Origin: Acidimicrobiales bacterium
GTDB lineage: Bacteria > Actinomycetota > Acidimicrobiia > Acidimicrobiales > SHLQ01
Assembly: GCA_020629635.1 (NCBI GenBank)
Contig: JAHDCX010000012.1
Span: forward strand, 1 to 44,149
DNA length: 44,149 bases
Reading direction: 5' to 3'
Shown here one piece after another: positions 1-44,149 of the stretch. How positions within the stretch are numbered: position 1 is the stretch's first letter; each line of letters starts with the position of its first letter. A model generated the notes under the pieces. The model was not told the origin of the DNA, did not search any database, and saw nothing but the letters and a program-made list of their open reading frames with translations. The position numbers were made by a program, and so were the translations under genes.

Positions 1-1
1 C

Positions 2-244
2 CACAGCCGACTCCACGACCAACGCCTCACCCTCTACTACACAACCGGCCCACCCGACGTCGGTGACCCTGACCGGCCGTCCATGACCTGGCACACACGA
101 CCCGCCACCGACGACGAAATTGCTTCACAACGACACGGCTCCCAGAAAGACCGCGGTCGTCACTACAAGAGACGTTCCAAGCGCCCGAATCGTGACCGTT
201 CGGTCCAATCGGCGGCGCCTGCCCAAGGAGCCCTCGGCATCTGA
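2..244 (+). CDS. 3' end of a truncated gene, possibly HNH-type
   Basis: An open frame enters from the left edge and runs 80 codons to TGA at 242-244, with strong G/C preference at third positions, as in real genes of this window. The visible tail is rich in Arg, His and Lys. An early stretch (HSRLHDQRLTLYYT) followed by a Trp-containing segment (MTWHTR) resembles the end of the HNH domain in actinobacterial DUF222/HNH endonuclease-like proteins, where His residues precede a beta-strand and a low-complexity basic tail. The start and most of the protein lie outside the window, so the family call is a guess. It converges with the NUDIX gene, with only 5 bases between the two stops. Confidence 0.4.
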   Translation, partial: HSRLHDQRLTLYYTTGPPDVGDPDRPSMTWHTRPATDDEIASQRHGSQKDRGRHYKRRSKRPNRDRSVQSAAPAQGALGI

Positions 245-249
245 GCGGC

Positions 250-636
250 CTACCCAGATCGGAGGGCCCGGCGAATGCTGTTCCGGTAACCGTCGGGAAG
301 CTCAAGGTCCGGTAGCGCCTTCGGATCAAATCGAGCAACGGCGACGTGTTCATCGCTGTGTCGGAGACTGGCGGATTGCGGTGCCGCAACGACGTTGGTA
401 TGAATCGTGACGCGGCGGCCTGGTACGGGCTCGTACGTCCACGTGTCCACGAACCGATCCACAACGACGTGGACGCCGAGTTCTTCGGAGGACTCCCGCC
501 GGAGCGTGTCCGGATGCGTCTCCTTCGGGTCGGGGCGTCCGCCAGGAAGTTCCCACTCCGCGCGCTCGTTGGCCAAAAGCACCACCTGTTCGTCGATCAT
601 GAGCACTCCCTTGATCGACGTCGTCAGTCCAGTCAC
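250..636 (-). CDS. NUDIX hydrolase
   Basis: A 128-residue single-domain protein. The Nudix box is readable at about residues 32-55: GGRPDPKE, then RESSEELGV, matching GX5EX7REUXEEXGU except that the first U position is Ser. Such enzymes hydrolyse a nucleoside diphosphate linked to another moiety using Mg2+ held by the RExxEE glutamates; the substrate cannot be read from sequence. The start taken is GTG at 636, because the first beta-strand (IKGVLMIDEQVVLL) belongs to the fold. An ATG at 600 has a better Shine-Dalgarno (AAGGGAG) but would cut into that strand. A 183-base spacer separates it from the acetyltransferase gene upstream, and I see no gene there. Confidence 0.85.
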   Translation of the reverse strand: MTGLTTSIKGVLMIDEQVVLLANERAEWELPGGRPDPKETHPDTLRRESSEELGVHVVVDRFVDTWTYEPVPGRRVTIHTNVVAAPQSASLRHSDEHVAVARFDPKALPDLELPDGYRNSIRRALRSG

Positions 637-819
637 TTCGGGAGCTCGAAGCTCGAAGACCTGGTACGGAACCGCACTGTCGAGGAGTCGTCGACGCGAA
701 GACCGCGCGTCGGGTCACCCCACATCCCCACAAGTGCCGGAGACCCAGGCACCAGACACCGAGCGAACTCGGCTGCGGCGGCCGACATCTCGCGATCGTC
801 CAGATGCCCGGCGCAGAAC

Positions 820-1434
820 TCAGAGCCAGGCGGAGGCGAAGTCCTCGCGGCGGGTTTGCCACTCTTCACTCGTGATCGCGTAGCGGAGATGGTCCTCCCA
901 TGCACCATTGATCTCGAGGTAGCGCTCGGCCATGCCCTCGAGCCGGATGCCGAGCTTCTCGACGACCCGGCGAGACGCCTTGTTGCGCGGAATGATCGAG
1001 ATCTGTAGTCGATGCAACTTGATGTCTTCGAATGCGAAGCGCATCGCGACGACCAGCGCCTCGGGGGTGAATCCCTGGCCCGCGGTGCGTTCGTCAATCC
1101 AATAACCGACATACGCGTTCTGGAACGGTCCCCGCTGAATCGACGACACGTTCATCTCGCCCACGAGTTGTCCCTCGTGGAAAACCCCGAACCCGTACCC
1201 GGTCCCGAGCTCGCGCTCCCGCTGACGAGCCGCGCATCGAGACCCGAACGCCGAACGACTCCGCACCACATCGGGTTGGCCAGCCAGCCGCTGAGGCTCC
1301 CAGCGCGTCAGCCACTCGTCGTTGGTGGTCCGCACCTCGTTCCACTGCGCCCAGTCGTCGGCCACCAACGGACGAAGCAGCACCCGCCGACCAAACAGCG
1401 GTCGTGCGCCGGGCTCATTCGAGGATCGAATCAC
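820..1434 (-). CDS. GNAT acetyltransferase, RimJ/RimL-like
   Basis: A 204-residue GNAT protein of the RimJ/RimL type. The C-terminal half has the family pattern: an acetyl-CoA region (GQGFTPEAL), then IIPRNKASRRVVEKLG, where the Asn and the following helix are typical, then a closing W-x-D-H strand. RimJ/RimL relatives acetylate N-terminal amines of ribosomal proteins or small molecules; the substrate here is unknown. The start is GTG at 1434, which overlaps the ppx stop (GTGA), so translation is probably coupled to ppx. An upstream ATG at 1530 would lie inside ppx and adds 32 residues unlike the family. Confidence 0.85.
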   Translation of the reverse strand: MIRSSNEPGARPLFGRRVLLRPLVADDWAQWNEVRTTNDEWLTRWEPQRLAGQPDVVRSRSAFGSRCAARQRERELGTGYGFGVFHEGQLVGEMNVSSIQRGPFQNAYVGYWIDERTAGQGFTPEALVVAMRFAFEDIKLHRLQISIIPRNKASRRVVEKLGIRLEGMAERYLEINGAWEDHLRYAITSEEWQTRREDFASAWL

Positions 1435-2348
1435 GACACCTGCGACAGAATCAGGCCGTCCAGGATGTCGGACTCGGAGACGAGCACGTCCTCGGCGTCG
1501 AAGTAGCGAACGATCCGGGCAAGGATGCACATACCGCCGACGATCGTATCCACTCGCCCAAGCTCGAGTCCGGGGTTGTGGGCGCGGTCCGCTCGCGATT
1601 CGGTGACCAGCGTGCGGAACACGTCCTCGATCGCCGCTCGGTCCAGCCGGAAGTGATGCACCTGCGAGCGATCGTATTCCTGAAGGCCGATCTCGACCAT
1701 CGCCGCCGTCGACACCGTTCCGGCGAGTCCGACGAGCTGCCGTGCGGCGAGCACCATCGGCACCTCACGAACGACGTCGTCGAGGTGCGCCTCGGCGACC
1801 GACAGACACGCCACGAGCTCCTCGGGCAACGGAGGGTCACTCTCGACGTACTTCTCCGAGAACCGCACCGAGCCCATGTCGGTCGAGATCCCTCCTTCCA
1901 TCCGCGACGACCCGATCGCGAACTCGGTCGATCCCCCACCGATGTCGAAGACGAGGAACGGTCCGTCGGCAGGATCGAGCTCGGCGGTCGCTCCGAGGAA
2001 CGACAGCGCGGCCTCCTCCTCGCCAGAGATCAGCTCGGGTTCGACCCCGACCGTCTCACGGGCCGCCACGAAGAAGTCCTCGCGGTTCTCGGCGTCTCGG
2101 GCAGCGGAGGTCGCCGTCATGCGCGTCCCCGCCAGCTCATAACGGTCCATGATCTCGCGGTAGTTGGCCAGCGCAGCGCGAACCCGCTCGATGCCCTCGG
2201 GACTCAACCTGCCGGTGGCGTCGACGCCACGGCCGAGGCCGGTGATCGTCATCTCCCGCTCGAACGTCTCGACGCCGTCGCCGACGATGAGCCGCGTCGA
2301 ATTGGTTCCGCAATCGATGCCAGCATAGATCGGTCGTGTCTCGGTCAT
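1431..2348 (-). CDS. ppx: Ppx/GppA family phosphatase
   Basis: A 305-residue exopolyphosphatase/pppGpp phosphatase-family protein of the short actinobacterial form (only the actin-like ATPase-fold core, no C-terminal HD domain). The first phosphate-binding loop is IYAGIDCGTNSTRLIV near the N-terminus and the second is VFDIGGGSTEFAIG about 140 residues in. It would release phosphate from polyphosphate or from guanosine pentaphosphate; sequence alone does not decide which. The ATG at 2348 overlaps the stop of the upstream MobA-DUF501 gene (ATGA), and its own stop overlaps the acetyltransferase start, so the three form one translationally coupled unit. Placement after DUF501 follows the common actinobacterial order eno-ftsB-DUF501-ppx. 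Confidence 0.93.
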   Translation of the reverse strand: MTETRPIYAGIDCGTNSTRLIVGDGVETFEREMTITGLGRGVDATGRLSPEGIERVRAALANYREIMDRYELAGTRMTATSAARDAENREDFFVAARETVGVEPELISGEEEAALSFLGATAELDPADGPFLVFDIGGGSTEFAIGSSRMEGGISTDMGSVRFSEKYVESDPPLPEELVACLSVAEAHLDDVVREVPMVLAARQLVGLAGTVSTAAMVEIGLQEYDRSQVHHFRLDRAAIEDVFRTLVTESRADRAHNPGLELGRVDTIVGGMCILARIVRYFDAEDVLVSESDILDGLILSQVS

Positions 2349-3376
2349 GATTCCTCCGGGGATTGTTCGACTTCGTGGAGATGGTCGGCCACCCACTGTC
2401 CGACCGGATCGTCACCACCGGCAAGCCACCAGCCGAAGTGGGCATGAAGGCACTTCACCCCGACCCGCGTGCCGCCAACGCCGCCAGTGGGACGATGCGC
2501 CACGTTCGGGTATCGGTCGTCGAGGACGGCGTCACGCTCAGCGGCATACCGGTCGTGCGCCTCGGCGATGACGTCGAGACCGAGCTCGGCTTCCGCACGC
2601 CGGACGCCACCATGGCTTTCGAGTCGGCCGACCAGCAGGTTCTCACGTTCGCCACACAACCAGTAGCGGGTGGGCATCGGGCGTCCGTCGGCGAGCACCG
2701 GATCGTTGCGCAGCACTACCGGCCCGCCGTGCTGGTCTCGGACGACGATCTCCCACCGGCCCATCGGTTCTCGGCCGAGCAGGCGACGCACTGCAGCGAG
2801 ATCGTCGGCCGCCGAACGCGCCAGCTCGAGTGACTCTGTCGTGTCAACATCGATGGGCTCTCCCGGAACGACAACGTCTTCGACGAGCTCAGGGTTCGCT
2901 CGGAGCAGGAGTCGCGCACCGTCATCGCCGGTCGACGGGAGGAGGTCCCACACGCTGCGGTCGAGCCGCGTCGGAGGACGACGGACCTCACCGAATCGGG
3001 CTGCTCGAATCGGTCGGTCACCGGGTTGAAGAAGCGCCTTCCACGCTGCTGCGCCGACGAGTGGCTGGTCGGCCAACCCAACCACCACAGCGTCATGGCC
3101 CGCACCCGCAGCATGCTCGACCGCGACCGCGAGGGAGGTGGCCTGCCCGTCGGCCCATCGTGGGTTGTGAAGGATCGTCTCGTTTCCCCCGGCGAGGAGA
3201 TCCTCGAGCGGATCGGCGCCGGTCACGACGACGATCTCATCGGCGCCAGCACGTCGCACGGCCTCGAGCGACCACTCGAGCACCGGCCGCCCACGAAGGT
3301 CGGCCCGCAACTTGTGGGTCTGCCCATCAAACCGAGACCCCGAGCCAGCGGCCAGCAACACGACGGCCGTCGTCAT
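2345..3376 (-). CDS. MobA-like nucleotidyltransferase fused to DUF501
   Basis: A 343-residue two-domain protein. Residues 1 to about 190 are a MobA/MocA-like NTP transferase: LLAAGSGSRFDG with a following Lys, then GLADQPLV, then a GARLLLRANPEL segment and a D-x-D-T motif near 177-180. Such domains transfer CMP or GMP to molybdopterin. Residues from about 195 to 333 match DUF501 (GREPMGRWEIVVRD, PMPTRYWLCG, VKCLHAH), an uncharacterised actinobacterial family normally encoded alone between ftsB and ppx. The two parts are read in one frame without interruption. The gene begins 35 bases from the oppositely directed DUF6941 gene and lies near an xdhC/coxDE set, which fits a role of the first domain in cofactor maturation. 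The fusion itself is seen directly; any link between the two functions is inference. Confidence 0.85.
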   Translation of the reverse strand: MTTAVVLLAAGSGSRFDGQTHKLRADLRGRPVLEWSLEAVRRAGADEIVVVTGADPLEDLLAGGNETILHNPRWADGQATSLAVAVEHAAGAGHDAVVVGLADQPLVGAAAWKALLQPGDRPIRAARFGEVRRPPTRLDRSVWDLLPSTGDDGARLLLRANPELVEDVVVPGEPIDVDTTESLELARSAADDLAAVRRLLGREPMGRWEIVVRDQHGGPVVLRNDPVLADGRPMPTRYWLCGERENLLVGRLESHGGVRRAEAELGLDVIAEAHDRYAAERDAVLDDRYPNVAHRPTGGVGGTRVGVKCLHAHFGWWLAGGDDPVGQWVADHLHEVEQSPEES

Positions 3377-3411
3377 CGCGGTGCGCCCTGGCTGTCGGTA
3401 GCGTCGGTCGC

Positions 3412-3861
3412 ATGGATGACGAACTCGAGCTCACCCCGCCTGCCTTTCAGGCCATCGTGCTGATGTGTGATGCCGTGCAGGTGAGCGACGGCAAGTTGTT
3501 CATCCTCGGCGGCGGCCTGAGCGTGGTGGGCCCCGCGCCCCAGCCGATCTCGATCGCCGCACGTATCGCCGTACCGTGGGATCAGGCAAACATCCGCCAC
3601 AGCTGGAAGGTCGAGCTGCGCGACGAGGACGGCCAGCCGGTCACGCTCAACGGCAAGCTCGTCGCCCTCAACGGACAGTTCGAGGCTGGGCGGCCGACCG
3701 GGCTCGCGCCGGGGTCTCCCCTGTGGGTGCCGCTCGGCATCAACTTCGGCACGATCCAACTCGCTGGCGGGCGCAGATACACGTGGCGCCTGTTCGTCAA
3801 CGACGACTCGAACGACACGTGGCAGGCGGCATTCACGGTGAGGGGCGCCCCGACAGGCTGA
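3412..3861 (+). CDS. DUF6941 family protein
   Basis: A 149-residue soluble protein, one of four plus-strand genes in the window besides the left-edge fragment. It has the DUF6941 pattern: an early segment AIVLMCDAVQVSDGKLFILGG (here split into LMCDAVQVSDGKLFILGGG), a middle with LRDEDGQPV, and a strand-rich C-terminal half ending YTWRLFVND. No catalytic motif is visible and the family has no assigned function to my knowledge. The ATG at 3412 is preferred because the upstream part of the frame overlaps the divergent MobA-DUF501 gene. It ends 5 bases before the xdhC stop on the other strand, so it interrupts an otherwise unidirectional cluster. Confidence 0.8.
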   Translation: MDDELELTPPAFQAIVLMCDAVQVSDGKLFILGGGLSVVGPAPQPISIAARIAVPWDQANIRHSWKVELRDEDGQPVTLNGKLVALNGQFEAGRPTGLAPGSPLWVPLGINFGTIQLAGGRRYTWRLFVNDDSNDTWQAAFTVRGAPTG

Positions 3862-3866
3862 TCGAA

Positions 3867-4658
3867 TCACCGGTGGATCGGGCCCGCAGTGTCACGCAGC
3901 GCCGGGAGGGTTCGCCCTGTCCGCAACCCGATGATCTCTGCCACGATCGAGATGGCCGTCTCCTCCGGCGTCCGGCCACCCAAATCGAGCCCGATCGGCG
4001 ACCGCAGACGCCCGAGTCCGGCGTCGTCGACGCCAGCCTCTCGCAGTCGCTCGGTTCGTTCGTCGTGTGTGCGGCGCGACCCCATCACCCCGATGTATCC
4101 GACGTGGGTCTCGAGCGCCGACGTGATCGCCGGAACGTCGAACTTTGCGTCGTGGGTGAGTACGGCGACGGCGTCTCGTGGACCCAGCGACTCTCCGATC
4201 TCGTCGAGCAAACGATCCGGCCAATCGACCTCCACACGGTCGGCCATCGGAAAGCGCTGAGTCGTCGCGAAGATCGGCCGGGCGTCGCACACGGTCACCC
4301 GATAGCCGAGAAACTTCGACACCCGGGCAAGGGCGGCCGTGAAATCGACCGCGCCGAAGATCACCATCTGGGGAGGCGGAGCGAAGCTCTCGATGAAGAT
4401 CTCGACGTCGGTCGCGCGGGCTTCGCCATCTGGTCCGTACCGGCGAATCCCGGTCCGGCCGGCGGCGAGTTCGCCGCGCATGTCCCGCTCGACCACCCGA
4501 TCGAGTCCCGAAGAGCCCAGGCTGCCGAGCACGGTGGCGTCGGCGACGAGCAGTTTCGACCCGACGTCGGGTCCCTCGAGCATCGTCGCAAGCGCGACCG
4601 GGCGTTCCTGACGGATCGACTCCGACAGCGCAGCGAAGATGGGCGTCGTCTCGCGCAT
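3867..4658 (-). CDS. XdhC/CoxF family protein, C-terminal (Rossmann) part
   Basis: A 263-residue protein matching the C-terminal XdhC domain: a Rossmann-like start (PPPQMVIFGAVDFTAALARV), then VCDARPIFATTQRFP, then AVAVLTHDAKFDVPAI, then the hallmark YIGVMGSRRTHDER and a final segment with GLDLGGRTPEETAISI. XdhC proteins bind molybdenum cofactor and help sulfurylate and insert it into xanthine dehydrogenase or CO dehydrogenase-type enzymes. The N-terminal XdhC/CoxI domain is encoded separately just upstream (4-base gap), as in split coxF/coxI arrangements. The first 80 residues before the Rossmann part are a degenerate N-terminal region. The ATG at 4658 is the first after the upstream stop. 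Confidence 0.87.
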   Translation of the reverse strand: MRETTPIFAALSESIRQERPVALATMLEGPDVGSKLLVADATVLGSLGSSGLDRVVERDMRGELAAGRTGIRRYGPDGEARATDVEIFIESFAPPPQMVIFGAVDFTAALARVSKFLGYRVTVCDARPIFATTQRFPMADRVEVDWPDRLLDEIGESLGPRDAVAVLTHDAKFDVPAITSALETHVGYIGVMGSRRTHDERTERLREAGVDDAGLGRLRSPIGLDLGGRTPEETAISIVAEIIGLRTGRTLPALRDTAGPIHR

Positions 4659-4662
4659 CGGG

Positions 4663-4977
4663 CTACCAGTCGAGCGGTTCGATGAACAGGTGGATCGTGC
4701 CGCCGCAGGTGAGCCCGACCGCAAAGGCCTCGTCGTCGGAATAGCCGAACGTCACCGTTCGCCGCTCCCCCGAATCGATGATGTCGAGCGCCTCGGTTAC
4801 CACCGCGCCCTCCACACAGCCGCCCGAGACCGATCCGGAGACTTCGCCGTCTTCGTTCACGGCCATGGCCGCACCGGGGAGGCGGGGGCCGGACCCGTCG
4901 AGGTCGACGACCCGCGCGACGGCGATCGCCTTTCCCTGACGCTGCCAGCGATCGAGATCGTTGAGGAGTTCTTTCAT
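4663..4977 (-). CDS. XdhC/CoxI N-terminal domain protein
   Basis: A 104-residue stand-alone N-terminal XdhC/CoxI domain. The cysteine motif VSGGCVEGAVV sits at about residues 50-60 and GLTCGGTIHLFIEPL closes the protein at about 88-102; both cysteine-glycine motifs are typical of this domain. It presumably works with the product of the next gene in handling molybdenum cofactor for a molybdenum hydroxylase. It starts 24 bases after the VWA gene and ends 4 bases before the second xdhC gene. I considered a frameshifted single xdhC, but the short spacer with a proper stop and new ATG, and the known existence of split forms, argue against that. Confidence 0.87.
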   Translation of the reverse strand: MKELLNDLDRWQRQGKAIAVARVVDLDGSGPRLPGAAMAVNEDGEVSGSVSGGCVEGAVVTEALDIIDSGERRTVTFGYSDDEAFAVGLTCGGTIHLFIEPLDW

Positions 4978-5001
4978 CGCGATCCGAGCGTAGCGACGAG
5001 A

Positions 5002-6132
5002 TCAGGCACCGATCGCCTCCGACAGGGTCCGGAGCGAGTCGAGGCAGTGGCCATCGAGAAACACGTCCACGTGTGGAAGGGCTGCCGCCATCCCCCGAGC
5101 GAGCGGTTCGTAGCCCGGGCTCGCCTTGAGCGGGTTGACCCAGACCACCCGTTCGGCCGTCCGCTGCAGTCGCTCCATCTCGAGCGCCATCTTGTCGGGG
5201 TCCCCGCGGTCCCAGCCGTCGGAAAGCACGACGACGATCGCCCCCCGGGCCATTCCGCGCACTCCCCACTCGTCGTTGAACGACCCGATTGCGTCGCCCA
5301 GCCGCGTCCCCCCGGACCAGTCGACGACCGACGCCGCCGCTTCGGCGACGGCGTCATCGACGTCGTGTGACCCCAACTGGCGGGTCATGCGAGAGAGCCG
5401 GGTGCCAAGTGCGAACACCTCGACACGACCTCGCCCGACGACGGCAGCGTGTGCATATCGGATGAGGACTCGTGCGTAGGGCTCCATCGATCCGCTGACG
5501 TCCAACAACAGGACCAGCCGCCGGGTCCGAGTGCCGGTCTCCGTGGTTGCGAGGCAGATCGGCTCGCCTTCGGTCCGCATCGCGCCGCGAACCGTCCGGC
5601 GGAGGTCCATCCGAGATCCATTGGCGACGGGTCGCCGCCGCCGAGACTGTCGACGCGCCGGGTGGAGGCGCATCTTCGCCATCACCCGCGTCGCTTCGTC
5701 GAGTTCTGCTGCGGTGAACTCGGCAAAATCCTTCGCGCCGAGGACCTCCGCAGCGGAGTAGCGCAGGGCGAGCGTTTCGTCGTCGCCGTCGCCCGCCCCT
5801 TCGGACCCGTCGTCGCCGTCGTCGACCCCGAGCGTGGCGTCTTCGGGCTCGTCCTCGAACCGAACACGGAAGCCGGTCCCATTGCGGTGGAAGAACGCAA
5901 GGAACATGGCGTTGTACATGGCCACGTCCTCGGGCCGGGTCAACAGGGTGGCGCGCCCCGCCCAGTAGACCGCCTCGCCGTCGTCGAGACCGACAGCCTC
6001 GATGGCCTCCCGGTAACGGAGCGAAACCGAGGTCGGCACGACGAGCCCGCCGCTACGGAGGCAATGCACGAAGCCAGCGACCACCCGCGCCGCGTCGACC
6101 GTTGCGGGCGAATCGTCGACGACCGTCGTCAT
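5002..6132 (-). CDS. VWA domain protein, CoxE-like
   Basis: A 376-residue protein with a C-terminal von Willebrand A domain. The metal-ion-dependent adhesion motif is DVSGS at residues 211-215, and a later DGWDRGD carries the conserved Asp. The N-terminal 90 residues (FVHCLRSGGLVVP..., YWAGRATLLTRPED) match CoxE proteins, which pair with a MoxR-type AAA+ ATPase. In carbon-monoxide-oxidising bacteria CoxD and CoxE act on the dehydrogenase metal centre (sulfur and copper insertion). A highly acidic stretch at about 99-120 is a probable flexible linker. The ATPase gene is immediately upstream with a 4-base gap, supporting a shared mRNA and complex. Orientation and order coxD-coxE-coxI/F fit that pathway. 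Confidence 0.88.
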   Translation of the reverse strand: MTTVVDDSPATVDAARVVAGFVHCLRSGGLVVPTSVSLRYREAIEAVGLDDGEAVYWAGRATLLTRPEDVAMYNAMFLAFFHRNGTGFRVRFEDEPEDATLGVDDGDDGSEGAGDGDDETLALRYSAAEVLGAKDFAEFTAAELDEATRVMAKMRLHPARRQSRRRRPVANGSRMDLRRTVRGAMRTEGEPICLATTETGTRTRRLVLLLDVSGSMEPYARVLIRYAHAAVVGRGRVEVFALGTRLSRMTRQLGSHDVDDAVAEAAASVVDWSGGTRLGDAIGSFNDEWGVRGMARGAIVVVLSDGWDRGDPDKMALEMERLQRTAERVVWVNPLKASPGYEPLARGMAAALPHVDVFLDGHCLDSLRTLSEAIGA

Positions 6133-6136
6133 CGAT

Positions 6137-7045
6137 TCAGGCGCCGAGCGCGATCTGGATCACGCTCTCGAGACCCGCCCGTCGCGCCCGCTCCTGATCT
6201 TCGCGGTACTTGAGGAGTGTGCCGAGCGTGGCATCGACACCGTCTTCGGTGAGCGAGGTCTCCGAGAGGAGATGCAACGCGCTCGCCCAGTCCAGCGTTT
6301 CAGCGATCCCCGGTGGCTTGTACATGCCCATCTCGCGGAACTGCGACGTAGCTGACGCCACCTGTCGGGCCAGCGATTCGTCGACCTGCGGGGTCTTTCG
6401 GGTGATGATCTCGACCTCACGCTCGAAGTCCGGATGCTCGACCCAGTGGTACAACGCGCGCCGCTTGAGCGCGTCATGCACGTCGCGGGTGCGGTTGGAC
6501 GTGATGATGACGAACGGAGGCGTCTCGGCCCGAAATTCACCGAGCTCGGGCACCGTGACGGTGTAGTCGGACAGGGCCTCGAGCAGGAACGCCTCGAACT
6601 CGTCGTCGGCGCGGTCGACCTCGTCAATCAGCAGAACGGGCGCCACGTCGGCTCGATGGTCGATCGCTGCGAGCAGCGGCCGCCGGATCAGGAAACGTTC
6701 GTCGAACAGGGCGTCCTCGAGTGAGTCGGCGTCTTCGGCGCTGGCTGTGCCGGTCGCTTCAGCCGTCCGAAGATGCAACAGCTGACGGGTGTAGTTCCAT
6801 TCGTACAGTGCTTGCGAGGCGTCGATGCCCTCGTAGCACTGCAGCCGAATCAGCTCGGCACCGCGGGCTTGGGCCACCACCTTGGCGAGCTCGGTCTTGC
6901 CGACACCGGCCTCGCCTTCGAGCAGGAGCGGTCGCCGCAGCGATGCGGCAAGAAAGACCGACGTCGCCAGACCACGATCGGCGAGATAGCCGTGCGATGC
7001 GAGCGTGTCGAGAACCGCGTCGACCGAGGCAAACCCAGAATCCAT
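6137..7045 (-). CDS. MoxR-family AAA+ ATPase, CoxD-like
   Basis: A 302-residue AAA+ ATPase. Walker A is GEAGVGKT at residues 44-51, Walker B is VLLIDEVDRAD at about 137-147, and sensor-type segments follow (VIITSNRTRDVHDALKRRAL). The segment LIRLQCYEGIDASQALYEWNY is characteristic of the CoxD/MoxR subgroup that partners VWA proteins. It probably remodels or loads metal into a molybdenum hydroxylase together with the CoxE-like protein encoded next. No structural subunits (large molybdopterin, FAD, 2Fe-2S) are in the window, so the client enzyme is unknown. The ATG at 7045 lies 35 bases after the phosphodiesterase stop, and the two may share a transcript. Confidence 0.9.
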   Translation of the reverse strand: MDSGFASVDAVLDTLASHGYLADRGLATSVFLAASLRRPLLLEGEAGVGKTELAKVVAQARGAELIRLQCYEGIDASQALYEWNYTRQLLHLRTAEATGTASAEDADSLEDALFDERFLIRRPLLAAIDHRADVAPVLLIDEVDRADDEFEAFLLEALSDYTVTVPELGEFRAETPPFVIITSNRTRDVHDALKRRALYHWVEHPDFEREVEIITRKTPQVDESLARQVASATSQFREMGMYKPPGIAETLDWASALHLLSETSLTEDGVDATLGTLLKYREDQERARRAGLESVIQIALGA

Positions 7046-7080
7046 GACTTCTCACACTACGGGAGGGGCCGCGAGCGGGC

Positions 7081-8532
7081 TCAGTTGACCCGGAGATCCT
7101 GCGCAGCGTTGTAGACGGAGCCGGGCACCGCTGGCAGGCCGAGCAGATCCAGCGCAAGGTTGGCCGCCTCGTGTCCCCGGATCGGCTGGACATCGGCGTT
7201 GTTGGCGAACTGGAGTCGTCCAGGCTCGCGCCGCTGCGGATTCAGGTCGTACAGGTCGCTGCCGGGGACGACGAAGGGCGCCCACACCGCCATGGGCACG
7301 ATGTAGTTCTCCGGATTCGTCGCGTCGGAGTGGAGGAGCTCGCCTGCCGGGCCCCCGTGGTCGCTCGTCACGATGATCGCCGTGCTGGCCCGACGCTGCG
7401 GATCGGACCAGACCGCATCCACGACGCGGCCGACCACCAGATCGGCCTCGGCGAGCCCGAGCTCGTACCCCGACGTCGCCCACCCGTGCGCATGACCGAA
7501 CTCGTCAGCCGATCGGACGTGCACGAAGCTGTACCGGAGAGGCTCCGTGTGATCGAGCGTGTCGAGGAAGTCTTCGACGGCGTCGACGGGATCCGCCCGG
7601 ACGAAGAAGTCGATCTTGTCCCGGCCGTTGTCGGGACCGGTCATGTCGGGGGCGCCGTTGCGGCCGTCCCAGTTCCGATCGATCATTTCGAACTTCGACT
7701 TGCCGGCCCACACGCCAGTACGGAATCCGTGGTCGTGGACGACGTCGAACACCGACGCGACATAGAAGCCCGCATAGTCGTGGACCTCGATGAACGGATC
7801 CTGATTGATGTCGACGCGGTGACCGTCGGGGCCCCACACCGGTCGCCCGGTGAATTGCGAGGTGTGATTCGGCAGTGTCTTCGTCAGGTCGGCGTCGGTC
7901 CGGGCGTTGCGGGTGGACGCCGACGCGGCGAAGAGCGCATGCAGCCGCGACATCGTGTCCGCCCGAACATGATCCGCTCGGAGCCCGTCGATGCTGAGAT
8001 GGATGACCCGCTCCACGGTTCGGGTGGCTGGCGGAGTGGCGTCGTCTGCCGCCGTCACCGGGGCGTCGCAGATCCGAACCTCGATGTCGGGCGCACACAC
8101 GTCGATCGCCGGACCGCCTCGTCCCTCATCTCGACCGTCGCCGCCGAGCAGCCGGTCCTGCTGACGGTTTCCGAAGAGCAGGTCGTCGCCCTTGCCGCCG
8201 AGCAGCAGGTCGCGTCCGGGGCCGCCCCGCAGCCGATCGTTGCCACCGTCGCCTCGGATGATGTCGTGGCCCTCCTGGCCGTAGATGCGGTCGTGGCCAC
8301 CCGCCCCGCAGATGACGTCATCGCCGGCGCCGGCGAAGATGAAGTCCTTGCCTGCCCCCGCATGGATGACGTCGGGACCGGGAGTTCCTTCGATGAAGTC
8401 CGGACCGTCCGTCCCAACGATCGTCGCCGCAAGCCCGTTGCAGGTGGGCGGCGTTTGCCCGGCCGACGCCACCGGTGCGGCGAGAACCACCGCAACAACG
8501 GCGAGAGACGCGAGAAGAGCGATCGATCGCAT
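7081..8532 (-). CDS. Secreted alkaline phosphatase-superfamily phosphodiesterase with RTX repeats
   Basis: A 483-residue exported protein. Residues 1-24 are a Sec signal peptide ending APVASAG. Residues from about 36 to 130 are RTX-type calcium-binding nonapeptides (GGxGxDxxx class, for example GAGDDVICG, GGKGDDLLFG). From about 170 the nucleotide pyrophosphatase/phosphodiesterase-like alkaline phosphatase domain begins: metal-binding Asp in HLSIDGLRAD, predicted nucleophile Thr in KTLPNHTSQFTG, further metal ligands in DEFGHAHGW and IIVTSDHGG. It probably cleaves phosphomono- or diesters outside the cell, with calcium stabilising the N-terminal half; the substrate is not readable. The RTX module at the N-terminus and a Sec signal, rather than a C-terminal RTX with type I export, are noteworthy. 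Its job beside the coxDE genes is unclear. Confidence 0.88.
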   Translation of the reverse strand: MRSIALLASLAVVAVVLAAPVASAGQTPPTCNGLAATIVGTDGPDFIEGTPGPDVIHAGAGKDFIFAGAGDDVICGAGGHDRIYGQEGHDIIRGDGGNDRLRGGPGRDLLLGGKGDDLLFGNRQQDRLLGGDGRDEGRGGPAIDVCAPDIEVRICDAPVTAADDATPPATRTVERVIHLSIDGLRADHVRADTMSRLHALFAASASTRNARTDADLTKTLPNHTSQFTGRPVWGPDGHRVDINQDPFIEVHDYAGFYVASVFDVVHDHGFRTGVWAGKSKFEMIDRNWDGRNGAPDMTGPDNGRDKIDFFVRADPVDAVEDFLDTLDHTEPLRYSFVHVRSADEFGHAHGWATSGYELGLAEADLVVGRVVDAVWSDPQRRASTAIIVTSDHGGPAGELLHSDATNPENYIVPMAVWAPFVVPGSDLYDLNPQRREPGRLQFANNADVQPIRGHEAANLALDLLGLPAVPGSVYNAAQDLRVN

Positions 8533-8590
8533 CTCTCCAGCCTACGAACCCGACGACGAGCCGGTCAGGAGTTGATCGACCCAGTCCGTC

Positions 8591-11802
<3,212 letters not shown>

Positions 11803-11806
<4 letters not shown>

Positions 11807-12363
11807 CGAGGCACGACGTCGAAGACGTCGTTGTCCCAGCGCCCGATACGGGACTCGACTTCCGCATCTTCCATCAGTTCGAGAACAGCAACCTCGACGT
11901 CTGCCATCGCCGACCCTGCCCGATCAGCAACGAGCTGGGTCGTCACCAGCCGGGTGAGCTGGGCGAAGGCGGGATCGCTCTGATCGAAGTCCTCGACCGT
12001 CGACACGATGTCGATCCCGGCGGCTGCGACGTCATTGCGGACCCGGTTGGTCGCGTCCAAAACGACGGTGGCCGCCTCGGCGGAATCGTCGTCTGTCGCC
12101 TCGAATCCCGCGTCGGCGAGCGCTTGTTCGAACGCCGACGTCGTCAGCCATTGCGCCGCAGCAAATCGGGCCCAGTTGGCGTCGAGTCGGACCTCTTCGA
12201 CCGGACCCGGCCCTTGATCGAGGTAGCCGAGCACGCTGGCGTAATCCTCGAAGTCGTCGCGGCTGATCGAGTCATCGCCCACGGACAGTGCGTCGGCCCC
12301 GCAGCCCGTGGCGAGGGCGCAGGCGAACACGAAGAGCAGGGTTCGGAAGTTCACGGGCTTCAT
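11803..12363 (-). CDS. Predicted lipoprotein, SurA N-terminal-like
   Basis: A 186-residue exported lipoprotein. The signal sequence MKPVNFRTLLFVFACALATG ends in a lipobox whose Cys is residue 21. After it comes a helix-rich region with the pattern ALSVGDDSISRDDFEDYASV, typical of the SurA N-terminal chaperone domain, but there is no parvulin peptidyl-prolyl isomerase domain, so this is a chaperone-only or degenerate form. It is fixed between mfd and mazG by ATGA overlaps at both ends (start 12363 over the mfd stop, stop over the mazG start). A small lipoprotein gene near mazG and eno is also found in Mycobacterium (lpqU position). The exact role is unknown. Confidence 0.75.
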
Positions 12364-15300
12364 GATGGCACCTCCGCAGGTGTTGGTGTCTCCGTGGGCA
12401 CGAGGTCGTCGAGCGCCACGCGAATCTGGTCGGCGAGGTTGCCCTTCTTCATACCGAGCTGCAGGAAGCCCCCGTCGGCCTCGCGGTAGGTCGAGTGCTT
12501 GTAGATGCGGTCGAGCCGGATCTGTTTGGACGTCGGCAACGAGATGGGCGACATCCGGATCACGAAGTCCGGACCGCCGAACCCGGGGCCCTTCGTCGTG
12601 GTGAGCTCGGTGATGCCCACCCGAATGCACGCCGCACGGACCCGAGCCACGTCGAGGAGGTTCGATGCGGGGTCGGGCACCGGCCCGTAGCGGTCCTCCC
12701 ACTCGGCTCGGACGTCGGAGACCTCGTCGTCGGTCGCAATGGCGGCGAGCCGTCGATAGGCCTCGAGCCGCTGCTCCTCGGTCTCCATGTAGGACTCGGG
12801 GATGAAGGCCTTCATCGGCAATTCGACCGTGAGTTCCTCGACCTCGTCGGGGGTTTCGCCCTTCAGTTCGGAGACCGCCTCGGTGACCATCTGGCAGTAC
12901 AGGTCGTACCCGACGGCCGCGATGTGCCCGCTCTGCCCGGTTCCGAGGAGGTTTCCCGCTCCACGGATCTCGAGGTCCCGCATGGCGATCTTGAAGCCAC
13001 TTCCGAGGTCGGTCGCCTCACCGATCGTCTTCAGCCGCTCATACGCCTGCTCGGTCAGCGAACGGTCCGGCGGGAACATCAGGTAGGCGTACGCGCGTTG
13101 ACCGCTTCGGCCGACCCTCCCCCGCAGCTGGTGCATCTGCCCGAGACCGAGCAGGTCCGCACGATCGACCACGAGCGTGTTGACCGAGGGCATGTCGATT
13201 CCGGACTCGATGATCGTCGTGCACACGAGCACGTCGTACTCGCCCTCCCAGAAGTCCAGCACCACCTGCTCGAGCGCCGCCTCGTCCATCTGGCCGTGGG
13301 CGATCGCCACTCGAGCCTCGGGCACCAGCTCGGTGATCTTGGCCGCGGTGTGTTCGATGTCGAGGATGCGGTTGTGGACGAAGAAGACCTGGCCTTCTCG
13401 GAGCAGCTCCCGTCGGATTGCTTCGGCGATCGCCCGGTCGTTCTGCTCGCCGACGTAGGTGAGGATCGGCTGGCGTGCCGACGGAGCCGTCTGCAGCAAC
13501 GTCATGTCCCGAATGCCGGTGAGACTCATCTCGAGCGTCCGTGGGATCGGTGTCGCCGTGAGCGTCAACACATCCACATTGGTGCGAAGGCCTTTGATCG
13601 CCTCCTTGTGCTTGACGCCGAACCGCTGCTCCTCGTCCACCACGAGGAGGCCCAGGTCTTTGAAGGTGACGTCGTTGTTCAGCAGCCGGTGGGTGCCGAT
13701 GACGATGTCGATTGCGCCGCTGTTGAGTTCTTCGATGACCTTGCGCGCCTGCGCGGACGTCAAGAATCGGCTGAGCACCTCGACCCGAACCGGGAATCCG
13801 GCGAGGCGTTCGGAGAAGGTCTGTTGGTGCTGTTGAGCGAGCAGGGTCGTCGGGACGAGCACGGCGACCTGTTTGCCGTCCTGGACGGCCTTGAACGCCG
13901 CACGGATCGCGATCTCGGTCTTGCCGAAACCGACGTCGCCGACGACCAGCCGGTCCATCGGCCAGGCCTTCTCCATGTCCGATTTCACGTCGGCGATCGC
14001 GGTGAGCTGATCGGGCGTCTCCTCGAACGGGAATGCCTCTTCGAGCTCACGCTGGAACGGCGTGTCTTCGGGGAACGGATGCCCCTCGGCGGTGACTCGG
14101 CGCTGATAGAGAACGACGAGCTCCTGGGCGATCTCGGCGACCTCGGATCGCACTTTCGCCTTGGTCTTCTGCCAGTCCGATCCGCCCATCTTCGACAGGG
14201 ACGGGCTGTCCCCGCCGGTGTAGTGACGAACGATGCCGATCTGGTCGGTCGGCACGTAGAGCTTGTCATCGCCGCGGTACTCGAGCAGCAGATAGTCACG
14301 TTCGACCCCGCCGATCGCCCGCGTGACCATGCCGGCGAAACGAGCGACGCCGTGTTGATGGTGCACGACGTAGTCGCCCGGGGTCAGGTCGTCAAAGGTG
14401 TCCTGGGCGGCTTGTCGAGTCCGTTGCCGGGTCCGGCGATGGGTACGGCGTCGACCGGTCAGGTCGGACTCGGTCAACACGGCGACCTTGACCGAGGTCA
14501 GGACCGCGCCGCGCTCGAGCGGTGCGACGACGATGCCCGAGGCGAGCGTGTCCGGAGGCGCCTCGAGGACGGGGAGGTGAATACCTTGGTCGGCGAGAAC
14601 CGCCGCCATGCGTGGCGCCGTGCCTGCGCCGTCGGCGGCCACAACGATCCGGTAGCCGTCGGCGGTGAGTTGCCGCAGCTGCGTGATCAGTGGTGGCGGG
14701 TCGCCGAGCGGGGTCTCCCATCCGGTGGCCGCGACGGTCGCGACCTCTGGACCCTCGGGGGCGACCGTCATCGTCCACACGGGAGCATCGGTCCCGCTCA
14801 GCAGCCGATCGAAGGGCACGTGAAGGCGAGGGAATCCGGCGTCGTCGTCGGCGTCCTCGGCGACGGCTCCCCAGGTCCTCGCCAGCGTCGTGGCGAGATC
14901 CGCCTCCTCGGCGAGGATGTCGGCTGCGCGATCTCGCAAGCGACGCGGCTCGACCAGGACGATGAGCGCATCGGCATCGACGTGGTCGATCACGACCTCG
15001 TCCCGATCGACGAGCCACGGCAGCCACGATTCCATGCCGTCGAAGAAGTCGCCGTCGGCGAGACGTTCCCAGTGCTCACGACCCCACGGCTCTCGAGCGA
15101 CGAGCGCCTCGGCGCGGGCCTGAATCGACTCCGACGCAACCACCTCACGGGCCGCGTGGATGACCACCTCTGATCGTGCAGCGGTGGTCCGCTGATCGTT
15201 GACGCCGAACTCGGCGAGGCGGTCGACCTCGTCACCCCAGAGGTCGATCCGCACCGGAGCGGCTTCGGTCGAACCGAACACGTCGACAATCGATCCTCGA

Positions 15301-15854
15301 ACGGCGAACTGCCCCCGATGCTCGACCTGCGTTTCGCGGCGATACCCGCGTGCCACCAGCGCCTCGGCGAGTTCCGCCGTGTCGATCTGGTCACCGACGC
15401 CAACGACGATCGGGTCTGCGGTGTCGGCATCCGGACCAATTCGCTGAATCAGCGCTCGAGCGGGGGCCACGATGACCCTCGGTGCACGGTCGGGGTCTCG
15501 GAGTCGCCAGAGCACCTCCATCCGCCGACCCATCGTCTCGACGTTGGGGCTGACGCGTTCGAACGGGAGCGTCTCCCACGCTGGGAAGACCGCGACGTCG
15601 TCGTCCCCGAGATAGGCGGCCAGGTCGTGCCGAAGACGCTCGGCTTCGGTCCCCGTCGGCACGGCGACGACCACCGGACGGCGGCTGCTCTCGGTCGCCA
15701 AGGCCGCAAGTGCGAGGGGGCGGGCGGATTCGGGCACCGCGAGCGTCCCGGTTCGCCGGCCGAGCATCGACACGATGCCGGGATCCTCTGCGAGGGCCGA
15801 CGCGAGGACTCCGAGAGGCGCATCCGCCGCCATTGGCGGGGTTGCCACCGTCAT
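12360..15854 (-). CDS. mfd: Transcription-repair coupling factor Mfd
   Basis: A 1164-residue full-length Mfd. The N-terminal UvrB-homology part (AVFPAWETLPFERVSPN), the RNA-polymerase-interaction domain (LTPGDYVVHHQHGVARFAGM), the RecG-like helicase with Walker A GDVGFGKTE and DEEQRFGVKHKE, TATPIPRTLEMSL, and the C-terminal autoinhibitory TRCF domain are all readable in order. It removes stalled RNA polymerase at DNA lesions and recruits UvrA. The start at 15854 overlaps the pth stop by 4 bases (ATGA) and the stop overlaps the lipoprotein start, so it is in one coupled operon with pth upstream. No anomalies seen. Confidence 0.98.
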   Translation of the reverse strand: MTVATPPMAADAPLGVLASALAEDPGIVSMLGRRTGTLAVPESARPLALAALATESSRRPVVVAVPTGTEAERLRHDLAAYLGDDDVAVFPAWETLPFERVSPNVETMGRRMEVLWRLRDPDRAPRVIVAPARALIQRIGPDADTADPIVVGVGDQIDTAELAEALVARGYRRETQVEHRGQFAVRGSIVDVFGSTEAAPVRIDLWGDEVDRLAEFGVNDQRTTAARSEVVIHAAREVVASESIQARAEALVAREPWGREHWERLADGDFFDGMESWLPWLVDRDEVVIDHVDADALIVLVEPRRLRDRAADILAEEADLATTLARTWGAVAEDADDDAGFPRLHVPFDRLLSGTDAPVWTMTVAPEGPEVATVAATGWETPLGDPPPLITQLRQLTADGYRIVVAADGAGTAPRMAAVLADQGIHLPVLEAPPDTLASGIVVAPLERGAVLTSVKVAVLTESDLTGRRRTHRRTRQRTRQAAQDTFDDLTPGDYVVHHQHGVARFAGMVTRAIGGVERDYLLLEYRGDDKLYVPTDQIGIVRHYTGGDSPSLSKMGGSDWQKTKAKVRSEVAEIAQELVVLYQRRVTAEGHPFPEDTPFQRELEEAFPFEETPDQLTAIADVKSDMEKAWPMDRLVVGDVGFGKTEIAIRAAFKAVQDGKQVAVLVPTTLLAQQHQQTFSERLAGFPVRVEVLSRFLTSAQARKVIEELNSGAIDIVIGTHRLLNNDVTFKDLGLLVVDEEQRFGVKHKEAIKGLRTNVDVLTLTATPIPRTLEMSLTGIRDMTLLQTAPSARQPILTYVGEQNDRAIAEAIRRELLREGQVFFVHNRILDIEHTAAKITELVPEARVAIAHGQMDEAALEQVVLDFWEGEYDVLVCTTIIESGIDMPSVNTLVVDRADLLGLGQMHQLRGRVGRSGQRAYAYLMFPPDRSLTEQAYERLKTIGEATDLGSGFKIAMRDLEIRGAGNLLGTGQSGHIAAVGYDLYCQMVTEAVSELKGETPDEVEELTVELPMKAFIPESYMETEEQRLEAYRRLAAIATDDEVSDVRAEWEDRYGPVPDPASNLLDVARVRAACIRVGITELTTTKGPGFGGPDFVIRMSPISLPTSKQIRLDRIYKHSTYREADGGFLQLGMKKGNLADQIRVALDDLVPTETPTPAEVPS

Positions 15855-16459
15855 CGGTTGAACTCGTTCATGGTCGTGTCGACACCGCGATCCATGATCG
15901 ACTCGACCGCGTCGGCAGCGCGCTCGATCGCAATGTCGAGCTCGACACGGTCCTTCTTGCCGGGGCGACGGAGCACGTGATCGGAGACGGACTGTGAGCC
16001 GGGAGGTCGCCCGATGCCGATGCGGATCCGCAGGAACTCCGTGTCCTTGACGTGCTGCTTGATGGATTTGAGCCCGTTGTGGCCCGCGAGCCCACCGCCA
16101 GACTTCACCTTGATCGTTCCGACCTCGAGATCGAGCTCGTCGTGCACGACGACCAGACCGGTCGTCAGATCCTCGATGCCGTACCGCCGGATGAGATCCC
16201 GAACCGAGCGTCCGCTGTCGTTCATGAAGGTCTGCGGGAACGCCAGCGCGAGGCGGGAGCCTCCTCGACTGGCTTCGGCGGTCAGCGCCGCCTGCTTCGA
16301 GGGCTTCAGCGTGACGCCGAGACGCTCGCTCAAGACGTCGACGACATCGGCCCCGACGTTGTGACGGGTCCCGTCATATTTGTCGCCGGGGTTCCCCAGA
16401 CCGACCACGAGGAGGTCGGCTGGGGTCCCGGTTCGTTCGCGTGAGCGCCGAGAGAACAT
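15851..16459 (-). CDS. pth: Peptidyl-tRNA hydrolase
   Basis: A 202-residue Pth. Readable signatures are LLVVGLGNPGDKYDGTRHNV, with the catalytic His and Asn region, then FMNDSGRSV, VVVHDELDLEVGTIKVKSG, and GGLAGHNGLKSI. It cleaves the ester bond of peptidyl-tRNA released prematurely from ribosomes. It lies between rplY upstream (27-base gap) and mfd downstream (4-base overlap), the usual actinobacterial order. About 13 extra residues precede the fold; the first ATG at 16459 is kept because no better start is seen. Confidence 0.97.
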   Translation of the reverse strand: MFSRRSRERTGTPADLLVVGLGNPGDKYDGTRHNVGADVVDVLSERLGVTLKPSKQAALTAEASRGGSRLALAFPQTFMNDSGRSVRDLIRRYGIEDLTTGLVVVHDELDLEVGTIKVKSGGGLAGHNGLKSIKQHVKDTEFLRIRIGIGRPPGSQSVSDHVLRRPGKKDRVELDIAIERAADAVESIMDRGVDTTMNEFNR

Positions 16460-16486
16460 GGATTCGTTCGGCGCGTCCGGATGGAA

Positions 16487-17146
16487 TCAGTCGCTGTCGC
16501 CGTCGTCGGACGCTTCAGCGGCGGCTCCGCCTTCGCCCTCCTCGCCGGCTTCGGCAGCGGCTTCCTCGGCGCGCATTGCTTCGAGGGTCGAGCGGGTGAC
16601 GACGCCGTTGGCGACGGCCTCATCCGCGTCGACCTCGGTGCGCACACCCTCGGGCAGCGGAACGTCGGAGACCTTGAGCGACTCGTTGACCTCGAGCTCG
16701 GAGATGTTGGCTTCGAGTTCTGTCGGGATGTCCGCCGGCCGCGACAGCACGGTGAGGGTGAACATGACCTGGTCGACCATGCCCGACATCTGCGTGACGT
16801 TCTTGGCTTCACCAACGAGCACGACCGGCACGTCGACAGCGACCTCGGCGTTGGCATCGAGACGGATGAAGTCGACGTGGAGCACGTCGCGGCGAACCGG
16901 GTGACGCTGGATGTCCTTGACGATCGTCAGCTGCTTCTCGCCGTCGATCTCGAGGTCGATCAGTGCGTTGACGCCGGCGTCGGTGGTGAGCGCACGGCGG
17001 AGATCAGGCCATTCGACGCTGATCGACACCGGGTCCTCGCCGAGGCCGTAGACGACGCCGGGGATCTGCCCTTCACGTCGGAGCCGTCGGCTCGATCGGG
17101 TCCCGATCTCGCGACCGGTGCTTGCCTTGAGAAGTAGCTCGCTCAT
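16487..17146 (-). CDS. rplY: 50S ribosomal protein bL25 (CTC form)
   Basis: A 219-residue two-domain bL25/TL5/CTC protein. The N-terminal 5S rRNA-binding domain reads LLLKASTGREIGTRSSRRLR and GQIPGVVYGLG, with the conserved VLHVDFIRLD near 85-95. The C-terminal beta domain (VPVVLVGEAKNVTQMSGMVD) follows. It ends in an acidic Glu/Ala/Asp/Gly-rich tail. ATG 17146 (MSELLLKA) is chosen over an upstream GTG or ATG at 17161 because it gives the family N-terminus. The gene heads the rplY-pth-mfd run and diverges from the M50 protease across about 120 bases that should hold both promoters. Confidence 0.95.
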   Translation of the reverse strand: MSELLLKASTGREIGTRSSRRLRREGQIPGVVYGLGEDPVSISVEWPDLRRALTTDAGVNALIDLEIDGEKQLTIVKDIQRHPVRRDVLHVDFIRLDANAEVAVDVPVVLVGEAKNVTQMSGMVDQVMFTLTVLSRPADIPTELEANISELEVNESLKVSDVPLPEGVRTEVDADEAVANGVVTRSTLEAMRAEEAAAEAGEEGEGGAAAEASDDGDSD

Positions 17147-17267
17147 TGCGCCTTCCTTCATCGTTTGGTTGTTTCGGACCCATGCAGGCTACCGGTGCCC
17201 GCGACCGCTGCGACGCTGACGAATCGAGTCCGGGAATAGCCCTCTGCGAGCCGTCGTTGACTCACTC

Positions 17268-18128
17268 ATGACCAACTCCTTCGTCTTCGGCTCCTTTCGC
17301 GGAATCCCCGTCGGAGCGCACTGGACAGCAGTGCTTGCGGGTCTGTTCATCGCCGCGAACCTCGCCGGAGCGCTCTTCCCTGCGTTCGTTCCCGGACACG
17401 GATCCGGCGCATATCTGCTCGCCGGCGTCGCCTCCGCGCTGCTCCTCGGCGCGTCGATCATCGCCCACGAGTTCGGGCACGCACTGACCGCACGCCGTCG
17501 CGGGCAACGTGTCGACGGAATCACGCTCTGGTTGCTCGGCGGCGTCGCCCGACTGGTCGACGAACCGTCCTCTCCCCGGCACGCCGCGGAGGTGGCCGCC
17601 GCCGGTCCCGCCGTCAGTCTCGTACTGGCCGCGGCGGGCGGGCTCTCCGCAGCGCTCTTGGCGATCGTGGGCGCCCCAGCCCTCGCGGTGGCCGTCGCCA
17701 TCTATCTCGGCGTGCTCAACGCGGGACTCGCCCTGTTCAACCTTCTCCCGGTGCTCCCACTCGACGGTGGACGGTTGCTTCAATCCTGGTTCTGGCACCG
17801 CGACGGCGACACCGACCGTGCGACCGTTCGAGCCGCAGAGATCGGCCGCCGAGGTGGCTGGGCGATGGCTCTGACAGGCATTGCCCTCTCGCTGTTCGGC
17901 GGCACGGGTGTCGCGCTGATGCTGGTGGGCGGCTTCGTGATCCTGCAGGCGAAGGGCGAAGCACGACGCGCCCGTCAACGCATTGCCGCACGGACGGCTC
18001 CCCAGGACCCCATCTCCGCATTGCTTCGGCTGCTCGGGCATCCCTCGCACGGACGTCGCGTCGCCACCGCCGAAGCGACCATCATCGACACCCCGTCCCG
18101 GCGGGTACCGCCACCACCCCAGGGTTGA
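17268..18128 (+). CDS. M50 site-2-type zinc metalloprotease
   Basis: A 286-residue polytopic membrane protein. The HEFGH zinc motif lies in a membrane helix (about residues 66-70), and the second ligand motif is NLLPVLPLDGGR near 160-171, with its Asp. Four to six hydrophobic helices are visible. There are no PDZ or CBS domains: the hydrophobic core ends near 228, followed by a basic tail rich in Ala/Arg and a Pro-rich end. Related enzymes cut membrane-embedded substrates such as anti-sigma factors; the target is unknown. It is on the plus strand, diverges from rplY, and converges on the acetyltransferase with only 4 bases between stops. Confidence 0.9.
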   Translation: MTNSFVFGSFRGIPVGAHWTAVLAGLFIAANLAGALFPAFVPGHGSGAYLLAGVASALLLGASIIAHEFGHALTARRRGQRVDGITLWLLGGVARLVDEPSSPRHAAEVAAAGPAVSLVLAAAGGLSAALLAIVGAPALAVAVAIYLGVLNAGLALFNLLPVLPLDGGRLLQSWFWHRDGDTDRATVRAAEIGRRGGWAMALTGIALSLFGGTGVALMLVGGFVILQAKGEARRARQRIAARTAPQDPISALLRLLGHPSHGRRVATAEATIIDTPSRRVPPPPQG

Positions 18129-18132
18129 TCGC

Positions 18133-18903
18133 TCAGACCAGCTCGAATTCTTCGTACTCGAGGATCGCCTCGAAACCGATCCGTTCGTACACCCGCTGAG
18201 CCGCATCATTCGATGCCGAGACGTTGAGACCCACGACCTCGATCTGCGCCGGGAGGCGCCTGATCACACCCGCCGTCGTCTGCGCGGCGAGCCCGCGCCC
18301 TCGATACTCGGGACTGGTGTAGACCCCACCGATCGCCGCAACGCCCCGGAGCGGGCTCACCACGTGTGTCCCCGCAATCGCAACCAGCGTTCCCGCCTCC
18401 CGAACGCCGACAAACGTGTCGGATCCCAACATGTGCGGCAGGAAGAAGGCGGCTCCGGGCTCTCGTCGATACAGCGCCAGGACGTCGTCGAGATCATCGA
18501 TCCCAAGCAGCTCCACGAGCGGAGACGGCGGAAGCGCCTCCGGGTTCGTCAGCTCGTAGCGCACGTGGAGACCCGACCACGCGGCATCTCGTTCGGTCAG
18601 GTCGTTCGATGCGCCAAGCGGAGCGGTCACCAGCTGTCCGGCGGGTAGCGACGGGAGGATCTCCGAGAGCAGTGTTCGGGTACCGCCGGGGTCCCGGGTC
18701 GAGACGGCATACGTCGCGACCCCTTCCCCATCAGGAAGGCGAACGACGCCGACGACGGCGTCGTTCCGGCGGAACCAGGTGCTCCCTGACCAGTAGGGCG
18801 GATCGAGATCGGCGAGCGCATAGATGTGCACCGCCGGCTGGTCGGCGAAGAACTCGGCGAGTTCGTCGGGGTCGTCGACCAGAGCCGCCCCGGTCGGGAT
18901 CAC
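18133..18903 (-). CDS. GNAT acetyltransferase, FR47-like
   Basis: A 256-residue protein. The C-terminal GNAT domain reads GVREAGTLVAIAGTHVVSP, then IGGVYTSPEYRGRGLAAQTT (acetyl-CoA motif R-G-R-G-L-A) and LNVSASNDAAQRVYERIGF. The N-terminal half resembles the divergent first GNAT-like half of FR47/GCN5-type proteins. The acceptor is unknown. It starts with GTG at 18903, overlapping the stop of the ABC ATPase gene (GTGA), so it is the last gene of the amino-acid importer operon. That suggests, without proving it, action on an imported amine or amino acid. Confidence 0.87.
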   Translation of the reverse strand: MIPTGAALVDDPDELAEFFADQPAVHIYALADLDPPYWSGSTWFRRNDAVVGVVRLPDGEGVATYAVSTRDPGGTRTLLSEILPSLPAGQLVTAPLGASNDLTERDAAWSGLHVRYELTNPEALPPSPLVELLGIDDLDDVLALYRREPGAAFFLPHMLGSDTFVGVREAGTLVAIAGTHVVSPLRGVAAIGGVYTSPEYRGRGLAAQTTAGVIRRLPAQIEVVGLNVSASNDAAQRVYERIGFEAILEYEEFELV

Positions 18904-19640
18904 AAGCGTCCGGCTTCGACGACCCGGGCCAGGAACTGCGCCGTTCGTTCATGTTCGGGCTTCGAGAACAACACGGCTGGGGCCGCAGTCTCGAGAACCC
19001 GTCCTTCGTGCAAGAAGCAGACCCGGTCCGCCACGTCGCGAGCGAAACCCATCTCGTGGGTGGCGAGCACCATCGTCATCCCGCCGGCGGCGAGGTCTCG
19101 GATCACCGAGAGCACCTCGCCCACCAACTCCGGGTCGAGAGCCGACGTGACCTCATCAAGAAGGAGAATCTCGGGGTCGCCGATCAGCGCCCGCACGATC
19201 GCTGCCCGCTGGTTCTGTCCCCCGGAGATCCGGTTCGGGTAGGCATCGGCGTGATCCCCGAGCCCGAATCGGCCGAGCAGCTCGCGAGCCCGTTCTTCGG
19301 CGACGTCACGGTCGACACCGAGCGCCCGGCGGGGTCCGAGCGTCACGTTGTCGAGGACCGTCATGTGCGGAAACAGGTTGTACGACTGGAACACGATCCC
19401 GATGCGTCGTCGGATTCCGTTGGCGTCGACCCCCTTCTCGGTGATGACGTCGCCGTCGAGGCGGATTTCGCCTGCGTCGATCGGATCCAACAAATCCGCG
19501 CAGCGCAGCAGCGTCGACTTGCCGCATCCACTCGGCCCGATCAGACACACCACTTCGTGTTCGTCGACGGCGAGGTCGATGCCATTCAGCACCCGGCGGT
19601 CGCCGTACGACTTGTGGACGGCGTCGAGTTCGAGCTTCAT
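18900..19640 (-). CDS. Polar amino-acid ABC transporter, ATP-binding protein
   Basis: A 246-residue ABC ATPase of the GlnQ/HisP class. Walker A is GPSGCGKST near residues 34-42, the Q-loop is in VFQSYNLFPHMTVLDNV, the signature is ISGGQNQRAAIVRAL (Ile in place of the usual Leu), Walker B is ILLLDEVTSALDP, and the H-loop is LATHEMGFA. It energises uptake together with the permease and binding protein encoded upstream. Overlaps of 4 bases at both ends couple it to the permease and to the acetyltransferase. The substrate is likely a polar amino acid by family, not by direct evidence. Confidence 0.95.
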   Translation of the reverse strand: MKLELDAVHKSYGDRRVLNGIDLAVDEHEVVCLIGPSGCGKSTLLRCADLLDPIDAGEIRLDGDVITEKGVDANGIRRRIGIVFQSYNLFPHMTVLDNVTLGPRRALGVDRDVAEERARELLGRFGLGDHADAYPNRISGGQNQRAAIVRALIGDPEILLLDEVTSALDPELVGEVLSVIRDLAAGGMTMVLATHEMGFARDVADRVCFLHEGRVLETAAPAVLFSKPEHERTAQFLARVVEAGRL

Positions 19641-20509
19641 GCTTGTGCCTGCGACCGGGCCAGCCGGTCGCGCTCCGTGTACCAGTCGACGAATCGTGTC
19701 AGCGGAATCGAAATCGCCAAGAACAGCAGGGTGGCAACCACATAGCTCGTGTAGTTGAACGTCCTCGACGTGTAGATCTGCGCCTCCCGGACGGCCTCAC
19801 GAATCCCGAGGATCGAAATCAGCGCCACGTCCTTCTGCAGCGACACCACCGTGTTCATCAGAGCGGGAACCACGTTGCGAACTGCCTGTGGAAGGATCGC
19901 AAATCGAAGCGCCTGCCATTGGGTCAGCCCCAATGCCCGTGCGGAGGACCGCTGGCTCTCGGGCACTGCATCAATCCCCGATCGGTAGATCTCTGCGGTG
20001 TACGCCGAGTAGCTGAGCGTCAACGCCGTCAACCCCCAGAAGGTGGCACTCGAGGGCAGCAGGTCGATCTGCAACGCCGGCACCCCGAAGCCGAGGAGCA
20101 GCACCAACAAGATGAGCGGAATCCCCCGAAGGATGTCGGTGTAGATGACAGCCAACAGTCGGATCGGAAAGAACGCCGGCCCTCGCAGGCTCCGCATCAC
20201 CGCCACCAGGAGCGCGACGACCGGAATCAGCAGCATCGACCACGCGAACAGCTGCAGGTTCAGCCAGAAGCCGTCCAGGACGTCGGGCGCCGCGTCACGA
20301 AAGTCGTCGGGGTTGAAGAACTGGTCCCGGACCCGAGGCCAGTTCGGGCTGGTCACGACGAGGGCGGCGGCTCCGCCGAAGAACACGATCGTCGAAACGA
20401 CCGCAATCACGGCGGGCCACGCGCCCTCCTCGTTCAGGAATCGCTTCCGCAACGGGTGCGGACTCTCTAGCCGTCGAGCGTCGGGACGGAGCCACCCTGG
20501 TTGAGCCAC
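19637..20509 (-). CDS. Polar amino-acid ABC transporter, permease
   Basis: A 290-residue HisM/GlnP-type permease. An N-terminal helix near 32-53 is followed by a periplasm-facing linker and then the conserved permease core of several helices, with the EAA-like loop in SARALGLTQWQALRFAILPQAVRNVVP (key residues: Gly in ALGLT and the following Pro). The same family pattern SGIDAVPESQRSSA precedes it. It starts with GTG at 20509 inside the end of the binding-protein gene (43-base overlap); a later start would cost the N-terminal basic segment. Only one permease gene is present, so it should act as a homodimer. Confidence 0.93.
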   Translation of the reverse strand: MAQPGWLRPDARRLESPHPLRKRFLNEEGAWPAVIAVVSTIVFFGGAAALVVTSPNWPRVRDQFFNPDDFRDAAPDVLDGFWLNLQLFAWSMLLIPVVALLVAVMRSLRGPAFFPIRLLAVIYTDILRGIPLILLVLLLGFGVPALQIDLLPSSATFWGLTALTLSYSAYTAEIYRSGIDAVPESQRSSARALGLTQWQALRFAILPQAVRNVVPALMNTVVSLQKDVALISILGIREAVREAQIYTSRTFNYTSYVVATLLFLAISIPLTRFVDWYTERDRLARSQAQA

Positions 20510-21330
20510 TCGTCCTCGAGCGAATCGATCGTGCCGTTGTCAACGAGCGTTGCGAGCGCATCGTTCACACACGGGACGAGCGGGCTGCCCTCCTCGAACA
20601 ACATGCCGAGTTCTTCGGGGGTGTCGCCGGAGCGAGGCAGTACGCCAATGATCGACGCATCGGTGATCTCGACCGCCGTGATGAAGTAGGCCGTCGGGAG
20701 ATCGAAGACAATGCCGTCGACCTGTCCGGCGTCGAACGCTGCTTTGGCTGCCGCGTTGTCGTCGTAGACCTGAGCGTCTTCGTCGGGCTCGATGACCGAG
20801 TCGATGTAGTCGAGACTCGTCGTTCCGATCGCTGCGCCGAGACGGAGACTCTTGAGGTCGTCGACCGATCCCGCAGACGCCGCAGGGCTGTCCGCTCGAC
20901 CGATGATGGCCTGTTCGACCTGGTAGTACCCGTTCGAGAAGTCGACGACCTCGTCGCGCGCCTCAGTGATCGAATACTGCTGGATGTTGAAGTCCCAGTC
21001 CTTCGCTCCGGGGGCGATCGCCTCGTCGAAACCGGTCCGCACGAAGGTGACGGCGTCCTCGGCGAAGCCGAGCTCGTCAGCGAGCGCATAGACCAGCGCT
21101 CCCTCGTAGCCGGTCCCGGACTCCGGCACGTCGAAGACGTCGTCGCCCACACCCATCCAGGGTGGGAACACGGTCTCGCCGGTGGCGACCGTCAGGGTCC
21201 CGTCGGTCTTGGTGACGACCTCATCACAGTCGCCGCTCGACGTCGATGACTCGCTGTCACTGCCACAGGCAGCTGCGGACAGGACGACGACCAGCAACAC
21301 GGCGCCGAGACGCCGAAGGTTGGTGTGCAT
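20467..21330 (-). CDS. Amino-acid ABC transporter substrate-binding lipoprotein
   Basis: A 287-residue lipoprotein. The signal peptide ends in lipobox SAAAC, so the Cys at about residue 22 would be lipid-modified, followed by a Ser/Asp linker (GSDSESSTSSGDCDE). The mature part is a family 3 periplasmic-binding fold: TLTVATGETVFPPWMG, GYEGALVYALADELG, FNIQQYSITEARDEVVDFSNGYY (read in parts) and FDAGQVDGIVFDLPTAYF. A good Shine-Dalgarno (GGAGGG) lies about 6 bases before ATG. It heads the importer operon and has a hairpin in its 5' leader. Confidence 0.94.
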   Translation of the reverse strand: MHTNLRRLGAVLLVVVLSAAACGSDSESSTSSGDCDEVVTKTDGTLTVATGETVFPPWMGVGDDVFDVPESGTGYEGALVYALADELGFAEDAVTFVRTGFDEAIAPGAKDWDFNIQQYSITEARDEVVDFSNGYYQVEQAIIGRADSPAASAGSVDDLKSLRLGAAIGTTSLDYIDSVIEPDEDAQVYDDNAAAKAAFDAGQVDGIVFDLPTAYFITAVEITDASIIGVLPRSGDTPEELGMLFEEGSPLVPCVNDALATLVDNGTIDSLEDEWLNQGGSVPTLDG

Positions 21331-21342
21331 TGCTTCCCTCCT

Positions 21343-21381
21343 CGGACGGACCGCCGCTCGGTTCCGTCCGCGGAGATCCTA
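21343..21381 (-). promoter_or_regulatory. Putative promoter and 5' leader hairpin of the importer operon
   Basis: Reading the minus strand, a TAGGAT at 21381-21376 could be a -10 box. Directly after it an 8-bp perfect inverted repeat (21363-21370 with 21343-21350, 12-base loop) ends a few bases before the Shine-Dalgarno of the binding-protein gene. A hairpin there would sit at the very 5' end of the mRNA, or the repeat could be an operator. No convincing -35 is seen. Confidence 0.3.
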
Positions 21382-21436
21382 CGGCGCGCTCCTCCCAAGG
21401 TGCACACGAAGTTCACCTACCCGCAACCTCGACAAC

Positions 21437-21461
21437 CAGCGACCAGCTCCGCCGGTCGCTG
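21437..21461 (-). terminator. Terminator-like hairpin after prs
   Basis: A perfect 8-bp inverted repeat (CAGCGACC at 21437-21444, GGTCGCTG at 21454-21461) with a 9-base loop lies about 50 bases downstream of the prs stop. There is no U-tract. It would separate prs from the importer operon. Confidence 0.45.
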
Positions 21462-21511
21462 CAGGCCGGGCCTCGGGCAATCCGCAGCGCGAGCCGGTTG
21501 CGAGCCTGCGA

Positions 21512-22495
21512 CTACGACAGATTGTTTCCGCCGAAGATCTCCGAAACGGTCGTGTCCATGAACACCGCTTCGATGGCTTTGGCGATGATTCCTGCCACCG
21601 AAAGGACGACGAGCTTGTCGAACTCCTTGTCGGGACCGATCGGCAGCGTGTCGCACACCACGACCTGCTCGATGATCGAGTTCTTCAGCCGATCGACGGC
21701 CGGGCCTGACAGGACCGGGTGGGTGGTCGCCGCAATGACCGAGCGAGCCCCCTTTTCGTGGAGCTGTTCGGCGGCGGCCACGATCGTGCCGCCGGTGTCG
21801 ATCATGTCGTCGATGAGCACGCAGACCTTGCCCTCGACCTCACCGACGACGTCTTTCGCCTCGACCGTGTTCTTCAGACCGGCCACACGTCGCTTGTGAA
21901 CGATCGCGAGCGAGGCGCCGAGCTGGTTGGCGTAGCGTTCGGCCACCTTCACTCGACCGGCATCTGGCGAGACGACGACGAGGTCCTGCTCACCGATCGA
22001 CTTGAGGTAATCGACGAGAACGGGCATCGCAGTCAGGTGGTCGACGGGTCCGTCGAAAAATCCTTGGATCTGACCAGAGTGCAGATCAACGCTCACGAGT
22101 CGATCGGCACCCGCAGCCGTGAACATGTTTGCGACGAGCTTTGCCGTGATCGGCTCCCGACCCGCCGACTTCCGATCCTGACGCCCGTATCCGTAGAACG
22201 GCGCGACGACGGTGATTCGCTTGGCCGACGCCCGTTGGGCGGCGTCGACCATCACCAGGTGCTCCATCAAGCTGTCGTTGATCGTCCCGCCGTCCCACTG
22301 CGAGTGGGTGTTCATGATGAACACGTCGCCGCCTCGGATCGACTCGGAGAACCGACAGTGGATCTCTCCGTTGGCGAACTCGGCGATGTTGGCGTCGCCG
22401 ACATCGATCCCGAGCTCTCCAGCGACGCGCTCGGCCAAGGGCCCGGCGGTCCTCCCGGCAAACAACGTCAACTTCTTGCGCGTGACCTGCTCCAT
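21512..22495 (-). CDS. prs: Ribose-phosphate pyrophosphokinase
   Basis: A 327-residue PRPP synthase. Readable signatures are FANGEIHCRFSESIRG, FYGYGRQDRKSAGREPITAK (ATP and catalytic loop), DLHSGQIQGFFDGPVDHL, VVSPDAGRVKVAERYA, and the PRPP loop VLIDDMIDTGGTI. It makes PRPP from ribose 5-phosphate and ATP for nucleotide, His and Trp synthesis. ATG 22495 (MEQVTRKK) with an upstream GAGGGG is preferred over the longer reading that begins in intergenic sequence. It lies next to the GlmU homologue, as in most actinobacteria. Confidence 0.98.
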   Translation of the reverse strand: MEQVTRKKLTLFAGRTAGPLAERVAGELGIDVGDANIAEFANGEIHCRFSESIRGGDVFIMNTHSQWDGGTINDSLMEHLVMVDAAQRASAKRITVVAPFYGYGRQDRKSAGREPITAKLVANMFTAAGADRLVSVDLHSGQIQGFFDGPVDHLTAMPVLVDYLKSIGEQDLVVVSPDAGRVKVAERYANQLGASLAIVHKRRVAGLKNTVEAKDVVGEVEGKVCVLIDDMIDTGGTIVAAAEQLHEKGARSVIAATTHPVLSGPAVDRLKNSIIEQVVVCDTLPIGPDKEFDKLVVLSVAGIIAKAIEAVFMDTTVSEIFGGNNLS

Positions 22496-22536
22496 GACCC
22501 CTCTTCGGTATGAGCCGCCTCCGGGGGACGACGATA

Positions 22537-22569
22537 CGTCGGGAGCCCCGCTGGGCGACAACCCCGACG
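22537..22569 (-). terminator. Terminator-like nested hairpin between glmU homologue and prs
   Basis: CGTCGGG (22537-22543) pairs with CCCGACG (22563-22569), and a 4-bp GCCC/GGGC stem can nest inside it. The structure begins 7 bases after the stop of the GlmU-like gene and ends about 40 bases before the prs start. No U-tract. It may terminate or attenuate, or be part of the prs leader. Confidence 0.35.
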
Positions 22570-22575
22570 CCTCCC

Positions 22576-23556
22576 CTATCGGCGCACGACGGTGAACGGC
22601 TGAACCACCTCGTGCGGATCGACGTCGGCGCCGTCGACGACGGCGTGGGCAATGTGCGCCCCGGTCCCGATTGTCGCGTCGCGGATCTCGGCATTCGGCC
22701 CAAGAATCGCGCCCTCGCCAATCACGGACTGACCGACGATCACGGTGCCTGGATGAACGATCGTGCCGGGGCCGATCTCGACGTCTGCGTCGATCGTCAC
22801 CTGCCTCGGATCCGGAATGGCCACACCACGGTCGAGCCAGCGCTCGACGATGCGTTGACGCAGCTGGGATTCGACATCGACTCGATCTCGGTGGTTGGTG
22901 ATCCGCGTGAGCGGCTGCTCGAGCGCCCGGACGGTGACGGGATGGCCGAGGTCGCGAAGCTCGGCGACGACGTCGGCTGACGATGGTTCGACGACGCGGT
23001 GCCTGCTTGTCGCTCGTCGAAGCGTCGGTCCGAGCACCGCCGCCCGCAGGATCAGCACGCCGTCGAGCGTCTCGGGTTCGTGGACGGTGCGCATGCCCTC
23101 GACCGCTGCGCCATCCGCGTCGTCCCGGTGTGGATCGACGAAGAGAGACGCGGCCGCGCTGTCGGAGCGGTGAGTTCGAAGCATGGCGCGCAGCAACGGT
23201 CCGTCGACCTGTGGGGCGTCGGCCACCAGGACCACCGCGAGCGCATCATCATCGATCGTCAGCGACGGGGCGATGGCCTCCATGCCGCGCGACACCGCAT
23301 CGCCGATGCCCACCGCACCGACCGGAATGCGACGGACCACGACACCGTCATCTCGGTCGAACGTGTGGTCCCGATCCGACGACCAGTCGACGACGAGCAC
23401 GTGGCGAATCGACGCTCGTGTCGCCGCAGCCGTGACCCAGTCGACCAGCGAGCGACCCGCAATGGGTGCGTGCGGGTCGACGGCAGCCGGTTCTTTGGGC
23501 GACATCGCTGGCGACAGCACGATCGCCACAACCGACGGAGTTCTCACGAGGCCCAT
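22576..23556 (-). CDS. Degenerate GlmU homologue (NTP-transferase fold plus short left-handed beta-helix)
   Basis: A 326-residue protein in the usual glmU position beside prs. The N-terminal half follows the GlmU uridylyltransferase fold but the signature LAAGxGTRMxSxxPK is replaced by VLSPAMSPKEPAAV, so the Gly-rich loop and its Arg are gone. A later segment ITNHRDRVDVESQLRQRIVERW, then VTIDADVEIGPGTIVHPGTV and GPNAEIRDATIGTGAHI, clearly match the GlmU linker and first beta-helix coils. It stops there, about 130 residues short of a standard GlmU, lacking the acetyl-CoA-binding coils and catalytic residues. It is probably not a working bifunctional GlmU; a regulatory or altered role is possible. 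A functional glmU elsewhere would be expected. Confidence 0.75.
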   Translation of the reverse strand: MGLVRTPSVVAIVLSPAMSPKEPAAVDPHAPIAGRSLVDWVTAAATRASIRHVLVVDWSSDRDHTFDRDDGVVVRRIPVGAVGIGDAVSRGMEAIAPSLTIDDDALAVVLVADAPQVDGPLLRAMLRTHRSDSAAASLFVDPHRDDADGAAVEGMRTVHEPETLDGVLILRAAVLGPTLRRATSRHRVVEPSSADVVAELRDLGHPVTVRALEQPLTRITNHRDRVDVESQLRQRIVERWLDRGVAIPDPRQVTIDADVEIGPGTIVHPGTVIVGQSVIGEGAILGPNAEIRDATIGTGAHIAHAVVDGADVDPHEVVQPFTVVRR

Positions 23557-23611
23557 TGTTATCGGGCCGACGCTGTCTGCGTCACATCATCGACCACGAA
23601 GAATGAATGCG

Positions 23612-23684
23612 CTGGCCGGGCAGGGATCGAACCTGCGACCTCCTGAACCAAAATCAGGCGTTCTGCCAATTGAACTACCGGCCA
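23612..23684 (-). tRNA. tRNA-Gln (UUG)
   Basis: A 73-base cloverleaf. The acceptor stem TGGCCGG pairs fully with CCGGCCA, the anticodon stem CCTGA/TCAGG encloses loop TTTTGGT giving anticodon TTG, and the T-arm has GGTTCGATCC. The unpaired discriminator base is G, as in tRNA-Gln; CCA is not encoded. It sits between the bS22 gene and the GlmU homologue. Confidence 0.97.
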
Positions 23685-23708
23685 TCGGTGATGAAACCGG
23701 TGGTCAGG

Positions 23709-23807
23709 CTAGCGGCCGCGCTGACGTTGTGCCCGGGTGCGCTTGAGCATCTTGCGATGCTTCTTCTTGCGCATCCGCTTGCGGCGCTTTTTGACGAGAG
23801 ATCCCAT
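23709..23807 (-). CDS. 30S ribosomal protein bS22 (AURKAIP1/COX24 domain)
   Basis: A 32-residue, extremely basic peptide: MGSLVKKRRKRMRKKKHRK, then a Lys/Arg/Gln tail ending GR. It matches the actinobacterial bS22 peptide first seen in mycobacterial ribosome structures (AURKAIP1/COX24 domain; typical beginning MGSVIKKRRKRM and KKKHRK). It lies in the small subunit near the decoding region in those structures. The gene is 24 bases upstream of tRNA-Gln on the same strand. It is so short that automatic annotation often misses it. Confidence 0.93.
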   Translation of the reverse strand: MGSLVKKRRKRMRKKKHRKMLKRTRAQRQRGR

Positions 23808-23890
23808 AGCGGGCCACACGATAGCGCCAACACGCCCGCAGGCCGACCTCGGCGACAGGAATCTGGTGGGTTTCGTCCGCTACGTCGTGG

Positions 23891-24655
23891 TCAGATCGTG
23901 ACGAGCAACGGGGGCAGCGGCTGCTCCTGAACCAGTGGCGGGGCCTCCAGAACATCGACGACCACGCCGATGTCGGCAAAGCTTCCCTCGACAAACCACG
24001 TACTTCCGGATCCGGCAAGGCGTGGCCGCCGTCCCGTTACCTCCTGCACCCGCTCGCGGACCTCGACAAGACCGGGTTCGACCACAAGCGCCGCGGGCTC
24101 GAGATCGTTGCCGTGATCACCCACCGGACCACCGAGTTGGTCCCAGGCGGCGTAGACCGCAGGGGTCGAACAATGGATCGCCGGCGTCACGAGCGTGAGG
24201 GTGGATGACGACGCGACGTCGCTCGGCATGAGCTGGTCGCCGATGCCCGCGACACGGGCGGGCGTGCCGGCGACACAGAAGGCGACATCGGCGCCAATGC
24301 CGGCGGCCGCCTCTGCGTCGTCGAATCCCGCCCATCGGAGCACGGCTCCGGCATTCGTCGATCCGCCCCCGAGCCCGGCCCCAGGGGGAATCCGCTTGAC
24401 GACGGTCACGGCGGCCTCCCGACCCGCGAGTCGAAGCGCACGAGACACAAGGTCGGCGCCGATCGGCCCGACGTCGATCGGTCGCCCTTCGGCGTCGACG
24501 TAGCGAACACCAGAACCGCCGGGTTGGATCCAGACGTCGTCGTAATGGCTGACCGACACCATCTCGGCATCGATCAGATGGAAACCGTCGTCGCGCACAC
24601 CAGTGACGCGCAGACTCGTCGTCAGCTTTGCGGGAGCTCGATACAGCAGGGCCAT
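23891..24655 (-). CDS. ispE: 4-diphosphocytidyl-2-C-methyl-D-erythritol kinase
   Basis: A 254-residue GHMP kinase. The start YRAPAKLTTSLRVTG carries the catalytic Lys (K10), the glycine-rich ATP loop is PPGAGLGGGSTNAG at 90-103, a GADVAFCV segment holds the predicted catalytic Asp, and LAGSGSTWFVEG is the C-terminal motif 3. It phosphorylates CDP-ME in the MEP isoprenoid pathway. It is shorter than most IspE proteins (about 280-310 residues), the deletion falling between the ATP loop and the C-terminal motif, but the key residues remain. ATG 24655 is chosen as the first to give the family N-terminus. It follows rsmA with a 25-base gap, as in Mycobacterium. Confidence 0.93.
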   Translation of the reverse strand: MALLYRAPAKLTTSLRVTGVRDDGFHLIDAEMVSVSHYDDVWIQPGGSGVRYVDAEGRPIDVGPIGADLVSRALRLAGREAAVTVVKRIPPGAGLGGGSTNAGAVLRWAGFDDAEAAAGIGADVAFCVAGTPARVAGIGDQLMPSDVASSSTLTLVTPAIHCSTPAVYAAWDQLGGPVGDHGNDLEPAALVVEPGLVEVRERVQEVTGRRPRLAGSGSTWFVEGSFADIGVVVDVLEAPPLVQEQPLPPLLVTI

Positions 24656-24680
24656 CCAGGGCCAGACTAGAGCGCCCCTC

Positions 24681-25538
24681 TCAGGCTTCGACGGGCAGGG
24701 CCGCCGCGAGTCTCGACCACTCCTCCAACCCGAGCGTCTCGGCTCGAGCAGTGGGGTCGACACCGCAAGATTCGATCGTCGGGACGTCGAGCAGCGAGGC
24801 GAGCGACCTGCGGAGCATCTTGCGACGTTGTCCAAACCCCGCCCTGACCACCACAGCAAGCCGCCGATGGTCGATGTCGACCGGCGGCTCGTCGTGGCGA
24901 ACCAGGCGGATGACCGCCGACTCGACCTTTGGGCGAGGGACGAAGACCGTCGGCGGTACGCGCGCGACCACGCGACCGCGGGCATGCAATGCAGCGAGGA
25001 CGGAAGGGATTCCGTAGGTCTTGTCGCCGGGTGAGGCAACAAGTCGTTCGGCGACTTCGGTCTGGACGAGCACCGTGAGGTCCCGAACAAACGGGTAGCG
25101 CTCGAGTACATCGAGCACCAGGGACGTACCGATGTTGTACGGCAGGTTCGCCACCAACGAGACAGGAGAGGACTCGTCGACGGGCAGCGTGTGCCAGTCG
25201 AGCGCGGCGGCGTCCGCCTCGACGACGGTCACTCCGGGGATCGCCTGCGCACGCAGTGCGTCAGCGAGACCCGCGTCGACCTCGATGGCGACGACGGGCG
25301 CCCCCCGTTCGGCGAGCGCCATCGTCAGCGAACCGAGACCCGGACCGACTTCGATGACCTGATCGCCGGGTTCGACGCCGGCGAGCGCCGCGATCCGACG
25401 AACCGTGTTGGGGTCGGCGACGAAGTTCTGTCCGAGCTCGCGTCGGGCGCGCAGACCGTACTCGTCGAGCAACCGATGAATCTCCGGCCGACTGTGGGTC
25501 AGAGCAGGTTCTTCCCGCAGATCGGCCACTGATCCCAT
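24681..25538 (-). CDS. rsmA: 16S rRNA (adenine1518/1519-N6)-dimethyltransferase RsmA/KsgA
   Basis: A 285-residue SAM-dependent methyltransferase. GQNFVADPNTVRRIA opens the fold, motif I is EVGPGLGSLT, motif IV is NLPYNIGTSL, and the C-terminal domain has FVPRPKVESAVIRL and GFGQRRKMLRRSL. It dimethylates two adenosines in helix 45 of 16S rRNA during 30S maturation. Start choice is uncertain. ATG 25538 or GTG 25529 overlap the end of rpf by 40 or 31 bases, and a CTG at 25502 would directly overlap the rpf stop. ATG is used. The order rpf-rsmA-ispE is conserved in actinobacteria. Confidence 0.95.
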   Translation of the reverse strand: MGSVADLREEPALTHSRPEIHRLLDEYGLRARRELGQNFVADPNTVRRIAALAGVEPGDQVIEVGPGLGSLTMALAERGAPVVAIEVDAGLADALRAQAIPGVTVVEADAAALDWHTLPVDESSPVSLVANLPYNIGTSLVLDVLERYPFVRDLTVLVQTEVAERLVASPGDKTYGIPSVLAALHARGRVVARVPPTVFVPRPKVESAVIRLVRHDEPPVDIDHRRLAVVVRAGFGQRRKMLRRSLASLLDVPTIESCGVDPTARAETLGLEEWSRLAAALPVEA

Positions 25539-26500
25539 CCACGCATCGCATAGAGCGTGTAGGCCATGACGTCCTGCCAGCCGGGTGGGGCGTCGATCGG
25601 GTCGATGCCGACGAGGAACGGCCAATGGATGCCCGACACCCAATCCCAGGTCTGCTGGGAGAACTGATACGCGCCTCGGTAAAGGCCGCTCGGGCTGATG
25701 GCCTGATAGTTGTGCGTCGACTCGCATTTGCGGACCGCATCCCACTGGGCAGCAGTCGGGCCGCCCTCCGGAGGCGGCACGCGGCCGTTCACCTGGGCCG
25801 GCGGGTCGGGGATCGACGGTCCTGGCTCGGGCTCCGGTTCGGGCTCCGGGTCCGGGTCGGGCTCGGGATCCGGCTCGCCGGCGTCCGGGTCAGGATCACC
25901 AGCGTCGGGGTCCGGCTCGGGATCCGGCTCGCCAACGTCCGGATCAGGATCAGGATCACCAGCGCCCGGGTCTGGGTCCGGGTCCGGCTCGGGGTCGACC
26001 GGGCTGTCGGCATCGGGTCCGCCATCGCCTTCCGGATCAGTCTCGGGTTCGGGCTCGGGATCCGGGAGCGTCACCTTGTACCGCGGGAGCAGCGCAAGGT
26101 TGGTGTCTGACGGTGGCGGGGTCGGAATCAGATCGACGAGGCCCTCTTCGACGGCGATCGATCGGGCGACCTGCCACGACGAGACCATGGCCGACATCAG
26201 CTCGAGATTTGGTTCGGCCGCAACCGTCAGCACTCGATCGCCGACGCTGTCTGGAGGCTCGAGGTCGGCCGATTCGAGAGGGGCCTCGGCAACATCCTCG
26301 ACCGGCGCCTCGATGTCGGCGACGTCGACCACGTCAGCCGCGGCCGACTCGACCACGCCCTCAGCAGACGACGGATTGTCGATCACGAGAATCGGGATCG
26401 CGAGCACCGTCGCCAAACCGGCCAGGGCAACACGCCACCGTTCGTTCAGTCGTGGTTGTTTCAGGGCTTCGATCCCATCACTGGCCGTCCGTACAGGCAC
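25499..26500 (-). CDS. Resuscitation-promoting factor-like lytic transglycosylase
   Basis: A 333-residue exported protein. An N-terminal hydrophobic segment (about 22-42) serves as signal or anchor. An Ala/Glu/Asp-rich region leads into a long linker of Asp-Pro/Glu-Pro repeats (about 147-240). The C-terminal Rpf domain begins near 253: WDAVRKCESTHNYQ holds Cys259 and the predicted catalytic Glu260, followed by GLYRGAYQFSQQTWDWV and a second Cys near the end (disulfide partner). Rpf enzymes cleave peptidoglycan and wake dormant cells. Unlike RpfB, no G5 or DUF348 domains are present. The location between tatD and rsmA is the rpfB position of Mycobacterium. Confidence 0.92.
   Translation of the reverse strand: MPVRTASDGIEALKQPRLNERWRVALAGLATVLAIPILVIDNPSSAEGVVESAAADVVDVADIEAPVEDVAEAPLESADLEPPDSVGDRVLTVAAEPNLELMSAMVSSWQVARSIAVEEGLVDLIPTPPPSDTNLALLPRYKVTLPDPEPEPETDPEGDGGPDADSPVDPEPDPDPDPGAGDPDPDPDVGEPDPEPDPDAGDPDPDAGEPDPEPDPDPEPEPEPEPGPSIPDPPAQVNGRVPPPEGGPTAAQWDAVRKCESTHNYQAISPSGLYRGAYQFSQQTWDWVSGIHWPFLVGIDPIDAPPGWQDVMAYTLYAMRGWDQWPICGKNLL
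25800..26065 (-). repeat. Asp-Pro/Glu-Pro-coding low-complexity repeat in rpf
   Basis: The DNA is a series of related 6- to 12-base units (GGGTCCGGGTCC, GGCTCGGGATCC types on the plus strand) that encode DP, EP and GEPDP/AGDPDPD repeats. The spacer-like protein region is strongly acidic. Such arrays change length by slippage, so copy number may differ between strains or assemblies. Confidence 0.85.
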
Positions 26501-26576
26501 GCAGGGACGACGGCCCCTCCGCGCGGCTCATCACGTTAGAGAGCCCCTTCGGGCGTTGCAACAACGGTTCACGCGA

Positions 26577-26594
26577 CGCGCGAGGACTCGCGCG
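26577..26594 (-). terminator. Terminator-like hairpin after tatD
   Basis: A 7-bp stem (CGCGCGA with TCGCGCG) around a GGAC/GTCC tetraloop lies 16 bases past the tatD stop, between tatD and rpf. No U-tract follows. It may end the metG-tatD transcript. Confidence 0.4.
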
Positions 26595-26609
26595 GGGAGC
26601 GCGAGACAC

Positions 26610-27374
26610 TCAGTCGATGATTTCGGGTGGACGCAGTCCATAGAACTCGGTCGCCCGAGCCGTCGTCGCTTCTGCAACGTCGTGGACGTCACGTTCGAGC
26701 AGCGCGGCCACCGCGGTCCCGGTGTGTACCACGTACGCCGGACGGTTCGGCTTGCCCCGAAACGGCACGGGTGCGAGATATGGCGAATCGGTCTCGACCA
26801 TCAGTCGATCGAGCGGCGTGAGCCGAACCGCCTCTCGCAAGGGCTCTGCGTTCTTGAACGTCACGATGCCGCTCACGGAGATGACGATCCCGCGTTCGAG
26901 TCCCCGCTCCGCTTCCTCCGGACCGCCCGTGAAGCAATGAAAGACCGTTCGCCGCGGCACGCCTTCGGCGTCGAGGATGCCAAACGTGTCGTCCCACGCA
27001 TCACGGGTGTGAATCACGAGCGGCAGATCGTGCGTGTGCGCCAGGCGAATCTGCTCGGCAAACACGCGGGCTTGCACATCTCTCGGCGAATGGTCGTAGT
27101 GATAGTCGAGACCAGCCTCCCCCACCGCAACGACGCCGTCTTCCGACAAAAGGTCGGCGAGCGCTTCGGTTCCCTCGGTCGCGTCGTGAGGATGCACGCC
27201 GACCGTCGCCCACACGTCGTCGTGTCGAGCCGCAACCGCAATCGCTTCTCGGGAGCGTTCCGCCGTGACCCCGACGGTGACCATCGCTGCGACGCCCGCG
27301 TCACGAGCGCCCTGGACCCAGACATCGCCATCCTCGCCGGGCGGAATGTGGCAATGATTGTCGACCCAGCGCAT
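26610..27374 (-). CDS. tatD: TatD family hydrolase/DNase
   Basis: A 254-residue TIM-barrel metal hydrolase. Metal ligands are readable in order: VDNHCHI at the start, GEAGLDYHYDHS, LVIHTRDAWDD, FHCFTGG, and VETDSPYLAPVPFRGKPN near the C-terminus. TatD proteins are 3'-5' exonucleases acting on single-stranded DNA and in DNA repair. Length is normal. The gene is 3 bases downstream of the metG stop, so the two are probably co-transcribed, an arrangement common to many bacteria. Confidence 0.95.
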   Translation of the reverse strand: MRWVDNHCHIPPGEDGDVWVQGARDAGVAAMVTVGVTAERSREAIAVAARHDDVWATVGVHPHDATEGTEALADLLSEDGVVAVGEAGLDYHYDHSPRDVQARVFAEQIRLAHTHDLPLVIHTRDAWDDTFGILDAEGVPRRTVFHCFTGGPEEAERGLERGIVISVSGIVTFKNAEPLREAVRLTPLDRLMVETDSPYLAPVPFRGKPNRPAYVVHTGTAVAALLERDVHDVAEATTARATEFYGLRPPEIID

Positions 27375-27377
27375 CGA

Positions 27378-28907
27378 TCAGCCTTTCCGCCGGGGAAACA
27401 ACGGCTCGCCAGCGATCAACGGCACGCCACCGGGATAGCCGCCCCAGCTCGCGGCTGCAGGCAACCGCTGCTCGACGACAGACCCGCTCATGCCGATCCG
27501 CTCCCACGCGGCCTGGGCGGCGTTCGGAATCGCCGGCGATGCCAGAATACACACGACGCGGACTGCCTCGAGCGCGTCTCCCATCACCCGGTCAACCTCG
27601 TCGCCAGGTTCCATCTTCCACGGCTCGTTCGCGGCGAGATACTCGTTCGTCTCCCGAATGATTCGCCACGTGGCGTCGAGGGCCATCGGCGCCTGGCCCC
27701 GGTCCCACGCTGCAGCCGTCTCCTCAAAATTGGTTGCAACGACCTCCGCTAGCGACGACGTCGGACTCGGAGCCGGGCTGAGCTCCCCGCACTTCTTCGT
27801 CGCCACCGTGATCACGCGCTGCACGAGGTTGCCGAACTGGTTCGCGAGATCTGCGTTGTATCGAGCGACCATCCCCTCGTAGCTGAAGTCACTGTCGGGT
27901 CCAAACGCCGGATCCCGGAGAAAGTGGTAGCGAAATCCGTCCACGCCGAATCCGGCCGTCCCGTCGGTGGGGTCTCCCTCCACCAGTTGCGCAGGGGTGA
28001 TGTTGTTGAGACGGGACTTCGACATCTTCTCGCCGCCGACGAGCAGCCATCCGTGGACGAAGAACCGCGGGAGGTCCTCGATCCCTGCCGCAAGCAGCAT
28101 TGCGGGCCAGAACACACAGTGGAAGCGGATGATGTCCTTGCCGATCACGTGATGGACGTTCGGCCAGTAGTTCTCGAACCGCTCGTCGTCGTGGGCGTAG
28201 CCAGCCGCCGTCGCGTAGTTGATCAGCGCGTCGTACCACACGTAGAACACGTGCTGTTCGTCCCACGGGACGGGTACGCCCCAGTCGATCGACGACCGCG
28301 AGATCGACACGTCACGGACCTCTTGGCGGAGCAGACCCAGGACCTCGTTGCGGTATCCCTCCGGTCGAATGCGATCAGGGTTGTTCTCGTAGAACTCGAG
28401 CAGCGGTTGGGCGAAGTCCGACAACCGGAAGAACCAATTCTCCTCGTGCATGCGTTCGGCGGGACGCTTGTGGATCGGGCAGTTGCCGTCCTCGAGTTCG
28501 TCTTCGGTGTAGTACGCCTCGCACCCGACGCAATACAGGCCCTCGTAGACGTCCTTGTAGATGTGCCCGTTCTCGTAGACCTTGAGCATGAGGGCCTGGA
28601 CCGATTGGTAGTGACGGAGCTCGGTCGTGCGGATGAAGTCGTCGTTGCTGATGTCGATCGACTCCCACGCCTCCCGGAAGCGAATGCTCGTGTTGTCCGC
28701 CTGCTCGCGCGGCGTCAGCCCGTTCTCTTCGGCCGCGCGGGCAATCTTCAGACCATGCTCGTCCGTGCCGGTCAGGAAGAACGTGTCGTCGCCCATCAAC
28801 CGGTGCCAGCGCGCAAGCGCATCGGCGATGACGGTCGTATACGTGTGCCCGATGTGGGGCACGTCGTTCACGTAGTAGATCGGGGTGGTGACGTAGAACG
28901 TGCTCAC
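27378..28907 (-). CDS. metG: Methionyl-tRNA synthetase
   Basis: A 509-residue class I synthetase. ATP-binding motif HIGHTYT near residue 18-24 and KMSKSRLN near residue 300 are intact. A single zinc knuckle (CVGCEAYYTEDELEDGNCP) follows the HIGH half. There is no C-terminal tRNA-binding (EMAP-II-like) domain, so this is the short form that stops after the anticodon-binding domain. It charges tRNA-Met and initiator tRNA. It begins about 96 bases from the divergent plus-strand gene at 29004. This spacer should hold its promoter. Confidence 0.97.
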   Translation of the reverse strand: MSTFYVTTPIYYVNDVPHIGHTYTTVIADALARWHRLMGDDTFFLTGTDEHGLKIARAAEENGLTPREQADNTSIRFREAWESIDISNDDFIRTTELRHYQSVQALMLKVYENGHIYKDVYEGLYCVGCEAYYTEDELEDGNCPIHKRPAERMHEENWFFRLSDFAQPLLEFYENNPDRIRPEGYRNEVLGLLRQEVRDVSISRSSIDWGVPVPWDEQHVFYVWYDALINYATAAGYAHDDERFENYWPNVHHVIGKDIIRFHCVFWPAMLLAAGIEDLPRFFVHGWLLVGGEKMSKSRLNNITPAQLVEGDPTDGTAGFGVDGFRYHFLRDPAFGPDSDFSYEGMVARYNADLANQFGNLVQRVITVATKKCGELSPAPSPTSSLAEVVATNFEETAAAWDRGQAPMALDATWRIIRETNEYLAANEPWKMEPGDEVDRVMGDALEAVRVVCILASPAIPNAAQAAWERIGMSGSVVEQRLPAAASWGGYPGGVPLIAGEPLFPRRKG

Positions 28908-29003
28908 GGTTCGAGCCTACGGTCCTCATTCCCTCCCGATTCACCCCGGCCCGTCTAGGTTTGAAAACAGGCCGTGATGGCTTTTCGACGGAAGGAACAC
29001 GAG

Positions 29004-29237
29004 ATGTCGCTCTTCGACGACCTCATCCCCACGCTGATCACCGACACGCCCGCACAGGGACGCGAGCTCGCGATCATGATGGCGCGAAAGACCATCGCGA
29101 CGTTGCAGCCCGACGCGGACGCACGGGCCTCACTTCGTGACGACTACGCGAACGACACCGAACAGCTTCTCGCCGCAGGCCACATCGTGGCCGTTGAGTT
29201 TCAGACGATCGCCGCCGCGAACAACTACTGGCGCTGA
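29004..29237 (+). CDS. Hypothetical 77-residue protein
   Basis: The frame starts MSLFDDLIPTLITDTPAQGR and continues with an amphipathic, Ala/Asp-rich helical pattern ending AAANNYWR. No motif or family is recognised. A Shine-Dalgarno-like GGAAGGAA lies 6-13 bases before ATG 29004, and codon use fits the neighbours, which supports a real gene. Two upstream ATGs in frame exist but lack such a site. It is divergent from metG and its stop lies 12 bases from the rplS stop. It looks like a small soluble helical protein, with function unknown. Confidence 0.7.
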   Translation: MSLFDDLIPTLITDTPAQGRELAIMMARKTIATLQPDADARASLRDDYANDTEQLLAAGHIVAVEFQTIAAANNYWR

Positions 29238-29249
29238 CGGCGAATCGAC

Positions 29250-29597
29250 TCAGAAGTCGCGCTTCTCGCGAACCTTCGCGGCCTTGCCGACCCGGTCGCG
29301 CAAGTAGTACAGCTTGGCTCGGCGCACATCGCCGCGGCTCACGAACTCGAGCTTGGCCATGATCGGCGAGTGCAGCGGGAAGGTCCGCTCCACGCCCACG
29401 CCAAAGCTGAGCTTGCGGACGGTGAAGGACTCGTTGATGCCGCTGCCGCGACGGGCGATGACGACACCCTCGAAGACCTGCACCCGCTCCTTGTTGCCCT
29501 CGACGACGCGAACGTGCACCTTGACGGTGTCGCCGGCCTGAAACTCGGGGATGTCGTCCCGGAGGCTTCTCTTGTCGACCAGATCTGTGACGTTCAT
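29250..29597 (-). CDS. rplS: 50S ribosomal protein bL19
   Basis: A 115-residue bL19: [20 protein letters not shown], then [20 protein letters not shown], then [20 protein letters not shown] and [20 protein letters not shown]. It sits at the 30S-50S interface. ATG 29597 with AGGAG upstream gives the standard start; the longer frame reading is not needed. It belongs to the rpsP-rimM-trmD-rplS ribosome cluster but is separated from trmD by an unknown gene. Confidence 0.98.
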
Positions 29598-29681
29598 CGG
29601 GCAATGCTCCTGCGTCGGTGACGTTGGCCGGGCGAAGTGGGTCCCGGGCCAGCGCACAATGCTACGCCCAGCGTGCGGTGC

Positions 29682-30083
29682 CTACAACGTGACGTGAAGC
29701 TCGACCGCAGCGGGGTCCGCCTTGTAGATGTCGCGCATCGTCCGGACGATTCCCGAGGCCACGCTCGACGCGTCGACAGGAGCTGTCCACTCCCACGAGA
29801 ACGATCCCCAGCTCTCGGTCGTCGCAGAGAATCCGACGGCGAACACGGCCCGTTCGTCACGAACCGTCAACCGATTCTCCCCGACAAGGCTGTCGTTCCC
29901 GACGGCAAGCAACCGCAGACCACCGCCGTTGAAGGACATCCCGTCGATGCGCGCTCCCGACGTCGTCTGCGCGGTGAAACCCGCAATGGACCCGTTGAGG
30001 ACGTCGTTCGCCGCAGAGGTCACCGCTTCAGCAACGTCTGACCAATGGGTCGAGCCGACCTCGAGAAGCATCTGTGTCGCCAT
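29682..30083 (-). CDS. Hypothetical protein between trmD and rplS
   Basis: A 133-residue protein with no recognised domain. It begins MATQMLLEVGSTHWSDVAEA and contains a Gly/Ser-rich strand region (GARIDGMSFNGGGLRLL) and a C-terminal helix-strand end (AAVELHVTL). No signal peptide or membrane helix. ATG 30083 is the probable start; an upstream in-frame GTG or ATG adds only six residues. Its spacing from trmD (30 bases) and from rplS (84 bases) suggests it belongs to the same transcript. A small alpha/beta fold is likely; the role is unknown. Confidence 0.65.
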   Translation of the reverse strand: MATQMLLEVGSTHWSDVAEAVTSAANDVLNGSIAGFTAQTTSGARIDGMSFNGGGLRLLAVGNDSLVGENRLTVRDERAVFAVGFSATTESWGSFSWEWTAPVDASSVASGIVRTMRDIYKADPAAVELHVTL

Positions 30084-30113
30084 GTGGGCCTTTCGGCCCA
30101 TCCGCGCCGGTCT

Positions 30114-30848
30114 TTAGGGAGACGGCTCGTCCAGTCCGAACTCGCCCAGAAGGCGGCGATCCGCCTCGCTGAATCCACCGCGGGCTTCGATGAGGTCCGG
30201 ACGGCGGTCGAGCGTGCGCCGCAGCGCCATCGCGCGCCGCCAACGCGCCACTCGGGCGTGATCTCCGGACCGAAGCACGTCAGGAACCTCGAGGCCCCCA
30301 AAGACGGCAGGCCGCGTGTAGTGCGGGTACTCGAGCAACCCGTCGGTGTGGCTCTCTTCGGCCAGCGAGGCGGCGTTGCCGAGCACGCCCGGCACGAGTC
30401 GAGCCGTCGCTTCGATGATGGCGGCGGCCGCGATCTCTCCGCCGGCGAGAACGAAGTCACCCAACGAGATTTCGCGGTCGACGTGCCGATCGAGAATTCG
30501 CTGATCGATCCCCTCGTAGCGACCGCACAAGACCGAGAATCCCGGCCCCGATGCCAGCTCCTGAGCCAGCGCCTGATCGAAACGATCGCCCGACGGGGTC
30601 ATCGCGAGGAGGGGTCTCGGCGGATCAGCTGCTTCGATGCACGCCTCGAGCGGCCCCGGCATCATCACCATGCCCGCCCCTCCACCGAACGGCGTGTCGT
30701 CCACACTCCGGTGCACGTCCGATGTGTGGTCGCGGGGATCGTGAAATCGGAGGTCGAGCAGCTCACGTTCGCGTGCTCGCCCGATGATCGAATCCGACAG
30801 CGCCGCATCCACCAACCCGGGAAAGACGGAGATCACATCGATGCGCAT
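30114..30848 (-). CDS. trmD: tRNA (guanine37-N1)-methyltransferase
   Basis: A 244-residue SPOUT methyltransferase. It begins MRIDVISVFPGLVD, followed by DDTPFGGGAGMVMMPGPLEA, then the knotted SAM-binding segment LCGRYEGIDQRI and ISLGDFVLAGGEIAA, and VLGNAASLAEESH. It methylates G37 of tRNAs reading CNN codons, preventing frameshifting. The ATG at 30848 overlaps the last base of the rimM stop. The first residues and full length are typical. Confidence 0.98.
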   Translation of the reverse strand: MRIDVISVFPGLVDAALSDSIIGRARERELLDLRFHDPRDHTSDVHRSVDDTPFGGGAGMVMMPGPLEACIEAADPPRPLLAMTPSGDRFDQALAQELASGPGFSVLCGRYEGIDQRILDRHVDREISLGDFVLAGGEIAAAAIIEATARLVPGVLGNAASLAEESHTDGLLEYPHYTRPAVFGGLEVPDVLRSGDHARVARWRRAMALRRTLDRRPDLIEARGGFSEADRRLLGEFGLDEPSP

Positions 30849-31324
30849 CAGAGATCGAACAGGCCGTCTGGGGTTTCGACTCGGATTGTTCGGTCGTCGT
30901 GGCTCGCAACGAACGCGACCGGCACCAGCGCCCCGGACTCGAGCTGCAGAAGATCGCTCGCTGGATTGGCGATCACATCGCTGACCTTGCCGCGGTCGAC
31001 GCCTCGTTGATCCACGACGGTCGATCCAATCAAGTCATGGACCCACAGCTCGGACTCGTCGTCGATCGGCTCCGCGAAGAGATCGGTTCCCTTCAACGTC
31101 TCCGCCGACGAACGCTCGGACACATCGACAAAACGGACCAGATGATTGGCGTCGTGTGGGCGCGAGGTCTCCACCACGAGCTCGGCGCCACCCTCGTCGA
31201 AGAGGACGGCGCCAGGGTCAACCCGTTCGAGGCGATTCGTGGTCAGCCGGACGACGACGTCGCCACGAAGGCCGTGTGCTCGAAGAATCCGCCCGACGAG
31301 CAGTCGAGACGGAGTCTCAGCCAT
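30848..31324 (-). CDS. rimM: Ribosome maturation factor RimM
   Basis: A 158-residue RimM. The N-terminal RimM domain begins LLVGRILRAHGLRGDVVVRL, and the PRC-barrel half includes ELWVHDLIGSTVVDQRG and a GKVSDVIANPASDLLQL segment. It binds S19/16S rRNA to help 30S head maturation. ATG 31324 (MAETPS) is 1 base after the khpA stop and fits the family start. The frame reads upstream into khpA but that part is not RimM-like. Confidence 0.95.
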   Translation of the reverse strand: MAETPSRLLVGRILRAHGLRGDVVVRLTTNRLERVDPGAVLFDEGGAELVVETSRPHDANHLVRFVDVSERSSAETLKGTDLFAEPIDDESELWVHDLIGSTVVDQRGVDRGKVSDVIANPASDLLQLESGALVPVAFVASHDDRTIRVETPDGLFDL

Positions 31325-31325
31325 C

Positions 31326-31592
31326 TCAGTCGATGAACTCGATGTCGACCTCGACACCGTCGCGGGCGGCGGCCGCACGGGTCAACGTCCGGATGGCGTT
31401 GGCCACGCGGCCACGTCGTCCGATGACTCGGCCCATGTCGTCCGGGCCGACCCGGACCTGCAGCTCCAGCGTCTGCTTCGAGTCGTCGACATCCACGCGC
31501 ACGGCATCTACGTCCTGGACGAGTGCCTTGACGACCTGGGCCAGTACGGCCTGCGCCGTCGGAGCCTGCTCGACGGTATCGGCGTCACTCAT
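31326..31592 (-). CDS. khpA: KH-domain RNA-binding protein KhpA
   Basis: An 88-residue single KH domain. The GxxG loop sits in DDMGRVIGRRGRVANAIRTL. The flanking strands (LELQVRVGP, EVDIEFID) complete the fold. KhpA pairs with KhpB in many Gram-positives and binds RNA, affecting cell elongation. The start overlaps the rpsP stop by 4 bases (ATGA). The rpsP-khpA-rimM order is conserved in Gram-positive bacteria. Confidence 0.93.
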   Translation of the reverse strand: MSDADTVEQAPTAQAVLAQVVKALVQDVDAVRVDVDDSKQTLELQVRVGPDDMGRVIGRRGRVANAIRTLTRAAAARDGVEVDIEFID

Positions 31593-32053
31593 GCGTCGTC
31601 CCCGTCCGCATCGGCCTCTTCAGCGGGTGCTTCGGCGGCCGCATCCTCGACCTCAGGTGCTGCCTCCTCGGCGGAATCCTCCGCAGGCGCAGCGTCCTCC
31701 GCTGGCTCCTCGGCAGGCGCTGCGGCCTTGGCCGGCTGCGGCGGTGTGTACCCCTTGTTGGGGGTCGGTGCGGGTGCGGGCGGAATGTCGGGCTTGGAAC
31801 CCGTGAAGTCCTCCCACGCGCCGGAGATCTTCAGGAGCTTCTCGACACGTTCGGTCGGCTGGGCGCCTTTGCGAAGCCAGGCGACGGCCTTGTCGTTGTC
31901 GATCTCGATCACCGAAGGGTCTTGGCGGGGCTGATAGGTGCCAACGATCTCGATGAAGCGACCATCTCGGGGCGAGCGCGAATCGGCGGCAACGACGCGA
32001 TAGGTCGGTTGCTTCTTCTTGCCCATGCGCATCAGGCGAAGCTTTACGGCCAC
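31589..32053 (-). CDS. rpsP: 30S ribosomal protein bS16 with acidic tail
   Basis: A 154-residue protein. The first about 85 residues are bS16 (VKLRLMRMGKKKQPTYRVV, DSRSPRDGRFIEIVGTY, AWLRKGAQPTERVEKLL). The rest is a long Pro/Ala/Glu-rich acidic extension after KGYTPPQPAKAAAP, roughly doubling the usual length; such tails occur in actinobacteria. The start is GTG at 32053, with AGAGGAA about 8 bases upstream. It opens the rpsP-khpA-rimM-trmD run, all members overlapping or nearly so. Confidence 0.96.
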   Translation of the reverse strand: MAVKLRLMRMGKKKQPTYRVVAADSRSPRDGRFIEIVGTYQPRQDPSVIEIDNDKAVAWLRKGAQPTERVEKLLKISGAWEDFTGSKPDIPPAPAPTPNKGYTPPQPAKAAAPAEEPAEDAAPAEDSAEEAAPEVEDAAAEAPAEEADADGDDA

Positions 32054-32082
32054 AGGTGTTCCTCTACTTGGACGAGGGAATG

Positions 32083-32124
32083 GTCATCCGGGTGATGACT
32101 CGACCGGGCAATGCTAGCGCCCGG
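32083..32124 (-). terminator. Two terminator-like hairpins between ffh and rpsP
   Basis: CCGGGC (32104-32109) pairs with GCCCGG (32119-32124) around a 9-base loop, 14 bases past the ffh stop. A second stem GTCATC/GATGAC (32083-32088 and 32094-32099, 5-base loop) follows, 30 bases before the rpsP start. The first looks like a terminator without U-tract; the second could belong to the rpsP leader. Confidence 0.35.
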
Positions 32125-32137
32125 GCTTCGCTTTCCA

Positions 32138-33586
32138 TCAGTCTTCGGGCAGCCCCGGAAGTCGCAGCCCCTGAAGCGATTCCATGCCTTCGTTCATGAC
32201 TGCGGTGGGGTTCGCCATCGGCGCCGGACCCTTCGCGGTCGTGCGACCGCCGCGCCTGCCCCGCTTGCCGCCTTTGCCCTTGCCCTTTCGTTTCGGCTTC
32301 TTCGGACCGACACCGAGCTGCTTCATCATCTTCTTCATCTCGTTGAACTGCGTCACGAGTGCCGAAACGTCCTGAGGCTGCATTCCGGAACCGTTGGCGA
32401 TGCGGAGGCGGCGACTCTTGTCGATGATGTTCGGGTCGGTCCGTTCCTCGGGCGTCATCGACCGAATGATCGCCTCGAGCCGGTTGACCTGGCTGTCCTC
32501 GATCTCGACGTCGCGGACCTCCTTCGGGATACCCGGCATCATGCCGAGGAGATTGCCGATCGGGCCCATCTTCTTGAGCTGTTGCATCTGCTGCAGGAAG
32601 TCGTCGAGCGTGAACGTGCCCTCGAGCAGTTTCTGTGCTGCCTCCTCGGCCTCTTCCTCCTCATAGGCGGCTTCGGCCTTCTCGATGAGCGTCTCGATGT
32701 CGCCCATGCCGAGGATCCGACTGGCAAGGCGATCCGGATGGAAGACCTCGAACTCGTCGATCTTCTCGCCCGTCGACGCGAAGGCGATCGGCCGACCCAC
32801 GACCTCCTTCACCGAAAGCGCCGCGCCGCCGCGTGCGTCGCCGTCGAGCTTGGTCAAAATCACCCCGTCGAGCGCCAGGGTGTTGTGGAAGTTCTCCGCC
32901 ACCGTGACTGCGTCCTGGCCCGTCATCGCGTCGACGACCAGGAAGGTGTAGTGCGGATCGAGCACCTCGGAGATCTGCCGCACCTCCTCCATCAAGGCCT
33001 CGTCGATCGCCAAACGGCCCGCCGTATCGCAGATGATCACGTCACGGCCAAGACGCTTCGCCTCATCGAGCGCCGCCCGCGCCACGCTCACCGGATCGCT
33101 CGGCTCCGAAAAGACCGGGACATCGAGTTGGGCGCCGAGCGTTCGGAGCTGCTCGACCGCCGCGGGACGCTGGAGATCGGCCCCGACGAGCAGGGGGTTC
33201 CGCCCCTGCGACTTGAACAGATTCGCGAGCTTCGCCGAGTTGGTGGTCTTGCCCGAACCCTGAAGGCCGGCCATCAGCACGATCGTCGGCGGCTTGGCGG
33301 CGAAGCTCACCGTCATCGCCTCGCCGCCGAGGCTCTCGGTCAGCTCGTCAAGGACGATCTTGACGATCTGCTGCGACGGGTTGAGCGCCTTGGACAACTC
33401 GTCGCCAACCGCGCGGTCTCGGATGCGGCCAACCAGGCCCTTGACGACCTCGAAGTTGACGTCCGCCTCGAGCAGCGCCAACCGGATCTCCCGCAGCGTC
33501 TCGTCGACGTCGCTCGCCGAAAGCTTGCCCTTGCCGCGAATGCGCCCGAAGATCCCATCGAACCGGTCGGTCAGTGTGTCGAACAT
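32138..33586 (-). CDS. ffh: Signal recognition particle protein Ffh
   Basis: A 482-residue SRP54. The N domain begins MFDTLTDRFDGIFGRIRG, the GTPase has GLQGSGKTT, DTAGRLAIDE and TKLDGDARGGAAL, and the M domain starts near LDDFLQQMQQLKKMGPIGNL with a Gly/Met-rich finger and ends in a basic tail (KKPKRKGKGKGGKRGRRGG). It targets nascent membrane proteins with 4.5S RNA. ATG 33586 fits the family; the frame extends 12 codons further without support. It lies 51 bases after ftsY. Confidence 0.98.
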   Translation of the reverse strand: MFDTLTDRFDGIFGRIRGKGKLSASDVDETLREIRLALLEADVNFEVVKGLVGRIRDRAVGDELSKALNPSQQIVKIVLDELTESLGGEAMTVSFAAKPPTIVLMAGLQGSGKTTNSAKLANLFKSQGRNPLLVGADLQRPAAVEQLRTLGAQLDVPVFSEPSDPVSVARAALDEAKRLGRDVIICDTAGRLAIDEALMEEVRQISEVLDPHYTFLVVDAMTGQDAVTVAENFHNTLALDGVILTKLDGDARGGAALSVKEVVGRPIAFASTGEKIDEFEVFHPDRLASRILGMGDIETLIEKAEAAYEEEEAEEAAQKLLEGTFTLDDFLQQMQQLKKMGPIGNLLGMMPGIPKEVRDVEIEDSQVNRLEAIIRSMTPEERTDPNIIDKSRRLRIANGSGMQPQDVSALVTQFNEMKKMMKQLGVGPKKPKRKGKGKGGKRGRRGGRTTAKGPAPMANPTAVMNEGMESLQGLRLPGLPED

Positions 33587-33637
33587 TGTTTTCCGTACTC
33601 TCGCTTCTCTCCAGGCCGGCATCCCGGCCCGGTTGAA

Positions 33638-34765
33638 CTACTCGAACAGGGCGTCCACGAACTCATCGGCATCGAACTCGATCAGGTCGTGAGCGCCCTC
33701 ACCCAAACCCACCAGCTTCACGGGAATTCCGAGCTCCGCCTGCACCGCGACCACGATGCCACCCTTCGCAGAGCCATCGAGTTTCGTGAGGACGACGCCC
33801 GTCAGATCCGCGGCCTGCGTGAACTCCCTCGCCTGAATGAGTCCGTTCTGGCCGGTCGTCGCGTCGATGACCAACAGCGTCTCGGTGACGGTACCAGCCC
33901 CCTTCTCCGCAACCCGTCGCACCTTCGACAGCTCGTTCATCAGGTTGGTCTTCGTGTGCAGGCGTCCTGCGGTATCGGCCAGCACGACATCGGCATCGTT
34001 GGCGGCCGCGTGTTCGACCGCATCGAAGATCACCGACGAGGGATCAGCGCCCTCTCCCCCACGTATCACCGACGCACCCGAGCGGTCCGCCCACATCGTG
34101 AGCTGTTCGGCCGCGGCCGCGCGAAACGTGTCGCCCGCGGCAAGCACGATGTTCCGGCCCTCGGCGACCTCTCGAGTCGCGATCTTGCCGATCGTGGTCG
34201 TCTTGCCGACGCCGTTCACGCCAACAAAGAGCCAGACCGAAGGATCCCCGCCCTCGGCAAGTGAAATGTCACGTCCCCCGAGTCGGTCCTTCAACTCGGC
34301 CTTCACGAGGTCGATGATCGCCCGCCCGTCGGTCACCTTGTCCGCGTCGGCACGCGCTCGGACCGCTTCGAGGATCTCCATTGTCGGTCCGACACCGACA
34401 TCGGCACGCACCAACGCTTCTTCGAGTTCTTCCCAGGTCTCGGCGTTGGCGTCGCCGCGTCCCACGACCGATGCGAGGTACCCCGACATCGCGGACCGCG
34501 CCTTGCCCAGACGCCCCCGGAACGTCGCCGGTTCTGGTGCCGCTTCGACGATCGGCTCGTCTTCTTCGACCGAGACCGATGGTTCGGTCTCGACCGCAAC
34601 CGCTGCCTCGGGACCAGCGTTTGCATCGATCGCCTTGTCCGCAGCATCGGTCGTCGTCGGGTCCAGCGTCGGTACGTGGTCACGACCACTCCGCAAGAAG
34701 AACGCGCCGGCTCCTCCCACGAGGAGCAGACCGACGATGATCACGACGAGAAGAACCGGATCCAT
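33638..34765 (-). CDS. ftsY: Signal recognition particle receptor FtsY
   Basis: A 375-residue protein. An N-terminal transmembrane segment (LLVVIIVGLLLVGGAGAFFL) is followed by an acidic Glu/Asp/Val-rich linker and then the NG domain: VGVNGVGKTTTIGKIA, LAAGDTFRAAAAEQL, DTAGRLHTKTNLM, TKLDGSAKGG. It docks SRP-ribosome complexes at the membrane. ATG 34765 gives the standard actinobacterial membrane-anchored start. The 345 bases upstream are non-coding with strong secondary structure potential and may be its leader. Confidence 0.97.
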   Translation of the reverse strand: MDPVLLVVIIVGLLLVGGAGAFFLRSGRDHVPTLDPTTTDAADKAIDANAGPEAAVAVETEPSVSVEEDEPIVEAAPEPATFRGRLGKARSAMSGYLASVVGRGDANAETWEELEEALVRADVGVGPTMEILEAVRARADADKVTDGRAIIDLVKAELKDRLGGRDISLAEGGDPSVWLFVGVNGVGKTTTIGKIATREVAEGRNIVLAAGDTFRAAAAEQLTMWADRSGASVIRGGEGADPSSVIFDAVEHAAANDADVVLADTAGRLHTKTNLMNELSKVRRVAEKGAGTVTETLLVIDATTGQNGLIQAREFTQAADLTGVVLTKLDGSAKGGIVVAVQAELGIPVKLVGLGEGAHDLIEFDADEFVDALFE

Positions 34766-34850
34766 AAGGGCCGAAGTCTATGAGCCGCAACGTCGGGCGA
34801 GGCTCCCGGTGTGCGGGATGCTTCAGGGTCACGGCCGCCCGGACGCCGAT

Positions 34851-34900
34851 CAACCCCCTCCTCGACGCCCACGACAGCGTCCGAAAGTGAGGGGGTTGAC
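34851..34900. repeat. 11-bp inverted repeat with nested stem
   Basis: TCAACCCCCTC (34851-34861) is the exact reverse complement of GAGGGGGTTGA (34890-34900). Inside the 28-base loop GACGC (34865-34869) pairs with GCGTC (34878-34882), giving a two-tier hairpin. Confidence 0.8.
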
Positions 34901-34928
34901 CAGTTCTCTTGGGGGGAGATCAGTTGTC

Positions 34929-34968
34929 GGGCGAGAGCCCGGTGAGGGACGGACGGTCTCACCGGGCC
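34929..34968. repeat. 10-bp inverted repeat with competing alternative stem
   Basis: GCCCGGTGAG (34938-34947) pairs perfectly with CTCACCGGGC (34959-34968), loop 11 bases. GCCCG of the left arm can instead pair with CGGGC at 34929-34933 through a GAGA tetraloop, so the two stems exclude each other, as in attenuators and switches. Confidence 0.75.
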
Positions 34969-35110
34969 CAGACCCGATCACATCGACGAACGACCCAGGA
35001 AGGAGGGGGGATCCCGTACCGATTCGGCGTTGCATGGGCGAACCTATTCGGCCCGACATAAAGCCGCTGTAAGGACCACGAGAACTTCCCAGACCCGGCA
35101 GAGTTTTTTC

Positions 35111-36481
35111 TCAGAGCGAGGCGCAGTCCTCGACGAACGCTGCGGACTCGGCAACATAGTCGGCCACATCGGGCACGAGTTCGAGCGGACGATTGGCCGG
35201 CATTTCGCGGACCTGCGCCAGAGCGGCGCAACGGGCCATGGAGGGGTCTCGGTCCGATACGAGGTGGTGGAGCGTCAGGTTGGCCGCCATGACGACCGGC
35301 GCGAGCGTCCCGAACCGTTGATCGGCAGGGTCCCCGATCGGCTCACACAGGTCGAGGCGGGCCGGGCCGTCTTCGGACGAGCCGTTCGCTCGCCGTGCGG
35401 AGATCCCATGGGCCGAAGCGACACCGATGAACTCGGCGGTGTGTTCGGGAGAATCGAACCAGACGAGCAGGGTGGCGCACACGCCCGACTCGTCGGCCGT
35501 GACGACGAAGGCATCGTTGTCGTATCCCAGAATCGCGTCCAACGCCTCCTCGGTCGACATGAGCGGCGCGAACGCCCGAAACAGGTTGATCGCCCCCACG
35601 TCGCCATCCACGCCGTCATGCGACGACTCGACGTACTCACCGAAACCGAATCGACCGTTGTACACCGACGTCGGGCTTCCCCCGAGAACATCGATCATGC
35701 GCTCGGACGTTCCGGGATCCGTGGAACGAAGGAGGTCGTCAACGCTCTGTTGGCCGTCGCGCTGAATGAGCGACTCGACCATCGGCGCCCCCAGCCAGTA
35801 GGAGAGACCGAAGGAGCTCTCGAAGAACGAGCCGGACGGGTCGCTCCAGCCCCCGCCCTCATCGTCGCCCCGGTACGCGGCCAACTCGACATCGGACATC
35901 TGATCGAGCCACCGGTTCTCGATGCGGCGGGCATCACCCTCGATCAACGCCGTGCGCGTGACCACGGCGTCCGGCGATCCGCCGAAATCGCGAAGCATTC
36001 CGTGTTGATGCTGAAGTGCATGGACCAGTTCGTGGACGAGAAGCGGGCCGATCTCGCGATCCCGAAGACGCTCGTCGACGAAGATCGTCGCCTCTCCGGT
36101 TGCGTAGTATCCGGCAGCAAGTTCGCCGACGGTGTCGAGCCGAATCTCCTCGGCGGTAAGCGAGATCGTGTCGGGCGCGTCGACGAGTCCGAGCAAGATG
36201 TACATCTCCAGCGTCGGGTCGAAGAGGTCCGCGTCGTCCGGGACCGAGTCGGCGGCCGTCCTTGTGTGCGCCTGAAACTCGGCCTGAACATCGACCCACT
36301 CGAGCGGCACGGTGTCGATGAACTCCAGACCACGCTCCGCCTCGACGAACTCGACATACGGCTCGAGAAGCGGGTCCCAGTGCTGCCCGAGCAGCTGACG
36401 ACCAGCGAGACCAATGCCACCCAGCACGACGAGAATGGCCAACGTGAGAATCGCCCTCGTCAGCTTGTCGGCCGGTGTCAC
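35111..36481 (-). CDS. Membrane-anchored predicted zinc metallopeptidase
   Basis: A 456-residue protein (if started at GTG 36481). An N-terminal hydrophobic segment (TRAILTLAILVVLGGIGLAG) anchors or exports it. A zincin motif HELVH sits at about 150-154 within PLLVHELVHALQHQHG, and ALIEGDARRIENRW about 25 residues later supplies a plausible third ligand Glu. The rest is unassigned, with a large extracytoplasmic region and several Cys. It might cleave an extracellular protein or peptide; the substrate is unknown. A longer start at GTG 36544 would overlap the sensor-kinase gene by 28 bases. It follows the kinase closely, so regulator, sensor and peptidase form one transcript. I do not recognise a named family beyond the metallopeptidase pattern. 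Confidence 0.75.
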   Translation of the reverse strand: MTPADKLTRAILTLAILVVLGGIGLAGRQLLGQHWDPLLEPYVEFVEAERGLEFIDTVPLEWVDVQAEFQAHTRTAADSVPDDADLFDPTLEMYILLGLVDAPDTISLTAEEIRLDTVGELAAGYYATGEATIFVDERLRDREIGPLLVHELVHALQHQHGMLRDFGGSPDAVVTRTALIEGDARRIENRWLDQMSDVELAAYRGDDEGGGWSDPSGSFFESSFGLSYWLGAPMVESLIQRDGQQSVDDLLRSTDPGTSERMIDVLGGSPTSVYNGRFGFGEYVESSHDGVDGDVGAINLFRAFAPLMSTEEALDAILGYDNDAFVVTADESGVCATLLVWFDSPEHTAEFIGVASAHGISARRANGSSEDGPARLDLCEPIGDPADQRFGTLAPVVMAANLTLHHLVSDRDPSMARCAALAQVREMPANRPLELVPDVADYVAESAAFVEDCASL

Positions 36482-36516
36482 CCCGAGATGATCGACAGAA
36501 TGCGGCCAGCGCCTGA

Positions 36517-37785
36517 TCAGAATCTGTTGGCGGCCGGAAGCCACACGACGAAGGTGGCCCCGCTGCCCGGCTCGGATTCGAGGCTGACCGCACCCCCGTG
36601 GGTCTCCGCGATCTGTTTCACGATCGCCAATCCGAGACCGCTCCGACCATCACGTTTGACCGAACCCGTGTTGTCCCCGCGCCACAGACGTCGGAACACC
36701 CGTTGCTGATCACCCGATGCGATCCCGGGACCCTCGTCCCGGACCCCCATCCAACACCACGAGTCCACCTTGCCGCAGTCGACCGAGATGCTGGTCTTGC
36801 TCGGCGCAAGGCGGATTGCGTTCGCGAGGAGGTTTGCGAGCGCACGTCGCAGCGCGACCGGATCTCCCAGTACCTCGAAGCGAGCGTTCCCCGTGTCGAC
36901 GACATCGAGCGACACCCCATCGGCCTCCGCCGGAAGCGTGAACTCCTCGCTTACCGAGCCGACAACCACAGCGAGATCGACCATCTGCACGCGCGTCGTA
37001 CTCGACTCGGACCGAGCGTGATCGAGCAGATCGTCCACGAGCGTGGTCATCCGGTCGGTCGAACGCGAGATCACGCCTCCCACTCGACGCAGATCCTCCG
37101 TGGACGCATTCGGGTCGTCGAGGGTCACATCCAGGTTCGTGCGAATCACCGCAAGCGGGTTCCGCAGCTCGTGGGACGCCTCGTGGATGAAGCGCGTCTG
37201 CGCGCTGAACGCCATGTCGAGCCGGTCCAACATGTCGTCGAAGGTGTCGGCGAGCTGCCCGAGCTCATCGTCAGGACCGGTCAGGTTGATCCGACGCGTG
37301 AGATCCGTCGCGCTGATCGAGCGGGCGACCGCCGTGATGCGTTCGATTGGCCGCAGGACGAGGCCAGCGACGTACCACCCGACTCCAAGGCTGCCGACGA
37401 ACAGCAGAGCGAGCGCCGCGAAGCTGTATCGGCGAAGATCCTCGAGCGCCTGACGGTCGACCTCGGCCTCGAAGTCCTCCAACTGGCTGACGACGAGCGG
37501 GCCGTTCTGGCTGAGGACGACGGCGATGTCGGTGTCGGTCATCTGCGTGCCGCCGATCGATCGCGAGATCCCGGCGTAGATACCGCCGATCACGATCGCC
37601 GCCAGACCAAAGAGGAGCACCGAATACAAGAGCGCGAGCCGGAATCGAATCGACCCAAACAACGACGGCAAGAATCGGTCCGTGTTCACCCCGACACTCA
37701 TCGGCCGTCGTACCGGTGCCGGGCCGGTCGCCGACAACCCGCTCGGCGGGGCGCCGGGGTCGATGACGATCCCGGAGTCGCTCAT
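36517..37785 (-). CDS. Sensor histidine kinase
   Basis: A 422-residue HAMP-type kinase. Transmembrane helices at about 49-71 and 121-144 flank a short extracytoplasmic loop of about 50 residues. HAMP follows (LRPIERITAVARSISATDL), then HisKA with phospho-acceptor H205 in EASHELRNPLAVI, and the ATPase with NLLANAIRLAP (N box), DEGPGI (G1) and GLGLAIVKQI (G2). It should sense an envelope signal and phosphorylate the coupled OmpR-type regulator. ATG 37785 overlaps the regulator stop (ATGA). The N-terminal 48 residues are cytoplasmic, Pro-rich and unassigned. Confidence 0.95.
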   Translation of the reverse strand: MSDSGIVIDPGAPPSGLSATGPAPVRRPMSVGVNTDRFLPSLFGSIRFRLALLYSVLLFGLAAIVIGGIYAGISRSIGGTQMTDTDIAVVLSQNGPLVVSQLEDFEAEVDRQALEDLRRYSFAALALLFVGSLGVGWYVAGLVLRPIERITAVARSISATDLTRRINLTGPDDELGQLADTFDDMLDRLDMAFSAQTRFIHEASHELRNPLAVIRTNLDVTLDDPNASTEDLRRVGGVISRSTDRMTTLVDDLLDHARSESSTTRVQMVDLAVVVGSVSEEFTLPAEADGVSLDVVDTGNARFEVLGDPVALRRALANLLANAIRLAPSKTSISVDCGKVDSWCWMGVRDEGPGIASGDQQRVFRRLWRGDNTGSVKRDGRSGLGLAIVKQIAETHGGAVSLESEPGSGATFVVWLPAANRF

Positions 37786-38471
37786 GATTCGTCTCCGTGC
37801 ACCAGGCGATAGCCCGAGCCGATCACCGTGTCGATCGCCGTTTCCCCACCCGCATCTCGGAGTTTGCGTCGGAGCGTGCCCACCGTGACCCGCACCGTGT
37901 TCGTGAACGGATCGGCGTTCTCGTCCCACACATGCTCGAGCAGCCGCTCCTGACTGAGAACGTCGCCGGCATGCATCATGAAATAGCGAAGAAGGGCGAA
38001 CTCCTTCGGGGTGCAGTCGACCCGATGTCCACCGACTTCGACTTCGTGTCGTGCGGTATCGAGACGGACGTCCCCAACCGCGAGCACTGCAGAATCATGC
38101 TGGCCGTCTCGTCGCAGCAACACCCGGACCCTCGCCGACAGTTCGCCAAAGGCGAAGGGTTTGACGAGATAGTCGTCCGCTCCGCTGTCGAGACCGAGAA
38201 TTCGGTCGTCGACGGTGTCGCGTGCGGTCAGCATCAAGATCCGGGGCGAACCCGACTCCGGTGGACTCTCCCGCAGTGACCGGCACACGTCGAGGCCGTC
38301 GACGTCGGGCATCGTGAGGTCGAGACAGAGCAGGTCGTAGGCACCCCACTGCACACGGTCGAGCGCGTCCTCCCCGCCGTTCGCGACATCGACTGCGTAC
38401 CCCTCGCGCCGCAGACCGGCAGCGACGGCATCGGCAAGATCGGCCTCGTCGTCGACCACCAGAATCCGCAT
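37782..38471 (-). CDS. OmpR-family response regulator
   Basis: A 229-residue regulator. The receiver has acidic pocket DDE at 7-9, phospho-acceptor D51 in LLCLDLTMPD, Thr in MLTARD and Lys in LVKPFAFGEL. The C-terminal winged helix follows the OmpR/PhoB pattern (LTPKEFALLRYFM-like CTPKEFALLRYF, VTVGTLRRKLRD, IGSGYRL). It begins with ATG 38471, 21 bases after the smc stop, and is translationally coupled to the kinase. The likely targets include its own operon with the peptidase, but no binding repeats were identified. Confidence 0.96.
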   Translation of the reverse strand: MRILVVDDEADLADAVAAGLRREGYAVDVANGGEDALDRVQWGAYDLLCLDLTMPDVDGLDVCRSLRESPPESGSPRILMLTARDTVDDRILGLDSGADDYLVKPFAFGELSARVRVLLRRDGQHDSAVLAVGDVRLDTARHEVEVGGHRVDCTPKEFALLRYFMMHAGDVLSQERLLEHVWDENADPFTNTVRVTVGTLRRKLRDAGGETAIDTVIGSGYRLVHGDES

Positions 38472-38492
38472 GGGTCCCGACGGTACCGTGCC

Positions 38493-41400
38493 TCAGCCGC
38501 CGTCGATGGTCGCCATCACCTCGTCGCGCCGCGGACCTGATCCGAAACGACGCTCCACCTCGCTGCGCTCGGAGATGACCTTTGAGGAGCCTCCCGGCTC
38601 CATGGTCACGCCGTAGAGCGAGTCGGCGGCTTCCATCGTCCGCTTCTGGTGCGACACGATGATCAGCTGCGCCTCGGCCCGGAACTCCTCGACAAGGCTG
38701 AGGAATCGGTGCAGGTTGACGTCATCCAGGGCGGCCTCGACCTCATCCATCACGTAGAACGGCGAAGGACGGCTCCGGAAAACCGCGAACAAGAAGGCGA
38801 GCGCCGTGAGCGATCGCTCACCGCCCGAGAGCAGGGACAGCTTCTTGACGTTCTTTCCCGACGGCTTGGCCGAGACCTCGATGCCCGTCTCGAGCAGGTC
38901 ATCAGGACGGGTGAGCTTCAGCTCACCTCGACCACCGGGGAAGAGCCGTTCGAAGAGCGTCGTGAAGTTGTCGCTGACGTCGGCGTACGCCGCGGCGAAG
39001 ACCGTGACGATCTCCTCGTCGATGGCCTTGATGACCTTGTTGAGCTCTCGGCGAGACGAGCGAATGTCGTCCAACTGCTCCTTCAAGAACTCGTGACGCT
39101 CCTGAAGGGCCTCGAACTCCTGGAGCGCGAGCGGATTGATCGGCCCCATGATTCGAAGATCCCGCTCGAGCTCACGGGCACGGGCCGCTGGCGTGACGCC
39201 GTCGGCCAGCTCGGGCCGGGGTGCGGCGGTGGCGCCATTCGGGTCGATGTCGAGATCGCGCCGCAGCATCTCCGTTGTCGTCTCGAGCCGGAGCCGCGCC
39301 TCGGCCTCGTCGATCTCAACCCTGCCCTGGCGCTCGGCCACTTCGCGGAGCTCTTCTTCTCCCGCGCTGCGGCGTTTCCGGAGCGCGTTGAGCTCCTCGG
39401 TCAGCTCGCGAACTCGGGCCGATTGAGCCAATCGTTCGGCTCGCCGCGCCTCGAGATGGACCGACAAGCGGCCACGACTGTCCTCGAGAAGCGTCTGAAT
39501 CCGGATCGTGAGTCCTTCGGTGCGGTCGAGGCGTTGCCGCTTGCCTTCGGCTTCGCTCTCTTCGTGCTCGAGACGTTCGACGCGATCCTGAATCTCGCCG
39601 AGCCGCCGACGCAGAACACCACGGCGTTCTTCGAGTGCTGCGGCAGCGACCTCGTGCTCTCGGCGTTGCGCCGTGAGGAGTCGAGTTCGTTCGGCCAAGG
39701 CGTTTCGTGTGGACTCGAGCTCGCGCGATCGTTCGGCGCTCGCGACCTCTGCAGATTCAAGTCCGGGCAACAAGCCCTCGAGCTCGCCGGATCGAGCCGT
39801 CTCGCGGTCGAAACGCTGGGCGAGCTCGCTGCGCTGCGTGGCGAACGCGTCGAGCTCGATGTCGATCTGGCGGACCGATGCGTCGATTTGATGCAGCGCC
39901 TCGGTCGTGCTGGTCAGATCCGCGTCGTTGCGGTCGAGTGCTGCGGCTGCGTCTCGATCTGTCGCCGCATGCGTCTCCACAGCACTGCGAGCTCGCTCCA
40001 GAGCAGCCGAGAGATCCGCCCGCTCGTTCGTCGCCCGATCGACCGACGCTTCGGCATCATCGAGCGCGGCACGGGTCGCTCCCACGCCAGCGGCGCCGAT
40101 CCGCCACACGCCGCCGCCAACCCGGTCGCCGTCCTTGGTGACCACGATCCGGCCCGTCTGCACGGCGTGGTCGACCGCCGCTCGCCAATCTTCGTCGACC
40201 GCGTCGACGTCGGCGAGCAGTCGTCCGAGCATCGCCGAGCTCGGAGCGTCGATGCCGCGCACGTGGCGCAGCACCGAATCCGAGCCAACGTCGAAACCCG
40301 TGTCGCCGGACAGCGGCAGCACGGCACCACGTCCCGGACCTGCAGCAAAGCGCTCCAGCGCCTGGCGTGCCGACGCATCGGAGTCGACGACGACGGCCGC
40401 GAGACGGTCACCGAGTGCGGCCTCGACGGCGGCCTCCCAGCCCGGATCGATCGAGACGACATCGAGCACCGTGCCGACGACGCCATCGAGTCCTTCGAGC
40501 GCATCGGCGCCCGCCGCCGAGCGGGCGTCGGCCAACGCTTCGGCCAACGCATCACGACGAGCCGACAACGAGCGCACGACGGCATCGGATTCCGCAAACG
40601 CTGCGGTCAGGCGCTCCGCCTCGACCCGGGCCGCGTCGTGCCCCGATGCTGCGCGATCGGCCGCCTCGACGAGCGTCGCCTCCTGCTGAACGGCGGCGTC
40701 GAGCGTCGCTCGCAGGGTTGTCGCCCGTTCGCCGAGGCCCTGTTTGTCCGCAGACAGGGTCTCGACACGAGCGTCGATCGACGCAACCTCGGATTCGCCG
40801 CGCTCGATCGACGTCCGGAGCGCCGCCAACTCGCCGCGGACCTCGGCCGCTCGGCCCGCGGCCTCGGCCGTCCCGGCGCCATCGGCCATCGCGGCGAGCG
40901 CTTCGTCGAGCACTCGCCGATCCTCGGTGAGACTCGACTCGGCGCGTTGAAGTCCTTCGCCTGCCGGCACCATTGCGGACAGTTCGTCGTCGACGCCGGC
41001 GAGCTGGTCGCCGATGTCGGCGATCTCCGCCCGAAGTGCCGCCAGCACGTCGCCGTCGATCGTGGCTTGGCGCTCGCGGGCAATGCCGCCGAGGCGCTCG
41101 GCCAGAAGCTGCGCCGCCCCGGACGCACGCTGGTCGAGCCGTTCGAGACGGGTCAACGCGTCACCGAGGTCGACCGCCCCCTGCGCCGACAGGTCGCTCT
41201 CCAGCGACACGATGTCGGCATCGAGCCGGGCGAGCTCGGAACGCAATTCGCGGTCCCGAGCGGCGAGATCCCGACGATCACGTGCGGCCTGGTCGAGTGT
41301 CTTGCGATGGGATTCGACCTCGCGGCCCGCAAGCCACAGCTGGCAGGCCCGCAGCTCGGCAACGACGTCACCGTGACGACGCGCCGCGTCGGCCTGCTTC

Positions 41401-42017
41401 TCGAGGGGCCGGAGCTGGCGGCGGACCTCGCGCAACAAGTCCTGAATCCTGGTCAGGTTCGCCTCGGTGGCGAGCAGCCGCCGCTGAGCCTTCTCCCGGC
41501 GCTTGCGGTACTTCAGGACACCGGCCGCCTCTTCGATGATCAGACGCCGTTCTTCGGGCCGAGCGTTGAGCACGGCGTCGATCTGCCCCTGCGAAACAAT
41601 GACGTGCTGGGTCCGGCCAACGCCCGAATCACTCAACATCTCCTGGATGTCGAGCAGACGACACGGAACACCGTTCATCGCGTACTCCGAGTCGCCGGAG
41701 CGGAACAGCGTTCGAGTGATCTGCAGCTCGGAGAATTCCGTCGGAAGGACACCGTCGGAGTTGTCGATCGTCAGCGCCACCTCGGCACGACCCAACGCCG
41801 CCCGGTTGGCCGAACCCGCGAAGATGACGTCATCCATCTTCTGCGATCGCACCGCGCTCGGCGCTTGGGCACCGAGCACCCACGCAATGGCGTCCACCAC
41901 GTTGGACTTGCCACTTCCGTTCGGGCCGACGACGACGGTCACGCCCGGCTCGAGCTCGAGTGCGACGTTGTCGGCGAAGGACTTGAAGCCCTTCATCGTG
42001 AGTGTCTTCAGATACAC
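38493..42017 (-). CDS. smc: Chromosome segregation protein SMC
   Basis: A 1174-residue SMC. Walker A is GPNGSGKSN at 31-39, the Q-loop region is intact, two long coiled coils flank a hinge at about 505-660 (VVGTVLDVVSIDPGWEAAVE), and the C-terminal head has LSGGERSLTALA and Walker B FYVMDEVEAALDD. It organises and segregates the chromosome with ScpA/ScpB. The coiled-coil portions are Ala/Glu/Arg rich, as usual. In this genome smc is separated from ftsY by the two-component/peptidase operon. Confidence 0.98.
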   Translation of the reverse strand: MYLKTLTMKGFKSFADNVALELEPGVTVVVGPNGSGKSNVVDAIAWVLGAQAPSAVRSQKMDDVIFAGSANRAALGRAEVALTIDNSDGVLPTEFSELQITRTLFRSGDSEYAMNGVPCRLLDIQEMLSDSGVGRTQHVIVSQGQIDAVLNARPEERRLIIEEAAGVLKYRKRREKAQRRLLATEANLTRIQDLLREVRRQLRPLEKQADAARRHGDVVAELRACQLWLAGREVESHRKTLDQAARDRRDLAARDRELRSELARLDADIVSLESDLSAQGAVDLGDALTRLERLDQRASGAAQLLAERLGGIARERQATIDGDVLAALRAEIADIGDQLAGVDDELSAMVPAGEGLQRAESSLTEDRRVLDEALAAMADGAGTAEAAGRAAEVRGELAALRTSIERGESEVASIDARVETLSADKQGLGERATTLRATLDAAVQQEATLVEAADRAASGHDAARVEAERLTAAFAESDAVVRSLSARRDALAEALADARSAAGADALEGLDGVVGTVLDVVSIDPGWEAAVEAALGDRLAAVVVDSDASARQALERFAAGPGRGAVLPLSGDTGFDVGSDSVLRHVRGIDAPSSAMLGRLLADVDAVDEDWRAAVDHAVQTGRIVVTKDGDRVGGGVWRIGAAGVGATRAALDDAEASVDRATNERADLSAALERARSAVETHAATDRDAAAALDRNDADLTSTTEALHQIDASVRQIDIELDAFATQRSELAQRFDRETARSGELEGLLPGLESAEVASAERSRELESTRNALAERTRLLTAQRREHEVAAAALEERRGVLRRRLGEIQDRVERLEHEESEAEGKRQRLDRTEGLTIRIQTLLEDSRGRLSVHLEARRAERLAQSARVRELTEELNALRKRRSAGEEELREVAERQGRVEIDEAEARLRLETTTEMLRRDLDIDPNGATAAPRPELADGVTPAARARELERDLRIMGPINPLALQEFEALQERHEFLKEQLDDIRSSRRELNKVIKAIDEEIVTVFAAAYADVSDNFTTLFERLFPGGRGELKLTRPDDLLETGIEVSAKPSGKNVKKLSLLSGGERSLTALAFLFAVFRSRPSPFYVMDEVEAALDDVNLHRFLSLVEEFRAEAQLIIVSHQKRTMEAADSLYGVTMEPGGSSKVISERSEVERRFGSGPRRDEVMATIDGG

Positions 42018-42075
42018 GTCGCCGAGGGTAGCGGCACGAATCCCATCGCTGTAACTCGGCCCCGCCCGATGTCGA

Positions 42076-42909
42076 TCAAACCTGGGTTTCGCAGTAGTAG
42101 GTCCAGTCGCCCTTGAACTTGGTCCGCAGGATCGGCGACCGCGAGCGCGGACTCAGCTCGCCGTGCCTGCCGTAGACCTGCAAGTGCTGGTCGAACACGC
42201 CCGGCTCGCCGAAGACGTCCACCCATGGCCGGTCCTCGAGCGACGTACCCCGATACTTGATGACGTTGTGCAGCGTCTCCACGAGTGACCGGTACAACCG
42301 ACGCACCTCCTGCGTCGACAGCGAGCTGCTCGACCGATCGAAGCGCAGGCCCGAATCGAACAACACCTCGTCGGCGTACATACCGCCGATGTCGAGGAGC
42401 GCCTTGCCGTCGGTCAGCAACTCCTTCAAGGACGCGTCGTGCGTGTCGAGCAGATCCCTGAACGCAAGCCACGACAGCGGGGTGTCGATCGGATCGACCG
42501 CCGGGTCGTTCAGCTCCGGGAACTCCGACATGATGTCGTCCTTCGGGACGACGGCAACCTCACCAGTCGCATCCGGATCGACGAAGCGAAGCTGTCCCCC
42601 CTGGGTGAACGTGATCACCATCTCGGTGCCCGGATCCTCTTTGTCCTTGTTGGCGTTGCGCCGGAGCAAACCGGTCCCCATCTTCACCACGAGAATGTCC
42701 TCGGAGTCGAGCGGGAAGAGCAGTGTGCGCGACTGGCGAACGACACCAATGATCTTCACGCCATCGAGCTGCGAGGTGAACTGCTTGCGGTTCTTGTAGC
42801 GAGGCAACACGCCCATGCCCGCCGCCGCAGCTTCCTTGACCTTCTTGCCCGTCACCTCGCGCTCGAGGTCGCGACGCGTCAGCTCGACCTCGGCCAATTC
42901 AACTCTCAT
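42076..42909 (-). CDS. MutM/Fpg-like protein lacking catalytic and zinc-finger residues
   Basis: A 277-residue Fpg/Nei-fold protein in the standard rnc-mutM-smc position. Homology is clear (VELAEVELTRRDLE at the start, LRFVDPDATGEV, DIGGMYADEVLFDSGLR, LQVYGRHGELSPRS, TYYCETQ). Functional residues are replaced: the catalytic N-terminal Pro of PELPEVE is Val and is no longer next to the initiator Met, the beta-hairpin Lys is Arg, the DPRRFG void-filling loop is DPDATG, the Asn of GNIYASE is Gly, and three of the four zinc-finger Cys are Ser, Ser and Gln. It is therefore probably not an active glycosylase/lyase and may be a DNA-binding pseudoenzyme. ATG 42909 is chosen because GGAGGG lies 6 bases before it; an ATG two codons earlier abuts that site. 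Confidence 0.85.
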   Translation of the reverse strand: MRVELAEVELTRRDLEREVTGKKVKEAAAAGMGVLPRYKNRKQFTSQLDGVKIIGVVRQSRTLLFPLDSEDILVVKMGTGLLRRNANKDKEDPGTEMVITFTQGGQLRFVDPDATGEVAVVPKDDIMSEFPELNDPAVDPIDTPLSWLAFRDLLDTHDASLKELLTDGKALLDIGGMYADEVLFDSGLRFDRSSSSLSTQEVRRLYRSLVETLHNVIKYRGTSLEDRPWVDVFGEPGVFDQHLQVYGRHGELSPRSRSPILRTKFKGDWTYYCETQV

Positions 42910-42942
42910 CGACATCCCTCCGCTGGCCCGCTCGGGGCCAGC

Positions 42943-43674
42943 TCACATCCGTGCTTCTCCATTGTCGCCCGTCTCGCCCCCGACGACACCATCGAGACGT
43001 TCGAGCGCCGCGCCTGCGGCCTCTTGCTCGGCCTGCTTCTTGGACGAACCTGCGCCCCGCCCGACATGCGGGCCAATCGTGACGACGGCCGCAAACCGCC
43101 GACCGTGGTCAGGCCCGGACGATGAGACCTCATAACGCGGTGGAGAGAAGCCCTCCGCCGCCGCACGTTCCTGGAGACGGGTCTTGTGATCGTTCTCGCC
43201 CGGGTGCTCGAGCGCCCGGATCGCATCGTCGGCCAAGAGCGTTGCGATGATCTTGCGAGCGGCGTCGATCGACCCATCGAGATGCAACGCGCCGATGACG
43301 GCCTCCATCGCATCGGCGAGGATGGAGTCCTTGTCGGCACCGCCCGACATCTGCTCGCCGCGTCCCAAACGGAGGACCTCGCCGAGGCCGATCGAACGAG
43401 CGACTGCCGCGAGCGACGGAGCACTCACGACCTCGGCCCGTGCTTTGGCCAGCACGCCCTCGCTTCGGTTCGGAGTGGCCGCAAAGACAATCTCGGTGAT
43501 CACGACACCGAGGACCGCGTCTCCCAAAAACTCGAGACGTTCATTCGACTCTCCACCGTGTTCGGCGCACCAGGACCGGTGCGTGCATGCGAGCTCGATG
43601 AGGGTCTGGTCCGTGAACGTGTGTCCGAGCGCTTCCTCGACCGACGAGAACTCGTCGGTCGATGTGTCAGCCAA
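42943..43674 (-). CDS. rnc: Ribonuclease III
   Basis: A 243-residue RNase III. The signature NERLEFLGDAVLG and the second acidic site ADAMEAVIGALHLD are present, followed by a double-stranded RNA-binding domain (LQERAAAEGFSPPRYEVSS, GAGSSKKQAEQEAAGAAL). It processes rRNA and structured RNAs. The start is uncertain. TTG 43674 overlaps the acpP stop by 8 bases and gives a sensible N-terminus, whereas ATG 43734 would lie 68 bases inside acpP. It follows acpP and precedes the mutM homologue, as usual in actinobacteria. Confidence 0.96.
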   Translation of the reverse strand: MADTSTDEFSSVEEALGHTFTDQTLIELACTHRSWCAEHGGESNERLEFLGDAVLGVVITEIVFAATPNRSEGVLAKARAEVVSAPSLAAVARSIGLGEVLRLGRGEQMSGGADKDSILADAMEAVIGALHLDGSIDAARKIIATLLADDAIRALEHPGENDHKTRLQERAAAEGFSPPRYEVSSSGPDHGRRFAAVVTIGPHVGRGAGSSKKQAEQEAAGAALERLDGVVGGETGDNGEARM

Positions 43675-43957
43675 GCCGGGTGACGACGTAGTCGACCGCG
43701 TCACGAACGGTCTTGAGATCCTCGAGATCGTCATCTTCGATGCGGAATCCGACAGAACGCTCGCCGAGCTCCTCCTCGATCGCCTCGACGAGCTCGATCA
43801 GTGCGAGGGAGTCGGCGTCGAGATCGTCCTGGAAGGAGTCTCCCTCGTTGATCTCCGACGGCTCCATTTCGAGGATCTCGGCGAGACGATCCTTGATGAT
43901 CTGAAGAACTTCGGCCCGATCGGGCTTTTCTTGCGACACGTGGGTCTCCGCTGGCAT
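43667..43957 (-). CDS. acpP: Acyl carrier protein
   Basis: A 96-residue acidic ACP. The phosphopantetheine site is DSL within DDLDADSLALIELVEAIEEE. The helical pattern before (RLAEILEMEPSEINEGDSF) and after is typical. It carries acyl chains in fatty acid synthesis. It is longer than most ACPs by an extra stretch SVGFRIEDDDLEDLKT before the last helix and an N-terminal 15-residue tail. ATG 43957 is preceded by a strong AGGGGGAG. Overlap with rnc suggests coupling. The tandem array lies 60 bases upstream, near where its promoter is expected. Confidence 0.95.
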   Translation of the reverse strand: MPAETHVSQEKPDRAEVLQIIKDRLAEILEMEPSEINEGDSFQDDLDADSLALIELVEAIEEELGERSVGFRIEDDDLEDLKTVRDAVDYVVTRLG

Positions 43958-44016
43958 TCGACACTCCCCCTCACGGGACGAACGCCGAATCGTATCGCAA
44001 ATCGTCGGCCACACCC

Positions 44017-44149
44017 GCCCTGTCTCAATCGGCGACGGCCTTGCCCTGTCTCAATCGGCGACGGCCTTGCCCTGTCTCAATCGGCGACGGCCTTGCCCTG
44101 TCTCAATCGGCGACGGCCTTGCCCTGTCTCAATCGGCGACGGCCTTGCC
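44017..44149. repeat. 26-bp tandem repeat array, about five copies, cut by window end
   Basis: Identical units with a period of 26 bases (each starts TGTCTCAATC and ends GGCCTTGCCC) begin at 44021, 44047, 44073, 44099 and 44125; the last copy lacks its final base at the window edge. All visible copies are identical. The period is not a multiple of three, so it is not coding in one frame. No unique spacers are present. It lies upstream of acpP. It may be a real minisatellite, or the end of a contig broken or collapsed at a repeat. Confidence 0.9.

Follow-up and report, generated by a model that had tools for sequence, protein, structure and literature searches.

MocA-type enzymes (MocA/PucB; TIGR03310, PF12804) are CTP:molybdopterin cytidylyltransferases and are distinguished from the MobA type by their first motif, LAAG versus L.GG. 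An operon that contains both xdhC and mocA is described in excerpts of PMC2997495. The coxDEFG genes are known from Oligotropha carboxidovorans in which, according to part of the published account, CoxG was dispensable for assembly of the metal centre and the mutant still used CO, at a slower rate (PMC4240915). DUF501 (PF04417; Rv1025, cgp_1113) is usually a stand-alone protein. In M. smegmatis, DUF501 is C-terminal and fused to the product of its upstream gene, FtsB (sections of PMC9846249). We found no paper that describes a fusion of MocA to DUF501 or of DUF501 to Ppx, as judged by titles and the beginnings of abstracts.

The locus described here joins a MocA-type nucleotidyltransferase to DUF501 in a single open reading frame. 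It lies in a stretch of 44,149 nucleotides from an Acidimicrobiales bacterium (hereafter the window; Table 1). The initial annotation had proposed a nucleotidyltransferase fused to DUF501, and this was confirmed: the two halves are in one frame and both Pfam domains score above their cut-offs. PF12804 (NTP_transf_3) covers amino acids 5-161 of the fusion (E 8.3e-25; 88.3 bits versus a cut-off of 27), and PF04417 (DUF501) covers amino acids 212-330 (E 3.1e-21; 76.2 bits versus a cut-off of 23.8). The DUF501 match spans positions 3-138 of the 139 in the profile, a complete domain, and is the only copy of DUF501 that we found in the genome. The TGA stop codon of the fusion and the ATG of ppx overlap within the four bases ATGA. 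As with known DUF501 genes, ppx is downstream and ftsB and eno are further upstream. Unlike them, the DUF501 of the window has no conserved start of its own, and its fusion partner is MocA, not FtsB as in M. smegmatis.

Table 1. Features of the MocA-DUF501 locus (positions in the window)
Feature	Position	Strand	Remarks
MocA-DUF501 fusion gene	2345..3376	-	343 aa, ATG start, no internal stop
MocA-type nucleotidyltransferase half (aa 1-188)	2813..3376	-	Pfam match and retained motifs
DUF501 half (aa 189-343)	2348..2812	-	conserved GGVGGTR.GVKCLHAH core
Junction	2777..2839	-	predicted helix, aa 180-200, running from MocA half into DUF501 half; site of coxG in relatives
Ppx/GppA exopolyphosphatase	1431..2348	-	separate gene here; fused to DUF501 in other genomes
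DUF6941 protein	3412..3861	+	opposite strand, between xdhC and fused mocA
XdhC/CoxF-type Moco chaperone	3867..4658	-	XdhC_C and XdhC_CoxI domains
Short XdhC_CoxI-domain protein	4663..4977	-	Pfam domain
CoxE-type VWA protein	5002..6132	-	
CoxD/MadB-type AAA+ ATPase	6137..7045	-	
Phosphodiesterase-like protein, glycine/aspartate-rich repeats	7081-8532	-	named by eye; between ftsB and coxD
FtsB/DivIC-type protein	8591..9031	-	directly before DUF501 in L047 and L052

The N-terminal half is, by its motifs and context, of the MocA type, although it scores too low to be filed as a TIGR03310 equivalog. It has the LAAG...R...K and DQP motifs of MocA/PucB and xdhC, coxD and coxE as neighbours. Specifically, it keeps LAAGSGSRF...HK (LAAGxGxRF...HK, amino acids 8-22), LADQP (101-105), GDDGAR (150-155) and DVDT (from 176). 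The best NCBIfam model for this half was TIGR03310 (the MocA/YgfJ maturation family), with a score under the equivalog cut-off (71.5 versus 186.45 bits). Its relatives in the PDB are 3d5n by sequence and Rv0371c (2we9/2wee) by fold. Thus, of the initial description as a MobA-like domain fused to DUF501, the fusion stands and the MobA-like assignment does not. A MobA-like protein is encoded elsewhere in the genome (C19:41167). We had considered that the fused domain might be the only MocA of the genome and dropped this idea, as there is a second, divergent MocA-type gene (C31:133081-133553, minus strand; loci L287 and L291). That gene is split over two frames in the assembly, either as a pseudogene or through a frameshift error; were it intact, it could make the fused MocA redundant.

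The fusion was present throughout the genus to which the window belongs. It was found in one frame in all 10 genomes with a match out of the 11 genus genomes searched; the other genome (G410) is 73% complete and gave no match. The fusions of the nine relatives are 58-65% identical to that of the window, with no stop codons inside. The initial annotation had allowed for a frameshift error that joins two normally separate genes. The genome of the window is in 37 contigs, which leaves room for such an error in assembly or sequencing, but the same one-frame joint in 10 of 10 matching genus genomes, together with differently spaced joints in three genomes outside the genus (see below), reduces its likelihood to practically nil. 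The recurrence of the one-frame fusion in all ten genomes likewise excludes chance.

The initial annotation had also suggested looking for the fusion in other Acidimicrobiia, and there it recurs. Fusions with an intact MocA domain were found outside the genus in one genome of family f9 (G190) and in two genomes of genus g5 in family f2 (G051 and G470), so that three families contain the intact fusion. The eight fused genomes of the genus that were included in a concatenated tree formed one clade with support of 100. The distance between the DxDT motif of MocA and the LLGR motif of DUF501, counted manually, was 19-20 residues within the genus and had other lengths in G190, G051 and G470, as expected from separate fusion events. 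Judged from these comparisons of sequence, the fusion is a real single gene, present in every matching member of the genus and recurrent in the order. There was no MocA fusion among 39 distinct DUF501 proteins from 44 loci of named GTDB r220 genomes, a scan that may omit records of the genome of the window or its close kin. Neither was DUF501 fused to MocA or Ppx in any of the 30 best-scoring loci from a phylum-wide search (152 genomes with a match); DUF501 was alone in all 30. These sets of loci are biased toward the best matches to the query.

An internal start that yields free DUF501 in addition to the fusion, also raised in the initial annotation, was not conserved across the genus and is possible in three of its genomes. 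In G403, G404 and G408, there is an ATG 13-14 codons before LLGR with an upstream GAGGA (duplex energies of -5.7 to -8.1 kcal/mol), and the only candidate in the window is a GTG three codons before LLGR. However, no start is common to the genus within the 30 codons before LLGR, G407 has no start at all before LLGR, and the GTG of the window has no clear ribosome site. Moreover, the structural model predicts a continuous helix across the junction. We therefore regard the production of two proteins from this open reading frame as unlikely.

The fusion gene is part of a maturation gene cluster that is interposed in a conserved neighbourhood of DUF501. On the minus strand, the order of genes is eno, ftsB, the phosphodiesterase-like gene, coxD/madB, coxE, two genes for XdhC/CoxI-domain proteins, the fusion, and ppx. 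This includes the eno-ftsB-DUF501-ppx neighbourhood, with the cox cluster between ftsB and DUF501. In two loci outside the family (L047 and L052), ftsB adjoins duf501, which is followed by ppx, and the cluster is absent, suggesting insertion of the cluster between these two genes. The earlier statement that DUF501 lies between ftsB and ppx is directly true only of such cluster-free genomes; the usual arrangement in the order has the cox/mocA cluster between ftsB and DUF501.

Several features of the cluster vary among relatives. The phosphodiesterase-like gene is present at the ftsB-coxD site in L132, L134, L136 and L137 and absent from L131, L133, L138 and L139. The DUF6941 gene has the same position in the genus and in most of the sister-genus loci that we read, and is inverted in G395 (L140). 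G406 has an extra copy of the C-terminal end of xdhC (L134:8653-8844) beside an intact xdhC.

The cluster resembles the Oligotropha genes, as known from part of their description (PMC4240915), in having coxD, coxE and coxF/XdhC. It differs in that it contains mocA and lacks coxG, a gene that relatives of the window do have in the cluster. There was no match to PF06240 (COXG) or to PF02738 on the contig of the window (C14), and the locus is not a CO dehydrogenase operon with coxG. The genome encodes eight PF02738 molybdenum-hydroxylase proteins above the cut-off, all on other contigs, and the cluster thus looks maturation-only.

Comparison of gene orders points to loss of coxG before the fusion. 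In the sister genera of the family, seven of eight genomes had a match; coxG is between mocA and duf501 in six, and the contig of G400, the seventh, breaks off within coxG, immediately ahead of duf501. The gene in the gap matches PF06240. Among loci that were picked by hand and are mostly best-scoring, coxG was between mocA and duf501 in 14 of 15 from the order, in 10 of 11 unfused loci from genus g5, and in 9 of 11 from family f14 (of the other two, one had coxG-duf501 and one only duf501-ppx). In the exception in the order, L031 (G305), the gap of 0.86 kb gave no coxG match at E 1e-4. In g5, the exception is G385, which stands beside the fused G051 and G470 and in which mocA and duf501 are adjacent and unfused with no coxG. 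The five loci from family f9, picked in the same way, comprised three with mocA-coxG-duf501, one with coxG-duf501 and mocA approximately 2 kb away, and G435, a second case of adjacent, unfused mocA and duf501 without coxG. By their gene order, G385 and G435 look like intermediates of the fusion. Fused loci have no coxG; separate mocA, coxG, duf501 and ppx genes are the arrangement of the sister genera and of a large part of the order.

Based on these comparisons, the ancestor of the genus would have had the order coxD-coxE-xdhC-mocA-coxG-duf501-ppx. Once the spacer coxG was lost, mocA would have been next to duf501, and another minor change would have removed the stop codon of mocA and joined the frames. 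This course is simpler than fission of an ancestral fusion, which would need repeated insertion of coxG at the same place. Given the phenotype of the Oligotropha mutant described above, the loss of coxG in the genus may be tolerable. The genus has one to three COXG matches per genome elsewhere. These copies form their own clade (support of 97, together with one copy from G397), apart from the coxG of the cluster; the backbone of the tree has low support (26-56) and a small number of divergent copies belong to neither group. With such a backbone, relocation of coxG rather than its loss is also compatible with the tree. The initial annotation had left a choice between a shared pathway and a chance joining when the cluster landed at this site. 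Of these, a joining by position is retained; the landing of the cluster does not fit as its time, as the cluster was already beside DUF501 before the fusion, with coxG as a spacer, in the sister genera and across the order. A shared pathway did not fare well either (see below). The fusion is probably a by-product of the deletion.

The MocA half of the fusion keeps nearly all of the columns that are conserved in separate MocA proteins. The reference was a set of 87 distinct separate MocAs, in which 37 columns reach a conservation of 93% or more. The fusion of the window keeps 34 of the 37; all 13 intact fusions keep 30-37, as do the 87 separate MocAs. DUF501 is strongly conserved, with 40 invariant columns out of 155 in a comparison of 40 sequences.

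For structural modelling we used alignments A3 and A4 and set aside a joint alignment of all halves (A1), in which the MocA rows looked misaligned. The resulting model of the whole fusion (13 sequences) had a pLDDT of 80.7 and a pTM of 0.63, has the helix at amino acids 180-200 across the joint, and matches the structures of Rv0371c and 3d5n. The model of DUF501 was confident (mean pLDDT of 91.0, pTM of 0.85). We found no relatives of DUF501 among solved structures: a sequence search gave no match at E up to 10, a fold search gave none at E<=0.001, and a second comparison with 106 chains gave none with Z>=2.

We considered whether the fusion had relaxed selection on MocA. The ratios of branch lengths in the genus to those in its sisters, on a fixed tree, were highest for the MocA half at 2.49, with 2.42 for xdhC, 1.60 for duf501 and 1.45 for the concatenate. 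The MocA half is fast by both pairwise and tree rates, but xdhC is equally fast, and we rejected relaxed selection caused by the fusion. Relaxed constraint on the MocA half of the genus would be compatible with the fast rates.

We favor the reading, with a probability of about 0.78, that the fusion is a single gene that arose by loss of coxG and subsequent joining, and that its product has two independent domains, a MocA that serves hydroxylases and a DUF501 that does its own job. Most likely, a helix connects these domains within a single chain. The N-terminal domain would still act as a CMP transferase on the molybdenum cofactor, on behalf of xanthine dehydrogenase/CO dehydrogenase-family hydroxylases that are encoded elsewhere; we infer this activity because of the retained motifs, the neighbouring genes, and the eight such enzymes that the genome encodes. 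The C-terminal domain would carry out the function of DUF501, which is reported to be essential in C. diphtheriae, C. glutamicum and M. tuberculosis (PMC10166564). Our best reading is that the fusion is kept because DUF501 is probably essential. Because no start for DUF501 itself is conserved in the genus, the MocA domain would be hard to lose, and this would help explain why MocA domains that have lost their motifs are still attached in family f14 (see below).

The fusion does not show DUF501 to be a molybdenum-cofactor protein. A functional (Rosetta-stone) fusion would place DUF501 in maturation of the molybdenum cofactor, for example as a carrier or docking domain between MocA and XdhC, with selection having driven the fusion. 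The recurrence of the intact fusion in three families would fit, as would the co-linearity of mocA and duf501 in much of the order (within approximately 1.7 kb in 26 genomes, among the matches listed). However, of 197 genomes from across the phylum, 152 have a DUF501, and L047 and L052 carry ftsB-DUF501-ppx with no cluster. Eleven fused MocA domains lack the catalytic motifs, and the DUF501 attached to ten of them is still conserved. DUF501 is also fused to Ppx and, in the cited part of PMC9846249, to FtsB. Fusion of DUF501 with upstream and downstream neighbours alike favours position over pathway as the cause of the MocA case. We thus consider a functional fusion quite unlikely.

DUF501 is fused to Ppx in many genomes. 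Searches at the levels of class, family and genus had yielded 116 distinct DUF501 proteins, which we classed by fusion: 76 were alone (two of them partial), 13 were intact MocA-DUF501, 12 were DUF501-Ppx, 10 were motif-less MocA-DUF501-Ppx, 1 was motif-less MocA-DUF501, and 4 were DUF501 with part of Ppx. The 39 from the GTDB scan comprised 22 alone, 13 DUF501-Ppx, and 4 with part of Ppx. An open frame through DUF501 and Ppx is by itself no proof of one polypeptide. The motifs of both were in one frame in 19 of 29 loci examined (for the other 10, including the window, the motifs were not both in one frame, in some only from too strict a pattern), and 10 of these 19 had no ATG, GTG or TTG between the motifs and should therefore be single chains. 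L190, L195, L197, L199, L200, L202 and L206 are of this last kind; GTDB loci such as L087-L094 also have DUF501 and Ppx in one frame. The joint with no internal start suggests a link between DUF501 and Ppx. In L012, L017, L026, L215, L098, L112 and L118, DUF501 is followed in frame by no more than the C-terminal portion of Ppx, which looks like decay of ppx in that lineage. L101 (CAMCTY010000030.1), titled as a Bifidobacterium breve metagenome-assembled genome, has an Acidimicrobiia-like DUF501 with 56% identity to that of the window and is probably a mislabelled bin.

The motif-less MocA domains of family f14 are conserved. Triple fusions of a motif-less MocA, DUF501 and Ppx were found in family f14 (L180, L181, L182, L184, L186, L187, L188, L192, L008 and L009). 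The 11 fused MocAs of this kind (ten from f14, and G299 from f9) keep 10-16 of the 37 columns and have lost the nucleotide-binding motif. Across the ten f14 genomes, the median pairwise identity of the MocA domain was 45% (range of 34-80), with 32 columns identical in at least nine of the ten, compared to an identity of 22% (maximum of 35) for shuffled copies aligned by the same procedure. The DUF501 of the same ten proteins had a median identity of 71% and 77 such columns. The identity above that of the shuffled copies indicates a conserved domain rather than one that is drifting freely. This conservation suggests that, once fused, a domain can take on a role together with DUF501, and speaks against a pure accident in this family. 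A separate MocA match was also present in f14 genomes G256, G394, G446 and G437 (48-52% identity), with a weaker one in G436 (39% identity).

We offer as a speculation, doubtful as it stands, that DUF501 and Ppx act in one pathway, given how many genomes of the order have them joined, that the motif-less MocA of f14 is a nucleotide-sensing or scaffolding pseudoenzyme that controls DUF501-Ppx, and that the fusion in the window represents an early, catalytic stage. If true, the route would be from deletion to accidental fusion, to lost activity, and then to a new role.

The fusions show that the N-terminus of DUF501 can accommodate a partner, caution against taking the MocA case for a functional connection with molybdenum, and make Ppx the better candidate for a partner. 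The motif-less MocA-DUF501-Ppx proteins and the link between DUF501 and Ppx are the more interesting by-products of this analysis. The order would hold a stepwise record of a gene fusion, from genes that are spaced, through loss of the spacer and adjacency, to a fusion with intact motifs and then to one that is motif-less and conserved.

Follow-up and report, generated by a model that had tools for sequence, protein, structure and literature searches.

A MutM/Fpg orthologue without most of its catalytic residues, conserved between rnc and smc in a large group of Acidimicrobiales

The gene between rnc and smc in the window (the whole stretch of DNA analysed, 44,149 nucleotides of an Acidimicrobiales genome) encodes a full-length MutM/Fpg homologue, pseudo-MutM, from which nearly all catalytic residues have been lost; the loss has a single origin, the degenerate protein keeps the MutM fold, is conserved and stands under purifying selection, and an intact second Fpg is encoded elsewhere in the genome. 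Pseudo-MutM is probably the displaced orthologue of an active MutM, left at its ancestral locus and kept in a non-catalytic state, most likely as a nucleic-acid binder without cleavage.

Results and Discussion

Locus and gene order

The ORF, for which the original prediction named no strand, lies on the minus strand; the plus strand of 42076–42909 has a stop inside. Genes of the locus are:
42076..42915, minus strand: pseudo-MutM ORF, 279 aa from ATG 42915, 277 aa from the probable start ATG 42909
42943..43734, minus strand: rnc (RNase III), upstream neighbour, synteny conserved
43667..44014, minus strand: acpP (acyl carrier protein), synteny conserved
38493..42017, minus strand: smc, downstream neighbour, synteny conserved

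Translation probably starts at the third codon, ATG 42909 (MRVELAEVE), where the interval of the original prediction also ends, because congeners begin MKVELPELE or MKAELPELE; the sequence directly upstream of the gene, gcggagggATGtcgATGagagtt, taken with the congener starts, points to the same codon. The cluster is tight and co-directional, pseudo-MutM following rnc after 33 bases and preceding smc by 58 bases. The order rnc-mutM-smc, reported as kept in the original prediction, proved universal: acpP-rnc-gene-smc on a single strand was found in every contig long enough.

Minor observations at the locus: the distance from MutM or pseudo-MutM to smc is wider by several hundred bases to more than 1 kb in L005, L008, L014, L021 and L103; no obvious conserved ORF was seen in the widened gap of L005, the one looked at. 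A perfect 26-bp tandem repeat (GCCCTGTCTCAATCGGCGACGGCCTT) occupies 44017–44149, just upstream of acpP, with 5.1 copies within the window; it runs on at 44250–44301 of contig C14, amounts to at least 7 copies in all and is absent elsewhere in the genome.

Family membership and fold

Both Pfam domains of the family were recognised in pseudo-MutM: Fapy_DNA_glyco (PF01149) at 2e-14 (54.7 vs gathering 25.5 bits) and H2TH (PF06831) at 2.8e-11 (43.7 vs gathering 34.7 bits); phmmer matched it to the MutM structure 3gpp at 6e-31. The AlphaFold model (mean pLDDT 94.6, pTM 0.89) could be superposed on 271 residues of MutM 1r2y (Z 32.1). Pseudo-MutM thus belongs to the Fpg/MutM sequence family, and the predicted homology along the full length was borne out.

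The NCBIfam equivalog cut-offs for Fpg were not reached: NF002211, 154.6 vs 212 bits; TIGR00577, 151.3 vs 203.3 bits. Among relatives, intact copies scored 276–299 bits (pass at 212; 263–299 over the two models), pseudo copies 163–187 (fail), and the basal family f58 was borderline. Judged from these scores and from the missing Pro, Lys, Asn, void-filling residues, finger Arg and Cys, pseudo-MutM is outside the functional Fpg family.

Residues lost and kept

Residue numbers refer to the 279-aa ORF. The roles of the individual MutM residues are in part established knowledge of the enzyme. Roles in Bst MutM numbering were taken from PMC3188539; the N-terminal proline attacks C1' in Fpg catalysis (PMC5422863). 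Residue comparison gave:
42901..42903, minus strand: V5 codon, in place of the catalytic N-terminal Pro
42727..42729, minus strand: R63 codon, in place of the hairpin Lys (K60 in Bst MutM)
42565..42576, minus strand: P-D-A-T (P114–T117), from the DPRRF loop, void-filling Arg and Phe gone
42382..42384, minus strand: G178 codon, in place of the Asn of GNIY (N174 in Bst MutM)
42079..42156, minus strand: zincless C-terminal hairpin LSPRSRSPILRTKFKGDWTYYCETQV, Cys replaced by S255, S258 and T277, C275 kept

All residue changes named in the original prediction are therefore real. The nucleophile Pro, replaced by V5 in the window copy, is absent at that place throughout the genus. Around the hairpin Lys RRGKYL reads RQSRTL; DPRRFG has become DPDATGE, with D115 and T117 at the positions of the void-filling Arg and Phe; GNIYA(S/D)E has become GGMYADE. 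T81, K78 and D270 mark further losses, respectively those of the void-filling Met, of a His and of the Arg with which the zinc-finger loop binds phosphate. Several lesion-flanking contacts known from Bst MutM (K60, H74, N174, R264) are missing. The acidic catalytic Glu following the Pro position is retained (E6).

C275 (42091–42093), the third zinc-finger Cys, is invariant in the pseudo copies though its partner ligands are gone.

Spread and single origin of the loss

The copies compared came from nine congeners, from further genera of the family, from other families of the order and from named Acidimicrobiales/Acidimicrobiia assemblies, and residue states were scored in about 100 relatives, with P, E, K, M, R, F and N as the seven key residues. 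The losses are common to every congener that has the gene. Degenerate operon copies, with 0–3 of the 7 key residues left, occur in 20 family-level groups; in the remaining 39 groups examined nearly all copies have 7/7, the exceptions being f6 (4/7) and f31 (6/7), and the operon copies of f11 and f12 are truncated at the N-terminus.

In a maximum-likelihood tree of 80 rows, from which the trait columns had been left out, all 49 degenerate rows (49/49) fell on one side of a single branch (100/89; 100% of 200 bootstrap trees), and this clade sits inside a set of intact enzymes encoded at the same locus. Since all bootstrap trees show a single clade, catalysis need not have been lost several times independently; a paralogue moved into the locus is ruled out by the nesting within the operon lineage and by the universal synteny.

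The decay was stepwise. The basal family f58 is intermediate: Pro is replaced by Ala and Lys by Thr, Arg and Asn are kept in some members, and the four Cys are kept. The four Cys are likewise present, with the catalytic set absent, in f3, f24, f35, f40, f42 and f44; because these families and f58 keep them, catalysis was lost before zinc. Most other degenerate families have S-x-x-S...C...S/T, the last Cys being now Ser or Thr, and f1, f34 and f54 are among those that also drop one residue next to the last former Cys. The zinc ligands were probably lost more than once, since f35 and f42 fall among zinc-less families.

Two further operon copies deserve mention. That of f6 (L025) keeps Pro, Glu, Lys and four Cys and has lost Met, Phe, Asn and the zinc-finger Arg; perhaps the same decay began here a second time and more recently. 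That of f7 (L166), of active type, has a C-terminus that seems to break off past the second zinc Cys within the stretch obtained, which may be a cut-off or a frameshift.

Selection

Nei–Gojobori dN/dS was calculated within the genus (45 pairs for the dead MutM). The medians were 0.11 for the dead MutM, 0.149 for the intact second fpg, 0.214 for rnc and 0.071 for the N-terminal part of smc, where dS often approaches or exceeds 1 and the close pairs (dS about 0.36) weigh most; the two closest congener pairs of the dead MutM gave 0.018 and 0.030. For other pseudo families, the median of the close pairs was 0.10. Constraint on the dead MutM is stronger than on RNase III or on the live Fpg of the same genus. 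With the losses in all congeners and 20 groups and with the conserved synteny, these values favour the pseudoenzyme under constraint that had been proposed from the window, and not a decaying pseudogene.

Second, intact Fpg

An intact mutM elsewhere in the genome, the search for which had been suggested, was found on contig C27 (L002/L170); it has PELPEVE, RRGKYL, DIRRFG, GNIYADE and four Cys. Further Nei/Fpg-like genes (L003, L004) are present in the same genome. Counted at E < 1e-50 over 397 genomes of the order, fpg of the L002 type occurs in 20 families, and in 19/19 of these examined the operon copy is dead; of the families without the L002 type, 38/40 keep an active-type operon copy (exceptions f58 and f6). 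By hand count 172/178 genomes that carry the L002 type still have the operon copy; of the six that lack it, most are incomplete. All key residues were intact in 47/47 L002-type loci read, once the reference and L198, which is G021's operon copy, are taken off the raw count of 49. The L002 type forms one clade (SH-aLRT 97) beside Fpgs of other phylum groups and apart from the operon lineage; repair in these genomes is thus predicted to be carried by a different Fpg lineage, acquired by transfer or left by differential loss.

The association of the L002 type with the dead copy amounts to one evolutionary event and not to twenty, because each change happened about once. Few independent events stand behind the co-occurrence, each gene type being one clade, and this counts against displacement. 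So does f58 (L149, L219, L220, L271, L272), the earliest-branching family with a degenerate operon copy, which is degenerate already without an L002-type fpg; it has a different Fpg-like gene (L271, L272) that starts PEAAEVAV, with Pro, Glu, Lys and four Cys.

One second fpg of the intact type, L191 (G014), contains an in-frame TAG within the match, which may mark a pseudogene, a read error or a late stop.

Homology-based annotation would tend to call the operon gene MutM/Fpg; since by its sequence the gene product is catalytically dead across roughly 20 family-level groups, repair capacity is misassigned. At this one locus the active enzyme, partly degraded forms and the zincless pseudoenzyme make up an ordered series of a rare kind, for which the displacing enzyme is known as well, and what a DNA glycosylase does besides catalysis becomes directly testable through it.

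Proposed function and rival explanations

The ancestral acpP-rnc-mutM-smc locus held an active MutM/Fpg, of which the present gene is the orthologue. Its base-excision machinery was lost in one ancestor within Acidimicrobiales, beginning with the nucleophile Pro and the hairpin Lys, continuing with the void-filling and Asn residues and ending, probably repeatedly, with the zinc ligands, while repair would have passed to a canonical fpg that belongs to another lineage. The old copy retains the full MutM fold and is under purifying selection, from which a non-catalytic job would follow; its H2TH helices and zincless hairpin would grip the phosphate backbone through conserved Arg/Lys, without base flipping or excision. 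Binding of the nucleic-acid backbone without lesion interrogation is the most likely activity; to the extent that sequence can show it, base flipping and excision by pseudo-MutM are ruled out.

The binding model is suggested by about 20 Arg/Lys positions conserved at 87–100% in 61 divergent pseudo copies (at 90–100% for 14, 15, 19, 25, 27, 54, 60, 86, 90, 110, 164, 194, 205, 206, 209, 220, 250, 257, 259, 264 and 266), of which many lie in the H2TH helix and the C-terminal hairpin, and a hairpin motif S-x-R-S-R-x-P is conserved across the Cys-less pseudo clade. Clearly pseudo-specific are S255, S258, Y221, T224, H244 and Y273; gained conserved residues were dropped as a pointer to function, most being already common in intact relatives. 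Active operon copies have a mean net charge of about +9, whereas that of the zinc-less pseudo copies has fallen to about −2 (window −7); the drop would fit weaker nucleic-acid binding and counts against the model. The lost lesion-flanking contacts count against it as well. As proof of lost DNA binding it was set aside, the intact second fpg of the same genus being often negative too (−11 to +5).

The fallen charge, the missing lesion contacts and the fact that rnc and smc are never separated from pseudo-MutM would also be expected of a protein–protein scaffold or regulator, in which the Fpg fold serves only as a platform for a partner, be it the SMC complex, RNase III or the active second Fpg, and nucleic-acid binding has disappeared or survives as a vestige. 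The conserved Arg/Lys are odd for a pure scaffold, and the neighbourhood counts little because intact orthologues occupy the same position; we regard this explanation as possible, with the balance tilted against it. Enzymatic activity with changed chemistry (a monofunctional glycosylase or a lyase with another nucleophile, for example) is improbable. E6, E9, E11, K164 and Y180 are kept in most pseudo copies, but the Pro has not been replaced by an alternative polar set, V, A, F, L, Y, I, R, N or T standing there in most families; where it survives, in a few families (f3 and f20, e.g.), the other residues are lacking. The Glu itself is gone in f17, f35, f51 and f57 and in single members of f25, f52 and f56, the hairpin Lys, the Asn and the zinc-finger Arg, all required for holding a lesion, are absent, and the intact second Fpg renders the activity redundant.

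A gene decaying without function at the protein level, kept only since its deletion would be polar on smc, agrees with the tight co-directional cluster. It is refuted, unless dN/dS is an artefact, by purifying selection at the amino-acid level stronger than on rnc, and it is hard to reconcile with intact frames in 20 families, a model confidence equal to that of an enzyme and the conserved new hairpin motif; we give it very little credence. Sequencing or assembly error or contamination in the window genome is practically negligible, the losses being shared by nine congeners at 75–79% identity and by many genomes of independent projects. The original prediction would have taken relatives with an N-terminal Pro and a zinc finger as a sign of such error; both are kept only in more distant families, outside the clade that shares the losses.

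The displaced, non-catalytic orthologue is thus preferred. That it founded, by displacement, an Fpg-fold pseudoenzyme family now dedicated to a partner role without catalysis in the biology of chromosomes or RNA, for example as a binder of DNA structures or RNA acting with SMC or RNase III, is a bolder proposal that we hold to be rather doubtful, and a link to the neighbour-encoded SMC or RNase III is speculative.

Comparison with known systems

A literature search found no paper on a dead Fpg in Acidimicrobiia and no description of such a clade. Precedents for dead glycosylases lie in other folds, and the clade is not a new category. With MutM/Fpg (bifunctional glycosylase/AP lyase, Bst MutM 1r2y) pseudo-MutM shares the fold, N-terminal domain, H2TH, hairpin, operon place and Glu, the intact MutM of sister families being its orthologue; it differs in having no Pro, hairpin Lys, Met-Arg-Phe triad, Asn of GNIY or finger Arg and in lacking three Cys.

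AlkF and AlkG bind branched DNA and AlkD2 binds DNA weakly, all three being glycosylase-dead homologues built of HEAT-like repeats (PMC4433238). They resemble pseudo-MutM as dead homologues long conserved beside an active one (PMC4433238), but their fold is unrelated: the model of pseudo-MutM has the MutM fold along its whole length and not a HEAT-like repeat fold. AlkD2 and AlkD are moreover lineages that have long been separate; in the present case it is the orthologue in the operon that died, and another Fpg took its place.

The NFACT-N domain of RqcH/Rqc2/NEMF is related to Fpg/MutM (PMC6514570) and is a precedent for an Fpg-related fold acting on RNA and ribosomes, not on damaged DNA. Pseudo-MutM has no NFACT-R or coiled-coil regions, and the window protein gave no NFACT_N match at E ≤ 1. 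A relation to NFACT was rejected, the matches of relatives being all sub-threshold (15.8–18.6 vs 31 bits, with 15.8 in a congener).

Zincless fingers are still functional in NEIL1, in plant and fungal enzymes and in mimivirus Nei (PMC3188539). As in pseudo-MutM, the zinc ligands are gone and the hairpin is retained; these proteins keep Pro and catalysis, whereas pseudo-MutM lost zinc after the catalytic residues.
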